NCBI GenBank assembly: GCA_002356515.1
Contig: AP017605.1
Span: 1,178,001 to 1,242,000 of the forward strand
Origin: Mesorhizobium loti
Lineage (GTDB): Bacteria > Pseudomonadota > Alphaproteobacteria > Rhizobiales > Rhizobiaceae
Reading direction: 5' to 3'
Length of the DNA stretch: 64,000 nt
A program made the translations under genes and the position numbers. The number at the start of each line of letters is the position of its first letter. Position 1 is the first letter of the stretch. A model generated the notes under the pieces. It was not told the DNA's origin. It was given only the letters and a program-made list of their open reading frames with translations, and did no database searches. Positions 1 to 64,000 of this stretch are shown piece by piece.

Positions 1-1113
1 AAGATCGATTACACCACCGTGCCGGCGGCCAAGGCCGACCTCACCGTCCAGGTGTCGGCAACCGGCACGCTGCAGCCGCTCACCCAGGTCGACATATCCA
101 GCGAACTGTCCGGCATCATCCGCTCGGTCTCCGCCGAGGAGAACCAGCAGGTCAAGAAGGGCGACGTGCTGGCGACGCTCGATACAGTGAAACTCGAGGT
201 CCAGATCGAACGCGCCGAGGCATCCGCCAAGGGCGCCGCTGCCAATGTCGAAGACGCCACGGTGACGCTGGCCGAGAACGAAAGCGCGCTGGTACGCGCA
301 GCGGCCTTGACCAAGCGCGGCATGGCGACCGACCAGTCGCTCGAGGCTGCTACCGCGACGCGCGACCGCGCCAAGGCGGCGCTCGACAGTGCGCGAGCCA
401 ATCTCGCCATCGCCCAGGCCGACCTCAAGGCGCAGCAGACCGACCTTGCCAAAAGCACGATCTATGCGCCAATCGACGGCATCGTTTTGACCCGTTCGGT
501 CGATCCCGGCCAGACGGTCGCATCCTCACTGCAGGCGCCGGTGCTTTTCATCATCGCCGCGGATCTGCGGAACATGGAACTCGTGGCGGCTGTCGACGAA
601 GCCGATATCGGCGCCGTCAAGCCAGGCCAGCATGCCCGCTTCACGGTCGATGCCTTCCCCGACCGACCCTTCGACGCCGAAATCCGCGACATCTCCTATG
701 CCTCGGTCACGACCGACGGCGTCGTCACCTACAATGCGCGGCTCGAGGTCGACAACAACGAGCTGTTGCTGCGCCCCGGCATGACCGCCACCGTTTCTGT
801 CGTCACGAGGCAAGCCAAGGGCGTGCTCACGGTTCCCTCCTCCGCCTTCCGCTATCGCCCGGCGCAGCAAGCAGCGCGTGCGTGGAGCTTCAGCGACCTG
901 TTCACCGGCCGCATGGGCCGTCCCGGCGGCAATCGTCAGCGCCAGGCAGCGACGGCCCCCACCGATGGCTCGCGCACGCTCTACGTCCTGGAAAACGGCC
1001 GGCCGCATGCGGTCAACGTCAAGATCGGCTCGACCGATGGCGAACTGACCGAGATCACGTCGGGCCTGGAGGAAGGCGCGCAGGTCATCACCGCCTCGCA
1101 GCTGCGGAGCTGA
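1..1113 (+). CDS. MacA-like periplasmic adaptor subunit (5' truncated by window edge)
   Basis: This is the periplasmic adaptor (HlyD/MacA type) of a tripartite export system, linking an inner-membrane ABC transporter to the outer membrane. The reading frame is open from base 1, so the N-terminus and its signal or membrane anchor lie outside the window; 370 residues are visible. The order is a biotinyl-lipoyl-like half (about 10-60), an alanine-rich coiled-coil hairpin (about 65-140), the second lipoyl half with the typical IYAPIDGIV stretch, a beta-barrel, and a membrane-proximal domain ending in EGAQVITA. A basic glycine-rich insert (about 295-315) interrupts the last domain. The ABC ATPase follows 5 bp downstream and then the permease, so this is one operon. 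The substrate cannot be told from sequence. Confidence 0.9.
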   Translation, partial: KIDYTTVPAAKADLTVQVSATGTLQPLTQVDISSELSGIIRSVSAEENQQVKKGDVLATLDTVKLEVQIERAEASAKGAAANVEDATVTLAENESALVRAAALTKRGMATDQSLEAATATRDRAKAALDSARANLAIAQADLKAQQTDLAKSTIYAPIDGIVLTRSVDPGQTVASSLQAPVLFIIAADLRNMELVAAVDEADIGAVKPGQHARFTVDAFPDRPFDAEIRDISYASVTTDGVVTYNARLEVDNNELLLRPGMTATVSVVTRQAKGVLTVPSSAFRYRPAQQAARAWSFSDLFTGRMGRPGGNRQRQAATAPTDGSRTLYVLENGRPHAVNVKIGSTDGELTEITSGLEEGAQVITASQLRS

Positions 1114-1118
1114 CGGCC

Positions 1119-1826
1119 GTGGCCGCGGGCGCGCCCCTCATCACCTTCGACAAGGTCTGGAAGAGCTATGGCCAGGGCGAGGCCCGCGTGCACGCGCTGG
1201 CCGGCGTCGACCTTGCCATCAAGCGCGGCGAGTTCGTCGCCATCATGGGTCCGTCCGGTTCCGGCAAGTCGACGGCAATGAACATCATCGGCTGCCTCGA
1301 CACGCCGACGGCTGGAACCTACTCCTTCATGGGTGTCGATGCCGGCCGGCTCGACCGCAACCGCCGCGCCATGCTGCGCAACCTCTATGTCGGCTTCGTC
1401 TTCCAGGGCTACAATCTGCTGGCGCGCACCACAGCCGCGGAGAACGTCGAACTGCCACTGATCTATCGCGGCGTGGCCAGCCGCGAGCGCCGGGACCTTG
1501 CCATGCAGGCGCTGGCCCAGGTCGGCCTTGTCGGCCGCGAGCACCACACGCCGGCCGAACTTTCCGGCGGCCAGCAGCAGCGCGTGGCGATCGCGCGCGC
1601 CATCGTCACCAGACCGACGCTGCTCGTCGCCGACGAGCCGACCGGCAATCTCGACACCGCACGCACGCATGAGATCATGGAGCTTTTGACCAAGCTCAAC
1701 AAGGAACTCGGCCTGACCGTCACCATGGTCACGCACGAGGCCGATGTCGCCGACTATGCCGAGCGCACCATCCGCTTCCTCGACGGCCACGTCGCCTCGG
1801 ACACCATGAAGGTGGAGCTGGCATGA
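1119..1826 (+). CDS. MacB-type ABC transporter ATP-binding protein
   Basis: This ATPase of the MacB/LolD type energises export by the permease encoded next. All signature motifs are intact: Walker [10 protein letters not shown] (residues 44-52), Q-loop in [17 protein letters not shown] (148-155) and Walker B LLVADEP followed by the D-loop TGNLD. The length, 235 residues, is usual for this family. The start is taken as GTG, 5 bp after the adaptor stop; the frame is open further upstream but overlaps the adaptor gene and adds no conserved sequence. It overlaps the permease gene by 4 bp (ATGA), a sign of translational coupling. Unlike E. coli MacB, the ATPase and permease are separate polypeptides. 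Confidence 0.93.
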
Positions 1827-3040
1827 TCTGGGAAACCGTCCGCCTCTCGCTACGCTCGATCCGCCGCAACGTGCTGCGCTCGTTCCTGACGCTGCTCGGC
1901 ATCGTCATCGGTGTCGCCGCCGTCATCGCCATGCTGACCATCGGCTCCGGCACCACGCAAAAGGTCAAGGCCGACATCTCCAAGCTCGGCAGCAACCTGC
2001 TTGTCGTCCGGTCAGGCCGCCCGGCCGGTCCCGGCGGCCCGGGCGGGCTCGACCAGGTGGTGCGGCCGCTGGCCGAAAAGGACCTGGAAGCACTTGTCGC
2101 GCATCTGACCGGCGCGCGCGCCATCTCGCCGGCCTCGCAAAAGCAGGTGCGGGTCATCTTCGGCACAGAAAGCCTGACATCGGGCGTCACCGGCACCGAC
2201 AGCGCCTATCTCGATGCACGCGACTGGAAGCTGGTTTCGGGCCGTCCGTTCAGCGATTCCGAGACCCGCTCGGGCACCGGCGTCTGCCTGATCGGCGAGA
2301 CGGTGCGCCAGCAATTCTTCGGCGCCGGCGATCCCGAAGGCGAGATCATCCGCGTCAACCGCACCTCCTGCAAGATCATCGGCCTGCTCGAGCCCAAGGG
2401 CTATACCGGCTTCGGCCAGGATCAGGACAATGTCGTCCTGATGCCGCTGCACGCCTATCAGCGCCGCATCGCCGGCAACCGCGACATCGACAACATCTAC
2501 ATCGCCGCCGACGACAGCACGCCGACCAGCGAGTTGCAGCCGCGCGTCGAGGATATTTTGCGCGATGCGCGCCGCATGACGCCCGACCGCGAGAGCGATT
2601 TCGCCATCCGTGACATGACCCAGATCGCCGACGCCATGGCCAGCGCCACCACCACCATGACCGGCATGCTGGGCGCGGTCGCCGGCGTCAGCCTTTTGGT
2701 CGGCGGCATCGGCATCATGAACATCATGCTGGTCTCGGTCACCGAGCGCACCCGCGAGATCGGCATCCGGCTAGCCATCGGCGCGCATGAAAAGCACATT
2801 CTGATTCAGTTCCTGGTCGAGGCGACGGTGCTGTCGCTGCTCGGCGGCATCATCGGCATCCTGACCGGCCTGGCGCTCGCCGGTCTCGCCGCGGTGACGC
2901 TGACGATACCTTTCGCGCCGAGCCCGGCTGTCATCCTGCTGGCCGTCGGTTTTTCGGCCCTCATCGGCATGGTGTTCGGCTTCTTCCCGGCCCTGCGCGG
3001 CGCAAGGCTCGATCCGATCGACGCGCTGCGGCACGAGTAA
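1823..3040 (+). CDS. MacB-type ABC transporter permease (FtsX/MacB_PCD)
   Basis: This inner-membrane permease works with the preceding ATPase and adaptor. At 405 residues it has the MacB core topology: one N-terminal membrane segment (about 20-42, rich in GIVIGVAAVI), a large periplasmic domain (about 45-270) with a glycine/proline-rich patch near residue 65, and three C-terminal segments (about 275-305, 325-350 and 365-390). The second segment carries the family hallmark GGIGIMNIMLVSVTERTREIGIR. The C-terminus PALRGARLDPIDALRHE is also typical. Export of macrolides, peptides or lipids is known in the family, but the substrate here is unknown. Confidence 0.92.
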   Translation: MIWETVRLSLRSIRRNVLRSFLTLLGIVIGVAAVIAMLTIGSGTTQKVKADISKLGSNLLVVRSGRPAGPGGPGGLDQVVRPLAEKDLEALVAHLTGARAISPASQKQVRVIFGTESLTSGVTGTDSAYLDARDWKLVSGRPFSDSETRSGTGVCLIGETVRQQFFGAGDPEGEIIRVNRTSCKIIGLLEPKGYTGFGQDQDNVVLMPLHAYQRRIAGNRDIDNIYIAADDSTPTSELQPRVEDILRDARRMTPDRESDFAIRDMTQIADAMASATTTMTGMLGAVAGVSLLVGGIGIMNIMLVSVTERTREIGIRLAIGAHEKHILIQFLVEATVLSLLGGIIGILTGLALAGLAAVTLTIPFAPSPAVILLAVGFSALIGMVFGFFPALRGARLDPIDALRHE

Positions 3041-3093
3041 CTTCACCAAAGCTAGCGACTGGACAAAAAAGACGGGCGAGCTCACGTCATTGG

Positions 3094-4380
3094 TCATACG
3101 TCACCTCCGGTGGATTCTAGATTGAAAATCGTTCCTTCGAGCACGTATTCATCGCTCTCGAAAATATAGAGGGGCATACTGGAGAAGCCCCGCCAATGCT
3201 CGTCAGCATTGGTTACGGATATCGTCCCATCGATTGTCGCGGTTGCAGGCAACGTCCCTGTCTTGGAAAAGAAATTATCCCGCAGCGGAAATTCTTCGGC
3301 GTAACAATAAGCGAAGCCACGGCTCTGTTCGTTGCCAATATCGACATTGACGCTTTGGACTGATTGCAGGGTCTCGTATGCCGCCGTTCTCGCGCGTGGC
3401 TCGACTGGCCATTTGTCCTGACTCATCAGGGTGTCCGCCGGATAGAATGCAGCGGCTCTCTCGGTGCTGCCTCTTAATCCCACCAATTGCACCCCATCGC
3501 GGCGCAACGCGCCGACATCCGGTTGCCAGAAGCCCCCATTCAATTCCAGGGCCAAACCGTCGTCGCGCAGCTGTTTTTGTTCCTTGATCCGCGCCTCGCG
3601 GATCTCGTTCGCATAGGCACCCTGCTTTTTGACATCCGAGAACGTCCAGTATCGGGCACCGTCCGGCCGGTATTTGCGTACTATCTCCCGCTCCGGCTCC
3701 GTCAGCTTCCAGCGGGAATAGGCGTAACAATGCCGCCCGAACGCCGGATAGGTCCTCGGCAGGCTAAGGGAAGCAAGATGGTGGTCATTCTGTACTGAAT
3801 GATACTCGCTGCGCGTGATGATGTTCTGCGGACCAGTGGCACGGAAGGTGTCGAACTCGGCGCGCGTCGCGCGTTCGACCGTCGCCTTGTCAAAACGCAG
3901 CACCGACTTCGGGCTCCGATAGGCGTCGTCCGTCATGTAGCCAATGCCGAACGCCACGGTGTCAGCATTGTCATAGACGACCATCACCGGCAGGAAATCG
4001 ACGGGCACGCCGCCGTTTGCCGTGGTGTCGCCTCGGCAGGCATCCGGTGCGCGCACCACCACCGCCTTGCCGTCGCTCATGCGTTGACCCCACACGGTGG
4101 GGATCAGGCCTGCTTCATAGGTTGAAGAACTGTCCTTGTAGCGGATGTTGAGAACGTTGCACCCGACGACGAGGTCGTAACGGAGCGGTTCGCCCTTGTA
4201 GGCAAAGTCGACCTTTAACCGGAAATAGGTGCCGCGATCGACAATGGCCTTTTCGGTAAAGGTCCAGCGGCCGGCCAGAAGCTGCCCGCTCGTCGCCAAC
4301 ATCGCCCAGAGGACGCCAAGCACGACAACACCGCCAAGGACTAAAACAAGCTTTCGCAACACAATCCTCACACCCGCCAT
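3094..4380 (-). CDS. Membrane-anchored protein of unknown function
   Basis: I do not recognise this family. The 428-residue product begins with a basic stretch and one hydrophobic segment (about 8-32), which suggests an uncleaved anchor or signal peptide with the rest in the periplasm. The soluble part has scattered cysteines (for example VVGCNVL, DACRGD, GRHCYAY, FAYCYAE) that could form disulphides, and many aromatic residues. Base composition looks less GC-rich than the flanking genes, so recent acquisition is possible. It converges with the MacAB-type operon and diverges from the small membrane protein at 4518, with no partner that suggests a function. Confidence 0.7.
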   Translation of the reverse strand: MAGVRIVLRKLVLVLGGVVVLGVLWAMLATSGQLLAGRWTFTEKAIVDRGTYFRLKVDFAYKGEPLRYDLVVGCNVLNIRYKDSSSTYEAGLIPTVWGQRMSDGKAVVVRAPDACRGDTTANGGVPVDFLPVMVVYDNADTVAFGIGYMTDDAYRSPKSVLRFDKATVERATRAEFDTFRATGPQNIITRSEYHSVQNDHHLASLSLPRTYPAFGRHCYAYSRWKLTEPEREIVRKYRPDGARYWTFSDVKKQGAYANEIREARIKEQKQLRDDGLALELNGGFWQPDVGALRRDGVQLVGLRGSTERAAAFYPADTLMSQDKWPVEPRARTAAYETLQSVQSVNVDIGNEQSRGFAYCYAEEFPLRDNFFSKTGTLPATATIDGTISVTNADEHWRGFSSMPLYIFESDEYVLEGTIFNLESTGGDV

Positions 4381-4517
4381 ATGGTTTGCGATAGTTCGCC
4401 TCTTCGCCTTAATTCCCTGTGAGCAGCATTGCTAAAATGTGGCAAGCCGCATCCGTGGCCTGTCGCGACAGATCCTGCAATGCTAGTGCAACCGCCTCGG
4501 TAGTGAAGGAACAACGC

Positions 4518-4760
4518 ATGAGCAAGAAGACACGACTGATCCTGACGATGGTGATCATCGAGGCCGCCCTGGCAGGCATCTGGTGGTATCTCGCCCGTTA
4601 CGGCATGGCCAACCCCGATCGCGTCACGTCGGATTTCCAGGCAGTCGTCGGCCAGACTATGGGAATGGCCATGGGTGGATTGCTGGGCATTGGTTTCATC
4701 TTGTTCCTCGTCGCGGCCCGCAACGATCGCAAGGCGGCGCAGGACAAGACGCGCGTTTAG
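4518..4760 (+). CDS. Small two-helix membrane protein
   Basis: This 80-residue hypothetical protein has two clear hydrophobic helices (about 7-26 and 45-68) separated by a short polar loop, and a charged C-terminus. It starts MSKKTRL, at an ATG with a GAAGGA ribosome-binding site 7 bp upstream; the frame is open further 5' but the upstream part is not protein-like. Its last 4 bases overlap the end of the convergent NUDIX gene. No family was recognised. It may be an accessory membrane protein, but nothing in the context assigns a role. Confidence 0.65.
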   Translation: MSKKTRLILTMVIIEAALAGIWWYLARYGMANPDRVTSDFQAVVGQTMGMAMGGLLGIGFILFLVAARNDRKAAQDKTRV

Positions 4761-5473
4761 TCCACGCCGGAAAAATGCCACTCGATCAGCGGCTTCATAT
4801 GCGATGCCAGCCCGTCCGGCAGGTCGCCGGCATGGCGGATGATCACCGGACCTTCGATCTCCGGATCGGTCTCGGTGGCGACGAAGGCTGAGATTCGCCG
4901 TGCGATCTCATCGGCCGGCGCTGGCTCATGATAGCGGCGGAAGATCACCGTGCCGCTGTTCGTCGACAAAGCGTGGTAGCGTTCGCCCCGTTGGGCATCC
5001 GACAGGTCGAGGCCGGTCTCTTCGCGCACCTCGCGGATCATGTTGAAATCGACATCGACCAGACCGTCGCGGAAATCGATGGGCTCGAAGGAGCCCGCGG
5101 CGAAATAGACGCGGCCGGCATTGACCGTTCGCGGTCCCATGCGGATCGCCACCAGCGCATTGTCGCCCGCTACCAGCACGGCATGGGCATAGGCATGCTC
5201 GGCGCCGGAATTCTCGCGTTGCTTGCGCCACAGCATGAAGGTCGCATAGTTGACCGCATGGCAGCGGCCGATCAGGCTGTTGTCGCGCCAGGCAAGCTGC
5301 GACAGCAGCACCACCGTGCCGTCGAACAGCGCCGGATTGGCCGCTATCTCGCGCTGCCAGTTCTCGGCGATCGCCTCTGCATTGTCCCTGGCAAAGGGAT
5401 GCGGGCCGGAATCGAGCCGGACGTCGACGGCATCGACAGACAGGATGACATTGCGCGGCAGGTCGAAGCTCAT
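4757..5473 (-). CDS. NUDIX-family hydrolase-like protein
   Basis: This 238-residue protein has a C-terminal NUDIX fold. The NUDIX helix is present as REVREETGL (147-155), with the two catalytic glutamates of the EE pair, but the upstream glutamate of the canonical box is a valine, so the box is partly degenerate. The N-terminal half (about 1-115) is a longer extension, as seen in eukaryotic-type Nudix proteins. The ATG at 5473 is chosen; a TTG 36 bp upstream is also in frame, and the interval between is a 20-bp tandem repeat. It sits just downstream of the phosphatase-fold gene on the same strand and is probably co-transcribed. The substrate is unknown. Confidence 0.75.
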   Translation of the reverse strand: MSFDLPRNVILSVDAVDVRLDSGPHPFARDNAEAIAENWQREIAANPALFDGTVVLLSQLAWRDNSLIGRCHAVNYATFMLWRKQRENSGAEHAYAHAVLVAGDNALVAIRMGPRTVNAGRVYFAAGSFEPIDFRDGLVDVDFNMIREVREETGLDLSDAQRGERYHALSTNSGTVIFRRYHEPAPADEIARRISAFVATETDPEIEGPVIIRHAGDLPDGLASHMKPLIEWHFSGVD

Positions 5474-5513
5474 GCGTATCAAGTCCCAATCCTGCTTATC
5501 GAGCCCCAATCTT
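5474..5513 (-). repeat. Tandem 20-bp direct repeat before the NUDIX gene
   Basis: Two abutting 20-bp units (5494-5513 and 5474-5493, read on the minus strand) match at 16 of 20 positions, with the pattern GATTGGGNCTYGATANGC. A degenerate partial third unit lies in the last codons of the upstream gene. The repeat fills the whole gap between the upstream stop and the NUDIX ATG, so it sets the spacing of that start codon. Confidence 0.75.
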
Positions 5514-5515
5514 GC

Positions 5516-6631
5516 CTATCGAACCATGTCCAGCGTGATCACCACCGGGCAATGGTCCGACGCTTTCGGCCGGTCCCAGCCGGCGCGCGGAAAACGCTCG
5601 ACTTCCTGGCCCGCCGGAAAGATCGTGCGCCAAGGCTGGCCTTTGCGGATGATGTCGGGAACGGCAGTAGCATTCCTTGCCGCCAGTCCCTTGGACAGCA
5701 GGATGTAGTCAAGTTGGCAGAGATGCCGTTCTTCAGGTCCGCGCGTGTGATAGAACGTCCAGCGGTTCATTTCCGGCCGCCGCTCGACAACGTTCTCGCA
5801 GAAGCCGCCAGCCGTCAGCACGTTGATGCAGGACTGGTTCTCGTCGACCACCTCGAAACGATAGCCGTCGACGTCGTCGCCGGCGATCTTCACGCGCTGG
5901 CGATAATCGTTCATGTCGCCGCAGATCGCCCAGAGCTTGTCGGCGGCATGATCCGCACCGAAGCGCTCCTCGATGATCCGGCGTACCGCCAGCGCCTCCG
6001 CTATGCGCACCGGCATCGTCGCCTCGCGCCCATCGAGCCCGTTGCGTGGCGAGCCCATCGACTTGAAATGCACGAGATAAAGCGTCAGCGGCACGCCGCC
6101 GACAGTGATGTCGACTTCCAGGCAGTCGCGCCGGAAAATACGTTCATTGGCCTGGTTGCCGAGCGCCGCCAGTTCCGGCGTGTGCAGCCCGAACTGCTCG
6201 TAGGTGACGTAGGCGTGGCTGGTCATGCGCACGAATTCGATCGGCTGGCCCTGCGCAGTCTCGTTGCGCATCATCACCGCGACATCGATACCGCGCGAAT
6301 CATTGCCGGAGGTGGTGTATTTCTGGCGGTAGCCCTGCCCCACCATCTTGAACAGATAGCCATATTCGAAGGCCTTCAGCGCCTCGATATTGTCGACCTC
6401 CTGCATGCAGATGATGTCGGCCCGGGTGGCGGCGATCGCCAGCGCCGTCAGCTGGCGCGTGTCGTCGGATTGGGCGATGGCGCGGGCCTGCTCCAGCATC
6501 TTGTATTCGGCTTCGCTCTGGATATCGAAGAGCGCCAGCGTCCGGTCCTCGTTGAGCTGGTTGCGATAGCCGGAAAAATCGAACCGGTTCATCAGGTTCT
6601 CGACATTGAAGGTGGCAAGGCGCAGCGACAT
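5516..6631 (-). CDS. Endonuclease/exonuclease/phosphatase family protein
   Basis: This is a metal-dependent phosphodiesterase of the EEP superfamily, 371 residues. The family motifs occur in order: ATFNVENL (6-13), MQEVDN with the catalytic glutamate, a GIDVAVM core strand, HFKS, GDMND with the aspartate/asparagine pair, and the C-terminal SDHCPV with the active-site aspartate-histidine pair. No signal peptide is visible, so it probably acts in the cytoplasm. The ATG at 6631 is preferred because the EEP fold begins at once after it; the extra upstream residues are not conserved-looking. It precedes the NUDIX gene by about 40 bp. Nuclease and sugar/lipid phosphatase activities both occur in the superfamily and cannot be told apart here. 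Confidence 0.85.
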   Translation of the reverse strand: MSLRLATFNVENLMNRFDFSGYRNQLNEDRTLALFDIQSEAEYKMLEQARAIAQSDDTRQLTALAIAATRADIICMQEVDNIEALKAFEYGYLFKMVGQGYRQKYTTSGNDSRGIDVAVMMRNETAQGQPIEFVRMTSHAYVTYEQFGLHTPELAALGNQANERIFRRDCLEVDITVGGVPLTLYLVHFKSMGSPRNGLDGREATMPVRIAEALAVRRIIEERFGADHAADKLWAICGDMNDYRQRVKIAGDDVDGYRFEVVDENQSCINVLTAGGFCENVVERRPEMNRWTFYHTRGPEERHLCQLDYILLSKGLAARNATAVPDIIRKGQPWRTIFPAGQEVERFPRAGWDRPKASDHCPVVITLDMVR

Positions 6632-6820
6632 GCCCCGACCTTTGCCTGCAAGTGCCGGAGAAAACAAGATCGCAGGACCACAAGCCAAGATCGACTGGTC
6701 CTGGAGGCATTCGCGCCATGGTTGACGGAACCTTTCCGTTCATCCGCCGTTCAGACGCAAGGATCCACAGTAGGCCCATTCCCAGGGTAGGCGTGGGGCC
6801 TGTATCTCTTGGAGAGTGCA

Positions 6821-7393
6821 ATGAATTCGCTCTTTTCTTCCACCATTAAGTCCGGGCTGATTGCGCTCGGCATTGTCTCCGGCATCACGGCACCGTCGGC
6901 CGCCGGACCGATCCTGCAGCCGGACCTGTCGATTCCGACCAGCACTGCCGCGCCCACGATCACGCCGGTTCGCGAGGAATGGGCAGGCGGCAACAACCGG
7001 GAGTTCAACAACGACTGGAGATGGCGCCGCCATGACGGGCGTCGCAACTGGAACCGCGGCAATTGGGATCGCGGTAACTGGAATCGAGGCAACTGGAACG
7101 GCGGAGACGACTGGCGCTGGCGCCATGGCCGCCGCCACTATCACGGCGGCTATGATGATGGCGCAGCCGCAATCCTGGGCCTTGGCCTGGGGCTCGGGCT
7201 TGGCAGCATGTACAACAACTACAACAACTACGACTACTATGCGCCGCCGCCGCGCCGCTACTATCGCGCCGGTCGGCTTTCCAACGCCCATGTGCGGTGG
7301 TGCTATAGCAGGTACCGGTCGTATCGCGCCTGGGACAACACGTTCCAGCCCTATAACGGCCCACGTCAGCAATGCTGGTCGCCCTATAGCTGA
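6821..7393 (+). CDS. BA14K-like secreted protein with Asn-Trp-Arg-Gly repeats
   Basis: This 190-residue secreted or envelope protein has an N-terminal signal peptide (about 1-28, ending near SAAGP). A low-complexity region (about 60-105) has several repeats of the form NW-R/D-RGN. A glycine-rich hydrophobic stretch (GLGLGLGLG, about 125-135) follows, which could span the membrane. The C-terminus carries the BA14K-type motif [12 protein letters not shown] with two cysteines. BA14K proteins are lectin-like immunoreactive proteins first described in Brucella. The ATG at 6821 has a GGAGAG ribosome-binding site. A strong terminator follows at 7424. Confidence 0.82.
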
Positions 7394-7423
7394 GCTGTAG
7401 GCAAGACCGAACAAACTAAAATG

Positions 7424-7451
7424 AAAACGGCGCCTCGCGGCGCCGTTTTTT
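7424..7451 (+). terminator. Rho-independent terminator of the BA14K-like gene
   Basis: A perfect 11-bp stem (7424-7434 with 7439-7449) closes on a TCGC loop and ends in a run of T residues. It lies 30 bp after the stop codon. Confidence 0.93.
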
Positions 7452-7461
7452 ATTGTCGAGC

Positions 7462-7510
7462 GTGGATCGCTTAGTTCTTGGCCCTGTCGACCAGCCTGTT
7501 CTTCGAAATC
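7462..7510 (-). pseudogene. Relic duplicate of the ilvC 3' end
   Basis: These 49 bp repeat the last 12 codons of ilvC, its stop codon and about 10 bp beyond (7559-7609), with two substitutions and a 2-bp indel. Read on the minus strand it encodes ISKNRLVDRAKN and a stop, against [12 protein letters not shown] in ilvC. The two copies are separated by 48 bp that hold an imperfect hairpin around GGGCTTCGCCC, which may be the ilvC terminator. Confidence 0.85.
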
Positions 7511-7569
7511 CCCCGCGCGACCGCAGGGCGAAGCCCGAGGACGCGCAAAGGCAACAATGTGGATTTCGC

Positions 7570-8607
<1,038 letters not shown>

Positions 8608-8613
8608 CTAAGA

Positions 8614-9267
8614 TCAGAGGCCCTGCGGCCCGGTTTTTGCTCCGAAAAGAGCGAGAAACTGCTGCGTCGCCCGGACGGCGTCGCCGCCGATCGTCGCCTC
8701 AGTCAATTCCAGCCGGTCGCCGAGCAGCAGACGGATCTGCACGTCGCGGGCAACCAGCCCGAAAAATGTACGGAACGCCGTCTCGGCATCCGCAAATTCC
8801 AGAAGCCCGGCGTGGCGCCCGGCCTCGAGCACCGGCTTCAGCCGCTTGGCCAGCGCGAAGCGGCCATTCTCCAGCACGACGGCACCGAGATCATCCTTGC
8901 CCGATCCGGCATGCCCGACCGCCACCCGGTTGAGCGCGATCGAGGTATCGCTGGAGATCACCTTCAGCCAGTCGGACGCAAACCGCTCCAGGCTTGCCGT
9001 CAGCGAGGCAAGGTCAAGCCCCTTGCCGTCAACGGGCGCCACCCGCACCTTGGAAGCCTGCCACTGCACGGTTGCCGTCAACAGCCCGTCGCGGTCGCCG
9101 AACCATTTGTAGAGGGTTTCCTTGGAGCAGCTCGCGCGCCGCGCCACGGCGGTCATGGTTAGTTGATCGCCCTCCTCGACCAGCAGCCGCAACGCCGCAT
9201 CCAGAACGGCCTTCTGCCGCTCCGTCAGCCCCTGGCTGTTGTCGATGTCGGCGTTTGCCAGCAACAC
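8614..9267 (-). CDS. TetR/AcrR-family transcriptional regulator
   Basis: This 217-residue one-component repressor has an N-terminal TetR helix-turn-helix (about 18-62; TMTAVARRASCSKETLYKWF) and a C-terminal ligand/dimer domain of the AefR-like kind. It lies directly upstream of ilvC on the same strand. A 25-bp interrupted palindrome 44 bp before its start codon is a likely autoregulatory operator. The inducer cannot be inferred. If the transcript reads through, ilvC would be partly under its control. Confidence 0.9.
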   Translation of the reverse strand: MLLANADIDNSQGLTERQKAVLDAALRLLVEEGDQLTMTAVARRASCSKETLYKWFGDRDGLLTATVQWQASKVRVAPVDGKGLDLASLTASLERFASDWLKVISSDTSIALNRVAVGHAGSGKDDLGAVVLENGRFALAKRLKPVLEAGRHAGLLEFADAETAFRTFFGLVARDVQIRLLLGDRLELTEATIGGDAVRATQQFLALFGAKTGPQGL

Positions 9268-9310
9268 GCTTCGTTCCCGTTCAATAGCCGAGGCCGCGGA
9301 TCACCCAACA

Positions 9311-9335
9311 GCCGTACCGTACGTTACGGTTCGGC
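9311..9335. promoter_or_regulatory. 25-bp inverted repeat, candidate TetR operator
   Basis: The pattern is GCCG-T-ACCGTA, spacer CGT, TACGGT-T-CGGC. The arms pair perfectly except for one T/T position on each side. It lies 44 bp upstream of the TetR start codon, in the position expected for autoregulation. Confidence 0.7.
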
Positions 9336-9431
9336 ATATTGCGCAATCCGATAATCGACGCAAGAGGAAAAAGTAGAATATTCGCCTGCAAACGGCGACG
9401 AAGCGCAACGGCCGCCTGGTATTGGGCAACC

Positions 9432-9890
9432 TCAATCGCCGACGGGCGGATGGCGCAGCCGGCCAAGCAGTGCCGACACCGTATTCAGCTCGTCCGCCGA
9501 GAGCCTGGCGCCAACCAGTTCGGCAATCGACCGTCCATAGACGGCCCACATCCGCCGACGCGTCTCGCGCCCCTTGGCTGTGATGCGGATGGTCTGGCCA
9601 CGACCATCATCGGCCACCGGCAGCTTCTCGACCAGCCCGTCGGCTTCGATCCGCGCCAGCAGTCGCGAGATGTTGTACTGCGCAAACAAAGTGCGCTCGA
9701 TCAATTGGAACGGCCGCAAGCCGCCCTCGCCCGCCTCGGCGAGCTCGTGCAGCACATCGTACCAGGCAAGCGGCGGCAGGCCGCCGTCCTTCAGCGCGTC
9801 TTCGGCGCTCTCCACCAGCTGGCGCGACACGCGCATCAGACGGGCCCAGGCCTTGATGGCTTCCGGCGAAGGCGTGGCTTTCTCTGTCAT
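9432..9890 (-). CDS. MarR-family transcriptional regulator
   Basis: This 152-residue winged-helix regulator has the MarR layout: an N-terminal dimer helix, the recognition region FQLIERTLFAQYNISRLLARIEADGLVE, and the wing with DDGRGQTIRITAKG. It is divergent from the Rieske and GST genes, and the gap holds three copies of a palindrome that is its probable operator. MarR proteins of this arrangement usually repress the divergent genes and themselves and are released by a phenolic or electrophilic ligand; that is an inference from the family. Confidence 0.92.
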   Translation of the reverse strand: MTEKATPSPEAIKAWARLMRVSRQLVESAEDALKDGGLPPLAWYDVLHELAEAGEGGLRPFQLIERTLFAQYNISRLLARIEADGLVEKLPVADDGRGQTIRITAKGRETRRRMWAVYGRSIAELVGARLSADELNTVSALLGRLRHPPVGD

Positions 9891-9908
9891 GACCCACCCT
9901 AGGCGATA

Positions 9909-9969
9909 GATGCAGATGCATCAAGCTTGACGATAAATGCATATGCATCTATATAGATGCAATTGCATC
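9909..9969. promoter_or_regulatory. Three copies of a 14-bp palindrome, candidate MarR operators
   Basis: Copies of GATGCA-NN-TGCATC occur at 9909-9922, 9936-9949 (first base A) and 9956-9969, with start-to-start distances of 27 and 20 bp. They fill the 96-bp gap between the divergent MarR and Rieske genes. Confidence 0.85.
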
Positions 9970-9986
9970 AACCGAAAGGCAAATCC

Positions 9987-10292
9987 ATGAAACACGAAAT
10001 CTGCAAGGTTGCCGATATCCCGCAGGCGGGCAGCCTGATCGCCCCGTTCTTCGGCCGGGAGGTCCATGTCTGGCGCAGCGGCGAACGCATCCGCGCCGCA
10101 GCCAACGTCTGCCTGCATTTCGGTGGGCCACTCGACTGCAAGGACGGCAGACTTGTCTGCCAGTGGCACGGCGCCGCGTTCGACATGGCATCGGGCGATC
10201 GTGTCGACGGTCCCGCGCCCAAGAATTCCCGCCTGATGTTCCTGTCGACGCGCGTCGAGAATGACGCGTTGAACTATGTCTGGGGAGAGTGA
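9987..10292 (+). CDS. Rieske [2Fe-2S] ferredoxin-like protein
   Basis: This 101-residue Rieske-fold electron carrier has the cluster ligands in C42-L-H44 and C58-QW-H61. There is no signal peptide or membrane anchor, so it is a soluble cytoplasmic ferredoxin of the dioxygenase or nitrite-reductase small-subunit kind. It is the first gene of a two-gene unit with a glutathione S-transferase (1 bp between the stop and the next ATG) behind the MarR palindromes. No oxygenase catalytic subunit is nearby, so the electron acceptor is unknown. The ATG at 9987 is preferred over the earlier one at 9957, which lies inside the operators. Confidence 0.88.
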   Translation: MKHEICKVADIPQAGSLIAPFFGREVHVWRSGERIRAAANVCLHFGGPLDCKDGRLVCQWHGAAFDMASGDRVDGPAPKNSRLMFLSTRVENDALNYVWGE

Positions 10293-10293
10293 G

Positions 10294-11019
10294 ATGACCG
10301 ACAAACTCATCCTCGTCAGCCACCCTCTCTGCCCCTATGTCCAGCGCGCCGCGATCTCGCTGACCGAGAAAGGCGTGCTGTTCGAGCGTGTCGACATCGA
10401 CCTCGCCGACAAGCCTGTGTGGTTCAAGGCGATCTCGCCGCTCGGCAAGGTGCCGTTGCTGCGCGTCCAGCGAAATGGCGATGAAACGACAATCTTCGAA
10501 TCCGCGGTCATCCTCGAATTCCTCGAGGAGACGCAGGCGAGCCCCCTCCATCCTGCCGACCCCTATGCCCGCGCACGGCACCGCGCCTGGATCGAATACG
10601 GCTCCGCCATCCTCAACGCCATCGGCCGGCTCTATTCAGCGCCGACCGAGGCCGGCTTCCTTGCCGAGTCCGGCGCGCTGGCGGCTATGTTTGATCGCCT
10701 CGAGGCCGAACTGGCTGACGGCCGTGGTGGCCCATGGTTCGCCGGCGACAGCTTCTCGCTCGTCGATGCGGTCTATGGGCCTGTCTTCAGATATCTCGAC
10801 GCTTTCGACCGGATCGGCGACTTCGGCACCCTGGACGGCAAGCCGCGCGTCCAGGCCTGGCGGCAGGCGTTGAATGATCGTCCGTCGATCAGAGGTGCCG
10901 TGGCGCGCGATTATCCGCGACGCCTGCATGCTTTCCTGCAAGCGAAGGGATCATTTCTCTCGAGCCTCATCCACCGAGGCGATCTGGCCACTGCGCTTCG
11001 ACAAGCCCTGCCCGCCTGA
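10294..11019 (+). CDS. Glutathione S-transferase family protein
   Basis: This 241-residue cytosolic GST has an N-terminal thioredoxin-like domain (HPLCPYVQRAAI, about 9-20, with a cysteine at the N-terminal active-site position as in omega and beta classes, and FESAVILEFLEE for glutathione binding) and an alpha-helical C-terminal domain. Its ATG follows the Rieske stop by 1 bp and has a GGGGAG ribosome-binding site, so the two are co-expressed. The pair probably serves detoxification of an electrophile sensed by the MarR protein. Its last 53 bp overlap the convergent monooxygenase gene. Confidence 0.9.
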   Translation: MTDKLILVSHPLCPYVQRAAISLTEKGVLFERVDIDLADKPVWFKAISPLGKVPLLRVQRNGDETTIFESAVILEFLEETQASPLHPADPYARARHRAWIEYGSAILNAIGRLYSAPTEAGFLAESGALAAMFDRLEAELADGRGGPWFAGDSFSLVDAVYGPVFRYLDAFDRIGDFGTLDGKPRVQAWRQALNDRPSIRGAVARDYPRRLHAFLQAKGSFLSSLIHRGDLATALRQALPA

Positions 11020-12205
11020 ACGGATCAATCACCGTACCAGCGACCATCGACGCGAGAAACTGCGGCGCCGGCGGGATTTTTGCGATGGTCGCCACCAGCC
11101 TGTCGCGGATGAAGGGCAGCGCCGCGGAATCCGACTGGTAGAACGGCGTGAACGCCAGCGACAGCGCCTGGAAGACACGCACATGCCAGCGCCGCGCCCT
11201 GGCATAGCTTTCAAGCGCTGCCTCGATGCTCTGCGTGCGCGCCAGCCCATGGCTGAGCGCCGCCGCGTCGAGCAGCGCCATGTTGGCTCCTTGTCCAAGC
11301 TGCGGACTGGTCGAATGCGCGGCATCGCCGATGACGGCCAATCTCCGGCCAACCGGAAGCTTCATCGTGTGGTGGCCATAACGGGCCAGCGACAGCTGGT
11401 CGAAACTGTCGATCTGGCTGGTGAACGCCTCGCTTTGCGGCCACAGCCGCACCACCCTCTCCTTCCAAGCGTCGATGCCGATAGCACGCACCGCGTCGGC
11501 ATCATCGGGCTTCAGGCTCCAGAAGAAGGCCGCCATCTTCTCGGCACCGGGCTCCGGCCGGCCGATCGGCAGCACGCCGATCATCACGCTGGCCTTGTCA
11601 TAGCGCTGCAACAGCGCGTGCTCGTCAAAGCCTTCGCCGCGCCAGCCGAGCGACGCCCAGAAGGCGCCATAGGTCAGAGCGCGCGGCGCGCCCGCAGCGC
11701 CAGCGCATTGCCGCAGCTTCGAGCGCGAGCCGCTGGCATCGACGACCAGATCGAACGGCCCTGCCCTTCGTCCATTGCCAAGGATCAGCGTCGCCCGTTC
11801 GCCGGCCTCCATGGTCTCGATCTCGACGCCGGTCTCGATGGCGATGGCCTCGCGCCGGGCGGCGCGAAACAGCACGCCGAACAGAGCCGCCCGGTGCACC
11901 GCCAGGCCGAAACGGTGGCCGCGCTGGGCATCGTAGCGGACGTCGAGCACAGTGCGCCCGGTCGAGGCATCGGCGCCATGCAGCCGGTCGATGCGGGCAC
12001 CGAGCGCCAGTATGTCATCGAGCAGGCCGAGATCGGCCAGAACCGTCAAGCCGGTCGGCTGCAGGATCAGCCCGGAGCCGACCGGCTTCGGCTCCTCGAA
12101 GCGCTCGAAGATGGTGACCCTGTGCCCGGCACGCTTGAGATAGAGCGCCATGGCCAGGCCCGCCGGACCGGCGCCTGCAATTGCGATATCGTAGGAAATG
12201 CCGAT
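10967..12205 (-). CDS. FAD-dependent aromatic hydroxylase-like monooxygenase without a standard start codon
   Basis: This class A flavoprotein monooxygenase has the FAD-binding loop GAGPAGLA, the acidic end of the second strand in VTIFERFEEP, a DG-type motif reduced to DASGSRS, and GDAAHSTSPQLGQGAN for the flavin ribityl. The first ATG is at 12151, but that would delete the FAD loop. The frame stays open upstream through ISYDIAIAGAGPAGL to a stop at 12236, yet contains no ATG, GTG or TTG; only ATT or ATC codons (12199, 12205) could start it. The gene is therefore either started at a rare codon or damaged at its 5' end. The divergent neighbour pattern is lost too. Its 3' end overlaps the GST gene. 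Confidence 0.75.
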   Translation of the reverse strand: MGISYDIAIAGAGPAGLAMALYLKRAGHRVTIFERFEEPKPVGSGLILQPTGLTVLADLGLLDDILALGARIDRLHGADASTGRTVLDVRYDAQRGHRFGLAVHRAALFGVLFRAARREAIAIETGVEIETMEAGERATLILGNGRRAGPFDLVVDASGSRSKLRQCAGAAGAPRALTYGAFWASLGWRGEGFDEHALLQRYDKASVMIGVLPIGRPEPGAEKMAAFFWSLKPDDADAVRAIGIDAWKERVVRLWPQSEAFTSQIDSFDQLSLARYGHHTMKLPVGRRLAVIGDAAHSTSPQLGQGANMALLDAAALSHGLARTQSIEAALESYARARRWHVRVFQALSLAFTPFYQSDSAALPFIRDRLVATIAKIPPAPQFLASMVAGTVIDPFRRAGLVEAQWPDRLGG

Positions 12206-12284
12206 GCCCCCAAGCCAACTGGCCGGGACAATCCTTCAGCCGCCTGATGAAATCAAGTCGCCGCGTCGAACCCTGCCGGGCCGC

Positions 12285-12695
12285 TCAAGCCTGTGTTGCG
12301 TCGAAGCCGGCACGTGCCTCGCGCACCGCATCGTGGTTGAGTTCGGCCCATTGCAGCAGATGCTGCAGGGCGCCGAACATCGAGCGCCCGAGATCGGTGA
12401 GGCTGTATTCGACGCTCGGCGGTTTGGTCGGGAACACTTCGCGATGCACATAGCCGTCGCGCTGCAGATCGTAGAGCGTCTGGGTCAGCATGCGTTGCGA
12501 GATGTCGGGAACCAGCCGCCGCAACTCGCCGAAGCGATAGGGCTGCTCGGCCAGCGCCGCCATCAACAGCGAGCTCCATTTGCCATTGAGCCCCTGGATG
12601 ACCTCACGGACGGGGCAATCGGCAAGGTTTCCGCCGCCGGTCATGGCTTTGTAGACGTCGAGTTTGGATCTCAGATTGACGATCCGGCTGTCCAT
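12285..12695 (-). CDS. HxlR-family transcriptional regulator (YtfH/QorR-like)
   Basis: This 136-residue winged-helix regulator of the HxlR type has the typical core CPVREVIQGLNGKWSSLLMAAL, a cysteine before the first helix that is often redox-sensing, and the wing region FPTKPPSVEYSLTDLG. It is divergent from a QorB-like reductase gene, the same pairing as ytfH with qorB (ytfG) in E. coli. A 7-bp inverted repeat in the gap is a likely operator. Control by quinone or aldehyde stress is inferred from the family. Confidence 0.9.
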   Translation of the reverse strand: MDSRIVNLRSKLDVYKAMTGGGNLADCPVREVIQGLNGKWSSLLMAALAEQPYRFGELRRLVPDISQRMLTQTLYDLQRDGYVHREVFPTKPPSVEYSLTDLGRSMFGALQHLLQWAELNHDAVREARAGFDATQA

Positions 12696-12771
12696 GGCTG
12701 GTTCCCTGCGTGTGCCTACCTCCCCAAAAACTGCCTTCTTTACGGCACCGGGTCAATTCCTATTTTAGTGC

Positions 12772-12790
12772 TGGTCTCTTTTTGAGACCA
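12772..12790. promoter_or_regulatory. Inverted repeat between HxlR and QorB-like genes
   Basis: TGGTCTC and GAGACCA flank a TTTTT spacer, inside the divergent gap. The position suits an HxlR operator for the reductase gene. Confidence 0.6.
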
Positions 12791-12831
12791 CTACCCGAAC
12801 CGCCATGCTGGCGCAAAATAAGGACCTCCCC

Positions 12832-13725
12832 GTGACCGAAACCCTCCTTGTCACCGGCGCTTCCGGCCAGCTTGGCCGCGCCGTCATCCGCCATCTGCTG
12901 GACGCTCAGAAAGTCGCGCCGGCAAGCATCATCGCCACCACGCGCGACCCCGAAAACCTCGCCGACCTGGCGGCACTTGGCGTCACCGTCAGGGCGGCCG
13001 ACTTCAACGATCCGGCTTCGCTGGAGAAGGCGTTTGCCGGCGCCGACCGCGTGCTGATCATCTCGACCGGCGATCTCGATCTCAAAACCGGCAGGCGTCT
13101 GAAGCAGCATGAGGCGGCGGTGGCGGCTGCGAAGAAAGCAGGCGTTTCGCATCTGCTCTACACCTCGATGCCCAATCCGGAGCCGGTTTCGCCGGTGCTG
13201 TTTGCCAACGATCACTACGGCACCGAGCAGGCGATCAAGGCGAGCGGCATTGCCTACACCATCTTCCGCAATGGCTGGTACCAGGAGAACCTGTTCATGG
13301 CCTTGCCGCACGCCATCGCTTCGGGGCAGTGGTACAGCTCCGCCGGCGACGGTCGCATCGCCCATGGTGCACGCGATGATATGGCAGCGGCAATCGCCGC
13401 CGGCCTGGCTTCAGACGCGACCGAAAGCAAGACTTACACGCTGACCGGCCCGCAGGCTTATACCACGGCCGAGATTGCCGCCCTGGTCGGCGAGGTCACC
13501 GGCAAGCCGCTCACCATTGTGCCGGTTTCGGATGAAGCCCTGACCGAAGGGGTAAAGGCGGCTGGCGTTCCCGAGGACTTCGCCCGCATCATCGTGTCCT
13601 TCGACGCCAACACGCGCGCTGGCCGCATCGCCCTGGTAACCGACGCCATCGAGACGCTTTCCGGCAGGAAGCCGCAGACGCTGAAGCAGTTTCTGGAAGC
13701 CAACAAGGCCGCGCTGGCTGGTTGA
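12832..13725 (+). CDS. NAD(P)H:quinone oxidoreductase-like NmrA/SDR protein (QorB-like)
   Basis: This atypical SDR of the NmrA type, 297 residues, resembles QorB (YtfG), which reduces quinones with NADPH. The nucleotide-binding loop is TGASGQLG (8-15), followed by an arginine (TTRDPENL) that would favour NADPH. It lacks the usual YxxxK catalytic pair, as expected for NmrA-like proteins. The GTG at 12832 is chosen because AAGGA lies 7-8 bp upstream; an ATG 27 bp earlier is the alternative. It is divergent from the HxlR regulator and ends at a strong terminator shared with the convergent SDR gene. Confidence 0.88.
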   Translation: MTETLLVTGASGQLGRAVIRHLLDAQKVAPASIIATTRDPENLADLAALGVTVRAADFNDPASLEKAFAGADRVLIISTGDLDLKTGRRLKQHEAAVAAAKKAGVSHLLYTSMPNPEPVSPVLFANDHYGTEQAIKASGIAYTIFRNGWYQENLFMALPHAIASGQWYSSAGDGRIAHGARDDMAAAIAAGLASDATESKTYTLTGPQAYTTAEIAALVGEVTGKPLTIVPVSDEALTEGVKAAGVPEDFARIIVSFDANTRAGRIALVTDAIETLSGRKPQTLKQFLEANKAALAG

Positions 13726-13729
13726 ACGG

Positions 13730-13761
13730 AGCGCGGCGGGAGGTTCTCCTCTCGCCGCGCT
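13730..13761. terminator. Bidirectional hairpin terminator
   Basis: A 14-bp stem with one mismatched position (13730-13743 with 13748-13761) closes on a TTCT loop. It separates two convergent genes and overlaps the stop codon of the second; a strong T run is absent on the plus strand. Confidence 0.75.
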
Positions 13762-14788
13762 ATTTCTTCAGCAGGCCGAGCCGAACCAGGCTCTCGCCTG
13801 TGGCGGCCAGCGCGTCTTCGCGCGAGCGCGGCGCCCAGCCGAGCACACGCACCGCCTTGGCGCTGGTGGCATTCTTGACCTTGCCCAGTTCCGTCACCAG
13901 TTGCGCGGCTTCCGGGTTGAACAATCCGACTATGCGCACCAGCCAATCGGGAAGCTCACGCGTCTTGACGCGCGCCGCCGCATCGCCGAGCCGCGTTTTC
14001 AAGGTCTGTGCGATCTCCCGCACGGTCATGAAATCACCTGATACCGCCAGGAAGCGCTCGCCCTTGGCCGCCGGATCGGTCATGGCACGCACATGCAGGT
14101 CGGCCACGTCGCGTGCGTCGACGACGCCGAAGGACAGGCGCGGCAGCCCCGGCATGGCGCCGTTCATCATACGCTGGACAAATTCGGTGGAGGTCGAATG
14201 GTCGGCCCCCAGCACAGGCCCGAAAATGCCGACCGGATTGACGACCGCAAGTTCCAACCTGCCGCCCTCGGCGGCGATGAAATCCCAGGCCGCGCGCTCG
14301 GCAAGCGTCTTCGACTTCACATAGGCGCTGACCTTGGCCGTCGGATCGGTCCAGCTCTCCTCGGTGAACGGCCCGGGCGGCATCTTGCCATAGCCGATGG
14401 CCGCGAAGGACGAGGTCAGCACGACGCGTTTGACACCGGCGTCCCGCGCCGCCCGCAGCACCCGCAGCGCGCCTTCACGAGCCGGAACGATCAGATCGTC
14501 CTCATGTTTTGGAACGCCGGGCGGAAATGGCGAGGCGACATGGAGCACGTAGTCACAGCCGGAGACTGCTTGCGGCCAGCCGGCGTCGTTCATGAGATCA
14601 GCGATGGCAAAGGAAAGCCGGTCGCCCGGCTCGACGCCGCCCGCCTTGAGCATGGCGAGCACATCGGCTTCACGCTTAGCGGAGCGCACTGTCGTGCGCA
14701 CGCGGTAGCCCGCCTTCAAGAGTTCAAGGACGCAGTGGGCGCCGAGAAAGCCCGATCCGCCGGTGACAAGCACCAATTCGCCGCTCAC
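13760..14788 (-). CDS. NAD-dependent epimerase/dihydroflavonol-reductase-like extended SDR
   Basis: This 342-residue extended short-chain reductase has the Rossmann loop TGGSGFLG (9-16), an arginine-rich second strand end (TTVRSAKRE) that favours NADP, a catalytic YVKSK, and the family-typical NPVGIFGP after the active site. It is closest in pattern to the dihydroflavonol 4-reductase / aldehyde reductase group, which reduces small carbonyls in bacteria. It is a single-gene unit between the QorB-like gene and the kup pair. The substrate is unknown. Confidence 0.88.
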   Translation of the reverse strand: MSGELVLVTGGSGFLGAHCVLELLKAGYRVRTTVRSAKREADVLAMLKAGGVEPGDRLSFAIADLMNDAGWPQAVSGCDYVLHVASPFPPGVPKHEDDLIVPAREGALRVLRAARDAGVKRVVLTSSFAAIGYGKMPPGPFTEESWTDPTAKVSAYVKSKTLAERAAWDFIAAEGGRLELAVVNPVGIFGPVLGADHSTSTEFVQRMMNGAMPGLPRLSFGVVDARDVADLHVRAMTDPAAKGERFLAVSGDFMTVREIAQTLKTRLGDAAARVKTRELPDWLVRIVGLFNPEAAQLVTELGKVKNATSAKAVRVLGWAPRSREDALAATGESLVRLGLLKK

Positions 14789-14823
14789 GCCCGCCTCCCG
14801 TTAGGTCGAGGCGATCAAGCCGA

Positions 14824-16743
14824 TCAGATCGCCACCTGCGTGCCGATTTCTACCACACGTCCGGTCGGGATCTGGAAATATTCGGTCGCATCGGCAGCCG
14901 TGCGCGCCAGGCCGATGAACAGCCGGTCCTGCCACACCGGCATGCCGGAATTGGGCGATGCCTTGAGCGAGCGCCGCGACAGGAAGAACGACGTCGTCAT
15001 GATGTCGAACTTCCAGCCCTGCTTGCGGCAGATCGCCAGTGCGCGCGGGATGTTGGGCTGTTCCATGTAGCCGAAGGTCAGCGTCACCCGCATGAACAGC
15101 TCGTTGACTGTCTCCATCTTGACCCGCTCGCTGTCGGGCACGACCGGTTGCGGCGCCGTCACCACCGAAAGGATGACGTTCTGTTCATGCAGCACCTTGT
15201 AGTGCTTGAGGCTGTGCATCAGGGCGGTCGGCGCGCTGAGCGGGTCGCTGGTCAGGAACACCGCGGTGCCCGACACCAGTTGCGGCTTCTTCTTCAACAG
15301 ATTGGCGGCCAGGAAATCGAGCGGGATCTCGTTGCGGCGCGTCTTGTCGAACAGATAGCGGCTGCCGCGTACCCAGGTCCACATGCCCAGCACGATGGTG
15401 AAAGCCACCAGCAGCGACGCCCAGCCACCTTCGAACACCTTGACGATGTTGGAGGCGAAAAAGCCGATATCAATGAAGGCGAATAGTGCGGTGAGCGGGA
15501 TCGCCACCGACAGCCTCCATTTCCAGATGCGGGTCATGACGACATAGAGCAGCACCGTCGTCACCAGCATGTTGCCGGTCACCGAGATGCCGTAGGCCGA
15601 AGCCAGCTTGCTGGATTCGCCGAAACCGACCACCAGCAACATCACCGCCAGCGCCAGCAGCAAATTGACGCGCGGCATGTAGATCTGGCCGGACTGTTTC
15701 TCGGACGTATGCAGGATTTCAAGGCGCGGCAGCATGTTGAGCTGCACCGCCTGCCTGGTCAGCGAGAAAGCGCCCGATATCACCGCCTGGCTGGCGATGA
15801 CTGTTGCCGCCGTTGCCAGCACCACCATCGGGATCAGCGCCCAGCCCTCGTTCATCTCGAAGAACGGGTGGCCGACGACGCCATTCTTTGCCAGCACGAA
15901 GGCGCCCTGCCCGGCATAGTTCAAAAGCAGGCAGGGAAAGACGATCGCCAGCCAGGCGAGCACGATCGGCTTGCGGCCGAAATGGCCTAGATCGGCATAG
16001 AGCGCCTCGGCGCCAGTGACGGCGAGGAAGACGGCGCCGACCGTGACGAAAGCCACATCGGGCGAATGAATCAGGAAGGCGACGATATAATGCGGGCTGA
16101 TCGCCAGCAGGATTTCCGGATCGCTGATGATATGTTTCAGGCCGGAGAGGCCAATGGCCAGGAACCATACTGCGGTCACCGGCCCGAATACCAATCCCAC
16201 CCCGCCCGTGCCAAAGCGCTGCACCGCGAACACCATCGCGAGGATGACCAAGGTCAGCGGCACCACATAAGGCTGGAAAGCGGGTGTCACGACATTCATG
16301 CCTTCGACCGCCGAAAGCACCGAAATCGCCGGTGTGATAACGGCATCGCCGAAAAACAGCGAAGCACCGACGATGCCGATGCCCAGGATCACCGCCGAGC
16401 GCTTGGGAAAACTGCCGCGCGCCAGCGCCATCAGTGACAGGACGCCGCCCTCGCCGCGGTTGTCGGCACGCAGCACGAACATGATGTATTTTACCGTAAC
16501 CGTGATCGTGAGCGACCAGATGATGAGCGACAACACCCCGAGGATATCGCCGCGATCCGCCACGGTGCCGTGGGACGACGCCACCAGTGCCTCACGGAAC
16601 GCATAGATCGGGCTGGTGCCGATATCGCCATAGACAACGCCTAGAGCGCCCAGCATCAGCACCTTGGTGCTGTGCTGTTCCATCTCCGGATGGCTCGACT
16701 GTTCGACGGGTTCTGCCTCACTACCAGCATTGGCAAGGGCCAT
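14824..16743 (-). CDS. kup: Low-affinity potassium uptake protein Kup (copy 1)
   Basis: Kup is a proton-coupled K+ importer of the inner membrane with about 12 membrane helices. The 639-residue product begins with a polar tail and then the hallmark [19 protein letters not shown]; other conserved blocks are [12 protein letters not shown] and [11 protein letters not shown]. The C-terminal cytoplasmic domain ends EIGTQVAI. The ATG at 16743 with GGAG 8 bp upstream is preferred to a GTG three codons earlier. A second kup gene lies 164 bp upstream on the same strand; the last 178 residues of the two differ at only 4 positions, although the membrane parts are clearly diverged. Confidence 0.96.
   Translation of the reverse strand: MALANAGSEAEPVEQSSHPEMEQHSTKVLMLGALGVVYGDIGTSPIYAFREALVASSHGTVADRGDILGVLSLIIWSLTITVTVKYIMFVLRADNRGEGGVLSLMALARGSFPKRSAVILGIGIVGASLFFGDAVITPAISVLSAVEGMNVVTPAFQPYVVPLTLVILAMVFAVQRFGTGGVGLVFGPVTAVWFLAIGLSGLKHIISDPEILLAISPHYIVAFLIHSPDVAFVTVGAVFLAVTGAEALYADLGHFGRKPIVLAWLAIVFPCLLLNYAGQGAFVLAKNGVVGHPFFEMNEGWALIPMVVLATAATVIASQAVISGAFSLTRQAVQLNMLPRLEILHTSEKQSGQIYMPRVNLLLALAVMLLVVGFGESSKLASAYGISVTGNMLVTTVLLYVVMTRIWKWRLSVAIPLTALFAFIDIGFFASNIVKVFEGGWASLLVAFTIVLGMWTWVRGSRYLFDKTRRNEIPLDFLAANLLKKKPQLVSGTAVFLTSDPLSAPTALMHSLKHYKVLHEQNVILSVVTAPQPVVPDSERVKMETVNELFMRVTLTFGYMEQPNIPRALAICRKQGWKFDIMTTSFFLSRRSLKASPNSGMPVWQDRLFIGLARTAADATEYFQIPTGRVVEIGTQVAI
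14827..15360 (-). repeat. Near-identical 3' block of kup copy 1
   Basis: These 178 codons correspond to 16911-17444 in copy 2. The encoded residues differ at 4 of 178 positions, far fewer than in the membrane domain just upstream. Confidence 0.85.
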
Positions 16744-16907
16744 GGACGACACTCCGATAAGCGCGCGGTGCTCTACGCTTGCTGCAATGCAATATCAAGT
16801 GCCGTCGCGTGATGGCTCCCATGCTTGCAACGCTGGACTGCTCGAGAAATAGCCGATTACCCGACACTCGCGGGTTGAATCCGCAGCATGGAACCGCTGT
16901 GTGCACC

Positions 16908-18821
16908 TTAGATAGCGACTTGCGTGCCGATTTCCACGACACGCCCGGTCGGGATCTGAAAATATTCGGTCGCATCGGCGGCCGTGCGCGCCAGGCCGAT
17001 GAACAGCCGGTCCTGCCACACCGGCATGCCGGAATTGGGCGAGGCCTTGAGCGAGCGCCGCGACAGGAAGAACGACGTCGTCATGATGTCGAACTTCCAG
17101 CCCTGCTTGCGGCAGATCGCCAGTGCGCGCGGAATGTTGGGCTGTTCCATATAGCCGAAGGTCAGCGTCACCCGCATGAACAGCTCGTTGACCGTCTCCA
17201 TCTTGACCCTGTCGCTGTCCGGCACCACCGGCTGCGGCGCCGTCACCACCGAAAGGATGACGTTCTGCTGATGCAGCACCTGGTAGTGCTTCAGGCTGTG
17301 CATCAGCGCTGTCGGCGCGCTGAGCGGATCGCTGGTCAGGAACACCGCGGTGCCCGACACAAGATGCGGCTTCTTCTTCAAGAGATTTGCGGCGAGGAAA
17401 TCGAGCGGGATCTCGTTGCGGCGGGTTTTGTCGAACAAATAGCGCGTGCCGCATATCCAGGTCCACATGATCAGCCCCATCAGGCAGGCAACCGTGATCG
17501 ATACCCAGCCGCCTTCGAATATCTTCACGATGTTCGCCAGGAAGAAGCCGCTGTCGATGACACCGAACAGCAAGGTCAGCGGCAGGGCGACCGCCAGTCT
17601 CCATTTCCACAGCTTGCGCATGACAACGAACAGCAGGATCGTCGTCATCAGCATTTCGCCGGTCACCGAGATGCCATAGGCGGAAGCCAGCGAACTCGAG
17701 CTGCCGAAACCGACGACCAGCAGCATCACCCCCAGGGCAATCAGCAGATTGACGCGGGGCATGTAGATCTGGCCGAGTTGCATTTCGGACGTATGTTGCA
17801 CCTCGATGCGTGGCAGAAGGTTGAGCTGCACCGCCTGGCGGGTGAGCGAAAAAGCACCTGATATGACTGCCTGGCTGGCGATGACGGTCGCAGCCGTCGC
17901 CAGTCCCACCATCGGCATCAGTGCCCAGTCAGGCAGCATCTGGAAGAATGGATTGGTCGGCCTCCCGCCATTGGCCAGCACAAAGGCCCCCTGCCCGAAA
18001 TAGTTGAGCAGCAAACAGGGGAAAACCACGGAAAACCACGCCAACACGATAGGTTTGCGTCCAAAATGGCCAAGATCGACATAAAGCGCCTCGGCCCCGG
18101 TCACCGCCAGGAACACCGCGCCGACAGTGACAAAGGCGGCCGTGGGTGTGCTGACGAGATAGGCGACCGCGTGATACGGATTGATGGCCAGCAGGATCGA
18201 TGGATCGTCCATCAGGTGATAGAGCCCCGCCACGCCGATGGCCAGGAACCACAGCGCGGTCACCGGCCCGAACACCGCCGCCACCTTTCCCGTGCCGAAA
18301 CGTTGCACTGAAAACAGCACGGCCAGGATGAGCAGCGTGATCGGCACGACATAGGCGTCCAGTGTCGGCGTCACCACCCTGAGGCCTTCGACCGCTGACA
18401 GCACGGAGATGGCCGGCGTTATGATCGAATCGCCGAAAAACAACGCCGCGCCGCAAAGGCCGATCGCCAGGATGAGTCGCGCACCTTTGGGATAGGCGCT
18501 GCGCGCCAGCGACATCAGCGACAGCGTGCCGCCTTCGCCCTTGTTGTCGGCACGAAGCACGAAGGCGACATATTTTATGGTCACGATGATCGTCAGCGCC
18601 CAGACGATCAGCGACAGCACGCCAAGCACGTGAGCGCGCGTATCGATGCCGGGCGAAGCGTGAAGCGCCTCGCGGAAGGCATAGATCGGACTGGTGCCGA
18701 TATCGCCATAGACAACGCCGAGCGCGCCCAGCATCAGAACCTTGGTGCTGTGCTGCTCGGCCCCGGAATGGCTCGATTGCTCGACGGTTTCGGCCTCGCT
18801 ACCGCGACTGGCAAGGTCCAT
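16908..18821 (-). CDS. kup: Low-affinity potassium uptake protein Kup (copy 2)
   Basis: This is a paralogue of the gene at 14824, 637 residues, with the same motifs ([31 protein letters not shown]). The N-terminal 60 residues and the last 178 residues are nearly identical to copy 1, while residues in between, covering most membrane helices, differ widely. The 60-70 bp upstream of the two starts are also clearly related, so the duplicated unit carried its promoter with it. The ATG at 18821 matches the start of copy 1. The two may differ in affinity or regulation; the sequence does not tell which. Confidence 0.96.
16911..17444 (-). repeat. Near-identical 3' block of kup copy 2
   Basis: Partner of the block at 14827-15360. 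The sharp drop in similarity upstream of it suggests gene conversion rather than simple recent duplication. Confidence 0.85.
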
Positions 18822-18918
18822 GGACCACTCCCCGACAAGCGCGCGGTGCTTCACGCATGCTGCGATGCGATGTCAATTGCACGCTATGGCTGCCATACCT
18901 GCAAAGGAAGCTCTACCC

Positions 18919-19659
18919 CTACCAGCCGCAGGCTCTGAGGAACCGGCCCACCGTGCCGGCCATGCCATACTCCAACGCGTCGGCTGTCAACCCATGTCCG
19001 ATTGACACTTCGGCCAATGCCGGAATGCGCTTCGCCAGAGCCGGAAGATTGCCCACCGTCAGATCGTGCCCGGCATTGACCTGGATGCCGGCGGCAAATG
19101 CCGCATCGGCCGTTTTCCCCAATCTTTCCAGCTCCTTGGTGGCCTTTGCGGAATCGGAATGGTAGCTGCCATAAGGGCCGGTATAAAGCTCGATCCGATC
19201 GGCGCCGGTGTCGCGCGCGGCTGTCATGCCGGCAGGATCGGCGTCGGAAAACAGCGACACCCTGAAGCCGCCCTTCTTCAGGCGCCTGACGATCGGCGTC
19301 AGGAACGCGGCATCGGCGACGAAGTTCCAGCCATGGTCGGAGGTCGCCTGCGCCGGGTCGTCGGGAACCAGCGTCACCTGTTCAGGCTGATGCTTTTCCA
19401 CAAGCGCCAGGAAATCCTCGCTCGGGTAGCCCTCGATGTTGAATTCCGCCTGCGGGAACTCGTCGTCGATAAGCGCTCGGATCTCGGGCAGGTCGGAATG
19501 CCGCGTATGACGTTCGTCGGGACGCGGATGGACAGTCAGCCCATGCGCTCCCGCGGCAAGGGCAAGCCGGCCGATGCCGGTGACGCTTGGCCACGGCAGG
19601 TCGCGCCGGTTGCGCAGCATGGCGATGGCGTTGAGGTTGACGGAAAGCTTTGCGGGCAT
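18919..19659 (-). CDS. pdxJ: Pyridoxine 5'-phosphate synthase
   Basis: PdxJ condenses 1-deoxyxylulose 5-phosphate with 3-amino-2-oxopropyl phosphate in the DXP-dependent vitamin B6 pathway. At 246 residues it has the usual length and TIM-barrel blocks: [13 protein letters not shown] at the start, a [13 protein letters not shown] active-site segment, [14 protein letters not shown], and phosphate-binding INAGHDL-type residues ([12 protein letters not shown]) with the C-terminal [11 protein letters not shown]. The start at [10 protein letters not shown] agrees with the family. Its usual partner acpS is not adjacent in this window. Confidence 0.96.
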
Positions 19660-19819
19660 GGCTGGCGTCCGTGAAACAGGCGGGTTGACGGCGCGCCAAA
19701 GCCACAAATTCAGCCTAGGCGCGCTTGAGACCGGGCATCTATAGCGTCTTTAACGGGAACAGATAGGGGGTTTCCGGTGTTCCAGAAGACCAGCGTTTTT
19801 CGCCAAAGGAGGCCCTGCC

Positions 19820-20239
19820 GTGAATTTCCTGCAATCCGTGCCGGCGATCCGTCGCATCGAGACCGATCGCGACGACCTGTTCGCCATCGATGTGGTCGGG
19901 CATGTTTCGGCGGCCGATGCGGAAAACCTGTTCGGCCTGCTGGAGGCGGCCTATGCGCTCCATCAGCGAATCGACGTGGCCGTGCGCATTGTCGATCACG
20001 ATGGCGTCGACTGGACCGACATCTCCGATGAGACCCTCAAACAGGGTGCTGTCCATGCATCGGAGCATATAGGCCGTTGCGCGGCGATCGGCACGCCGGA
20101 CTGGACGCCGGACGCACGGCACGCTTTGCCCGCGTCGTCACCCATCGAATTCAGGCATTTCAAGGCCGAGGATGAAGAAGAGGCCTGGGAATGGCTCGGC
20201 GCCGGGCAGGTCGGCGTGCGAGAAAAGCCGGCGTCGTAG
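19820..20239 (+). CDS. SpoIIAA-like (STAS-fold) protein
   Basis: This 139-residue protein resembles the SpoIIAA-like family of small cytoplasmic STAS-fold proteins found in many Proteobacteria. The first 120 residues form the domain; the patterns DLFAIDVVGHVSAADAENL and the C-terminal FKAEDEEEAWEWL are characteristic, the latter like the end of the family domain. It starts at GTG with a very strong AAAGGAGG ribosome-binding site 7 bp upstream, which fixes the start. Anti-sigma roles are known for SpoIIAA itself, but not for this subfamily. It stands alone between pdxJ and a convergent helicase gene. Confidence 0.8.
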   Translation: MNFLQSVPAIRRIETDRDDLFAIDVVGHVSAADAENLFGLLEAAYALHQRIDVAVRIVDHDGVDWTDISDETLKQGAVHASEHIGRCAAIGTPDWTPDARHALPASSPIEFRHFKAEDEEEAWEWLGAGQVGVREKPAS

Positions 20240-20241
20240 CT

Positions 20242-21369
20242 CTACCGGACGATGGTTAGCCGTTCGGCGGCCCGCGTGATCGCGGTATAGAGCCAGCGTT
20301 GGCGGGTTTCCTTGAAGGCCCAACTTTCGTCGAACAGCACGATTTCGTTCCACTGCGAGCCCTGCGCCTTGTGCACGGTCAGCGCATAGCCATAGTCGAA
20401 ATCATCAAAACGCTTCTTCTGCTGCCAGGGGATATCGGCGTCCGGATCCTCGAACGCCGCCTTGAGCAGCTTGATCTTGGCGACGCCGCGGTCCGGATCG
20501 TCCTCTTCCGGCGAGACCAGAAGGTTGATGCCGGGCTTCACCGTCTCGCGCGACGAGGTCATCACCTTCCACAGCGAGCCATTGAGCAGGCCCTTGGCGG
20601 GATCGTTGCGCAGGCAGACCAGCTTGTCGCCGGCTTGGGGATAGTCGGCATTGAAGCCCTTGAGTTCGCGCAGGCGCTGATTGTAGCGGCGGCGCGTGCG
20701 ATTGGTGCCGACCAGTACCTGGTCCGCCTTCAGCACCAGTTCCTGGTTGACGTCTTCCTTGCCGATCACTTGCGCCGTGCCATAGTCGCCGCGCATGAAT
20801 TCGCGGCCTTCGCGCACGTCGAGCGCCAGCCGCAGTATCGGATTGTCGCGCGCCTGCCGATGGATTTCAGTGAGCAGGAAATCCGGCTCGTGATCGGTGA
20901 AGAAGCCGCCTCCCGAAATCGGCGGCAACTGGCCGGGGTCGCCCAGCACCAGGATCGGCGTGCCGAAACTCATGAGGTCGCGGCCGAGCTGCTCGTCGAC
21001 CATCGAGCATTCGTCGATCACGACCAGTTTCGCACGCGAGATCGGGCTCTGCCGGTTCAGCGAAAAGGTCGGCGACATCGAGGTCTTGCCGGTGACCTCG
21101 TCCTCGACCGATTCCTCGCCCTTGGGCCTGTAGATCAGCGAATGGATGGTGCGGGCATTGACCGCACCCTTGGAGCGCAGCACCTGGGCCGCCTTGCCGG
21201 TGAAGGCGGCGAACTGCACCTGGCCATCGACATGTTCGGCAAAATAGCGCGCCAGCGTCGTCTTGCCGGTGCCGGCATAGCCGAACAGCCTAAACAGCTG
21301 CGGCTGGCCAGCCTGCAGCCAGCGGGCGACCGCTTGCAGTGCCTCGTCCTGTTGGGGAGAGAATTCCAT
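20242..21369 (-). CDS. ATP-dependent RecD/Dda-like DNA helicase
   Basis: This 375-residue superfamily 1B helicase has Walker A GYAGTGKTT (30-38), Walker B VVIDECSMVD, motif III GDPGQLPP, and the C-terminal UvrD_C_2 motif ALTVHKAQGSQ with the final TAITRA. It matches the short single-polypeptide helicases close to phage T4 Dda and RecD2, without RecBC subunits. The ATG at 21369 (MEFSPQQDEAL) is chosen because the helicase Q-motif begins there. It has no evident operon partner; its stop faces the SpoIIAA-like gene 2 bp away. Confidence 0.9.
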   Translation of the reverse strand: MEFSPQQDEALQAVARWLQAGQPQLFRLFGYAGTGKTTLARYFAEHVDGQVQFAAFTGKAAQVLRSKGAVNARTIHSLIYRPKGEESVEDEVTGKTSMSPTFSLNRQSPISRAKLVVIDECSMVDEQLGRDLMSFGTPILVLGDPGQLPPISGGGFFTDHEPDFLLTEIHRQARDNPILRLALDVREGREFMRGDYGTAQVIGKEDVNQELVLKADQVLVGTNRTRRRYNQRLRELKGFNADYPQAGDKLVCLRNDPAKGLLNGSLWKVMTSSRETVKPGINLLVSPEEDDPDRGVAKIKLLKAAFEDPDADIPWQQKKRFDDFDYGYALTVHKAQGSQWNEIVLFDESWAFKETRQRWLYTAITRAAERLTIVR

Positions 21370-21521
21370 CAGTGCGACAGACCGGATTCGCAAGCGAAAG
21401 ACAAGACAGTCGCCTGTCGACTGCCGTCAGTGACGCACCGAGCGCCGCCGACGGTTCAGGCTATCAGGCATGTACAAGAACGTAAAGAGAACAAACACAG
21501 GCGCCCGGTTGATCACTCCTG

Positions 21522-22451
21522 TCAGCCGAGCGCGATCAGGGCCGTGCCGGCGAAGGCGAGCACTGCCCCGGCCCAGGCCGGTGCCGGTGGCCTGTAGCCG
21601 CTGCGCAGCCACACCATCGGCAACACCAGCACTGGCGAGAGTGACGACAATGTCGAGACAATGCCGACCTTTCCGCCAGCCAACGCGGCCATGATGAGCG
21701 ACATGCCCATGCCGGTGCCGATCAGCGCGCCACCAATGCCGATGCCGAGTGTTCGCGCCGACGGTCGCGGGCGCTTGGCAACGCTGCGCAAGGGAACCAG
21801 CGCCAGCAAAAGGAAGAAAACCGCCGACACCCCGGTCCGGATCGCCATCGCCGTGAACGGATTGACGCCCGATGCCATGACCGGGCGCGCCACCAGGGCG
21901 CCAGCCGCCTGCCCCAGAGCCGCTACCAGCCCAAAGGCGAGACCGACAGGCAAGGTCATCTGCTTTGCCGGCAGCACCACCGTTTCGATCGGCGGTGTCG
22001 GGAAGATGCCTTCGGGCTGAACCTTGGCCGGGCGCCCGAACAGGATGGCAAGCACAATGCCGGCGATGACTAGCGCCACGCCGGCCAGTTTGACCGGACC
22101 GACCGTCTCGCCCAGGAAGAAATAGCCCATGATCAGCGCAAAGGGCGAGGTCAACGAGAAGACCAGCAACGCCAGCCGCGGCCCGAGTGCGAATATCGAC
22201 GAGATGTAGGCTGATGAGGCAATGAAGATCCCGAACACGCCGGAAGCGGCAAGGTAGCCCATCTGCCATGGCTGCAGCCCGGCCCAGCCGCCCAGCACCG
22301 TTGCCGCGATTGTAGTGGCGACAGTCACCGCAAGCGTCTGCAAGCGGGTCAAGGTCAAGGCATCGATGCGGCCGACCAGTTCACCAGCCAGCATTCCGCT
22401 CGTGGCTATGCAGAGCGCCGCGCCGATCGAGAGAATTTCCGACAGGTACAT
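21522..22451 (-). CDS. DMT-superfamily transporter (EamA type)
   Basis: This 309-residue inner-membrane protein has ten predicted helices arranged as two EamA repeats, each with the characteristic glycine/proline-rich helix ends (FFLGETVGPVKLAGVALVIAGIV in the first half). Drug/metabolite transporters of this type export or import small metabolites; the substrate is unknown. It lies 77 bp downstream of the nitrile hydratase accessory gene on the same strand, so it may be co-transcribed with that operon, although no amide- or nitrile-related transport is known for the family. Confidence 0.88.
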   Translation of the reverse strand: MYLSEILSIGAALCIATSGMLAGELVGRIDALTLTRLQTLAVTVATTIAATVLGGWAGLQPWQMGYLAASGVFGIFIASSAYISSIFALGPRLALLVFSLTSPFALIMGYFFLGETVGPVKLAGVALVIAGIVLAILFGRPAKVQPEGIFPTPPIETVVLPAKQMTLPVGLAFGLVAALGQAAGALVARPVMASGVNPFTAMAIRTGVSAVFFLLLALVPLRSVAKRPRPSARTLGIGIGGALIGTGMGMSLIMAALAGGKVGIVSTLSSLSPVLVLPMVWLRSGYRPPAPAWAGAVLAFAGTALIALG

Positions 22452-22528
22452 TCATTCTCGCTTGGGTAGAGGGGCGGCTTTTCGCTGGCGGGTGTTCGGA
22501 TTGGACGGTCCGAAAAATATCCGCCTGA

Positions 22529-22909
22529 TCAGGCGGATTGGAACTCCGGATCGTTCTCCAGCAGGATCGGCTTGCCGTGCGGCGTGGCGTGCGCGGCGCG
22601 TTCCCAGGCCTGCGCCATCGCATCGACATCGGGCCTGGCGGCCAGCCCCTTTGCGGCAAGCAGCCCTTCCAGCGCCGCCAGCCAATGCTCGTAATAGTCA
22701 TGGCCGTCGGCTGCCGCACCCGGCTTCTTCACCTCTGCCGACAGGGCATCCGCCCATTCGCCCCACGAAAACAGGCCCTTGTCGTGCAGCGCCACGGTCA
22801 TGGCGAACGCCTCGGCCTGCCAGGGCTCGGCGAAGACAGGCGCGTCGAGGCTCGCGGGCAAATCGGCGGCGGTCCCGTCAGGCCGGTTCAAGATAACTCT
22901 CCCAGGCAT
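22529..22909 (-). CDS. Nitrile hydratase accessory protein
   Basis: This 126-residue protein is the activator or metallochaperone-type accessory of nitrile hydratase. It is related to the N-terminal half of the beta subunit: both share the AEPWQAEAFAM-like helix, the ALHDKGLFSWGEW segment (residues about 40-55) and HDYYEHWLAALEGLL. It overlaps the 3' end of the beta gene by 32 bp, so the three genes form one translational unit. Family members help insert cobalt by subunit swapping; that role here is inferred from its place and similarity. Confidence 0.88.
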   Translation of the reverse strand: MPGRVILNRPDGTAADLPASLDAPVFAEPWQAEAFAMTVALHDKGLFSWGEWADALSAEVKKPGAAADGHDYYEHWLAALEGLLAAKGLAARPDVDAMAQAWERAAHATPHGKPILLENDPEFQSA

Positions 22910-23537
22910 CGATCGAAACGGTCAGCGTCGGATCGGCACCCTCGCCCCAGATCTCCGTGCCTTCGAAAACCACCGTATAGACCCACTGCGGGTTCTCGCC
23001 CTGGCCATGCGCGTTGCTGTCTGGAAAGACGAACCCGTCACGCACCGCCTCGATCGTGCCCCGCTTGCCGCGCGCGTAGCGCGGCAGCCTGGTGTGGCCG
23101 GTCGGGTTGAAATTCTTCGTCCGCACTACGTCGCCGGCTTTGAACCGCGCTGGCTCCGCCATCGGCCGGTCGCAAGGGCCGCCCTTGGCCAGCACGGCAG
23201 GGACATTCTCCGCCTTCAGCACCCGTTTCGGGGTCGCCGCCGCATCGATCGCCTCGCCCGCCTTGAGATCGCGTTCGCTGACGAAGCCATGGCGCTTGAG
23301 CAGGGTCTCCAGCGCCTTGATCCAGATCTGGTAGTAGTTGGAGGAATAATAGTCGGCCGGATGCAGCGATTCGCGCGCATGCCGGCTCTCATCGATATTC
23401 CAGGCGCCCATGGCACCGGCGCAAAGCGTCACACCAAGCGCCCGCCTCTCCCAGGCAGCGTGGAAATAGGGCTCGTCCTGTTCGGGCGCGACCGGCCCGA
23501 AACCCATCTGTCCGCCGAGATCCTGCGGCCCGTTCAT
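22878..23537 (-). CDS. nthB: Nitrile hydratase beta subunit
   Basis: The beta subunit pairs with alpha to form the nitrile hydratase that converts nitriles to amides. It is 219 residues, starting [16 protein letters not shown], the standard opening. The helical N-terminal half includes [19 protein letters not shown], and the C-terminal SH3-like barrel includes [11 protein letters not shown] and [10 protein letters not shown] with the arginine that contacts the alpha active site. Its start overlaps the alpha stop by 4 bp. The operon order is alpha, beta, accessory. Confidence 0.95.
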
Positions 23538-24151
23538 GCCGGCCCCCCCTCCGGTGCTTTGGCCAGCGCGGTGCCTATCATGGCATCGCGGCTCACCAGC
23601 TCCGCCAACCGCTCCTCGCTCCAGCCCTCGGTTCGCTGCGGCCGCATCGGCACGACGAGATAGCGCAGTTCCGCCGTCGAATCCCAGACGCGTATCTTGG
23701 TGCTGCCCGGCAGCGTCAGCCCGAATTCCTCGAGCACGCCGCGCGGATCGATCACCGCCCGCGACCGATAGGGCGGCGCCTTGTACCAGACCGGCGGCAG
23801 GCCAAGCACCGACCATGGATAACAGGAGCACAGCGTGCAGACGACGAGGTTGTGCGTATTCCCCGTATTGAACACCGCCTGCATGTGCTCGCCCTGGCGG
23901 CCGGTATAGCTCAGCGATTCGATCGCCGCCGTCGCGTCGCTTTTCAACCAAGCCGCATAGGCAGGATCGCTCCAGGCCTTGGCCACCACTCTTGCGCCGT
24001 TTCGCGGACCGATCTTGGTCTCGTAGGTATCGACAATGACGTCGATCGCCGCCGGATCGATCAGCCCCTTGCGGGTCAGGATGGTTTCCAGCGCACGCAC
24101 GCGCGCGGCAAACGGATCGAGTTCATTGTCGTGGTCATGATCATGGGACAT
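23534..24151 (-). CDS. nthA: Cobalt-type nitrile hydratase alpha subunit
   Basis: The alpha subunit holds the metal. The claw motif is [10 protein letters not shown] with Cys105, Cys108 and Cys110; the threonine after the first cysteine marks the cobalt type (iron enzymes have serine). Two of these cysteines are normally oxidised after translation. The protein is 205 residues and starts [11 protein letters not shown], a histidine/aspartate-rich tail seen in related enzymes. The ATG at 24151 is preferred to a GTG 6 bp earlier. No amidase gene, which usually follows in nitrile use, is in the window. Confidence 0.96.
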
Positions 24152-24229
24152 GGCCACAAATTACGGTTCCGACCCGCCGGCCGCAAGCACGACGGCTTGG
24201 GCCAGTGGAAATCAGCGCCCGTTGGCCGG

Positions 24230-27200
24230 CTATTCGGCGGCCGTCTTCTGCGGCTCGACAGGGATGTCGTCGTTGATGCCGAACAGCGAAGGCTGGTCGG
24301 CGCTCTCGACCGAATGCAGTTCGGGCTTGCGCTTCGGCATCAGCCCGACCAGCCAGCCCGAGAAATTCTCCATGTAGACGTAGATCACCGGTGTCACGAA
24401 CAGCGTCAGCGCCTGCGAAGCCAGCAGGCCGCCGACAACGGCAACGCCCAGCGGCTGGCGCAACTCGGCACTGGCGCCGGTGCCGAGCGCGATCGGGAAC
24501 GTGCCCATCAGTGCCGCCAACGTCGTCATCATGATCGGCCTGAATCGCATCAGGCAGGCCTTGTGGATGGAGTCTTTGGCGGACATGCCCTCTCGTCGCA
24601 ATTCAAGGGCGACGTCGACCATCATGATGCCGTTCTTCTTGACGATGCCGATCAGCATCAGGATGCCGATCACCGCGATGACCGACAGGTCCATGCCGGC
24701 AAAGCGCAAGGCAACGACCGCGCCCAGCACCGCCGACGGCAGGCCGGTGAGAATGGTGAGCGGGTGGATGAAGCTCTCGTAGAGAATGCCGAGCACGATA
24801 TAGATGGTCAGGATCGCGCCGCCGACCAGCAGACCCTGGTTGGCCAGCGAATCCTGGAAGGTCTTGGCCGTGCCGGCAAAGGTGGTCGAGATCGCCGTCG
24901 GCATGCCGATCTGCTCCTTGAGCGCATCGATACGCTTCACGCTGTCGCCCAGCGCCACGCCTTGCGGCAGATTGTAGGAGATGGTCACGGCCGGAAGCTG
25001 CCCGAGCTGGTTGACCGTCAGGGCGCCAGCCGTGCGATCGACGCGGGCGAAGGCGCCAAGCGGAACCAGGGAGCCGCTCGCCGTTCGCATCTGGATGGCG
25101 AGCATCCGCTCGGGCGACCATTCGATGTTGGGGTCGAGCTCGGTGATGACCTCGTAGCTGTCGGCCGAACCGAAGATCGTGGAAACCTGGTCGGTGCCGA
25201 AGCCGCCATAGAGGGCGGAGCGCAGCGTGTCGGTATCGATGCCAAGCTGGGCAGCCTTGTCGCGATCGATGACCAGCGACGCCTGCAGCGCATTGTTCTG
25301 CAGGTCGCTGGTAACGTCGGTGAAGGTCGTGTGGTCGGCCGCCATCGCGTCATTCAGTTTCTGCGCCCACTGGTCGGTCAGGCCGGTATCGAGGCCCTGC
25401 ACGACGAGCTGGTAGGCGCTCGCCGACGAGCGCGAGCCCAGCCGCAGATTCTGCACCGGCTGCATGTAGGTCTCGATGCCCGCCACACCAGCCAATTGCT
25501 TGCGCAGGTCAGCCTGCACCTTCTCGATGTTGGGTCGCTGGCTCTTGTCCTTCAACTGCACATAGAGCTGGCCCTGGTTCAGTGCATTGTTGCCGCTGCC
25601 TGCTGACCATGCCACATGCGAAACATAGGGCGAATGGGAAAAGACGCTTGCCACCTGCCCCTGCAGCTTCACCATGGCGTCAAAAGAAATGTCCTGGCGC
25701 GCAATGGTCGTCACCGAGATCTGGCTGATATCCTCCTGCGGGAAGAAGCCCTTCGGCGAGGCCTGGATCAGCCACACCGACGCCGCCGCAGTGCCGACAA
25801 AGACGAGGAACACCAGGAATGTGTGCCGCAGGCAGAACGTCAGAACCCGATCGTAGCTGCGTGTGACGAGATCCTGCTTGTGGCCAGGACCGTGCTTGTC
25901 GCGATCGGCCTTGGTCACCGACAGCAGTCGCGAGCACAGCATCGGCGTCAGCGTCAGCGACACGAACATCGATGCCAGGATGGCGACCGTCACCACGACG
26001 GCGAACTCGTTGAAGATGCGCCCGATGACGCCGCCCATCAGCAGCACGGGAATGAACACGGCCACCAGCGAAATCGAGATCGAGATGATGGTGAAGCCGA
26101 TTTCGCGCGCGCCCTTCAGCGACGCGTCGAAAGCCGACAGCCCATCCTCTTCCATGTGGCGGAAGATGTTTTCCAGCATCACGATGGCGTCGTCGACGAC
26201 GAGGCCCACCGCCAGCGTTAGGCCCATCAGCGATATGTTGTCGATGGAAAAGCCGAACAGGAACATCGCGCCGAGCGTGGCGATCAGCGAGATCGGCACC
26301 GCCACGGCCGGGATGATGGTTGCCGTCACCCGGCGCAGGAACACGAAGATCACCATCACCACCAGCGCGATGGTCAACAGCAACGTGAACTGCACGTCGT
26401 TGACGGCTTGGCGGATGGAGGTCGAGCGGTCATTGAGCAGCTTGATCTGGGCGGCGGCCGGCATCTGGTCCTGGAAGGACGGCAGCATCGCCTTGACCTT
26501 GTCGACGACATCGACGGTATTGGCGTCAGGCTGGCGCTGCACGGCCATGATGATGGCGCGGGTGCCGTCATACCAACTCGCCGTCGTCGTGGTCTGCACA
26601 GAATCCACGACGCGGGTCACCTCGCCCAGCCGTACCGGGTGGCCGTTCTTGGTGGCGATGATCAGGTTGGAGAAGCCGGCGGCGTCGGTCAGCTGGGTGT
26701 TGGCGGTGATGGTGAGCTGCTGCTTGTTGTTCTGCAGCACACCGAGAGGCGTGTTGCTGTTGGCCGACGCGACCGCCGCCTGCAACTGGTCGATCGAGAT
26801 GCCGCGCGCGGCAAGCGCGGTCGGATCGATCTGGATGCGCACGGCATATTTCTGCTGGCCGAAGATCGAAACCTGCGCCACCCCGTCGATGGTCGACAGC
26901 GACGGCGAGATGACGTTTTCGGCGAAGGCATCAAGATCTGTCAGCGGAACCGTGTCGCTGACCAGCGACATCAAGAGGATCGGCGCGTCGGCAGGATTGA
27001 CCTTGCGGTAGCTCGGCGGTGACGTCATCTGCGGTGGCAGCGATTTCTGCGTGCGCGCGATCGCCGCCTGCACGTCGGCCGCGGCGGCATCGATGTCGCG
27101 GTTGAGCACGAACTGGATGGCGATCGAGGTCTGGCCGAGCGAGTTGGTGGTCGAAATGGAATCGATGCCGGCAATGGTGGCGAACTGCTTGATCAGCGGC

Positions 27201-27391
27201 GTCGCCACCGATGTCGCCATGGTTTCCGGCGAGGCGCCCGGCAGCGAAGCCGAGACGTTGACCACGGGAAATTCGGCGCTCGGCAGTGCCGCCACCGGTA
27301 GGAATTTGTAGGCGAACAATCCGCCCAGCACGAGGGCGAACGACATCAGAAGGGTGGCGACGGGTCTGCGGATGCAGAATTCGGAGATCAT
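24230..27391 (-). CDS. RND efflux transporter permease (HAE1, AcrB/MdtB-like)
   Basis: This 1053-residue proton-driven inner-membrane pump exports hydrophobic compounds through a periplasmic adaptor and an outer-membrane channel. It has 12 membrane helices with two large periplasmic loops. The proton relay is intact: VVDDAIVMLEN in helix 4 (two aspartates) and VKKNGIMMVD in helix 10 (lysine). The N-terminus ISEFCIRRPVATLLM is typical of the MdtB/MdtC branch. The ATG overlaps the adaptor stop by 4 bp. No outer-membrane factor gene is adjacent, so a shared TolC-like protein is likely used. Confidence 0.95.
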   Translation of the reverse strand: MISEFCIRRPVATLLMSFALVLGGLFAYKFLPVAALPSAEFPVVNVSASLPGASPETMATSVATPLIKQFATIAGIDSISTTNSLGQTSIAIQFVLNRDIDAAAADVQAAIARTQKSLPPQMTSPPSYRKVNPADAPILLMSLVSDTVPLTDLDAFAENVISPSLSTIDGVAQVSIFGQQKYAVRIQIDPTALAARGISIDQLQAAVASANSNTPLGVLQNNKQQLTITANTQLTDAAGFSNLIIATKNGHPVRLGEVTRVVDSVQTTTTASWYDGTRAIIMAVQRQPDANTVDVVDKVKAMLPSFQDQMPAAAQIKLLNDRSTSIRQAVNDVQFTLLLTIALVVMVIFVFLRRVTATIIPAVAVPISLIATLGAMFLFGFSIDNISLMGLTLAVGLVVDDAIVMLENIFRHMEEDGLSAFDASLKGAREIGFTIISISISLVAVFIPVLLMGGVIGRIFNEFAVVVTVAILASMFVSLTLTPMLCSRLLSVTKADRDKHGPGHKQDLVTRSYDRVLTFCLRHTFLVFLVFVGTAAASVWLIQASPKGFFPQEDISQISVTTIARQDISFDAMVKLQGQVASVFSHSPYVSHVAWSAGSGNNALNQGQLYVQLKDKSQRPNIEKVQADLRKQLAGVAGIETYMQPVQNLRLGSRSSASAYQLVVQGLDTGLTDQWAQKLNDAMAADHTTFTDVTSDLQNNALQASLVIDRDKAAQLGIDTDTLRSALYGGFGTDQVSTIFGSADSYEVITELDPNIEWSPERMLAIQMRTASGSLVPLGAFARVDRTAGALTVNQLGQLPAVTISYNLPQGVALGDSVKRIDALKEQIGMPTAISTTFAGTAKTFQDSLANQGLLVGGAILTIYIVLGILYESFIHPLTILTGLPSAVLGAVVALRFAGMDLSVIAVIGILMLIGIVKKNGIMMVDVALELRREGMSAKDSIHKACLMRFRPIMMTTLAALMGTFPIALGTGASAELRQPLGVAVVGGLLASQALTLFVTPVIYVYMENFSGWLVGLMPKRKPELHSVESADQPSLFGINDDIPVEPQKTAAE

Positions 27392-28668
27392 TGGGCCGCC
27401 TCGCCCGTGTTGCTCGCCTGGGCCACCTTAGGTGCGGTCGCCGCGGCGCCCTCATGCACAGCGGCGCCATTCTTCAGCCTGGTCTGGCCTTCCGTGACCA
27501 CTTTCTCACCGGCCCTCACGCCCTGGCTGATGGCGCTGTTTTGGCCTTCGGTCAGCGCCACCTGCACCGGCCGCATCTCGACCGTGTTGTCCGGCTTGAC
27601 CACATAAACGAACGGCCCCTTCTGGCTGGGCTGCACCGCGACGGTGGGAACGGAGGTCATCTGCGGCATGATGCCGGCATCGAGCACGACATTCACATAC
27701 TGGCCGGGCCACAGCGAAAGGTCCGCATTCGGTATGCTCGCCCGCGTGGCGATCGTGCCTGACGCGGTGTCGACGCTGGAATCGACGAAATCGAGCGTGC
27801 CCTTGCCGATCGGCGTCGGGTCGCCGTCCTTGGTCAGCGTCACCGCGCCTTGCTGGGGATTGGCAAGCGCCTTGTGCAACAGCGCAAGGTCGCTTTCCGG
27901 CAGATTGAAGTTGACCTGCAGCGGGTCCATCTCTGTGATGGTCACCAGCGGCGTCGCCGTGCTGCTGTTGCCATTGCTGGTGGTGACGAGATCACCGACG
28001 GCAACGCTGACGGCGCCAAGCCTGCCGGAAATCGGTGCGGTGATAGTGGCAAAGCCAAGCTGGACGTTGTCGGCGTCGATCGTCGCCTTGTCGGCATCGA
28101 CGGTTGCGGCCGCCGCCTTCTGCGCGGCTACCGCCTGGTCGTAGGTCTGCTGTGTGCCGGCCTGCTTGGCAACAAGGTCCTTGGCGCGCTGAAGATCGGA
28201 ATTCGAACTGGCAAGCAGCGCCTGGTCCTTGGCGAGCGTCGCCTGGTCCTTGGCAAGTTGCGCCTTGAGCGCGCGGTCATCGAGCTGGAACAGAACGTCG
28301 CCGGCCTTCACCATCTGGCCGTCCTTGACATCGATCGACACGATCTGACTGGAGACCCGCCCGTTGATGTTGACCACGGCCGGAGAGGAGACGAAGCCGA
28401 TGGCATAGCGCCGGATCGGGAAGTCGGCCGTCGTTGCCATCGCCGAAACGATCGAGGCCGAACGGGCGCCATTGCCACCGGCCCCCTGCTTGCCCCCGGC
28501 TGCCTGCCCCCCGGCTGCCTGCTTGTCGGTTGCCGCTTTGTCTGATGTCGCGACCTGTTTCACGCCGATGAGCTGCTGAACCTTGCCCAGCGTGTCGGGC
28601 GAAAGGTAGAGCCAGGCCGCGCCCGCACAGGCGATCGCAAGCAATGAAAGGATGACTTTTCCACGCAT
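27388..28668 (-). CDS. RND efflux periplasmic adaptor subunit
   Basis: This 426-residue membrane-fusion protein belongs to the RND pump encoded next. A signal or anchor segment (about 3-21) is followed by an alanine/glycine/glutamine-rich linker with repeated AGGQ/AGGK units (about 45-65), a lipoyl half-domain, a long coiled-coil hairpin (about 135-205), the second lipoyl half (FATITAPISGRLG), barrel and C-terminal domain. The ATG at 28668 starts a proper signal sequence (MRGKVILSLLAIA). It is the first gene of the pump operon. Confidence 0.92.
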   Translation of the reverse strand: MRGKVILSLLAIACAGAAWLYLSPDTLGKVQQLIGVKQVATSDKAATDKQAAGGQAAGGKQGAGGNGARSASIVSAMATTADFPIRRYAIGFVSSPAVVNINGRVSSQIVSIDVKDGQMVKAGDVLFQLDDRALKAQLAKDQATLAKDQALLASSNSDLQRAKDLVAKQAGTQQTYDQAVAAQKAAAATVDADKATIDADNVQLGFATITAPISGRLGAVSVAVGDLVTTSNGNSSTATPLVTITEMDPLQVNFNLPESDLALLHKALANPQQGAVTLTKDGDPTPIGKGTLDFVDSSVDTASGTIATRASIPNADLSLWPGQYVNVVLDAGIMPQMTSVPTVAVQPSQKGPFVYVVKPDNTVEMRPVQVALTEGQNSAISQGVRAGEKVVTEGQTRLKNGAAVHEGAAATAPKVAQASNTGEAAQ

Positions 28669-28811
28669 CGACAAAGGCCTCTCCGTCCGACACGCCATAG
28701 CCAGGTGGTCGTATTCTAGCGCAACTCACGGCTGATTGCCGCGATTTCGCCGAATAGATAGGACACGCATTTGTTGGAAAAGGGCCAAAACACGGCATTA
28801 CGAAGATTTAA

Positions 28812-28836
28812 TGTGCACTGCACAATGACTGTGCAG
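28812..28836. promoter_or_regulatory. Overlapping TGTGCA/TGCACA palindromes upstream of the RND operon
   Basis: Three half-sites occur: TGTGCA (28812-28817), TGCACA (28819-28824) and TGTGCA (28830-28835). The first two form a perfect palindrome around one C; the last two form CTGCACA-ATGAC-TGTGCAG. They lie 144-168 bp upstream of the adaptor start and are a candidate operator. Confidence 0.55.
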
Positions 28837-28881
28837 CCCGCCATGGCCGCCGGCCGAAGCCCGTCGAACCGTCGGAGAATC

Positions 28882-29478
28882 CTATTTGAGCATCGGCCAC
28901 AGCGTCGCCGCCAGCAGCACGCCCATGGCGATGTTGAACCATTTCAGCCGCACCGGATCCGACAGGAATCCCCGCAGCGCCGTACCGAATCCCGCCCAAA
29001 CCGAAACGCTCGGCAGGTTGACGATGGTGAAGGCGACCGAGATCAACACCACCGACAGGAACGGGTGCTCGGCATTGGCATAGACGGCCATGGCGGTGAT
29101 CGCCATCACCCAGGCCTTGGGATTGACCCACTGGAATGCCGCCGCATCGATGAAGCGCATCGGCCGCGCGTTCGTCTCACCCTTGCCGGTCAGCGAGCGC
29201 GACATGGCGATCTTCCAGGCGAGATAGAGCAGATAGGCGGCACCGGCGATCTTCAGTCCAGTGTGCAACGCCGGAAACGCCGTCAACACAGCGCCAAGGC
29301 CAAGGCCGACGGCAAGCAGCAGGACGAGAAAGCCGATGCTGATGCCCAGCATATGCGGCACCGTCCTGGCAATGCCGAAATTGACGCCGGAGGCCAGCAG
29401 CATGAGGTTGTTCGGCCCCGGCGTGATCGAGGTCACGAAGGCATAGACGAGCAGTGCGAGGAATGCGTCGAGTGACAT
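28882..29478 (-). CDS. LysE-family translocator
   Basis: This 198-residue inner-membrane exporter of the LysE/RhtB family has six predicted helices. The family motif near the N-terminus is present as SITPGPNNLMLLASG (about 17-31), with GISIGFLVLLL in the second helix and FQWVNPKAWVMAI in the middle. Members export amino acids or homoserine lactones. It sits between the RND operon and the ilv genes on the same strand but well separated from both. Amino acid export is inferred from the family only. Confidence 0.93.
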   Translation of the reverse strand: MSLDAFLALLVYAFVTSITPGPNNLMLLASGVNFGIARTVPHMLGISIGFLVLLLAVGLGLGAVLTAFPALHTGLKIAGAAYLLYLAWKIAMSRSLTGKGETNARPMRFIDAAAFQWVNPKAWVMAITAMAVYANAEHPFLSVVLISVAFTIVNLPSVSVWAGFGTALRGFLSDPVRLKWFNIAMGVLLAATLWPMLK

Positions 29479-29594
29479 GTTATCCTCCCAGATACGTCAG
29501 CATCATTGTCGCTTTCCGCCGACTGCGCAAAGCCCAGCGCCCGGCCATTGATCGAGCCAGGCGTTGAGCGGATCTCTTTGCGCGGTAGCGGGTT

Positions 29595-30170
29595 CTACAT
29601 CCCTTGCGGGCCCCGGTTCATCGCCGCCACGCCGGTGCGACAGATTTCGACCAGGCCGAGCGGCTTCATGATGGCGATGAACTGGTCGAGCTTGGAGCCC
29701 TTGCCGGTGATCTCGAAGATGAAATGCTCGGTGTTGGCATCGATGACCGAGGCGCGGAAGGCGTCGGCCAGCCGCAGCGCCTCGACGCGGGCGTCGCCGG
29801 TGCCGGCGACCTTGACCAGCGCCAGTTCCCGCTCCAGCGGCCGCTCCTGCCCAAGCTCGTGCGAGCGGACAGTCAGATCGACCACACGATGGACCGGCAC
29901 GATGCGCTCGAGCTGGTTCTTGATCTGCTCCATCACATGCGGCGTGCCGCGCGTCACGATGGTGATGCGCGACAGGTGCTTCTCATGCTCCGTCTCGGAC
30001 ACGGTCAGGCTCTCGATGTTGTAGCCGCGTCCGGAAAACAGGCCGATGACCCGGGCGAGTACGCCGGGCTCGTTGTCGACCAGCACGGAAAGCGTGTGGA
30101 TCTCCGGCCGCTCCGTTTCCTTGGCGATGAAGTAGGCGGAGCCGGTCGGTTGAAGGTGCTGTGCGTTCAT
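29595..30170 (-). CDS. ilvN: Acetolactate synthase small (regulatory) subunit
   Basis: This 191-residue regulatory subunit binds valine through its N-terminal ACT domain (HTLSVLVDNEPGVLARVIGLFSGRGYNIESL, about residues 24-54, given in parts: LVDNEPGVLARV and GRGYNIESL) and activates the catalytic subunit. The C-terminal ALS_ss_C domain follows (about 95-170). It lies 78 bp downstream of ilvB, under the same leader-peptide attenuator. The gene is also called ilvH in rhizobia. Confidence 0.96.
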   Translation of the reverse strand: MNAQHLQPTGSAYFIAKETERPEIHTLSVLVDNEPGVLARVIGLFSGRGYNIESLTVSETEHEKHLSRITIVTRGTPHVMEQIKNQLERIVPVHRVVDLTVRSHELGQERPLERELALVKVAGTGDARVEALRLADAFRASVIDANTEHFIFEITGKGSKLDQFIAIMKPLGLVEICRTGVAAMNRGPQGM

Positions 30171-30248
30171 GACATGGATCTCAAATTCTTGATCTAATTC
30201 TTTGTTTGCGCACGGCTTCTTTCGACAAGCCCTGCCTTGGCCCGTCGA

Positions 30249-32030
30249 TTACACCAGTTCCCTGCCCTTGGCGTCGATGGCGTTCGCCACAGCCTCGTCG
30301 GTGGCCTCGTCGGGCAACAGCATCTCGTTGTGCGCCTTGCCAGACGGGATCATCGGGAAGCAGTTGGCGAGGTTCGCCACGCGGCAATCGAACAGCACCG
30401 GCTTCCGGACCGAGATCATCTCCTTGATGGCGTCGTCCAGCTCGTCCGGCTTCTCGCAGCGTATGCCGTGGCCGCCATAGGCTTCCGCCAGCTTGACGAA
30501 GTCCGGCATCGCCTCGGTGTAGGAATGCGACAGTCGGTTGCCGTGCAGCAGCTGCTGCCACTGGCGCACCATGCCCATATACTGGTTGTTGAGGATGAAG
30601 ATCTTGATCGGCGCCTTGTACTGCACGGCAGCACTCATCTCCTGCATCGTCATCTGCACCGAGGCGTCGCCGGCAATGTCAATGACCAGCGCATCGGGAT
30701 GCGCGATCTGCACGCCGAGCGCCGCCGGCAGGCCATAGCCCATCGTGCCCAGACCGCCCGACGTCATCCAGCGGTTCGGCTTCTCGAAATGATAGTGCTG
30801 CGCCGCCCACATCTGGTGCTGGCCGACCTCGGTGGTGATGTAGGTGTCCTTGTCCTTGGTCAGTTCGTAGAGCCGCTGGATGGCATACTGCGGCATGATC
30901 ACGTCGTGGTTCATCTTGTAGGCGAGTGAATCGCGACCGCGCCATTTGGCGATCTGCTCCCACCAGGGGTAGAGCGCCTTCTTGTCGGCCTTGGCGGTTG
31001 CCCGCCACAGCCGCACCATATCCTCCAGCACCCGGCCGACATCGCCAATGATCGGCACTTCGGTGTGCACGTTCTTGTTGATCGATGACGGATCAATGTC
31101 GATATGGATCTTGCGCGAATTCGGCGAGAACGCGTTGAGCCGCCCGGTGATGCGGTCGTCGAAACGCGCGCCGATGCAGATCATCACGTCGCAATCGTGC
31201 ATGGCCATGTTGGCTTCGTAGGTGCCGTGCATGCCGAGCATGCCGACCCAGTTCTTGCCCGATGCCGGATAGGCGCCGAGACCCATCAGGGTCGAGGTGA
31301 TCGGGAAACCGGTGAGGTCGACCAGTTCGCGCAGCAGATGGCTCGCTTCCGGACCGGAATTGATGACGCCGCCGCCCGAATAGATGATCGGCCTCTTGGC
31401 ACCGGCCATCAGCTCGACCGCGGCCTTGATCTTCTCCAGATCGCCCTGGACCTTGGGCTGGTAACTGGTGCGCGGCGCGATCTGCGGCGGGACATAAAAC
31501 CCCTTGGCGAACTGCACGTCCTTGGGGATGTCGACCACCACCGGACCGGGACGGCCGGTCGTCGCGACATGGAAGGCTTCGTGGATGGTCGCGGCGAGCT
31601 CGTTGACGTCCTTCACCAGCCAGTTGTGCTTGGTGCAGGGTCGCGTAATGCCGACCGTGTCGCATTCCTGGAAGGCGTCGGAGCCGATGAGCGAAGTCGG
31701 CACTTGGCCCGTCAGGCAGACCAGCGGGATCGAATCCATCAGCGCGTCCTGCAGCGGCGTCACCGCATTGGTGGCGCCGGGGCCTGATGTCACCAGCATG
31801 ACGCCCGCCTTGCCGGTCGAGCGCGCGTAGCCCTCGGCGGCATGGCCGGCGCCTTGCTCGTGCCGCACGAGGATGTGCTCGACGTCGTCCTGCTGGAAGA
31901 TCTCGTCATAGATCGGGAGCACCGCGCCGCCGGGATAACCGAAGACATGCTTGACGCCATTGTCCTTCAGCGCCTGCACCACCATTTCGGCGCCCGTCAT
32001 TTCGCGCCGCTCACTCTGTCCGTTGCTCAT
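30249..32030 (-). CDS. ilvB: Acetolactate synthase large subunit, biosynthetic
   Basis: This is the thiamine-diphosphate and FAD enzyme that makes acetolactate or acetohydroxybutyrate from pyruvate. It is 593 residues in three domains: the TPP pyrimidine domain (GYPGGAVLPIYDE with the catalytic glutamate in the HEQGAGHAAEGYA block), the FAD/central domain, and the TPP pyrophosphate domain with GDASVQMTMQE through FILNNQYMG. The ATG at 32030 (MSNGQSERREMTGAEMVV) is preferred to one 13 codons upstream. A leader peptide and terminator lie upstream. The gene is also called ilvI in rhizobia. Confidence 0.96.
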   Translation of the reverse strand: MSNGQSERREMTGAEMVVQALKDNGVKHVFGYPGGAVLPIYDEIFQQDDVEHILVRHEQGAGHAAEGYARSTGKAGVMLVTSGPGATNAVTPLQDALMDSIPLVCLTGQVPTSLIGSDAFQECDTVGITRPCTKHNWLVKDVNELAATIHEAFHVATTGRPGPVVVDIPKDVQFAKGFYVPPQIAPRTSYQPKVQGDLEKIKAAVELMAGAKRPIIYSGGGVINSGPEASHLLRELVDLTGFPITSTLMGLGAYPASGKNWVGMLGMHGTYEANMAMHDCDVMICIGARFDDRITGRLNAFSPNSRKIHIDIDPSSINKNVHTEVPIIGDVGRVLEDMVRLWRATAKADKKALYPWWEQIAKWRGRDSLAYKMNHDVIMPQYAIQRLYELTKDKDTYITTEVGQHQMWAAQHYHFEKPNRWMTSGGLGTMGYGLPAALGVQIAHPDALVIDIAGDASVQMTMQEMSAAVQYKAPIKIFILNNQYMGMVRQWQQLLHGNRLSHSYTEAMPDFVKLAEAYGGHGIRCEKPDELDDAIKEMISVRKPVLFDCRVANLANCFPMIPSGKAHNEMLLPDEATDEAVANAIDAKGRELV

Positions 32031-32107
32031 CGGTCTGGTCCCGTACTGTCGCCCCTTGGGCGTTGCCATTTGGGTGTTGTTGGTCGTTTAGTCGTGTTTC
32101 AGGCAAT

Positions 32108-32130
32108 AAAAAAGGCCCCCGAGGGAGCCT
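32108..32130 (-). terminator. Attenuator terminator of the ilvBN leader
   Basis: On the minus strand AGGCTCC pairs with GGGGCCT around a short loop and runs into six T residues. It lies between the leader peptide and ilvB, 78 bp before the ilvB start, as expected for transcription attenuation. Confidence 0.85.
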
Positions 32131-32163
32131 GTGTGTTGCGCATGGGAGGTTTTCGCCCGGCGG

Positions 32164-32214
32164 TTACACCGCCTTGCCCACGCGCCTTCCTACGAGAATG
32201 AGTGCCTTTTTCAT
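32164..32214 (-). CDS. ilvBN leader peptide
   Basis: A 16-residue open frame, MKKALILVGRRVGKAV, has a run of branched-chain codons (Leu-Ile-Leu-Val at positions 5-8) and two later valine codons. It precedes an intrinsic terminator by about 35 bp and ilvB by 133 bp. This is the layout of leader-peptide attenuation: when charged branched-chain tRNAs are scarce the ribosome stalls on these codons and an antiterminator forms. I infer the mechanism from known ilv attenuators; alternative pairings were not computed. Confidence 0.8.
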   Translation of the reverse strand: MKKALILVGRRVGKAV

Positions 32215-32505
32215 GGTCGCGGACACTACGGGCGGGCAAGGCGCCCTGTCAACGGCAAAAATCGCGCCGGCGATGAAGGCGCTCCGCAATTCGATAAATA
32301 GCCGTCACGATTTCGCGATGGGACACCGCATCGTGCCTGCATCGGGCAAACCCTGACCGGCTCGGGAGCAGCATTTTCCGGATAAGTCCTTGAAGCCACG
32401 CGAAACTATGGTGGGGCGTGACGAACGCCGTCCTCTCTGACGATACTTGATCGTCCGGCTCGGGAGGAGCCACCACGACGGCCAGGATTTCACGGAGGAA
32501 GACTT

Positions 32506-34308
32506 ATGCTCGACAAGGCCCCAAGCAAGAAACTGTCCGACCTGCTCGACAAATTCGGCGGCGCGCTGGCCGCCAATGACATCGACAAGGCCGTCGGTTG
32601 TTTCCAGGAGGATTGCTACTGGCGCGACCTCGTCACCTTCACCTGGAACATCAAGACCATGGAAGGTCGGGATCAGGTCCGCGACATGCTGGAGAGCCAG
32701 TTGTCGAAGACAAAGCCGTCGCATTGGGCACTCGCCAAGGGCGAGGACGCCACCGAGAGCGGCGGGGTGATCGAGGGCTGGATCAGTTTCGAGACCGAAC
32801 TGGCGCGCGGTTTTGGCCATATCAGGCTGAAGGACGGCAAGATCTGGACGCTGCTGACCACCATGGTCGAATTGAAAGGTCACGAGGAACCAGCCGGCTT
32901 CGCACGGCCGATGGGCGCCAAGCATGGCTCGGGCAAGAACCGTCCGACATGGAAGGAAGAGCGTGAGAAGGAAGCCGCCGAACTCGGCTTCAAGACGCAG
33001 CCCTACACGCTCATCATCGGCGGCGGCCAAGGCGGTATCGCGCTCGGCGCAAGGCTGCGGCAGCTCGGCGTCCCGACCATTATCGTCGAGAAAAACGAGC
33101 GGGCCGGCGACAGCTGGCGCAAGCGCTACAAGTCGCTCTGCCTGCACGATCCGGTCTGGTACGACCATCTGCCCTATATCGATTTCCCGAAGAACTGGCC
33201 GGTCTTCTCGCCCAAGGACAAGATCGGCGACTGGCTGGAAATGTACACCAAGGTGATGGAGCTGAACTATTGGTCCTCGACGGAGGCCAAGAGCGCCTCC
33301 TATGACGACAAGAAGAAGGAATGGACCGTCGTCGTACACCGCGACGGCAAGGACATCACCCTGAAGCCGAAGCAGCTTGTGCTGGCGACGGGACAGTCCG
33401 GCAAGGCCAATCTGCCGAAATTCAAGGGCATGGAGACCTTCAAGGGCGACCAGCACCACTCCTCGCAGCACCCCGGCCCCGATGCCTATGCCGGGAAGAG
33501 AGCTGTTGTCATCGGCTCCAACAATTCCGCCCATGACATCGCCGCGGCCCTGTGGGAAGCCGGCGCCGACGTCACCATGGTGCAGCGCTCGAGCACTCAT
33601 ATCTCCAGATCCGACACGCTGATGGAGATCGGACTGGGTTCGCTCTATTCGGAGCAGGCGCTGCAGAATGGCATCACCACGGCCAAGGCCGATCTGATTT
33701 TTGCTTCGCTGCCCTACAAGATCCTGCACGAATTCCAGATCCCGGCCTATGCCGAGATGAAGAAACGCGACGCGGCGTTCTACAAGGGACTGGAGAAGGC
33801 CGGCTTCATGCTCGACTGGGGCGACGACGAGTCCGGCCTGTTCATGAAGTACCTCAGGCGCGGCTCTGGCTATTACATCGACGTCGGCGCTTCCCAGTTG
33901 ATCATCGATGGTTCGATCAAGCTGAAGAGCGGCGTCAACGTCGAAGAGATCAAGCAGCACTCGGTTCTACTCAGCGACGGCTCGGAACTGCCGGCGGACC
34001 TCATCGTCTACGCCACCGGCTACGGCTCGATGAATGGCTGGGCCGCCGATCTGATCTCGCGCGAAACCGCCGACAAGGTCGGCAAATGCTGGGGCCTTGG
34101 CTCCAACACCACCAAGGACCCCGGCCCCTGGGAAGGCGAGTTGCGCAACATGTGGAAGCCGACGCAGCAGGAAGCGCTGTGGTTCCATGGCGGCAATCTG
34201 CACCAGTCGCGCCATTATTCGCAGTTCCTGGCGCTGCAGTTGAAGGCCAGGCATGCCGGACTGCCGACGCCGGTCTACGGACTGCAGAAGGTGCACCACA
34301 AGGGATAG
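32506..34308 (+). CDS. NTF2-like/flavin-containing monooxygenase fusion
   Basis: This 600-residue protein has two parts. Residues about 10-125 resemble a SnoaL/NTF2-like cone domain (DLLDKFGGALAANDIDKAV, then CFQEDCYWRDLVTF). Residues about 165-600 are a flavin-containing monooxygenase with the FAD loop GGGQGG (172-177), the FAD-proximal ERAGDSWR, and a second nucleotide loop GSNNSA (337-342) where most family members have GxGxSG. Related fusions occur in rhizobia and fungi. The second loop lacking the canonical glycines may alter NADPH binding. It is a single-gene unit ending at a strong terminator. Confidence 0.85.
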   Translation: MLDKAPSKKLSDLLDKFGGALAANDIDKAVGCFQEDCYWRDLVTFTWNIKTMEGRDQVRDMLESQLSKTKPSHWALAKGEDATESGGVIEGWISFETELARGFGHIRLKDGKIWTLLTTMVELKGHEEPAGFARPMGAKHGSGKNRPTWKEEREKEAAELGFKTQPYTLIIGGGQGGIALGARLRQLGVPTIIVEKNERAGDSWRKRYKSLCLHDPVWYDHLPYIDFPKNWPVFSPKDKIGDWLEMYTKVMELNYWSSTEAKSASYDDKKKEWTVVVHRDGKDITLKPKQLVLATGQSGKANLPKFKGMETFKGDQHHSSQHPGPDAYAGKRAVVIGSNNSAHDIAAALWEAGADVTMVQRSSTHISRSDTLMEIGLGSLYSEQALQNGITTAKADLIFASLPYKILHEFQIPAYAEMKKRDAAFYKGLEKAGFMLDWGDDESGLFMKYLRRGSGYYIDVGASQLIIDGSIKLKSGVNVEEIKQHSVLLSDGSELPADLIVYATGYGSMNGWAADLISRETADKVGKCWGLGSNTTKDPGPWEGELRNMWKPTQQEALWFHGGNLHQSRHYSQFLALQLKARHAGLPTPVYGLQKVHHKG

Positions 34309-34363
34309 CCGGCAAGCTCGGGGGCCGTCTGCCATCCCGCATCGGCAATAGGAAAAAGCGTGC

Positions 34364-34391
34364 CCCCGCGCGGCATCTCCGCCGCGCGGGG
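34364..34391. terminator. Bidirectional hairpin terminator
   Basis: A perfect 11-bp GC-rich stem (34364-34374 with 34381-34391) with a 6-base loop separates the convergent monooxygenase and PcfJ-domain genes. The plus-strand downstream side is TTCGTTT and the minus-strand side lies after CCGATGC-rich sequence. Confidence 0.8.
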
Positions 34392-34397
34392 TTCGTT

Positions 34398-35540
34398 TCA
34401 GTCACGCAGCGTCACGCCCCTCGCCTTGGCCCAGCGCTCGATGATCTTGCGCTCGTCGGGCAAGGCAAGTCGGTTGGAGAAACCGCGCACCTGCACCGCC
34501 CGGTTCTGCGGGTTGACCTCGATCGTCAGCAGCCGCTCGATCTTGCCGAGGGCCGTGCGCCGCAGCACCCAGATCGAGGCGTAGCCAGCGATACATTTGG
34601 TCGCATACGTCGAGACGCAGTGATGCATCGCTCGGCTTTCGGCGACCAGATCCTCGGCCGTCTTCAGCTGGCGAACGAAGAAGCGTTCGCCATGCGCCTT
34701 CGCCTCCTTGACCGACGGTTGCCACTCCCAGTCTTCGAGCCGCGAGCCCTCCCAGGCGCCCTTGACCGGCGCAGCCCGGCCGCCGGCGCGGCGGCGCATG
34801 GCCTCGATGCGCTCGATGGCGGCAATGTCGCGGTGCCAATCGGACATCTGCTTGCGCAGCGAGGCGAGCGTGCGTCCCTTCAGGCTGTAGGCTCGATCGT
34901 GCCGATACATCGCGCCGACATAGTCGCAGAGATCGTCGATCTCCTCCTTCGACGTTGGCTGCCCGCAGAAGAAGCGAGCCATCTCGCGCCAGAAAGGCAG
35001 TTCGGCGCGCGGCGTGCGTGCGATCTTGGTGCGCGCAAGGCGAGCGGCCAGCCCGAAATCGTCCGTATAGGATCGAATGATCGCCAGCCAGAACGCCTCG
35101 TCGAAGGTCAGGTTGCCCGACAGGTTCAGGAAGCAATGCACCTCCTTGCGCGACAGCCACGCATTGGCGCCGGCCTTGTAGAGCGAGTCACCACGTGCAA
35201 CCGCGACGTACCACCACTTGCGCAGCGCAATCTCGTCGGCATGCAGCCCCGAACTGTCTTGCCAGATGGCCTCGAGTGCGGCCGAGACTGGATAGCGCGC
35301 ATAGAGATGGCGCGCAGCGGCCAGCCGCAGCCGCGCCGGGTCGCGCGTCTTCAGCTTCGGACGCCACAGCCCGCCGTCGCGGATCGCTATGCCGGCAAAG
35401 CCCCGGCGTACCTCGTCGAGCGCCCGCTCGAAATCCGGAGCGGCGCGCGACGCGGGAGAAACCCGTCGCAGCGTTGCTTGATATGCTTCAATGCGTTCGC
35501 GCTCGGCATCCTGCCTGCGCTGGATCATGGACCTGGCCAT
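34398..35540 (-). CDS. PcfJ-domain protein
   Basis: This 380-residue cytoplasmic protein has a C-terminal PcfJ-like domain; the hallmark is a histidine-cysteine-valine segment (MHHCVSTY) followed by GYASIWVLRR and a strand with LTIEVNPQNRAVQVRGF. PcfJ was first seen on enterococcal conjugative plasmids, but its function is not established. The N-terminal 200 residues are helical and unassigned. The ATG at 35540 has GGGAAGAA upstream, which fits better than a start 47 codons earlier. It is isolated, with no conjugation genes around it. Confidence 0.8.
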   Translation of the reverse strand: MARSMIQRRQDAERERIEAYQATLRRVSPASRAAPDFERALDEVRRGFAGIAIRDGGLWRPKLKTRDPARLRLAAARHLYARYPVSAALEAIWQDSSGLHADEIALRKWWYVAVARGDSLYKAGANAWLSRKEVHCFLNLSGNLTFDEAFWLAIIRSYTDDFGLAARLARTKIARTPRAELPFWREMARFFCGQPTSKEEIDDLCDYVGAMYRHDRAYSLKGRTLASLRKQMSDWHRDIAAIERIEAMRRRAGGRAAPVKGAWEGSRLEDWEWQPSVKEAKAHGERFFVRQLKTAEDLVAESRAMHHCVSTYATKCIAGYASIWVLRRTALGKIERLLTIEVNPQNRAVQVRGFSNRLALPDERKIIERWAKARGVTLRD

Positions 35541-36252
35541 GGCCGTTCTTCCCGATTGGAACCCTGTCAGCCGCGCGCAACTCCAGCGCCGGCACGGACT
35601 GTGTCGATCTGGATTGGCGCGACATGTGACAGGTCTCCTCTGGGGATGACGGGTTGGAATGGGCGGGCTCTCTAGGCTCACCGGCAGCTTGGAGCAAGAG
35701 ACATTCTTCTAATGTTTACAATGGCCTGAGGGAGTGTTGCAAAGGCGCATCTCAGGCCTTCGGGCGGCCGCGATCGTCGGCCGGGAGCGGGTCGGCGCCC
35801 ACCGTCTCGTTGATATCAGCGGCATCGAAGCAGCCACGGACAACGACCGCGACGCATGGCTGCGTTGCGGTTGTCAGATTGTCAGGAAATCGCAATCCGC
35901 TATGGCGCGGGTTAGACCGTCAGACCACCGTGGAGGCGCGAAATGCGTGAACAAGTTCTCATCATGCCTCCTTCAAGAATGGTCGATGCGGCGGATCAAG
36001 GAGGGCCGCATGTCTGGCGTGGCTAATACTCCTGAACCATCCCGACAGCAATATGGCGAACGGGGCTAGCATCGGCAGGCTCGAACGAACCGACCGCGCC
36101 GAACTGGCTTGGCTCAGCTTGGGAATGGACCGGTTGTTCGGCGCCAGCGCCAGGCAGACGCTCGCCGCAGCTCTCCGGCCGGAATGCGGCCACCGCGTTT
36201 TCACCATCGAAGCAGAAACACATAGGCTGTCCCTCCCGGTGATGAACCGCCG
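35541..36252. other. Region without a recognised gene
   Basis: These 712 bp lie between the PcfJ gene and the HD oxygenase gene. Several short frames on both strands are open, the longest about 110 codons, but none has a convincing ribosome-binding site, a signal peptide or a recognisable family pattern. It probably contains the PcfJ-gene promoter. I found no hairpin terminator, tRNA or repeat in it. Confidence 0.6.
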
Positions 36253-36837
36253 TCAGGCGCGGTTGGCGAAATCGTGCACGACGCGCTGCAGCAGCGGCAC
36301 GTAGTCGCGAAACGCCCGTGTCTTCATGTCAGCGATCTTGCCGCCCTCGTCCCAGATCCGGACCCGCACTGCCTCTTCGTGGAACGGGTTCTTGCGGAAA
36401 TCGGCCACCTCGTCGGCGCTCATCGGTCCACCCTGCAGCGACAGCGTATGCACCGAAGCCGGCGACAGCTTGGAGAAATAGGTCGGGTCAGTGGCGCAGA
36501 GATAGCGCTTGGCCGCGACATGCAGCCTGACGCATTCGACGATGACCGGCGGGAAGAACGGCGCCAGCACCTCGCCGCCGGCCTCGTCATGATGCTTGTC
36601 CTCGACATCGTCGGGCGAGTAGGTGCCGAACTCGCTGGTGTAGTGGCCGATGTCGTGCAGGAGTGCTGCGGCCACCAGCACTTCGGGCGCACCGTCCTGC
36701 TCCGCCAGCCACGCGCCCTGCAGCATGTGCTCGGACATCGTCACCGGCTCGCCGAGATAGGATTCCGCGCCCCGGCGCTCAAAAATGTCGGCGATGAACT
36801 CGACGATGTTGTCCGCATTCAGATCCTGGCCGCTCAT
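36253..36837 (-). CDS. PhnZ/TmpB-like HD-domain mixed-valent diiron oxygenase
   Basis: This 194-residue HD-domain protein resembles PhnZ and TmpB, oxygenases that cleave the C-P bond of a 2-hydroxy-type phosphonate to release phosphate. Likely metal ligands are His37, His61-Asp62, His83, His106 and Asp163. Tyr27 and Glu30 sit in the pattern YLGE, with the tyrosine-to-glutamate spacing of the PhnZ induced-fit pair. It overlaps the dioxygenase gene by 4 bp (ATGA), the same partner as in TmpA-TmpB. Family annotation is often just HD-domain phosphohydrolase, so the oxygenase role is an inference from these residues and the partner. Confidence 0.75.
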
Positions 36838-37985
36838 TCCGCGGCCTCCTTGAAGCTGTGTTCGATCGCCGCAAGCGTCGACAGCAGGCCATCCTTGTCG
36901 GCGTAGCAGCCTTGCAGCCAGCGCTTGCCGGTGCCGGAAAACGCCTTGCGGGCATGCATGACGCGGGTGTTGTCGACGATGAAGGCCTGCCCCGCTTCCA
37001 GCTTGAACGTCACTTCGAAGGAGGGATCCTCGATCAGCTCGGCAAACCGGCGATAGGCGGTATAGTAGGCGTCCATATCGGCGTACGGCACGTCGACGAC
37101 AGGCGCCAGCGAGCGGTTGTTGAAGCGGACGCAGATCAGCTCGCCATCCGGTCCAAGCTCGATCATCGGCCGTTTCGCCTGCAGCCGCACGCCGGACGAG
37201 CCGGCATATTCAAAACGTGCCGGACAGGAACTCAACAGTCGAAAGCCTTCCGGGTTTTCGGCCTGCAAGGCGGCCGCCACGGCAAAACCGTCGACCACGC
37301 TCGACTCGCCACCCTCCACCGTATTCTCGATGCAGGACAGGATCTGCAGCGTCGGCACCGGATCGCGATAGGGATTGTCGGTATGCGCCTGAAGACCGAG
37401 ATTGGTGTAGGCGAGATTGTTCGGATTGACCTCGGCGCGCACTTCGAACCAGCGGCCGTAATTGGTCTCCCTGATATAACCGAACAGATCGGAGACCTTG
37501 CACAGCGCCCCGGATTCGGCCGGCAGACCGTCCATCACCGCAAAGCCGTAGGTCCGCACCGCGGAAAGCCATTCGCGCAGGACGCTGCGGCTGTGAGAGG
37601 CCGCCGCGTATCTGGCGCGCGGCACCGAATTCTGCATCGTCGCCTTGGTCCAGCGCTGGACGATATCGCCCGTCCAACCCGGCTCGCGAAGCTCGTCGCG
37701 ATCATAGGCGTTGGCACTCAGCCATTGCGCGGGAAAACTGACCGTCTTTCCTTCCGGCACGAAGCTGACTTCCAGCGCGCCGCCCTTGATCGCGGCCGCG
37801 CCGATCCTCGTTTCGGCCGGAATGTCGAGAATGGTGATCAGCCGCTGGCCATTGCCGGCGCTGCGCGTCTTGTCGTCGAGCGCATTGTCGCGCAGCCACA
37901 TGGCGTGAAAGCGGGTGCGCCTTCCGCCCTGCCAGCCAAGTTCGATTGTTCTGCCTTCGTCGCCGACCAGCGCGTGGGTGAGCAT
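36834..37985 (-). CDS. TauD/gamma-butyrobetaine-hydroxylase-like dioxygenase (TmpA candidate)
   Basis: This 383-residue Fe(II)/2-oxoglutarate dioxygenase has an N-terminal DUF971-like domain (about 8-95, with [11 protein letters not shown]) and a TauD domain. The metal facial triad is His201-x-Asp203 and His344 (RVMHARKAF). The zinc-binding cysteines common in butyrobetaine hydroxylases are missing from the N-terminal domain. Its ATGA overlap with a PhnZ-like gene makes it a candidate 2-trimethylaminoethylphosphonate hydroxylase (TmpA type) rather than a carnitine enzyme. It is divergent from a LysR gene. The ATG at 37985 follows AGGAAC and starts just before the domain. Confidence 0.75.
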
Positions 37986-38105
37986 GGAGATCCGTTCCTG
38001 TCCTCTACGCCCCGCAGCCCGATCCGCAGGGTTTCGATTGCATGTTGGTCGCGCGACAGGCATAACTCAAATTATCATTTTTTGGCCAAAGACCGTAAAT
38101 TTCTA

Positions 38106-38993
38106 ATGCCTCGGAAATCCATTCCGACTCTGCCTCCCCTCGACTGGCTGCACAGTTTCGAGGCGGCGGCGCGGCTGTCGAATTTCACGGCGGCAGCGGC
38201 CGAACTCGGCCTGACCCAAGCCGCCGTCAGCCAGCATATCCGGCTGCTCGAGGACCGGTTGAAGACGCGTCTGTTCTCGCGGCTGGCGCGCGGCGTCGCG
38301 CTGTCGCCCGAGGGCGCTGCCTACCTGCCGCACATCCAGTCGGCCTTCGCCACCATCTCCAGCAGCACGACGGAACTGTTCGAGCCGCGCGCCGTCCAGA
38401 CCGTCTCGATCCGGGTGCCGATTTCTTTCGCCCTGCTGATACTGGCCCCGGCGCTGCCCGATCTCGCCGAGGCGCTGCCGCGCATCCAGCTCGATCTGGT
38501 GACCATCCATCGGCCGACCGACTATGATTTGCCGGGCTCGGCGCTCGACATCCGTTTCGGCAACGGGTTCTTTCCCGGACGCGAGGCCGACAGGCTGACC
38601 GCCGAGCGGCTTGTGCCGGTGGCAAGTCCGGCGCTCGCCGGTGCCGCCGACTGGACAGCCCTGCCGCTGCTTCTGGTCGCCGGTGCGCGCGAAATGTGGT
38701 CGGAATGGTTCGCGGCGGCCGGATTGGCCGGCCACCCCCAGCGGTCGCACCGCTTCGACAGTTTCGTCGCCGCGCTGGAAGCCGCGAGCGCCGGGGCCGG
38801 CGTGCTTCTGGGCTCGCGGCCGCTTGTCGACGCAGCACTCAAGAACCGGAGTCTGGTGCCGCTTTCCGAGTTCGAACTCTCCAGCACCTCGGGCCATTTC
38901 CTGACCAAGGCATCGACCGCGCGCCTGACCAGTGCCGAACAGGATTTTCGCCATTGGCTGCTGAGACAGCTCTCCGGGGAGATCTCGGCCTGA
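38106..38993 (+). CDS. LysR-family transcriptional regulator (GcvA-like)
   Basis: This 295-residue LysR regulator has its helix-turn-helix at about 18-50 (FEAAARLSNFTAAAAELGLTQAAVSQHI in two parts: FTAAAAELGLTQAAV and SQHIRLLEDRL) and a GcvA-like effector domain after about residue 92. It is divergent from the dioxygenase and HD oxygenase genes with a 120-bp gap, so it is the likely activator of that pair, perhaps responding to the phosphonate or a betaine. The gap is A/T-rich near the LysR start, suited to a promoter. Confidence 0.92.
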   Translation: MPRKSIPTLPPLDWLHSFEAAARLSNFTAAAAELGLTQAAVSQHIRLLEDRLKTRLFSRLARGVALSPEGAAYLPHIQSAFATISSSTTELFEPRAVQTVSIRVPISFALLILAPALPDLAEALPRIQLDLVTIHRPTDYDLPGSALDIRFGNGFFPGREADRLTAERLVPVASPALAGAADWTALPLLLVAGAREMWSEWFAAAGLAGHPQRSHRFDSFVAALEAASAGAGVLLGSRPLVDAALKNRSLVPLSEFELSSTSGHFLTKASTARLTSAEQDFRHWLLRQLSGEISA

Positions 38994-39003
38994 CCGCCGC
39001 TGT

Positions 39004-39534
39004 CTAGCGCGACGTGGCGCCGATGCGCTTCCAGTAGATCAGCGTGCCGGTCAGCCCGCCATGCGGCTTCAGCGCATAGTCCGGTATTTCGCCCGCCAAG
39101 GTGAAACCGAGTTTTTCGTAAAGGCCCGAGGCGCCCTCTTCCGTCGCCGTATCCAGCACCAGCAGCGTTCGTCCCTTCTCGACGGCGAGGCGTTCCGCCG
39201 CTCGCATCAGGCGCGTTCCCACCCCCCTGCCCCGGTATTCGACCGATGTCATCAGCTTGGCGATCTCGGCCCGGTGTGGCTGGTTGGGTGGAAGGTCGAG
39301 CAGCAGCGTGACGGTGCCAGCCAGGACCTTGCCGTCCCAGGCACCGAGCACCACCCTTTCGCCCTTTGCCGCCGCGGCCAGCGACCTCTCCCAGAACGCA
39401 TTTGCCGCTTCCGGCGCCAGCGGATGCATGAAGCTGACGGAACCTCCGGCGGCAACCGTTTCGACCAGCAGATCCGCCAGCATCGCCAACGTTTCCGCAT
39501 TGGCGCCCAGCGTTTCGATTTCGATGGAATTCAT
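39004..39534 (-). CDS. GNAT-family N-acetyltransferase
   Basis: This 176-residue acetyltransferase has the acetyl-CoA loop in VEYRGRGVGTRLMRA (about 100-113) and the later strand LVLDTATEEGASGLYEKLGF. An acceptor cannot be assigned from the sequence. It converges with the LysR gene, with about 10 bp between the stops, and lies 30 bp downstream of a small conserved gene on the same strand. The start MNSIEIETLG is the first ATG and gives a full-length domain. Confidence 0.9.
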   Translation of the reverse strand: MNSIEIETLGANAETLAMLADLLVETVAAGGSVSFMHPLAPEAANAFWERSLAAAAKGERVVLGAWDGKVLAGTVTLLLDLPPNQPHRAEIAKLMTSVEYRGRGVGTRLMRAAERLAVEKGRTLLVLDTATEEGASGLYEKLGFTLAGEIPDYALKPHGGLTGTLIYWKRIGATSR

Positions 39535-39563
39535 GGCCAGTCCTCTGGAGATGATGATTGGGC

Positions 39564-39872
39564 TCAGTCGAGATGGCGCACCCGCCGCCGCTTGCGCGCG
39601 GCCTTGATGGCGCTGATGCGCTCGGTGTCTTCTTCCCTGAGGTGCCGCCCACGTTCGAGGATTTCGAGCGTATATTCCTCATAGGTCAGGCCCAGCCGCT
39701 CGGCCTTGTCCATGCGCATCAGCATGACCTCGCGGCTCGGCGCCCTCCACGCCTTGGCGTGCGCGGCCTGCCAGGCCAGGAAGATGTAAGGATCGCCCTT
39801 GCCCCAGGGTGGCCCTTTGTAATCGTCAAGAGGCGGCCCCCCATTGTGGGAGCGTTTTGGCCGTCTCGCCAT
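39564..39872 (-). CDS. Small conserved protein of unknown function
   Basis: This 102-residue basic protein starts MARRPKRSHNGGPPLDD, a motif common in small rhizobial proteins of unknown role. A tryptophan-rich middle (WGKGDPYIFLAWQAAHAKAW) is followed by a helical part and a very basic C-terminus (KAARKRRRVRHLD), which suggests nucleic acid or protein binding. The start is fixed by the conserved opening; the longer frame upstream is antisense to the next gene. It follows the XRE-cupin gene by 4 bp on the same strand and may be co-transcribed with it. Confidence 0.75.
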   Translation of the reverse strand: MARRPKRSHNGGPPLDDYKGPPWGKGDPYIFLAWQAAHAKAWRAPSREVMLMRMDKAERLGLTYEEYTLEILERGRHLREEDTERISAIKAARKRRRVRHLD

Positions 39873-39876
39873 GATC

Positions 39877-40440
39877 TCAGCCCCTGACCAGCGCGACGAG
39901 ATAGTCGGCGCCCGCCTCCGGGGCATGGAAGCTGCAGTCCGACGGCGCGCCCAGCGCCAGGCAGTCGCCGGGCTCCATCCTGTGCACCACATCGCCCTCG
40001 GTGAAGTCGAGCCGTCCGGAAATCAGCCAGATCTGCTGCTTGATGAAGGCGTAGGAGGCCGCCGGCAAACTGACCCTGGCGCCCGCCGGCAGATGCACCT
40101 TGATCAGTTCGAGCGGCATGTCGCTGGCCGGTGACAGATGCCGCCTGACATAGCCTGTATCGGGATCGCGCCACAGCGGCTGGTCGGCCTCGCGCAGCAG
40201 CCCGCCGCCTTGCAATTCCGCCCGCGCGATCAGGGTCGACAGCGTCATGCCGAAAGCCGCAGCGATGCGCACCAGAAGGGCTGCCGTCGGGCTGGTCATG
40301 CCGCGCTCGATCGTGCTCAGCATGGCCTTGGAAACGCCGGACCGCTCGGCGAGCTCGGCCAGCGACCAGTCCCGCATGGTCCTTTCCGTGTGGATTCGCC
40401 TGCCGATGGTGGAGGAAATGTCGTTCGCTATATCATCCAT
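39877..40440 (-). CDS. XRE-family regulator with cupin domain
   Basis: This 187-residue regulator has an N-terminal helix-turn-helix of the XRE type (about 12-65; LAELAERSGVSKAMLSTIERG) and a C-terminal cupin sensor domain (about 105-183; LPAGARVSLPA to GDCLALGAPSDCSFHA). Such proteins sense small polar metabolites such as amino acids or polyamines. The ATG at 40440 is preferred to one 17 codons upstream because it starts right before the domain. A 9-bp inverted repeat straddles the start codon, a likely autoregulatory site. A small gene follows it in the same direction. Confidence 0.9.
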   Translation of the reverse strand: MDDIANDISSTIGRRIHTERTMRDWSLAELAERSGVSKAMLSTIERGMTSPTAALLVRIAAAFGMTLSTLIARAELQGGGLLREADQPLWRDPDTGYVRRHLSPASDMPLELIKVHLPAGARVSLPAASYAFIKQQIWLISGRLDFTEGDVVHRMEPGDCLALGAPSDCSFHAPEAGADYLVALVRG

Positions 40441-40457
40441 TTGTCTATTATAGCGAA
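40424..40457. promoter_or_regulatory. Inverted repeat spanning the XRE-cupin start codon
   Basis: TTCGCTATA (40424-40432) and TATAGCGAA (40449-40457) are perfect 9-bp arms with a 16-bp spacer. The start codon (40438-40440) lies in the spacer, so the site could be an operator or a hairpin that hides translation initiation. Confidence 0.65.
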
Positions 40458-40576
40458 AGGCAGAGATTGGAGAAGAGCCATTTCGCGACAATTTTCGCCA
40501 GGCGCTTAATCGTCTCTACACCATCCGACCTCATCCGACCTTAACCCCATTCTTGTAGGGTCTGATCTCCAGGGAA

Positions 40577-42427
40577 ATGGGGATTGGCCAGTCCATGTAT
40601 GTCGAACGCGAAGCTTCCGTCGGAGAACCGACATCGCAGGAGCGCCGCAACGCAGAGCAGAACGACCGGCGCATCCTGGGCAATGTCGTGCAATGCGACG
40701 GCGCACGCGCCACCATCAGCGCCTATGCGGACGATGTCGACGGCGCGGTGACCGGCCTCTGGACGGTCGGCAAGATGATCTCGATCAATCTGGGCACGAC
40801 GCGAACCGTTGGCCTGGTCTATGGCATCGGCAAGTCGGACCGCGCCTGGAGCAACGAAGGCCAGAACGCCATCGAGGTCAGCATCGAGCTGATCGGTGAA
40901 GTGCGCGACGGCGCTGAGCCAGGCGCCAAACCGGTCTTCGACCGCGGCATTACCGCCTATCCGCATATCGGGGCGATTGCGCACCGCATCCGCACCCGCG
41001 ACCTGCAGGCGGTCTACGATCTGGCCGGCCGTCATTCCATCACCATCGGCTCGCTGGCGCAGGACGAGACGATCGCCGCCAACATCGCCATCGACGACAC
41101 GCTGGCGCGCCATTTCGCCATTGTCGGCACCACCGGCGTCGGCAAATCCACGGCTGTTTCGCTGCTGCTGCGCAAGTCGATCGAGGCACGCCCGGATTTG
41201 CGCATCCTGATCCTCGACCCGCACAACGAATTTGCGAGCTCGCTGCCCGAATATTGCGTCAAGGTCGATTCCAAGACGCTCGACCTGCCGTTCTGGATGT
41301 TCAAGCTCGAGGAATTCGCCGAGGTGCTGTTTCGCGGTCGTGAGACCGATGCGGAAGAGATCGACGCTCTGCGCGACCTCATTCCGCTCGCCAAGAACCT
41401 CTACCGCAACCCGAATTCAGGCGCCTATCTCAGGCGCGGCAACGACGCGCTGACCGCCGATACGCCGGTGCCTTACCGCATCGTCGACCTGCTCAAGCAG
41501 ATCGACGAGCGCATGGGCATGCTCGAGAGCAAGAACGAGCGGCCGACACTGAAATCGCTGAAGACGCGCATCGAATCGGCCGCCGCCGATCCACGCTACC
41601 GCTTCATGTTCAGTTCGCGCCTGATCGAGGACACCATCCACGAGACGATTGGCAACATTTTTCGCGTGCCGCATCACGGCCGCCCGGTGACCTGCTTCGA
41701 GATGGCCGGCATGCCTTCCGAAGTGGTCAACTCCGTCTGTTCGGTGCTGGCGCGCCTGGCCTTCGATCTCGCTCTGTGGAGCGAGGGCAAGCTGCAGCTG
41801 CTGTTGCTGTGCGAGGAAGCGCATCGCTACATGCCGGCCGATCCGCGTCTCGGCTTCGCGCCGACCAGGCACGCGCTGTCGCGCATCGCCAAGGAAGGCC
41901 GCAAATATGGCTGCTATCTCGGCGTCGTCACCCAGCGCCCCGGCGAACTCGACCCGACCATCCTGTCGCAATGCTCGACCTTCTTCGCCATGCGGCTCGC
42001 CAACGAGCAGGACCAGGCGATCATCCGCTCGGCCATCGCCGATTCTTCCGCCTCCACGCTTGCCTTCCTGTCGTCCATGGGCCAGCGCGAAGCCATTGCC
42101 TTCGGCGAAGGCGTGGCGACGACCATGCGGCTGAAATTCGAAAGACTGCCCAGCCACCTGCTGCCCGGCACGTCCAAGCGCGAAGAGGCTATCTCGTCGA
42201 AGAGCGGCGACGATGTCGACCTGGTGGCGATCGTCGAGCGGCTGCGCAACGTGCCGAAACCGACACCGCAGGCGATGGCCTTCGCCGAAGTGGTCGATTC
42301 CAGCCGCCAGGCCGGCGATCCCGACTACCGCAAGCCGGCAACCGGCCGGGCGCCAGCGGACGACGATTTCGACATGCGCTACGGCCTGAAACCCGCCACC
42401 TTCGGCCTGCGCCCCCAGAACGACTGA
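40577..42427 (+). CDS. HerA/DUF87-type ATPase
   Basis: This 616-residue ATPase belongs to the HerA-FtsK superfamily. An N-terminal HAS-barrel-like region (about 30-110) precedes the ATPase core with Walker A GTTGVGKST (184-192), Walker B LLLLCEEAHRY (about 408-418), and a C-terminal arginine-finger region with SRIAKEGRKYG and VTQRPGELD. HerA-like proteins act in DNA end processing with the NurA nuclease or in bacterial anti-phage systems. No NurA or defence partner is seen next to it. A later ATG six codons downstream is also possible. Confidence 0.88.
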   Translation: MGIGQSMYVEREASVGEPTSQERRNAEQNDRRILGNVVQCDGARATISAYADDVDGAVTGLWTVGKMISINLGTTRTVGLVYGIGKSDRAWSNEGQNAIEVSIELIGEVRDGAEPGAKPVFDRGITAYPHIGAIAHRIRTRDLQAVYDLAGRHSITIGSLAQDETIAANIAIDDTLARHFAIVGTTGVGKSTAVSLLLRKSIEARPDLRILILDPHNEFASSLPEYCVKVDSKTLDLPFWMFKLEEFAEVLFRGRETDAEEIDALRDLIPLAKNLYRNPNSGAYLRRGNDALTADTPVPYRIVDLLKQIDERMGMLESKNERPTLKSLKTRIESAAADPRYRFMFSSRLIEDTIHETIGNIFRVPHHGRPVTCFEMAGMPSEVVNSVCSVLARLAFDLALWSEGKLQLLLLCEEAHRYMPADPRLGFAPTRHALSRIAKEGRKYGCYLGVVTQRPGELDPTILSQCSTFFAMRLANEQDQAIIRSAIADSSASTLAFLSSMGQREAIAFGEGVATTMRLKFERLPSHLLPGTSKREEAISSKSGDDVDLVAIVERLRNVPKPTPQAMAFAEVVDSSRQAGDPDYRKPATGRAPADDDFDMRYGLKPATFGLRPQND

Positions 42428-42483
42428 GCCTGGCGTCAAGTCCATCTGCCGATAACACTGAGCACCTACGTCAAACATCCAAG

Positions 42484-42501
42484 GGCCAAGCTTCGTTGGC
42501 C
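42484..42501 (+). terminator. Small hairpin after the HerA-like gene
   Basis: GGCCAA (42484-42489) and TTGGCC (42496-42501) form a 6-bp stem with a 6-base loop about 57 bp downstream of the stop. There is no T run after it, so its role as terminator is weakly supported. Confidence 0.4.
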
Positions 42502-42548
42502 AGCCTGGGTAAATCCCGTCAGGGAATTCGTCAGGCCAATCGGCTGGT

Positions 42549-42614
42549 GCTGTTTTCGAGAACCGGAGCGGAGCGGACATTAAGTCCGTGAGCACCGGAA
42601 GCGCAGAAAACGGC
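42549..42614. repeat. 66-bp palindromic element with internal direct repeat
   Basis: The outer 9-bp arms GCTGTTTTC (42549-42557) and GAAAACGGC (42606-42614) pair with one G-T. Inside is a direct repeat, GAGAACCGGAGCG (42558-42570) and GAGCACCGGAAGCG (42590-42603), flanking a hairpin GGAC-ATTAA-GTCC (42575-42587). It lies between the convergent HerA-like and GGDEF genes and looks like an interspersed palindromic repeat. Confidence 0.65.
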
Positions 42615-42651
42615 GGCAGACGGCCGGCCTCACGAATTCAATGATGGGATT

Positions 42652-43443
42652 TTAGGCGCAGACGCGGTTGCGGCCTTGCCTCTTGGCTTCATAGAGCTGG
42701 CGGTCGGCGCGACGGTAGAATTCCTCGGCCGTTTCCTTGCGGTCCCAGACGGCGAGGCCGACGCTGGTGGTGATCTTGAGGCGGACATTGCCCGAGAGGA
42801 TCGACATGTTGGCGATCGCCTTGCGGATGCGCTCGGCGAATTTGGCCAGCAACTCCGCCTCCATGTTGGGCGTGACCACGGCGAACTCCTCGCCGCCCAG
42901 CCGCGCCACCACGTCGTGGTAGCGTGTCATGTCCTTCAGGCAGCTGGCGACAGCCTTGAGCACCTCGTCGCCGACATCGTGGCCGTGGGTGTCGTTGACC
43001 TGCTTGAAATGGTCAAGATCGAGGATCATCAGCCCGACCGGCTTTTCGATGCGCCGGAACTCTTCGAGATATTCCTTCAGCGCATCGTCGAAATAACGGC
43101 GATTCTGCATGCCGGTCAGGCCGTCGGTCAGCGCGGCATGCTCGAGCGTTTCGGAGCGGGCGCTGAGCGAGACAGTCATGGCGCGCAGCTTGCCTTCTTC
43201 CGTCGCCTGTTTGCGGATCAGCGGATAGATGAAGAAGATGCCGAAGAACAGCGCAGTCGCCAGCAGCACACCGGTCGCGAACAACAGCTTGTTGAGGTAG
43301 ATGACCTTGTCCAGGCCCGACTGCGTATGGAGTTCCGTGGCGAAGGATTGCAACAGCCCATAGGCGTGCAGCGTCACCAGGCCAGCGGCCAGGATCACGA
43401 AAATAAAGACGAAAAAAGCGGATTCCGCCTTATGGAAACGCAT
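42652..43443 (-). CDS. Membrane diguanylate cyclase (GGDEF)
   Basis: This 263-residue diguanylate cyclase makes cyclic di-GMP from two GTP. Two membrane helices (about 8-30 and 52-73) frame a short periplasmic segment of about 22 residues, too small for a large sensor domain. The cytoplasmic GGDEF domain begins at LTDGLTGMQNRRYFDDAL (about 105-120) and has an active GGEEF (183-187) with metal-binding DLDHFKQVN. The inhibitory I-site RYHD (174-177) lies at the canonical distance, so product feedback is expected. It has no EAL domain and no operon partner. Confidence 0.94.
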   Translation of the reverse strand: MRFHKAESAFFVFIFVILAAGLVTLHAYGLLQSFATELHTQSGLDKVIYLNKLLFATGVLLATALFFGIFFIYPLIRKQATEEGKLRAMTVSLSARSETLEHAALTDGLTGMQNRRYFDDALKEYLEEFRRIEKPVGLMILDLDHFKQVNDTHGHDVGDEVLKAVASCLKDMTRYHDVVARLGGEEFAVVTPNMEAELLAKFAERIRKAIANMSILSGNVRLKITTSVGLAVWDRKETAEEFYRRADRQLYEAKRQGRNRVCA

Positions 43444-43548
43444 CTGCTCCCCAATGGAAAAGTGCCCATCGACCTTATGGCACGGACCGCCTTACGGAGC
43501 GTTAATCCCGGCAACTTCGGCGCGAACCCTTCCGTCATGGTCAACTTT

Positions 43549-44514
43549 TTAAGTTGCATTAGCAACAAGTGTTTGGATCGTGGTTTCGAGATCGTCACCC
43601 GGGCGCAATCTCTGCCATTCCGGCCCCAACTGATGGCGAAACCAGGTCGTCTGCCGCTTGGCGTATTGCCGGGTTGCGATCTTGGCGCGCTCGATCGCCT
43701 CGGGAAAGCTCAGCTGTCCGGCCATCGCCGCCTGCAGGTCGCGAACGCCGATCGCCTTCATCGCCGGCAAGTCCGGATCGAGGCCAAGGGCTGCGAGTCG
43801 CCTGACCTCCTCCAGCGCGCCCTTGTCCAGCATCTGGTCGAAGCGCCTCTCGATGCGGTCAACCAGCGCGGCCCGATCCGGCTCGATGACCAGGAAACGC
43901 GCCGTCCGCCTGTCGATGAGCGGCCGGCCGCGCTCAGCCTGCCAATCCAGGATCGACCGGCCGGAGGCATCGAGCACTTCGAGCGCCCGCACGACGCGCT
44001 GGCTATCGGTTGGCTTGAGCTGCATGGCGGCTCTCGAATCCTCGCGCAGCAGCAGGCCGTGCAGCTTGACCGCGCCTTGCTCCTTCAACTCGTAGCGCCA
44101 GCGGTCGCGGATGCGCGGTGGAATGTCGGGCATTTCCGAAATGCCCTCGGCCAGCGCCCGAAAATAGAGGCCGGTGCCGCCGACGAAGATCGGTCGCCGC
44201 GACAGCGCGCCGTCATCGATGAGTTTCATCACATCGCGCAGCCAGGCGCCCGTCGAATAAGCGGTACCGGGATGGACGTGGCCGTAGAGAAAATGCGGCA
44301 CGCGCGCGAGGTCGGCGGCCTCCGGCCGGGCGGTCAGCACTTCGAGAACTGAATAGCCCTGCATGGAATCGGTGTTGACGACAACGCCGCCTGCGCGTTC
44401 GGCCAGGTCGAGCGCCAATGCCGACTTGCCGCTGGCGGTCGGCCCGGCTATCAGGATCGCGTTCTTCACGCGGCCTTCGCCCGCATCCGCGCCGGAATTC
44501 TCGATGCCGCTCAT
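43549..44514 (-). CDS. miaA: tRNA dimethylallyltransferase
   Basis: MiaA transfers a dimethylallyl group to adenosine 37 of tRNAs reading U-starting codons. The 321-residue product has the P-loop GPTASGKS (24-31), the substrate segment NTDSMQGYSVLEV (tRNA family usual DSMQVY), the middle HPGTAYSTGAWLRD and the C-terminal TRQYAKRQTTWFRHQ. The ATG at 44514 gives a 16-residue extension before the P-loop. Its start overlaps the divergent serB start region by 11 bp, so each promoter must lie inside the other gene. This divergent pair is a conserved rhizobial arrangement. Confidence 0.96.
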   Translation of the reverse strand: MSGIENSGADAGEGRVKNAILIAGPTASGKSALALDLAERAGGVVVNTDSMQGYSVLEVLTARPEAADLARVPHFLYGHVHPGTAYSTGAWLRDVMKLIDDGALSRRPIFVGGTGLYFRALAEGISEMPDIPPRIRDRWRYELKEQGAVKLHGLLLREDSRAAMQLKPTDSQRVVRALEVLDASGRSILDWQAERGRPLIDRRTARFLVIEPDRAALVDRIERRFDQMLDKGALEEVRRLAALGLDPDLPAMKAIGVRDLQAAMAGQLSFPEAIERAKIATRQYAKRQTTWFRHQLGPEWQRLRPGDDLETTIQTLVANAT

Positions 44515-45391
44515 TGCCACGCTTGTTTCCCGTCCCGCCGACCGCGCTCTGTCGCCGTCGCTTGCGAATATGGCCTCGCGCTCGGTCGGCGCAAGCACCA
44601 TCGCCTGGCTGGCTGAAGGCATTGCCTGCGATCTTGCCCTGTCGCAAGAGGCTGACGCCACCGATACCACGGCTGCCCTGCGCGCCACATTGGCTGGGGA
44701 ACCGGTCGATGTGATCGTCCAGCAGGCCGAAACGCGTCGCAAGAAAATCCTCATCGCCGACATGGATTCGACCATGATCGACCAGGAATGCATCGACGAA
44801 CTGGCCGACGAGATCGGCGTCAAGGAGCACGTCGCGGCGATCACCGCGCGGTCGATGAACGGCGAGATCGCTTTCGAGCCGGCGCTGCGTGAACGGGTGG
44901 CGCTGCTGAAGGGACTCGATGCCGCCGTCGTCGACCGCATCGTTGCCAATCGGCTGACATTGGCCTCGGGCGGCCGCGCGCTGGTCCAGACCATGCGTGC
45001 CAACGGCGCCTGGGCGGCACTGGTCTCGGGTGGCTTCGAAGTGTTCACGACCCGCATCGCCGCCATGCTCGGCTTTCAGGAAAACCGCGCCAATCGCCTG
45101 CTCGAACAGGACGGACGTTTCACCGGCCTGGTCGGCGAGCCGATCCTCGGCCGCGCCGCCAAGGCCGAGGCGCTGCTCGAAATCTCGGCGCGGCTTGGCC
45201 TGACGCCGGCCGATGCCATCGCCGTCGGCGACGGCGCCAACGACCTCGACATGATCCGCCTCGCCGGCACCGGTGTGGCGCTTCATGCGAAACCGACAGT
45301 GGCGGCGCAGGCCAAGGTCCGCATCGACCATGGCGACCTCACCGCTTTGCTCTACCTTCAGGGCTATCGGAGCGAGGAAATCGTCCAATGA
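44504..45391 (+). CDS. serB: Phosphoserine phosphatase
   Basis: SerB removes phosphate from O-phosphoserine, the last step of serine synthesis. The 295-residue protein has an N-terminal region of about 80 residues followed by the HAD phosphatase core: DMDSTMIDQE (86-95, nucleophile Asp86), VSGGFEVFTTRI as motif II, and GDGANDLDMI (motif IV). It starts 8 bp from the divergent miaA start and overlaps it by 11 bp. It overlaps the GNAT gene by 4 bp (ATGA), so these two form one unit. Confidence 0.96.
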   Translation: MPLIATLVSRPADRALSPSLANMASRSVGASTIAWLAEGIACDLALSQEADATDTTAALRATLAGEPVDVIVQQAETRRKKILIADMDSTMIDQECIDELADEIGVKEHVAAITARSMNGEIAFEPALRERVALLKGLDAAVVDRIVANRLTLASGGRALVQTMRANGAWAALVSGGFEVFTTRIAAMLGFQENRANRLLEQDGRFTGLVGEPILGRAAKAEALLEISARLGLTPADAIAVGDGANDLDMIRLAGTGVALHAKPTVAAQAKVRIDHGDLTALLYLQGYRSEEIVQ

Positions 45392-45960
45392 AACCCATGC
45401 GCACCGAGCGTCTCATCCTGCGCAATTGGGAGGACCGCGACCGCGAGCTCTTCCATCGCATCAATTCCGATGAGCGCGTCATGGAATTCTTCCCGTTCCG
45501 CCGCGACCGTGCCGCCGCGGACGCCAAGATGGACGAATTCCACGCCTGGATCGAAGAGGACGGCTATGGCTTCGCTGCGGCCGAGATTGCCGCGACCGGC
45601 GAATGCATCGGTTTCGTCGGCCTCCTCGCGACCGACCATGTACCATCGCTGCCGGCCGACACGATCGAGATCGGCTGGCGGCTGGCGCCCGAATTCTGGG
45701 GCAAGGGCTATGTCACCGAGGCCTCGGAAGCCTGGCTGGCCTACGGTTTCGAGACATTGGCCGTCGACGAGATCGTTTCCTTCGCCGTCGCGGAAAACCA
45801 CCGCTCGACCGCCGTCATGAAACGCCTCGGCATGACGGCCGACCCATCGGCTGACTTCGACCATCCCAGCATTCCCGACAGCCATCCCGCGCTCAAGCGG
45901 CACGTGCTTTACCGGCTTTCGCGCGCGGACTGGTGGGCAAGAAAAAAGGCGGCTGGTTAG
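45388..45960 (+). CDS. GNAT-family acetyltransferase (RimJ/RimL-like)
   Basis: This 190-residue acetyltransferase of the Acetyltransf_3 (RimL-like) group begins with the hallmark TERLILRNWEDRD and has GWRLAPEFWGKGYVTEAS as the acetyl-CoA site, followed by VAENHRSTAVMKRLGM. Ribosomal protein or small-molecule acetylation are both possible in the group. The ATG overlaps the serB stop by 4 bp, so it is translationally coupled to serB. A terminator overlaps its stop codon. Confidence 0.92.
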   Translation: MKPMRTERLILRNWEDRDRELFHRINSDERVMEFFPFRRDRAAADAKMDEFHAWIEEDGYGFAAAEIAATGECIGFVGLLATDHVPSLPADTIEIGWRLAPEFWGKGYVTEASEAWLAYGFETLAVDEIVSFAVAENHRSTAVMKRLGMTADPSADFDHPSIPDSHPALKRHVLYRLSRADWWARKKAAG

Positions 45961-45973
45961 CCGCCTCTTTTTT
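45942..45973. terminator. Rho-independent terminator overlapping the GNAT stop codon
   Basis: AGGCGGCT (45947-45954) and AGCCGCCT (45959-45966) form a perfect 8-bp stem with a GGTT loop. The hairpin has T residues after it on the plus strand and A residues before it (T residues on the minus strand), so it can stop both this unit and the convergent degP transcript. Confidence 0.92.
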
Positions 45974-45994
45974 GAAAATCGCCGGATTGAAATC

Positions 45995-47509
45995 TCAATC
46001 CATCCGGATCGTCACGAAGCGCAACTCGCCGGTCTTCGACGCCAGCATCAGGAGCGCGTTCTTGCGGCCCTGCTCCTTCAGCGCGCCGATCCGGTCCATG
46101 ACGTCCTTGGGCGTGGCGACCGATTCCTGCGCGATCTCGGTGATCACCTCGCCGGGCTGGATGCCGCGCTCGGCGGCGGCCGAATCCTTGGCGACATCGG
46201 TGATGACGACGCCGGAAACATCGGCGGCGATGCTGAACTTCTTGCGCGTCTCGTCATTGAGTTCACCGACGGTCATGCCCAGCACAGAGGCGGTCGAAAC
46301 GGCCGGAGCCTTGTCGCCCTTGTCCTGGTCGGTGTTGCCGTTCTCGCCACTGGCGAGCTTTTCGCCATCCTCGAGCCGGCCCAGCGTCACCTTCACCGTC
46401 TGCTCGACACCCTTGCGCACGATCAGCACGTCGACGGCCTTGCCGACCGGGCTTTCGGCGACGACGCGCGGCAGATCGCGCATCTCATGGATGTCCTTGC
46501 CGTCGAACTTGATGATGACGTCGCCTGCCTGGATGGTGCCGTTGTCGACCGGTCCGCCCTTGATGACGCCGGCGACCAGAGCGCCCTTGGCTGTCGCCAT
46601 GCCGAGGCTCTCGGCGATGTCGTCCGTGACCGGCTGGATGCGCACGCCGAGCCAGCCGCGCCGGGTCTCGCCAAACTGGCGCAACTGGTCGACGACGCCC
46701 GAGGCGAGCTGCGACGGGATGGAGAAGCCGATGCCGATCGAGCCGCCGGACGGCGAAATGATCGCCGTGTTGATGCCGATGACCTCGCCAGCGCTGTTGA
46801 ACAGCGGTCCGCCCGAATTGCCGCGATTGATCGCCGCATCGGTCTGGATGAAATCGTCATAGGGACCGGAATTGATGTCGCGGTTGCGGGCCGAGACGAT
46901 GCCGACCGTGACCGTGCCGCCAAGGCCGAACGGATTGCCGACCGCCATCACCCAGTCGCCGACGCGCATCTTGGTGGAATCGCCGAACTTCACCGCCGTG
47001 AGCTTGTGGCCCTTCGGATCGACTTTCAGCACCGCGACATCGGTCTTGGTGTCTGTGCCGACCAGCGTCGCCTTCAGCGTCACGCCATCGGAGAAATTGA
47101 CTTCGATGTCGTCGGCGTCCGCAATCACGTGGTTGTTGGTGACGACGATGCCTTGCTCGGCGTCGATGACGAAGCCGGATCCCAACGACTGCACCTTCTG
47201 CGCGCCATTGTCCTTGTCGCCGCCGCGGTTCTTGAAGAAATCATCGAAGAAGTCCTGGAAGGGCGAGCCTTCGGGAAGCTGCGGCATCGGCACCGCACCC
47301 GGCCCTTCCGTGCCCTTGACCGTCTGCGAGGTCGAGATGTTGACCACCGCGCCGAGCACGCCTTGCGCGAGGTCGGCCACCGAAGCAGGTCCGTCTGCCG
47401 CGAAGGTCGGCATCACGAAGGACGGGACGGCGACAGTACCGACAAGAAGCGCTGCCGTGCCGGCGATGAAGGTCCGCCGTGCCGCGCGCAAAAGGAATGT
47501 GGATGTCAT
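45995..47509 (-). CDS. degP: Do-family periplasmic serine protease (DegP)
   Basis: This 504-residue DegP/HtrA protease and chaperone acts in periplasmic protein quality control. A signal peptide of about 37 residues precedes the trypsin-like domain with the catalytic triad His127 (NNHVI), Asp157 (TDVAVL) and Ser232 (GNSGGP). Two PDZ domains follow (about 285-370 and 410-490), separated by a charged linker with EKLASGENGNTD. The ATG at 47509 begins MTSTFLLRAARR, a good signal-peptide start; GGGAGG lies 10 bp upstream. It is the last gene of the unit starting upstream with folA and hflK-hflC. Confidence 0.95.
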   Translation of the reverse strand: MTSTFLLRAARRTFIAGTAALLVGTVAVPSFVMPTFAADGPASVADLAQGVLGAVVNISTSQTVKGTEGPGAVPMPQLPEGSPFQDFFDDFFKNRGGDKDNGAQKVQSLGSGFVIDAEQGIVVTNNHVIADADDIEVNFSDGVTLKATLVGTDTKTDVAVLKVDPKGHKLTAVKFGDSTKMRVGDWVMAVGNPFGLGGTVTVGIVSARNRDINSGPYDDFIQTDAAINRGNSGGPLFNSAGEVIGINTAIISPSGGSIGIGFSIPSQLASGVVDQLRQFGETRRGWLGVRIQPVTDDIAESLGMATAKGALVAGVIKGGPVDNGTIQAGDVIIKFDGKDIHEMRDLPRVVAESPVGKAVDVLIVRKGVEQTVKVTLGRLEDGEKLASGENGNTDQDKGDKAPAVSTASVLGMTVGELNDETRKKFSIAADVSGVVITDVAKDSAAAERGIQPGEVITEIAQESVATPKDVMDRIGALKEQGRKNALLMLASKTGELRFVTIRMD

Positions 47510-47659
47510 CGAGAAGCCTCCCGGTCTTTCTGAAAGAGAAAGCGCAACGGTGAAAACACCGTGTTGCGCCATGTTGGCAAAAAATACGGCACGTTTGCGG
47601 CTACGACTACCGGCAGAGGATAAATCCTCCGTTATGCCGCAGACGAAAACCTGACGTTC

Positions 47660-47848
47660 TCATCCGCCCCGCACCAGCCAGACGATGCCGACACCGATGG
47701 CGATCGCGACCAGCCCGGCGATCCGCAATGCATTCTCCGGCATCGACAGCACCTCGCCCGCGAGCTTCCGCGCCAAGCTGGGAAAACCGCCATAGACCAG
47801 GCCCTCTATGACAAGGACCAGGCCTATCGCCGCGAAAAAGTCCTGCAC
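47660..47848 (-). CDS. DUF2065 small membrane protein (YjeT-like)
   Basis: This 62-residue protein has two membrane helices (about 5-22 and 40-58) with the family pattern LVLVIEGLVYGGFPSL and LRIAGLVAIAIGV. It follows hflC by 3 bp, the usual place of DUF2065 genes. Its role is unknown, but the linkage to hflKC across Proteobacteria suggests an accessory function in FtsH-related membrane proteolysis or septation. Confidence 0.88.
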   Translation of the reverse strand: MQDFFAAIGLVLVIEGLVYGGFPSLARKLAGEVLSMPENALRIAGLVAIAIGVGIVWLVRGG

Positions 47849-47851
47849 CGG

Positions 47852-48823
47852 CTATTGCTGGCCGGTGCTGGGTTGCGTCGTCGGCGCGGCAGGTGCCGTC
47901 GCCGGTGCAGCCGGAGCTGCTGGCGGCTTCGCCGGCCCTTCCTTACCGTCGGGGTCGCGGAAGTAGCGGAAGAACTCCGAATTCGGCGACAGCACCATGG
48001 TCGTTCCGGTGTTGTCCAGCGCCGTGCCATAGGCGTTCATCGACCGGTAGAAATCGAAGAAGGCCGGATCACGCTTGTAGGCGTCCGCGAAGGTGGCACT
48101 GCGCTGGGCTTCGCCCTCACCACGCAGAATTTCGGATTCCTTCTGCGCTTCGGCAACGATCTCGACCACTTCGCGGTCGGCGCGTGCCGTGATGCGCTGT
48201 GCCGCTTCATTGCCGCGTGCCCGGAGCCGAGCGGCCTCGGCCAGGCGTTCGGCCTTCATGCGGTCGTAGGTCTGCTGTGAAACCTCGGCCGTGAGGTCGG
48301 TGCGGCGGATGCGGACATCCTCGATCTGCAGGCCGAGCGAGGTGGCATCGGGCCGCAGCTGATCGCGCACTTCGCGCATCATCACGGCACGCTCTTCCGA
48401 GAGCGCCGCCTCGAAGTCGCGCAGACCGTAGACGCGGCGCAAGGCAGCGTCGAGACGGGTCCTCAGCCGCGCTTCGGCCAGTTCGATCTGGCCGGACACC
48501 GCGGCACGGAACACGCGCGGATCCGAGATGCGATAGGCGATGAAGGCATCGACCTCATAGAACTTGCCGCCCGACACCTGGACGCGGATGTTGTCGAGGT
48601 CGAAGCGCAGCACCCTGTTCTCGATCAGTTGCACCGTATCAGCGTCGAAGAACGAGAACGGCGCCTTGAAATAGATGCCGGGCTCGCTCTTGACGTCGAC
48701 GATCTCGCCGAACCTGAGCACGATCGCCTGCTGCTTCGCATTGACCACGAAGACAGAGGAATAGATGAGGAACAGGATGACCGCCGCGATGACGACGAAG
48801 ATGGGAAGACGGTTGGCCATCAC
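47852..48823 (-). CDS. hflC: Protease modulator HflC
   Basis: HflC forms with HflK a membrane complex of the SPFH/prohibitin family that encloses and regulates FtsH. The 323-residue protein has a single N-terminal membrane helix (about 7-27) and an SPFH domain, with the pattern QAIVLRFGEIVDVKSEPGIYFKAPF at its start. The C-terminal 40 residues are alanine- and proline-rich and low in complexity. Its ATG overlaps the hflK stop by 4 bp. Confidence 0.95.
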   Translation of the reverse strand: MMANRLPIFVVIAAVILFLIYSSVFVVNAKQQAIVLRFGEIVDVKSEPGIYFKAPFSFFDADTVQLIENRVLRFDLDNIRVQVSGGKFYEVDAFIAYRISDPRVFRAAVSGQIELAEARLRTRLDAALRRVYGLRDFEAALSEERAVMMREVRDQLRPDATSLGLQIEDVRIRRTDLTAEVSQQTYDRMKAERLAEAARLRARGNEAAQRITARADREVVEIVAEAQKESEILRGEGEAQRSATFADAYKRDPAFFDFYRSMNAYGTALDNTGTTMVLSPNSEFFRYFRDPDGKEGPAKPPAAPAAPATAPAAPTTQPSTGQQ

Positions 48824-49935
48824 TGGGTACCTCCCGTGTTCGCCGCAGGCGCAGCCGGAGCCGGCACTTTCGGCTGCAATGCCGGCAGCGGCAGATAGGG
48901 CACGACGCCTTGTCCGTTGCCCTGCTCGACGATGACCTTGCTCGAGTCCTTCAGAACCTTCTCCATGGTTTCCAGATAGAGGCGCTTGCGGGTCACATCC
49001 GGCGCCTTGGCGTATTCGTCGTAGACCGAGATGAAGCGCTGCGCTTCGCCTTCTGCCTCCTGAACGACACGGTTCTTGTAAGCAGCCGCGTCCTCGCGGA
49101 TCTGCGCCGCAGCGCCCCGTGCCCCGCCGAGCTTCTGGTTGGAATACTGGTTGGCCTGCTCGACGAATTTGTCTTCGTCCTGCTCGGCGCGCTGCACCTC
49201 GTCGAAGGCATCGGCCACTTCGCGCGGCGGGGCCGCGTCTTCGATCGAGATGGCATTGACCTGCAGGCCGGCCTTGTAGCCGTCGAGCGTGGTCTGGATG
49301 ATTTCACGCACGGAGGCCGCGATACCCTGACGGTCGTCGCGGAAGATGTCCTGTGCCGGTCTCCGACCGACAGCTTCACGCATGGCGCTTTCGGCCACCT
49401 GGGTCAGCATACCGTCGGGATCGGACACGTCGAACAGATAGGCTCTCGGATCCGAGACCTGATAGGCCACCGAAAACTGGACATTGACGATGTTCTGGTC
49501 GCCAGAGAGCATCAGGCCGTTGCCGCTGGTGTTGCCACCGCCGATGCTGACGAGCTGCTCGGAGATCTTGGCCGTTTCGACGGTTTCGAGTGGCCACCAA
49601 TGGAAATGCAGGCCAGGCTGGGAGAGTTCGGGCTTCGGCTTGCCGAAGCGCAATTCGACGGCGACCTCGTCCGGCTGCACGGTATAGACCGCCTGGAATG
49701 CCCAGAGAACGACCAGCACCGCGGCGACCAGTCCGAACACGGCCGGGCTGGCGCCGCCGCCACCGGGCAGCGCGCGCCGCAGCCGGTCCTGGCCGCGGCG
49801 GATGATGTCTTCGAGATCGGGAGGCGAGCCCTGCGGGCCGCTCGGTCCCTTCGGACCCTGCCCCCAGGGTCCCTGATTGCCGCCGCCGCCGCCCCATGGG
49901 CCGCCGCCACCGCCGCTCTTGTCGTTCCAGGGCAT
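48820..49935 (-). CDS. hflK: Protease modulator HflK
   Basis: HflK is the partner of HflC. The 371-residue protein has a glycine- and proline-rich cytoplasmic N-terminus (about 5-45), one membrane helix (about 65-85), an SPFH domain (about 90-250) with VQPDEVAVELRFGK, and a long coiled-coil. The C-terminus is proline- and alanine-rich like that of HflC. It is preceded by folA at a distance of 169 bp on the same strand; the gap holds two copies of GTCTTTCAAT and could carry a promoter. Confidence 0.95.
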   Translation of the reverse strand: MPWNDKSGGGGGPWGGGGGNQGPWGQGPKGPSGPQGSPPDLEDIIRRGQDRLRRALPGGGGASPAVFGLVAAVLVVLWAFQAVYTVQPDEVAVELRFGKPKPELSQPGLHFHWWPLETVETAKISEQLVSIGGGNTSGNGLMLSGDQNIVNVQFSVAYQVSDPRAYLFDVSDPDGMLTQVAESAMREAVGRRPAQDIFRDDRQGIAASVREIIQTTLDGYKAGLQVNAISIEDAAPPREVADAFDEVQRAEQDEDKFVEQANQYSNQKLGGARGAAAQIREDAAAYKNRVVQEAEGEAQRFISVYDEYAKAPDVTRKRLYLETMEKVLKDSSKVIVEQGNGQGVVPYLPLPALQPKVPAPAAPAANTGGTQ

Positions 49936-50104
49936 GAATGTCCTTTCGCTTGGAATTCCCTCAAGCGCCGGTGTTACGGCGCAAAATCCAGTGTTGTTCT
50001 TCTATAGGGATGTGGCAGCACGCTTTCAACGCGATGCCCCGCCGACATCATCCGTTTTGGGTCGGTAGCGACCCTTTGTCGTCTTTCAATAGCTTTTTTG
50101 TCTT

Positions 50105-50623
50105 TCAATGTATCTCGCGGCGGCGCTCGTAAACCGAATAGCGCGTAGCGTGGCTGTCCTTTTCTCCGGCCGGAACCTCCTGCGAACTGACCGCGCGCCA
50201 TGTCTGAGGGTCGATCGGCGGGAAATGCGCGTCGCCGTCGACGGCGGCCAGCACATGGGTGACGTGCAGCCGGTCGGCGAGCGGCAGCGCCTGCGCATAG
50301 ATCTCGCCACCGCCGATGACGCAGACCTCGTCGACCCCAGTCATGCAGCGTCCGCGCACCGTTGCCAACTGGATCGCCGCCTCAAGCGTATTCGCCACCT
50401 CGACGCCTCCGGCGCGCCAGACTTTGTCGCGAGTGACGACGATGTTCAGCCGGCCCGGCAACGGGCGGCCGATGCCTTCATAGGTCTTGCGGCCCATGAT
50501 GATGGGCTTGCCCATCGTGTCGGCCTTGAAACGCTTGAGGTCGGTGGAGAGCCGCCAGGGCAGTCCGCCATCCCGCCCGATCACGTTGTTCTCGGCGATG
50601 GCGACATAGATCGCGACATGCAT
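50105..50623 (-). CDS. folA: Dihydrofolate reductase
   Basis: DHFR reduces dihydrofolate with NADPH to supply tetrahydrofolate. At 172 residues it has the catalytic acid and loop in NNVIGRDGGLPWRLSTDLKRFK (N-terminal region, about 12-33), the NADPH-binding MGRKTYEGIGRPLPGR and the C-terminal IGGGEIYAQAL. Its ATG overlaps the TGA of the DUF4424 gene by one base (TGATG), so it depends on upstream translation. The thyA gene, a usual neighbour, is not in the window at this site. Confidence 0.96.
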   Translation of the reverse strand: MHVAIYVAIAENNVIGRDGGLPWRLSTDLKRFKADTMGKPIIMGRKTYEGIGRPLPGRLNIVVTRDKVWRAGGVEVANTLEAAIQLATVRGRCMTGVDEVCVIGGGEIYAQALPLADRLHVTHVLAAVDGDAHFPPIDPQTWRAVSSQEVPAGEKDSHATRYSVYERRREIH

Positions 50624-51642
50624 CAGTTCGCATCCCCGCCATTGCTGTCCGACGGTTCGAGCAGCAGGATATCAATGTCGTGCTCTGGGTAAAAATCGCT
50701 CGCGGTCATCTCGAAGGTTGTCGGCCCAACCTTTTTGACATTGTCGCCGCAGAACGAGAGAAGGGCTTTCGCGTTGCTCTTGTCGATGGTCAGCTTGAAC
50801 TTGCCGATGGTGCCCGCCGCCCAGTTGCCTCCGGTGGTCAGGATGTAGGCGATGCGGCTTTCGTTGTACTGAGGATAGCCATCCGGATTGTCCTTCGCCG
50901 CCTTGCGCACCGCGTTCTCGAACGTGTCGTCCATGCAGTAGCGGGTCTTGTATGTCGCATATTGCCCCTGGAACTGGCCGTCATAGAAGAAGCTGACCGA
51001 AGACGTGCCGCCGACGCTCGGCTTGTAGCGATGGGAAACGTGAACGTCCTTATTGGCCGGAAAGGTCGAGCGCCACCAGTAGGTCGAGCGCAATTGCCAG
51101 AACGGCGCATAGTTTGATTTCATGCCGCTGCCGTCATCGGCGGTGTCCTCGATGATGATGCCGCGGTTGACCCAGTCGTCGGCCACTGCCTTTGGCAGCT
51201 TCGCCAGCGCTGCCTTGGCGGCATCGCCGAACGGATTGAACGGCACATTCTGCGCCTTGAGGTCAGCGCTGATGTCGATGCCGAGCGCGAACACCTTCTG
51301 CTCGAGCTGCGGCCTTGCCGGTGCACCGTCGATCGTCACCTCGAAGCCGAGGAAATTGTCGCTCTGGTTTTCAGGAATCGCCGGCATCTCTTCCGGATCA
51401 CCCGAAATGTCGGGCATTGGAAAGGCGACGATCGCGCTGACGTCCTTGTCGGTGTTGTTGTGGAAGACGTAGTCGACCGTCACCTTTTCGGGCGAGATGA
51501 AGAGGTCCTCGCTTTGCATCGCGACAGCATCGCTGCGCGACAGGATCAGGCCACCGGTGCCGAGCTCGGCAACCGAATCATTGGCCAATGCGGGTGCCGC
51601 CGAAAGCGCCAGCGCTGCCGTCAGAACATATCGCAACATCAA
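50623..51642 (-). CDS. DUF4424 periplasmic protein
   Basis: This 339-residue secreted protein has a signal peptide (about 1-21, ending ALA-N) and one DUF4424 domain over the rest. Conserved-looking features include the opening NDSVAELGTGGL, the pattern FPMPDISGDPEE and a late C-pair (RYCMDDTF, LSFCGDNVKKV). Family function is not known; these proteins are common in Hyphomicrobiales and Rhodobacterales. It is translationally linked to folA by a TGATG overlap, which is unusual for a periplasmic protein with no folate role. Confidence 0.88.
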   Translation of the reverse strand: MMLRYVLTAALALSAAPALANDSVAELGTGGLILSRSDAVAMQSEDLFISPEKVTVDYVFHNNTDKDVSAIVAFPMPDISGDPEEMPAIPENQSDNFLGFEVTIDGAPARPQLEQKVFALGIDISADLKAQNVPFNPFGDAAKAALAKLPKAVADDWVNRGIIIEDTADDGSGMKSNYAPFWQLRSTYWWRSTFPANKDVHVSHRYKPSVGGTSSVSFFYDGQFQGQYATYKTRYCMDDTFENAVRKAAKDNPDGYPQYNESRIAYILTTGGNWAAGTIGKFKLTIDKSNAKALLSFCGDNVKKVGPTTFEMTASDFYPEHDIDILLLEPSDSNGGDAN

Positions 51643-51726
51643 AGCCCCCTCGGCAAGAATGCCCTGACGACCCTAGCCGTTTCAATGTGGCGTTTCAAAG
51701 CCCTTCCGCATCCGCGGACCCGCCAA

Positions 51727-51786
51727 AGCGGTCTGGACACGCGAGCAGCGGTCTGGACACGCAAGCAGCGGTCTGGACTAACAGCT
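51727..51786 (+). repeat. Three tandem 20-bp repeats upstream of cobF
   Basis: Units of AGCGGTCTGGACACGCGAGC start at 51727, 51747 and 51767. The first two differ at one base; the third matches for its first 13 bases and then drifts. The 20-bp period is about two helical turns, so a regulator could bind each unit on the same face. They end about 25 bp before the cobF ATG. Confidence 0.75.
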
Positions 51787-51810
51787 TCCGATCGGGCAGG
51801 AGTTCGCCCC

Positions 51811-52587
51811 ATGCGCAAGCTTCTCGTCATCGGCATCGGCGCCGGCAATCCCGACCACATGACCGTGCAGGCCATATCAGGCCTGAACCGTGCCGATGTG
51901 CTGTTCATCCCAGACAAGGGCGCCAAGAAGAACGACCTTGCCGAATTGCGGCGCGAGATTTGCGACCGCTTCGTCACCAACCTCAAATCGCGCCGCGTCG
52001 AATTCGACGTGCCGGTGCGCGCCGAACCGACATCCTCCTACCGCTCGACCGTCGACGACTGGCACGAAGCCATCGCCGCTATCTATGAAGCCCTGATCCG
52101 CGACGAGCTTTCCGAGAATGGCTGCGGCGCCTTCCTGATCTGGGGCGACCCTTCGCTCTACGACAGCGCGCTGCGTATCCTCGAGCGGGTGCGCCTGAGG
52201 GACAATGTCGCCTTCGAGTTGGAGGTCATCCCCGGCATCACCGCCATCCAGGCGCTTGCCGCCAGTCACAGAATGGCACTGAACCGCATCGGCGATTCCG
52301 TGTTGATCACCACTGGCCGCCGGCTGACCGAGGAAGGCTTGCCCGCCAATGCTGGCGCGGCAGTGGTCATGCTCGATGGCAAATGCGCCTTCAACACGCT
52401 CACCGACAAGGATGTCTTCATTCAGTGGGGTGCCTATCTCGGCACGCCTGACGAGATCATTCTCTCGGGCCGCATCGGCGATGTCGGCGCCGAGATCGAA
52501 AAAGTCCGCGAAGAAGCCCGTCGGCAAAAGGGCTGGATCATGGATACCTATCTGCTGCGCAAGCCCGGCGAGCCGGACGATATCTAG
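51811..52587 (+). CDS. cobF: Precorrin-6A synthase (deacetylating)
   Basis: CobF methylates C1 of precorrin-5 and releases acetate in the aerobic cobalamin pathway, using S-adenosylmethionine. The 258-residue protein shows the tetrapyrrole methylase fold: GIGAGNPDHMTVQAISGL at the N-terminus, FLIWGDPSLYDS (the GDP-S motif near residue 111) and EVIPGITAIQAL. The ATG at 51811 has a GGGCAGGAG ribosome-binding site. It stands alone here, far from other cob genes in the window, with no cobalamin riboswitch seen upstream but three 20-bp tandem repeats there. Confidence 0.95.
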   Translation: MRKLLVIGIGAGNPDHMTVQAISGLNRADVLFIPDKGAKKNDLAELRREICDRFVTNLKSRRVEFDVPVRAEPTSSYRSTVDDWHEAIAAIYEALIRDELSENGCGAFLIWGDPSLYDSALRILERVRLRDNVAFELEVIPGITAIQALAASHRMALNRIGDSVLITTGRRLTEEGLPANAGAAVVMLDGKCAFNTLTDKDVFIQWGAYLGTPDEIILSGRIGDVGAEIEKVREEARRQKGWIMDTYLLRKPGEPDDI

Positions 52588-52909
52588 CCAGCGTCGGCGC
52601 CGCATGGGTAACAAGTCCGGCGAGACGGTTTGGTGGCTCGCAAGAGTCAGAAAAAACAGCGTATTATGCTAATTTGATAATCAAGCGCCGTCTCGCGGAA
52701 CCCACCCGTGCGGCGTATATCACATATATTGACGTTAAATTCACAGAATTGTATGATCAGTTGGCCGGTTCGAATCCCGCCGCTGTTTCCATCGGCGGCT
52801 GCAATCGGCAACGGCGGATCCCGGCGAGGATGATTTCCATGATGTTCAGCGCCACCCTTGTTCAGGACCAATTCGCAACGCTTACCGGCTCACGCTGAAC
52901 GGGATCATC
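52588..52909 (+). promoter_or_regulatory. Regulatory region of the polyol-kinase operon
   Basis: The 322-bp gap has no gene. It carries a sigma-70 type promoter with -35 TTGACG (52729-52734), a 17-bp spacer and -10 TATGAT (52752-52757). This lies in a 46-bp block (52718-52763) that matches 57096-57141 at 35 of 46 positions without gaps. A TNTCACA-like motif occurs just before the -35 box (52718-52724) and again in the spacer (52739-52745), as a 21-bp-spaced direct repeat. The predicted 5' leader of about 145 bp contains a CCGCCG/CGGCGG hairpin. Confidence 0.75.
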
Positions 52910-54445
52910 ATGTCCAGCCTGCTTGGGATCGACAACGGCCTGACGGTGACGAAGGCAGTGATCTTCGATGCAGATGGCTCGCAGCTGTCGGTGGCCAGGC
53001 GCCGCGTGCCGCAATCCATGCCGCATCCCCGCTGGGTCGAACGCGACATGCTGGGCCTCTGGCAGGCGACCGCCGAGGCGATCAGGGAAGCCATTGCTCT
53101 CAGCGGCAGGCCGGCTGACGACATCAAGGCCGTGGCGGCGACCGCGCATGGCGACGGGCTGTACCTGCTCGACAGGAACCGCCAGCCGCTCGGCCCCGGA
53201 ATATTATCGCTCGACAGCCGCGCCGGCGAAATCGTCGATGGATGGACCAAGGGTTCGGTTTTTGCCGATTCTCTCGCGCTGACCGGGCAGGTTCCGCACG
53301 CTTCGGCACCATCGGCGATACTGGCCTGGCTGAAAAAGCACGACCCGGAACGTTTCAGCCAGATCGGCCATATCGTCGGGTGCAAGGACTGGCTGCGCTT
53401 TTGCCTGACGGGCACCGTCGGCACCGATCTGACCGAGGCGAGCACCTCGTTCACCGACGTGCGCACGCAAGCCTACGCGCCCGAGGCGATGCGCATCTTT
53501 GGGCTGGAAGAACTGTTCGCGGCTTTGCCCGGAGTTGCGCATTCGGCCGACATTGTCGGCTACGCCACCGCAGAGGCGGCAGCACTGACCGGGCTTGCCG
53601 AAGGCACCCCTGTCGCTTGCGGCCTGCACGACGTCACCGCCTCGGCGCTTGGCATTGGCGGCCACGAGGATGGCGTGGTCAGCATCGTCGCCGGCACCTA
53701 CTCGATCAACGAAGTGGTCTCCGCCGAGCCGCGCACCGATCCGCGCTGGTTCTGCCGCAACGCCATCGACCACGGCCGCTGGAACAACATGTCGATCTCG
53801 CCGGCCTCGACGGCGAATTACGACTGGTTTCTCGACACGCTCTGCCGCGCCGAACAGGACGAGGCCAGGAAGACCGGCGGCTCGATCCACCAGATGCTGG
53901 CGACCGAAATCGACACCGCGCTGAAGAAGCCGTCAACCCTGCTCTTCCACCCCTATCTGTTCGGTTCGCCCTACGGCAATTCCGCCAGCGCCAGCTTCGT
54001 CGGCTTGCGCGGCTGGCATGACCGCGGCGACATGCTGAAGGCGGTGCTGGAAGGCATAGCCTTCAACCACCGCACCCATGTCGAAGCCCTGCGCGACGGC
54101 TTTGCCGTTCGCGAGGTGCGGCTGACCGGCGGCGGCTCGCGCAATCCGGCCATCGCGCAGATGTTCGCCGACGTGCTCAACGTGCCGGTGATCGTCACTG
54201 CGACCGACGAGGCGGCCGCCTACGGCGCCGCCCTTTGCGCCGGCGCGGCAATCGGCCTGTTCGCCTCGCCGCAGGACGGCGCGCGCGCCACCTGCACGGT
54301 GAGCCGCGAATACCGCCCGGACCCGGCACGCAGCGCCGTCTTCGACGAGCGTTATTCCATCTATGGCCGCGTTGCCGAACAGCTCAGGCCGAAATGGGCG
54401 GAAATCGAAAGCCTTGCAGAGCAGGAAATGGGGGGCACGGCATGA
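52910..54445 (+). CDS. FGGY-family carbohydrate kinase
   Basis: This 511-residue sugar/polyol kinase has the FGGY two-domain layout: the ATP/phosphate loop GIDNGLTVTKAVIFDADG at the start, and the C-terminal FGGY signature region LTGGGSRNPAIAQMFADVLN. It resembles erythritol kinase (EryA) and xylulose-type kinases; the exact substrate is not determined by the sequence. It is the first gene of a unit with a DeoR regulator and a GlpD-like dehydrogenase, all with ATGA overlaps. A carbohydrate ABC transporter operon with a shared promoter motif follows. An erythritol or related polyol is inferred. Confidence 0.9.
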   Translation: MSSLLGIDNGLTVTKAVIFDADGSQLSVARRRVPQSMPHPRWVERDMLGLWQATAEAIREAIALSGRPADDIKAVAATAHGDGLYLLDRNRQPLGPGILSLDSRAGEIVDGWTKGSVFADSLALTGQVPHASAPSAILAWLKKHDPERFSQIGHIVGCKDWLRFCLTGTVGTDLTEASTSFTDVRTQAYAPEAMRIFGLEELFAALPGVAHSADIVGYATAEAAALTGLAEGTPVACGLHDVTASALGIGGHEDGVVSIVAGTYSINEVVSAEPRTDPRWFCRNAIDHGRWNNMSISPASTANYDWFLDTLCRAEQDEARKTGGSIHQMLATEIDTALKKPSTLLFHPYLFGSPYGNSASASFVGLRGWHDRGDMLKAVLEGIAFNHRTHVEALRDGFAVREVRLTGGGSRNPAIAQMFADVLNVPVIVTATDEAAAYGAALCAGAAIGLFASPQDGARATCTVSREYRPDPARSAVFDERYSIYGRVAEQLRPKWAEIESLAEQEMGGTA

Positions 54446-55218
54446 TCAAGGCCGACGAACGGCGCGAAGAAATCGCCGAATACGTGATAAAACTCGGCCA
54501 GGTGCGCATCGACGATCTGGTCGAGCATTTCGGCGTATCGCGCATGACCATCCACCGCCACATCGACCAGTTGGCGCACCAAGGCGTGCTGCGCAAGCTG
54601 CATGGCGCCGTCACCGTGCAGCCATCCGGCCTCTACGAAAGCGCCTTCCGCTACCGGGTGACGGTTGGGCGGGCGGAGAAGGACGCGCTGGCCCGTGCCG
54701 CGATGGATTATGTCGAGCCGGGACAGGCGATCATCCTGGACGATTCGACCACGGCCAATGCCGTTGCGCCGCTACTGCTCGAGGTCACGCCGCTGACCGT
54801 CATCACCAACAGCGTGTCGACGGCGGCCTTGCTGACCAATGTCGACGACATCGACTTCATCTGCCTCGGCGGCCAGTACCATCGCACCTACAACGCCTAT
54901 ATCGGCATCGTCTGCGAGAATGCGATCTCGCGACTGCGCGCCAATCTCTTGATTTGCTCGGCATCGGCGATCAGTGGCACCACGGCCTTCATCCAGGATC
55001 AGCATGTGGTGCGGGTCAAGCAGGCGATGATGGCGGCGGCGATCAAGCGCATTCTTCTGGTCGACCATTCCAAGTTCGACAAGGTGGCTCTGCACGTGCT
55101 CGACGACCTGATCAGCTTCGAGGCGGTCCTGGTCACCGACGGCATCAGCGACAAGCATGCGCAAAAGCTGGAGCAGGCCGGGGTTCAGTTGCGCGTCGTC
55201 AAGACGGCGAGGCCATGA
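54442..55218 (+). CDS. DeoR-family transcriptional regulator
   Basis: This 258-residue repressor has the DeoR winged helix (EEIAEYVIKLGQVRIDDLVEHFGVS about 8-32, then MTIHRHIDQLAHQGVLRKLHGA) and a C-terminal sugar-phosphate-binding ISOCOT domain with DDSTTANAVAPLL and GTTAFIQDQ. It is cotranslated with the kinase (ATGA) and with the dehydrogenase (ATGA). The two promoters of the locus share a 46-bp sequence, so this protein is the natural candidate to bind it and to respond to the phosphorylated product of the kinase. Confidence 0.93.
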   Translation: MIKADERREEIAEYVIKLGQVRIDDLVEHFGVSRMTIHRHIDQLAHQGVLRKLHGAVTVQPSGLYESAFRYRVTVGRAEKDALARAAMDYVEPGQAIILDDSTTANAVAPLLLEVTPLTVITNSVSTAALLTNVDDIDFICLGGQYHRTYNAYIGIVCENAISRLRANLLICSASAISGTTAFIQDQHVVRVKQAMMAAAIKRILLVDHSKFDKVALHVLDDLISFEAVLVTDGISDKHAQKLEQAGVQLRVVKTARP

Positions 55219-56921
55219 CATCAACGGCCGAAAGCCATCACGGCTCCGAGCGCCATGGCGCACCCGATGAGGGTGATATCGATGTTGTCATCCTCGGCGC
55301 CGGCATCAACGGAGCCGGCCTGTTTCGCGATCTCAGCGCGCAGGGCGTCAGCTGCTGCATTGTCGACAAGGCGGATTTCGGCTCCGGCACCAGTGCGGCG
55401 CCGTCGCGCCTGATCCATGGCGGGCTTAAATATCTCGAAACCGGCGAATTCGGGCTGGTGGCGCAGTCGACGCTGGAGCGCAACCTGCTGCTCAAGAACG
55501 CTCCGCACTATGTCTCACCGCTGCCGACGGTCATTCCGATCTTCTCCTGGAGCAAGGGCATGTGGGCGGCGCTGCGCACGCTGCTGGGCTCGACCAGCGC
55601 GCCGCGCAGCCGAGGTGCTGTCCTCATCAAGATCGGCCTGATGATCTATGATTTCTACGGCTCCAGGCACCGGGTGATGCCGCGCCATCGGCTCGTCGGG
55701 CGCCGTCAGGCGCTGCGCGACATGCCGGCGCTGACCGGCTCGATCGTCGCCACCGGCACCTATTACGACGCCAAGATCACACACCCCGAACGGCTGGTGC
55801 TCGAGCTGATCGCCGACGGGCTGGAGGCCAATCCCAACTCCAGCGCGGCCAACTACACCGCGCTGGTCTCTTCCTCGAACGGAGTGCTGGCCTTCCGGCG
55901 GGAGAATGGCGGCGAATTCTCGCTGCGGCCGAGACTGGTCGTCAACGCCGCCGGCCCATGGATCGACCATGTCAACGCAGCACTCGGCGCGCCGTCCAAG
56001 ATGATCGGCGGCACCAAGGGCTCGCACATCCTGTTGAAGCACGATGCCCTGGTGCAAAGCCTGGCTGGGCGCATGCTCTATTTCGAGGCCGATGACGGCC
56101 GCATCTGCCTTGTCTACGACTATCTCGGCAAGGCGCTCGTCGGCTCGACGGATCTTGCGGCCGACAATCCGGATACGGTCCGCTGCGAGCCGGCGGAAAT
56201 CGATTATCTGCTGGAAAGAGTGCGCACACTGTTGCCGGGCATGCGGTTCGAACGCGACCAGATCGTCTATGCCTATAGCGGCATCAGGCCCCTGCCCGCA
56301 TCCGACGCCGCTTTCCCCGGCCTGATCAGCCGCGACCATTCGGCGCCGGTGGCGGAACCGGAGCCGTCGCGCCCCTTCCCGATCATCTCGCTGATCGGCG
56401 GCAAATGGACGACATTCCGCGGTTTCGCCGAGGAAGTCGCCGACACCGTGCTTGATCGTCTTGGCCGCGCCCGCAAAGTGACGACGCGCTCGATGCCGAT
56501 CGGCGGCGGCAAGGACTTCCCGGCCGACACAGCGGCGCGGTCGAGATGGCTGGTCAGTGCCGCATCGGCCTCAGGCATCGACCAGGCCCGCCTCGACCAG
56601 TTGCTGTCGCGCTATGGCACCAAGGCGTCGCGGATAGCCCGCCACCAGGGCGCATCGAGCAATGAAGACCGCTTGCCGGACTCGAGCGACTACAGCGTGT
56701 CGGAGATCGACTACATCGCTCGCAATGAATTCGTCGAACATCTCGCCGATATCGTCATGCGGCGCACGACCCTGGCGATCAGCGGTTCCCTGACGATAGG
56801 CGACTTGCAGCAGGTCGCCATCGTTGCTGGCCGGGCGATCGGCTGGACCCCGCAAAGGACCAGCGAGGAGATCGATCAAGTTGTCACGCAGCTCAACGGC
56901 GCCAATTTGATGGGGCTGTAA
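55215..56921 (+). CDS. FAD-dependent glycerol-3-phosphate/polyol-phosphate dehydrogenase-like protein
   Basis: This 568-residue GlpD-like flavoprotein oxidises glycerol 3-phosphate or a related polyol phosphate and feeds electrons to the quinone pool. The FAD loop is VVILGAGINGAGLFRDL (near 25-40), followed by CIVDKADFGSGTSAAPSRLIHGG; the substrate region includes PGKTYY-like segments (KALVGSTDLA) and YAYSGIRPLP. A C-terminal DAO_C-type domain follows about 390-560. The D-erythritol-1-phosphate dehydrogenase EryB of rhizobia and Brucella belongs to this family. It follows the DeoR gene with a 4-bp overlap. Confidence 0.88.
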   Translation: MTSTAESHHGSERHGAPDEGDIDVVILGAGINGAGLFRDLSAQGVSCCIVDKADFGSGTSAAPSRLIHGGLKYLETGEFGLVAQSTLERNLLLKNAPHYVSPLPTVIPIFSWSKGMWAALRTLLGSTSAPRSRGAVLIKIGLMIYDFYGSRHRVMPRHRLVGRRQALRDMPALTGSIVATGTYYDAKITHPERLVLELIADGLEANPNSSAANYTALVSSSNGVLAFRRENGGEFSLRPRLVVNAAGPWIDHVNAALGAPSKMIGGTKGSHILLKHDALVQSLAGRMLYFEADDGRICLVYDYLGKALVGSTDLAADNPDTVRCEPAEIDYLLERVRTLLPGMRFERDQIVYAYSGIRPLPASDAAFPGLISRDHSAPVAEPEPSRPFPIISLIGGKWTTFRGFAEEVADTVLDRLGRARKVTTRSMPIGGGKDFPADTAARSRWLVSAASASGIDQARLDQLLSRYGTKASRIARHQGASSNEDRLPDSSDYSVSEIDYIARNEFVEHLADIVMRRTTLAISGSLTIGDLQQVAIVAGRAIGWTPQRTSEEIDQVVTQLNGANLMGL

Positions 56922-57268
56922 CCGGAGCGCCGCGCCAAACTGGCCTGAGCGCGGCACCGCCACCTTGCCGGCTTGAAGCAACCGTATCACGGCATCTGTG
57001 AGATATTGTTGATTTCTAAAAACTCAATAAAATCAATAGCATTGCTCGATCTATGGCAGTCGTATGGTCACATGAATGTTACATTATCGGCGAAGTATCA
57101 CAGACATTGACGGTAATTTCACATCGATGTATGGTCGATTGCGTTGGAGGAGCACGCTGCGGGAGGGGTCGATGCAGCGGACCGACCGTCCAGCGGCTTA
57201 TGCGGCGCTTCACGCCAACAAAATGGAATGCCACCCCTCATCGCCGCCACTGCACAGGTCGTCACAGC
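56922..57268 (+). promoter_or_regulatory. Regulatory region of the ABC transporter operon
   Basis: The 347-bp gap holds no gene. It has -35 TTGACG (57107-57112), a 17-bp spacer and -10 TATGGT (57130-57135), inside a 46-bp block (57096-57141) shared with the kinase promoter. The conserved parts are TATCACA before the -35, ATTGACG, TTCACA in the spacer and TGTATG at the -10. A further partial motif GTATGGTCACATGAATGT lies upstream at 57062-57079. The predicted leader before DUF2291 is about 127 bp. Confidence 0.75.
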
Positions 57269-57928
57269 ATGAGTTCGCAGCCAGCAGCCACCACGATGAA
57301 CCGGCGAGGATCGCCTGGCCTGCGCTGGGTGGCCGTCGCGGTCGCGATCCTGGTGCTGCTCGGCGCGATGATCCTCGACACCAAGATCGTCATGATCGGC
57401 TCGGCCGAGGACACCCGCAAAGCCGCGTTTTCGCCGGAGGCGTTCGGCAAGGCTGAATTTCCGAACGTGCAATCCGCCGTGGAACAGCGCGCCGTCGATG
57501 CGCCGACGCTTGCCGCGGCCATCGCCAAGGACAAGGCGGCGGCGGAGAAACAATATGGCGTGCCGGCCAATGTCGGCACCGAATTCTCGGTCAAGTTCAC
57601 CGGTGTGGTCGGCGAAGGAAAGTCGGGCATCTACACCGTCAAGGTCGCCGACGTTCCGGACAATCTGGTCATTCGCGTCCAGACCGGGCCGGCGATCAAC
57701 GGCACCGATCTGCGCGACGCCACCGGCGCGATCACCTTCGGCCAGTTCACCAACCAGATCGAGTACCAGAACGCGGGCTCGGCCCTGAACAATGAGATGA
57801 AGAAGCAGGTGCTGTCGGCCATCGACAACACCCAGCTCACCGGCAAGACCATCTCGGTCGTCGGCGTCTTCAAGCTGATCAATCCCAAAGGCTGGCTGGT
57901 CGCGCCGGTGAAGCTGAGCGTCCAATGA
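57269..57928 (+). CDS. DUF2291 family protein
   Basis: This 219-residue protein has an N-terminal membrane segment (about 18-38, WVAVAVAILVLLGAMIL) and a DUF2291 domain. Conserved-looking parts are KIVMIGSAEDTRKAAFSPEAFG near the start and LTGKTISVVGVFKLINPKGW near the end. It is presumably periplasmic and membrane-anchored. It heads the sugar-type ABC transporter operon, the usual location of the family, with an ATGA overlap to the ATPase. Its role in transport is unknown. A later ATG at 57296 is an alternative start. Confidence 0.85.
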   Translation: MSSQPAATTMNRRGSPGLRWVAVAVAILVLLGAMILDTKIVMIGSAEDTRKAAFSPEAFGKAEFPNVQSAVEQRAVDAPTLAAAIAKDKAAAEKQYGVPANVGTEFSVKFTGVVGEGKSGIYTVKVADVPDNLVIRVQTGPAINGTDLRDATGAITFGQFTNQIEYQNAGSALNNEMKKQVLSAIDNTQLTGKTISVVGVFKLINPKGWLVAPVKLSVQ

Positions 57929-59505
57929 ATGCGGCGCCCGAGTTCGAGCCGGCGCCGGGCGACACCGTGCTTGCGGCCCGCCACATCGTAAAGACCTATG
58001 GCGGCACGCATGCGCTGAAAGGCGTCAATTTCGACATACGTCGCGGCAAGGTCACGACGCTGTTCGGCGAAAACGGTGCCGGCAAGTCGACATTGATGAA
58101 GATCCTGTCCGGCGTGACGACGCCGACTTCGGGAAGCATCGAGCTCGACGGCCAGTCCGTCACCTTCTCTTCCGCTTCCGACGCCCGCGATTGCGGCATC
58201 TCGATCATCCATCAGGAACTCAGCCTCGCGCCCAATCTCAGCGTGCGCGACAACATCTTCATGGGCCGGGAAATACGCGGCGCGACCGGCGTCGATTTTG
58301 CCGAGGAAGCCCGCCAGACGCGGCTGCTGATGGCCGAGCTCGAGGAAGACATCGATCCGCTGACGCTGGTCCAGGACCTGCGCCTGGGGCAGCAGCAGAT
58401 CGTCGAGATCGCGCGCGCGCTTTCGGTCGATTCGCGCATCCTGATCATGGATGAGCCGACTTCGGCGCTGAGCGCCACCGAGGTCGAGGTGCTGTTCAGG
58501 GTGATCCGCGACCTGACCGCCCGCGGCGTTTCGATCGTCTACATCTCGCACCACCTTGAGGAGGCGTTGCAGATCACCGACTATGCCGTGGTGCTCAGGG
58601 ACGGCGCGATCACCGCGACGGCCAACGCCAGGCACATCAACCTCGAATGGATCGTCCGCAACATGGTGGGCGAGAACTTCGACCTCGGCTCGCCGCCCAC
58701 CGGCTATGCCTTCGGCGAGGTCGCTCTGTCGGTCGAGGACGTCAGCGTCGCCGATGCCTCGAGTTCGGAACGGTCCGTGGTCGACAGGCTGTCGCTTGCC
58801 GTGCGCAGCGGCGAGATCGTCTGCATCTATGGGCTGATGGGCGCCGGGCGCACCGAATTGCTGGAATGCATCGCCGGGCGCCTGCAGCCATCGGGCGGGC
58901 GCATCCTGCTCGAAGGCAACGACATCTCCCGCCTCGGAATTGCCGAACGCATCGCCCGGGGGCTCGTCCTGGTGCCCGAGGACCGCCAGCGCGACGGCCT
59001 GGTGCAGACCATGTCGGTCGGCGCCAACCTGTCGCTCGCCAGCATCGGATCCTTCGTCAGGGGAATGTTCTTGTCGCGCTCGCAGGAGCGGTCGCTGGTC
59101 GAAGCCTCCATCCGCGACGTGCACGTCAAGACCGCGGGCGGCAGCGCGCCCATCGGCTCGCTGTCCGGCGGCAACCAGCAAAAGGTCGTCATCGGCAAGA
59201 TGCTGACCACCAATCCCAAGGTCATGCTGCTAGACGAGCCGAGCCGCGGCATCGACATCGGCGCCAAGGCGGAGGTGTTCCGGCTGCTCAGCGAACGGGC
59301 GGCCCGCGGGCTCGCCGTCGTCTTCTCGACCTCGGAAGTCGCCGAATGCCTGAGCATCGCGCACCGGATCATCGTCATGCATCGCGGCAGGATCTCGGCC
59401 GAATTCACTGCCGATGCCACGAAGGAAGAGATCATGGCCGCTTCCGGCGAGGCCGTGGTCTCCGACCATGAAGAACACAGGAGCCACCACCGTGACCGAC
59501 GCTAG
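57925..59505 (+). CDS. Carbohydrate ABC transporter ATP-binding protein (RbsA/XylG type)
   Basis: This 526-residue protein contains two fused ABC ATPase modules, the form used by ribose/xylose-type importers. The first module has GENGAGKST and a normal LRLGQQQIVEIAR signature and Walker B LIMDEPTSAL. The second lacks a standard Walker A (GLMGAGRTELL), as is normal for the second module of RbsA-type proteins, and has SGGNQQK and MLLDEPSRGID. It overlaps the DUF2291 and permease genes by 4 and 14 bp. Import of a polyol or monosaccharide is inferred from the neighbours. Confidence 0.94.
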   Translation: MNAAPEFEPAPGDTVLAARHIVKTYGGTHALKGVNFDIRRGKVTTLFGENGAGKSTLMKILSGVTTPTSGSIELDGQSVTFSSASDARDCGISIIHQELSLAPNLSVRDNIFMGREIRGATGVDFAEEARQTRLLMAELEEDIDPLTLVQDLRLGQQQIVEIARALSVDSRILIMDEPTSALSATEVEVLFRVIRDLTARGVSIVYISHHLEEALQITDYAVVLRDGAITATANARHINLEWIVRNMVGENFDLGSPPTGYAFGEVALSVEDVSVADASSSERSVVDRLSLAVRSGEIVCIYGLMGAGRTELLECIAGRLQPSGGRILLEGNDISRLGIAERIARGLVLVPEDRQRDGLVQTMSVGANLSLASIGSFVRGMFLSRSQERSLVEASIRDVHVKTAGGSAPIGSLSGGNQQKVVIGKMLTTNPKVMLLDEPSRGIDIGAKAEVFRLLSERAARGLAVVFSTSEVAECLSIAHRIIVMHRGRISAEFTADATKEEIMAASGEAVVSDHEEHRSHHRDRR

Positions 59506-60634
59506 CCCCGATCGCAGCCGCTCCCCGAGGGTTTCGCCAAGGGTTTCGACCGACGGCTTCAGCCTGGCCAAGCTTCTGCTGGAGGGCCGCGCCTTCTTCG
59601 CGCTGATCGCGATCATCATCGTCTTCTCGCTGCTGTCTCCCTACTACTTCTCGGTCGGCAATTTCCTGACCATGGCCTCGCATGTCGCCATCTTCGGCAT
59701 ACTGGCGGTCGGCATGCTGCTGGTCATCCTCAATGGCGGCATCGACCTGTCGGTCGGCTCGACGCTGGGCTTCTCCGGCGTGATCGCCGGCTTCCTGATG
59801 CAGGGCGTGCAGCTGACCTCGTTCGGCGTCATCCTCTACCCGCCGGTCTGGGTCGTCGTGGTGCTGGTCTGCGTGCTCGGCGCCCTGGTCGGCCTGGTCA
59901 ACGGCGTTCTCATCGCCTGGCTGAAGGTGCCCGCCTTCGTCGCCACGCTCGGCATGCTCTACGTCGTGCGCGGCGCGGCGCTGCTGATGACCAACGGCCT
60001 GACCTACAACGATCTCGGCGGCAAGCCGGAACTCGGCAACACAGGCTTCGAGTGGCTCGGCTTCAACCGCCTGCTCGACATCCCGATCGGCGTGCTGGTC
60101 ATGGCCGTCATTGCCCTCATCGGCAGCATCATCCTCAACCGCACCGCCTTCGGCCGCTGGCTCTACGCTTCCGGCGGCAACGAACGCGCCGCCGAACTCT
60201 CCGGCGTGCCGGTCAAGCAGGTGCAGGTCTCGGTCTATATGCTCTCCGGCATTTGCGCGGCGGTGGCCGGTCTTATCCTATCGTCCGAACTGACCTCGGC
60301 GGGACCAACCGCCGGCACCTCATACGAGCTCACGGCAATTGCCGCCGTCGTCATCGGCGGTGCGGCTCTGACCGGTGGCCGGGGCAACATCCGCGGCACG
60401 CTGGTCGGTGCCTTCGTGATCGGCTTCCTGTCCGATGGTCTGGTGATCATCGGCGTCTCTGCCTATTGGCAAACAGTGTTCACCGGCGCGGTCATCGTGT
60501 TGGCGGTGCTGCTCAACGCCATCCAGTATCGCCGCCGCGTCAAGCTTCCGAGCCCGACCGGCGGCTCGCCCACTTCTCCACAAAAGGACAAGGCCACAAC
60601 GGCCGATCCCGCCCTCGAGAAGACTGCCGGTTGA
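59492..60634 (+). CDS. Carbohydrate ABC transporter permease (RbsC type)
   Basis: This 380-residue inner-membrane permease of the BPD_transp_2 family has about ten hydrophobic helices. The family pattern LNGGIDLSVGSTLGFSGVIAG (about 80-100) and the C-terminal TGGRGNIRGTLVGAF are present. The GTG at 59492 has AGGAG 8 bp upstream and is preferred to an ATG 24 bp earlier that lacks a ribosome-binding site. The polar C-terminal tail (about 350-380) is unusually long and proline/threonine-rich. It works with the ATPase and the binding protein around it. Confidence 0.93.
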   Translation: MTDASPDRSRSPRVSPRVSTDGFSLAKLLLEGRAFFALIAIIIVFSLLSPYYFSVGNFLTMASHVAIFGILAVGMLLVILNGGIDLSVGSTLGFSGVIAGFLMQGVQLTSFGVILYPPVWVVVVLVCVLGALVGLVNGVLIAWLKVPAFVATLGMLYVVRGAALLMTNGLTYNDLGGKPELGNTGFEWLGFNRLLDIPIGVLVMAVIALIGSIILNRTAFGRWLYASGGNERAAELSGVPVKQVQVSVYMLSGICAAVAGLILSSELTSAGPTAGTSYELTAIAAVVIGGAALTGGRGNIRGTLVGAFVIGFLSDGLVIIGVSAYWQTVFTGAVIVLAVLLNAIQYRRRVKLPSPTGGSPTSPQKDKATTADPALEKTAG

Positions 60635-60666
60635 CCGGCGCGATTGCTAACCAAAGGAGGAACTCT

Positions 60667-61620
60667 ATGTATCGCAGTGCCAGAATTCTGATGCTCTCGG
60701 CCTTCGCCCTGGCCGCACCGATCGTCGCGGCAAGCGCGGCGTCGGCCGGTGGCCTCATCTCGATCATCGTCATCGATCCCGCTAACCCCTACTGGCTCAC
60801 TGAAGGCAATGTCGCCAAGGCCGAAGCCGAGAAGCTCGGCTACACCGCGACCGTCGGCGCCTCCAAGGCCGACACCAACACCGAGAGCAAGCTGATCGAC
60901 ACGGCGATCACCAACAAGTCCGTGGCCATCATCCTTGACCCGGCCGATGCCAGCGGCTCGATCGGCGCTGTGAAGAAGGCGATCGCCGCCAACATCCCGG
61001 TCTTCCTCGTCAATGCCGAGATCAACCAGGAGGGCCTCGCCAAGGCGCAGCTTGTCTCGAACAACGCCCAGGGCGCAGCACTTGGCGGCCAGCAATGGGT
61101 GACGGCCATCGGCGAGAAGGGCAACTATGTCGAACTGCTCGGCGCGCCATCCGACAACAACGCCGCGACACGGTCTAACGGCTACGAGACCGTGATCAGC
61201 CAGTATCCCGACCTCAAGAAGGTCGGCTCGGAAGTCGCCAACTGGGACCGCACCCAGGGCCACGACAAGATGCAGAGCCTGCTCCAGGCTCATCCCGACA
61301 TCATCGGCGTGACCAGCGGCAATGACGAGATGGCGCTCGGTGCGATCGCGGCACTGAAAGAGGCTGGAAAACTGTCGAGCATCAAGGTCGGCGGCTTCGA
61401 TGGCTCGCCGGACGCTGTCGCCGCCATCAAGGCCGGCGACCTGCAATACACCGTGCTGCAGCCGGTGGCCGTCTACTCGGCGAAGGCCGTGCAGCAGGCG
61501 GACTCCTTTATCAAGACCGGCAAGACGGGTGCTGCGACCGAGAAGCAGCTGTTCGACTGCCTGCTCATCACCAAGGACAATGTCGACAAGTACACGGCTC
61601 CGTTCACGCTCTCGGAGTAA
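60667..61620 (+). CDS. Sugar ABC transporter substrate-binding protein (RbsB type)
   Basis: This 317-residue periplasmic binding protein has a signal peptide (about 1-27, ending ASAASAGG) and a Peripla_BP_4 fold with the repeats GLISIIVIDPANPYW and KSVAIILDPADASGS. It lies 32 bp after the permease gene with an AAAGGAGG ribosome-binding site 6 bp before the ATG, the strongest in the operon, fitting the need for excess binding protein. The ligand is not determined, but the kinase and dehydrogenase upstream suggest a polyol such as erythritol or a pentitol. Confidence 0.94.
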   Translation: MYRSARILMLSAFALAAPIVAASAASAGGLISIIVIDPANPYWLTEGNVAKAEAEKLGYTATVGASKADTNTESKLIDTAITNKSVAIILDPADASGSIGAVKKAIAANIPVFLVNAEINQEGLAKAQLVSNNAQGAALGGQQWVTAIGEKGNYVELLGAPSDNNAATRSNGYETVISQYPDLKKVGSEVANWDRTQGHDKMQSLLQAHPDIIGVTSGNDEMALGAIAALKEAGKLSSIKVGGFDGSPDAVAAIKAGDLQYTVLQPVAVYSAKAVQQADSFIKTGKTGAATEKQLFDCLLITKDNVDKYTAPFTLSE

Positions 61621-61629
61621 GAAACCGAC

Positions 61630-61655
61630 GAGGGGTGGCCTTTCGGTCGCCCCTC
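61630..61655 (+). terminator. Hairpin after the ABC operon
   Basis: GAGGGGTGGCC (61630-61640) pairs imperfectly with GGTCGCCCCTC (61645-61655) 10 bp after the stop. There is no long T run, so this is a weak or Rho-assisted terminator. Confidence 0.6.
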
Positions 61656-61674
61656 TCCTGTTCCCGCCGATCAC

Positions 61675-62016
61675 TCAGCCCGCATCGATCTCCGCCTGCA
61701 GCGCATCCATATGCGTCGCCGCTGCGGCGGTCGCTGCGCGCTCGATGGCGCGGAAACGGCTGACCACCGCCAGGCCGATGGCCGTCAGCTGCGCGCCGCC
61801 GCCCTTGCGGCCGCCGGTCTGTGCCGCAACCAACGGCTTGCCGAACACCCGGTTCATGTCCTCGACCAAGTCCCAGGCGTGCTTGTAGGACATTTCCATG
61901 CCGCGCGCGGCGGCCGAGATCGAGCCAAACGTGGCGATGTGCTCCAGAAGCTCGATCTTGCCCGGACCAATCCGCCCGTCTGGATCGAGATTTATCCGCA
62001 AGCTCAGCGATGGCAT
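61675..62016 (-). CDS. ModE-like winged-helix regulator (DNA-binding domain only)
   Basis: This 113-residue protein matches the N-terminal winged helix of ModE: GPGKIELLEHIATFGSISAAARGMEMSYKHAWDLVEDMN (about residues 17-55, shown in parts: GSISAAARGMEMSYK and HAWDLVEDMN). It ends soon after the wing with AIERAATAAAA and lacks the two molybdate-binding domains of full-length ModE. It is 76 bp downstream of modC on the same strand. It may sense molybdate indirectly or act as a partner of another protein. Confidence 0.85.
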   Translation of the reverse strand: MPSLSLRINLDPDGRIGPGKIELLEHIATFGSISAAARGMEMSYKHAWDLVEDMNRVFGKPLVAAQTGGRKGGGAQLTAIGLAVVSRFRAIERAATAAAATHMDALQAEIDAG

Positions 62017-62092
62017 CTTTGCTCCTCCGCGGTCACCTCCACTTCGGCAAAACCGCTATTCCAAAATAATATAGCGCCGATCGCCGCACCTG

Positions 62093-63205
62093 TCAGCCAT
62101 CGACCTCGAGCGGCAGGCCGGCGCCGGTGTTGGCCTGGTCGAAGCTCACTGTCTTGACCACCGCGAAAACCTTGCCGCCGAGCCGCAGCTTCAGCGCCTG
62201 CCGCGACTGTTCGGTGATGCGGGCCAGTACCGTTGCGCCATTGCAGTCGATGCCGACCTCGACCGCCGGCCCCTCGCCCGGGCGGATCGCGACGATCGTA
62301 CCTTGCAGGATGTTGAGCGCGCTGAGGCCCGTCGGCCTCTCCGTGGCGATCATCACATCACGGGCACGAATGCGGACACGCACGGGAGCGCCGGGCTTCA
62401 TTGCAAGGCGCGGCACACGGATCTCGCCGGCGGCCGAGCCGAGCACGGTCATGCCGAACACCTCATCGTGACTCAGCACTTTCGTGTCCAGCACCGCCCC
62501 GCCCTCGCCGCGCTCCTCCGCCGGCAGCAGGTCGAGCCTTTGCATCACCGCCTCGGTCGGACCGCTGGCAACGACCTTGCCTTGCGCCAGCATCACCACG
62601 TCGCTCGCCAGCCGCGCCACTTCGGCGATGGAATGGCTGACATAGACGATCGGGATCTTCGTCTCGTCGCGCAGCCGTTCGATATAGGGCAGGATCTCCG
62701 CCTTGCGCGCCTCGTCGAGCGAGGCCAGCGGCTCGTCCATGAGCAGAAGTTTCGGACTGGCGAGCAGCGCCCGGCCGATCGCCACGCGCTGCTTCTCGCC
62801 GCCGGAGAGTCTTGCCGGGCGCCGCCCAAGCAGCGGACCGATGCCGAGCAGTTCGACAACGGCATCCATCTCGGCGTAGCGCTCTGATGGCGGCGTGAAC
62901 CAGCGGCCGTAGCGCAGATTGCTGGCCACGCTCATATGCGGGAACAGCCGCGCGTCCTGGAACACCATGCCGATCCGGCGCCTGTGCTTCGGCACGAAAA
63001 TGCCGGCATCGGTATCGACCAGCACGCGGCCGTCGACCGCGATGCGGCCCTTGTCGGGCCGGATCAGCCCGGCGATCATGTTGATGAGCGAGGTCTTACC
63101 GGAGCCTGACGGCCCGAACAGCGCCGTCAGCCGCCCGGCGCTCTCGAAGCGCGCCTCGATGGCGACATCGCCGAGCTGGTGGCCGATGTCGACGAGGACG
63201 CTCAT
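62093..63205 (-). CDS. modC: Molybdate ABC transporter ATP-binding protein
   Basis: ModC energises molybdate import. The 370-residue protein has Walker A GPSGSGKTS (31-39), the LSGGEKQR signature (about 133-140), Walker B LLLMDEPLASLD, and a C-terminal TOBE/molbindin domain (about 290-360) with SALNILQGTIVAI, which can bind oxyanion. It overlaps modB by 4 bp. The order modA-modB-modC reads right to left, followed by a ModE-like gene. Confidence 0.95.
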   Translation of the reverse strand: MSVLVDIGHQLGDVAIEARFESAGRLTALFGPSGSGKTSLINMIAGLIRPDKGRIAVDGRVLVDTDAGIFVPKHRRRIGMVFQDARLFPHMSVASNLRYGRWFTPPSERYAEMDAVVELLGIGPLLGRRPARLSGGEKQRVAIGRALLASPKLLLMDEPLASLDEARKAEILPYIERLRDETKIPIVYVSHSIAEVARLASDVVMLAQGKVVASGPTEAVMQRLDLLPAEERGEGGAVLDTKVLSHDEVFGMTVLGSAAGEIRVPRLAMKPGAPVRVRIRARDVMIATERPTGLSALNILQGTIVAIRPGEGPAVEVGIDCNGATVLARITEQSRQALKLRLGGKVFAVVKTVSFDQANTGAGLPLEVDG

Positions 63206-63906
63206 TCGATATCCATCCGACGCCCGACTCGCCGCGCCAGCACTTCCGAGGCGACCAGCGCCGCCATCGAGATGACGATCGAGATCAAGGTCAGTCGCAG
63301 CGCGCCCTCATCGCCGCCCGGCACCTGCGTGAACGTGTAGATCGCCGAGGGCAGTGTCTGCGTCTCATTGGGAATGTTGGAGACAAAGGTGATCGTCGCG
63401 CCGAACTCGCCCATCGCCTTGGCGAAGGCCAGGATGGCGCCGGCGATCAGGCCGGGCAGGATCAGCGGCAGCGTGATGGTGGCGAACACCCACAGAGGAT
63501 TGGCGCCCAACGTCCCCGCCGCCGCCTCCATCTTGCGGTCCACCGCTTCGATCGACAGCCGGATCGCCCGCACCATCAGCGGAAAGCCCATGACGGCGCA
63601 AGCCAGCGCCGCACCCGTCCAGCGAAACGAGAAGACGATGCCGAAATGCTCGGCCAGGAAGGCGCCCGCCGGACCGCGCTTGCCGAAGGTAAGCAGCAAG
63701 AGATAGCCGGTCACCACGGGCGGCAGGATCAGCGGCAGGTGGACCACGCCGTTGAGCAGCGTCTTGCCCCAGAATTGTCCGCGGGCAAGCAACAGGGCAA
63801 TCAAGATGCCCGGCGGTAGGCTGAAAAGCATCGCCACGGTCGCCACCTTGATGGACAGCCGGACCGCATTCCATTCGTCGGGAGTGAGGTCCAGCAGCCA
63901 GGTCAT
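63202..63906 (-). CDS. modB: Molybdate ABC transporter permease
   Basis: ModB is the inner-membrane permease. At 234 residues it has five or six hydrophobic helices and the EAA-type loop MEAAAGTLGANPLWVFATITLPLILPG (its key residues EAAxxxG at about 135-142). The start MTWLLDLTPDEWNAV is the normal N-terminus. The ATG of modC overlaps its stop. The gap to the modA stop is about 20 bp, so the three genes form one operon. Confidence 0.94.
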   Translation of the reverse strand: MTWLLDLTPDEWNAVRLSIKVATVAMLFSLPPGILIALLLARGQFWGKTLLNGVVHLPLILPPVVTGYLLLLTFGKRGPAGAFLAEHFGIVFSFRWTGAALACAVMGFPLMVRAIRLSIEAVDRKMEAAAGTLGANPLWVFATITLPLILPGLIAGAILAFAKAMGEFGATITFVSNIPNETQTLPSAIYTFTQVPGGDEGALRLTLISIVISMAALVASEVLARRVGRRMDIE

Positions 63907-63926
63907 ATTGCGCTATCGGGCCCTTT

Positions 63927-64000
63927 TCAGTTGCTCGGCGTGAGCACGGTAAAACCCTGTTCCTTGAAGAGCGCGCCGGCCTTGGCGGACTGCAGGCATT
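63927..64000 (-). CDS. modA: Molybdate ABC transporter substrate-binding protein (C-terminal end only)
   Basis: Only the last codons are in the window, ending FKEQGFTVLTPSN and a TGA. The segment matches the end of ModA-type periplasmic molybdate-binding proteins, in which the last helix is followed by a GF-V motif, and its place just upstream of modB supports the name. The rest of the gene lies beyond the window edge. Confidence 0.8.
   Translation of the reverse strand, partial: CLQSAKAGALFKEQGFTVLTPSN

Follow-up and report, generated by a model that had tools for sequence, protein, structure and literature searches.

Genes of the locus

The window, i.e., the whole stretch of 64,000 nucleotides of Mesorhizobium loti that was analyzed, contains two consecutive groups of genes, all of them on the forward strand. 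The first group is formed by an FGGY-family carbohydrate kinase (52910..54445; Pfam FGGY_N and FGGY_C), a DeoR-family regulator (54442..55218; Pfam HTH_DeoR and DeoRC) and a GlpD-like FAD-dependent dehydrogenase (55215..56921; Pfam DAO and DAO_C). The second one comprises a predicted periplasmic lipoprotein with DUF2291 (57269..57928; PF10054, E 9.2e-44), a sugar ABC transporter ATPase of the EryE type (57925..59505), a permease of the EryF type (59477..60634, start codon uncertain) and a periplasmic substrate-binding protein of the EryG type (60670..61620, start approximate). These four proteins are, respectively, 58%, 76%, 76% and 83% identical to those of the pRL12 locus of Rhizobium leguminosarum A1, and judged by these similarities the transporter is a homologue of EryEFG.

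The cut-offs used for erythritol loci are 73% for EryG, 46% for EryA and 65% for EryB (PMC3599248). The substrate-binding protein is above the first of them, with 82.7% identity to the pRL12 protein encoded beside EryA- and EryB-like genes. The other two values are not reached by the kinase, with 28–30% (tblastn) to two EryA-like proteins, nor by the dehydrogenase, with about 30% (tblastn) to the EryB-like protein of the same genome. The kinase is 66% identical to a pRL12 kinase whose gene comes after eryEFG and a DeoR gene (tblastn). The window yielded no EryD-like gene, and the contig has a separate ery-type locus at 6.88 Mb.

An Rfam scan of 52588-62100 (E up to 1) gave no known structured RNA or riboswitch, and a riboswitch or structured leader was discarded as an explanation on that empty result.

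An element shared by two putative promoters

The intergenic regions that precede the two groups (52588-52909 and 56922-57268) share a block of 46 bp, located at 52718..52763 (element 1, 5′ of the kinase-DeoR-GlpD operon) and at 57096..57141 (element 2, 5′ of the transporter operon), both read on the forward strand. The first-pass annotation had reported that the two blocks match without gaps at 35 of 46 positions, and the count was confirmed: no other pair of 46-mers from the two regions is better, and among 500 pairs of dinucleotide-preserving shuffles of both regions the best match was 29 (mean 24.5), with none reaching 35. The promoters that it had recognized in both blocks were recovered independently by a consensus scan of 52588-62100, blind in each case to the other block. 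In element 1, the scan found TTGACG as the -35 box (52729..52734), a 17-bp spacer and TATGAT as the -10 box (52752..52757); in element 2, it found TTGACG (57107..57112), a 17-bp spacer and TATGGT (57130..57135). With 10/12 and 9/12 matches to the consensus hexamers, and a spacer within the 16–18 bp range, both are putative promoters of the sigma-70 type. The scan returned four promoter-like sites, these two included, versus a mean of 1.6 in shuffled sequence.

Outside the boxes, TATCACA before the -35 box and TTCACA in the spacer had been proposed to form a direct repeat with a period of 21 bp. This spacing occurs in each block, with the upstream copy ATCACA at 52719..52724 and 57097..57102; the short repeat is absent from the output of the repeat finder at the settings used. 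The non-box sequence common to the two blocks is longer than TTCACA and reads GTTAAATTCACA / GGTAATTTCACA; it begins on the final base of the -35 box. The operator-like cores within the spacer are TTAAATTCACA in element 1 (52735..52745) and GTAATTTCACA in element 2 (57113..57123). A candidate tRNA remnant just 3′ of element 1, GGTTCGAATCC, was rejected, as ARAGORN gave no tRNA in the window.

Conservation in related loci and occurrence in the genus

Related loci were gathered (76 in number), and 11 distant ones (L074-L084, DeoR identity 28–39%) were excluded from the promoter comparison. With a matrix of the block, the element was located 5′ of the kinase operon in every one of the 39 Mesorhizobium-type loci, and 5′ of the transporter operon in all 38 whose stretch reaches it. 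The transporter upstream regions of L040, L049, L054, L060 and L069 were skipped since the stretch starts too near the gene or inside it, and the record of L054 was re-read as L096. The first-pass annotation had expected the pattern to be retained in orthologous loci. It was kept not only in clade 1, the training set of the matrix (both operons in 20/20 loci), but also in clade 2, outside the training set (19/19 kinase promoters and 18/18 readable transporter promoters). Considering both strands of 65 loci plus the window (1,980,774 positions), the 91 matches above 8 bits were all at kinase or transporter promoters.

The proposal that the element joins both operons into one regulon is supported for those Mesorhizobium loci in which the transporter comes downstream, but it did not extend to other arrangements. 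In the Rhizobium-type loci the element was present at the kinase promoter only (9/9), as it was in three more distant Mesorhizobium loci. Where the transporter lies upstream of the kinase (12 loci read), its promoter showed none. A joint regulon would therefore be a trait of Mesorhizobium loci with a downstream transporter. Nothing above 8 bits was obtained with the matrix in 14 of the 17 more distant loci L057-L073 (DeoR identity 56–68%). By eye, TGTAAC-like repeats, unscored, were seen in several loci of this last set.

In the genome of the window, the element is nearly confined to the two promoters. Its two sites have 0 and 1 mismatches to the core, no further site occurs within one mismatch, and only two others occur with two mismatches each, the same number that was yielded by a reversed-pattern control. 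Across 146 genomes of the genus, 139 of which pass the completeness filter, and scoring at most 18 DeoR candidates per genome, the exact core was present in 46/46 genomes whose DeoR orthologue is 81% identical or more, versus 1/100 of those without it. Of the former, 43 have two exact sites, while in G006, G035 and G114 the second site has one mismatch. The one match in a genome without the orthologue (G091) was discarded as a true site, there being no matrix match around it. The suggestion of the first-pass annotation that the DeoR protein is the candidate repressor gains from the fact that the element follows its orthologue across genomes. It should be taken into account that the kinase, DeoR and GlpD genes are inherited together, so co-occurrence by itself does not single out the DeoR gene.

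Anatomy of the element

The conservation of the columns was analyzed in 88 sites (82 unique) that had been selected by the matrix, which itself was trained on clade-1 sites chosen by similarity to a typed consensus. This manner of selection inflates the conservation values; the column-to-column contrast and the clade-2 result alone are free of this effect. The best-kept portion is KKAAnWTMACA, within the promoter spacer and directly after the -35 TTGACG. The mean information was 1.59 bits in spacer columns 17-27, 1.42 bits in upstream columns 1-6 and 1.70 bits in the -10 box, whereas it was weak in columns 7-10 (0.47 bits), spacer columns 28-33 (0.36 bits) and the flanks (0.16–0.19 bits). By sites, TTGACG and KKAA were each present in 88/88 and the -10 box TAYGRT in 84/88.

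These data bear on the alternative that the block is just a strong shared promoter, arisen through duplication and not an operator, conserved through polymerase contacts and common ancestry. The boxes are indeed among the best-kept parts, as this alternative supposes, but the constraint on columns 17-27 and 1-6 comes close to that on the -10 box, unlike that on columns 7-10 and 28-33. Moreover, among the 11 genomes with a DeoR protein of 59–61% identity, the three distant orthologous loci inspected have a -35 box that reads TTGAT and yet keep the spacer core, with TGTAACA and GTTAATTTMACA still in place, so the constraint is not that of a promoter alone. A plain promoter should not track the DeoR orthologue genome by genome either, even if the whole module travels together. 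We consider this alternative very unlikely.

With respect to the direct repeat, the two blocks of the window do have the 21-bp spacing, but the literal TCACA has to be read as TMACA. The upstream copy is the weaker one, with 61/88 sites having it versus 81/88 for the spacer copy. At the clade-2 kinase promoters the upstream copy is degenerate (0/19), hence a direct repeat of 21-bp period does not make up the complete operator at every promoter. The 21-bp self-similarity was equalled by 12 of 1000 column permutations, and the inverted repeat GTTAAnTTMAC of the spacer by 276 of 1000, which is not significant for these sites, in both cases with permutations that ignore the kinship of the sites. 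GTTAAnTTAAC occurs exactly in 42/88 sites, and the spacer of L110-L112 reads TGTTAATTTMACA, where the inverted repeat is perfect or almost so. A tandem array of three copies, with the -35 box as the middle one, was equalled by 24 of 5000 permutations (kinship again ignored). It is only a suggestion, because the offsets were chosen after the data had been seen and the middle copy is weak, with negative pair scores for copies 1-2 and 2-3.

The position of the conserved columns is also relevant to the sign of the regulation. A protein bound between the -35 and -10 boxes normally blocks the polymerase, and a site just 5′ of the -35 box is used by activators too. The element could thus be the operator of this same DeoR protein acting as an activator or dual regulator, in agreement with the upstream repeat directly 5′ of the -35 box and with the L-fucose operon activator being among the NCBIfam DeoR-type models matched. 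However, the best-kept part lies between the boxes, and the -35 box is near consensus, without the look of activator dependence. We infer repression rather than activation, the latter seeming unlikely.

The DeoR-family protein as the candidate regulator

The protein encoded at 54442..55218 belongs to the DeoR family, with 52.8 bits for PF08220 (cut-off 21) and 131.8 bits for PF00455 (cut-off 31.8). It reached no named NCBIfam equivalog (AgaR, SrlR, GlpR, etc.), the best being NF040755 AgaR with 122.9 bits (cut-off 260). Its recognition helix, SRMTIHRH, is the same in 17 of the 18 orthologues listed, the other one (L060) having SRMTIHRD.

The element might instead be the operator of a different protein of the erythritol regulatory network, either EryD (SorC family) or a DeoR paralogue, such as EryR or the DeoR encoded upstream of the Rhizobium kinase. 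DeoR paralogues with 41–45% identity do exist in this and related genomes, and in clade-2 loci, M. ciceri included, the operon behind the second element starts with an EryD-like gene. Against this, the ery locus of the same genome, with EryD-, EryA- and EryB-like genes and a DeoR protein of 44% identity, lacks the element. So does the pRL12 locus (19.5 kb read), where the kinase, dehydrogenase, transporter and an upstream DeoR paralogue are present and this DeoR is absent. Conversely, both elements are present in the window and in the two clade-1 loci searched (L009 and L018), with no EryD-like gene nearby. The recognition helices are also unlike, as those of paralogues read SLMTAHRD or, for the DeoR encoded in the ery locus of this genome, SKMTVHRD. 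Taken together, this makes the participation of EryD or a paralogue quite improbable.

The arrangement is, in terms of sequence, that of a local DeoR regulon, with a common operator-like element at adjacent catabolic and transport promoters, kept together with the regulator. We think it very probable that the two sigma-70-type promoters carry the same operator for the DeoR protein encoded at 54442-55218, which would be the local repressor of a polyol module, and both neighbouring operons are probably switched together. The operator core would be KKAAnWTMACA in the spacer after TTGACG, with a second TMACA 21 bp (two helical turns) upstream, before the -35 box. In the absence of inducer, the DeoR protein, probably a dimer or tetramer along one helix face, would cover the -35 box and the spacer and exclude RNA polymerase. 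Upon arrival of the polyol, most likely a four-carbon or related one, the kinase would phosphorylate it, and the phosphorylated intermediate would free the repressor from the operators. Derepression would then turn on the kinase-DeoR-GlpD operon, which would be autoregulated, and the DUF2291-EryEFG-type transporter operon. This provides a concrete predicted operator and a two-operon regulon for a polyol module that 46 of the 146 genomes carry, and offers a reason for the transporter to adjoin this kinase/dehydrogenase pair.

In M. ciceri, FGGY-DeoR-GlpD lies directly upstream of eryD-DUF2291-eryEFG-eryA-eryB, and the second element heads the latter operon, so that a predicted DeoR-type site is placed ahead of the erythritol operon. 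A wider proposal, which we put forward tentatively, is that one DeoR protein, through a tandem operator with the -35 TTGACG as middle repeat, controls another kinase and dehydrogenase, as yet undescribed, that act as a pair on a tetritol (threitol, for instance), and in M. ciceri-type strains also ranks over the entire erythritol operon with the gene of EryD, the known erythritol repressor. If so, this DeoR would supply an upper level of control that has been missing from erythritol use in these rhizobia. The clade of the window would, in that case, have retained the switch and importer separately from the genes for erythritol.

Comparison with known systems

Among the open-licence papers searched, DUF2291 goes unmentioned, and none of those listed is evidently dedicated to this operator or module. 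With erythritol-responsive genes of Brucella, a published attempt to find an EryD operator reported no satisfactory result (PMC3522698). The eryABCD-eryEFG loci of R. leguminosarum and M. ciceri (PMC3599248) share with the window the transporter, with DUF2291 as the first gene, and differ from it in the kinase and dehydrogenase, since those of the window reach just some 30% identity to EryA and EryB. The EryR-type DeoR encoded in the separate ery-type locus of this genome (L105, 17031-17804; named by its context) belongs to the same family, with 44% identity, and to a polyol locus; it differs in the recognition helix and in the lack of the element at its locus.

Among local sugar repressors of the DeoR family, RhaR of R. 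leguminosarum (rhaRSTPQUK, rhaDI) is likewise encoded within a catabolic locus and governs two operons for transport and for kinase/catabolism (PMC3870299). The rha operons are divergent, those of the window in tandem. The DeoR-type RhaR motifs are described as direct repeats with a periodicity of 10–11 bp and tandem-repeat symmetry (same source). In the sites analyzed here the strongest period is 21 bp, the copy in the middle, at 10–11 bp, being weak.

A promoter block shared by two operons

The genes for the FGGY kinase (52910–54445), the DeoR regulator (54442–55218) and the GlpD-like dehydrogenase (55215–56921) lie on the forward strand after cobF (51811–52587, forward), the first gene listed of the locus. 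As both junctions are 4-base overlaps, they probably form one operon. The transporter operon follows on the same strand with DUF2291 (57269–57928), likewise overlapping the ABC ATPase gene by 4 bases, and with permease and substrate-binding protein genes, up to 61620. We know of no role for DUF2291, a name found in no paper of the open-licence literature searched. After the locus, at 61675–63906 on the reverse strand, a ModE-like regulator (the only one with a family match), an ABC ATPase and a permease look like a molybdate transport operon by gene order.

The first-pass annotation had proposed that the two operons start from matching promoters. Blocks 52718–52763 and 57096–57141, located exactly as first noted, are identical at 35 of 46 positions, a match that no other ungapped 46-mer pair from the two intergenic regions surpasses; in all 500 shuffle pairs of these regions the best match was 29 or less. 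Both promoters were recovered by a consensus scan too. Judged by sequence comparison, the shared block is real, well supported and of a kind already known.

Conservation in orthologous loci

A DeoR-protein scan of genome contigs gave 76 loci, of which 65 (L009–L073) were compared, leaving out 11 distant ones. The nearest relatives by DeoR protein belong to Mesorhizobium (96–100% identity in the ten nearest loci, L009–L017 and L056). The transporter is directly downstream in clade 1 (L009–L027 and L056; 20 loci), while in clade 2 (L028–L047 without L040; 19 loci) GlpD and DUF2291 are about 1.3–1.5 kb apart where the contig reaches DUF2291, with a SorC-type gene in the gap of the two loci examined (L033, L044). 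The Rhizobium-type group (L040, L048–L055; 9 loci) has its transporter genes upstream of the kinase; the remaining 17 loci (L057–L073) are more distant.

A matrix built from 42 clade-1 and window sites was run on both strands of the 65 loci and the whole window. Among 1,980,774 positions, 91 matches exceeded 8 bits, every one at a kinase or transporter promoter. Clade 1 contributed 40, a count circular on its own because the training sites were selected by likeness to a hand-typed consensus; a separate regular-expression search led to the same places. The window contributed 2. Outside the training set, the Rhizobium-type group had 9 and the distant loci 3, at the kinase promoter only, and clade 2 had 37 (19 kinase and 18 transporter promoters; the L047 contig stops before the transporter), so the element passed the comparison of orthologous loci that had been proposed as its check. 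In distant loci L062–L065 and L067, GTCAC...ATCACA...GTTAC-like repeats were seen by eye around the kinase promoter and may represent an extended operator.

Architecture of the putative operator

Column information was calculated from 82 unique sites out of 88 selected by matrix score. The mean was 1.42 bits in the upstream repeat (columns 1–6) versus 0.47 in columns 7–10, 1.59 in spacer columns 17–27 versus 0.36 in the remaining spacer columns 28–33, 1.70 in the -10 box, and 0.16 and 0.19 in the upstream and downstream flanks. TTGACG, with KKAA directly after it, occurred in 88/88 sites, and TAYGRT in 84/88.

The operator had been proposed to be a direct repeat of TCACA copies spaced by 21 bp. 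This repeat is the strongest self-similarity of the profile (equalled in 12 of 1000 column permutations), while a spacer inverted repeat was not significant (276 of 1000). Considering the permutations together with the column information, the direct repeat has the best support as an architecture, though the strongest constraint falls on the spacer element. The spacer copy held as TMACA in 81/88 sites; the upstream copy did so in 61/88. At the kinase promoters of clade 2 it never did (0/19), the commonest upstream sequence being TCTCA (12/19).

Specificity and candidate regulator

In the own genome (8.45 Mb, four contigs), a loose core pattern matched four places: the window sites, one exactly and the other with a single mismatch, and two others with 2 mismatches each; the reversed control pattern likewise gave 2 matches. 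The exact core TTGACGKKAANWTMACA was present in 47 of the 146 genomes of the genus, the reversed control giving one match in the same set. All 46 genomes whose DeoR orthologue is 81% identical or more were among these 47; the other, G091, had a core match but no matrix match. Two exact sites occurred in 43 of the 46, on one contig and 4,316–4,611 bases apart in 42 and on separate contigs in G079; the remaining three (G006, G035, G114) have the second site with one mismatch. Together with its presence at both promoters in the Mesorhizobium clades, this bears out the proposal that the kinase and transporter operons share the element. A DeoR protein of 59–61% identity occurred without the exact core in 11 of the 100 other genomes. 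In the three inspected, the kinase promoter was TGTAACA-N3-RTTGATGTTAATTTMACA, with the -35 box changed and the operator parts kept; the transporter promoter yielded no element.

Across 19.5 kb of pRL12 in R. leguminosarum A1, where a different DeoR accompanies the kinase, dehydrogenase and transporter, the element was absent, as it was from the own ery-type locus (EryD-like, EryA-like at 57%, EryB-like, DeoR at 44%). Of 18 orthologue rows compared (L096 and L054 being the same record), 17 have the recognition helix SRMTIHRH and L060 has SRMTIHRD; paralogues differ, with SLMTAHRD and SKMTVHRD. These absences and the distinct helix point to the DeoR protein of the locus as the putative regulator, an argument limited by the co-inheritance of kinase, DeoR and dehydrogenase. 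Separately, L095, L096 and L110–L112, with the transporter upstream of the kinase, carry a second DeoR (41–44%) between substrate-binding protein and kinase; no element was found at their transporter promoter.

Relation to erythritol genes and known systems

In pRL12 the transporter operon also begins with DUF2291. Identities to the pRL12 proteins were 76% (ATPase), 76% (permease), 83% (binding protein) and 58% (DUF2291), the binding protein exceeding the 73% EryG cut-off applied in PMC3599248. The window kinase and dehydrogenase share only about 30% identity with EryA- and EryB-like proteins. Since a second kinase/dehydrogenase pair shares an erythritol-type importer, the substrate may be a related polyol such as threitol. 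In M. ciceri WSM1271 (L044, 9868–10920, and L113 = G008:C1:5474500–5490500), kinase-DeoR-GlpD is followed by the second element, an EryD-like SorC gene, DUF2291, eryEFG, eryA, eryB and another two genes with counterparts in the own ery locus; one DeoR-type site may stand there above the whole erythritol operon. PMC3599248 places M. ciceri eryD before the eryEFG-type transporter.

Bound to the upstream repeat together with the spacer core, the candidate repressor would cover the -35 box on one helix face and keep polymerase off the two promoters, one of them being the promoter of its own gene. Phosphorylated sugars are common effectors of DeoR-family repressors. The motifs of the family member RhaR, as described in PMC3870299, are tandem repeats with a period of 10–11 bp, whereas the strongest repeat of the window element is at 21 bp.
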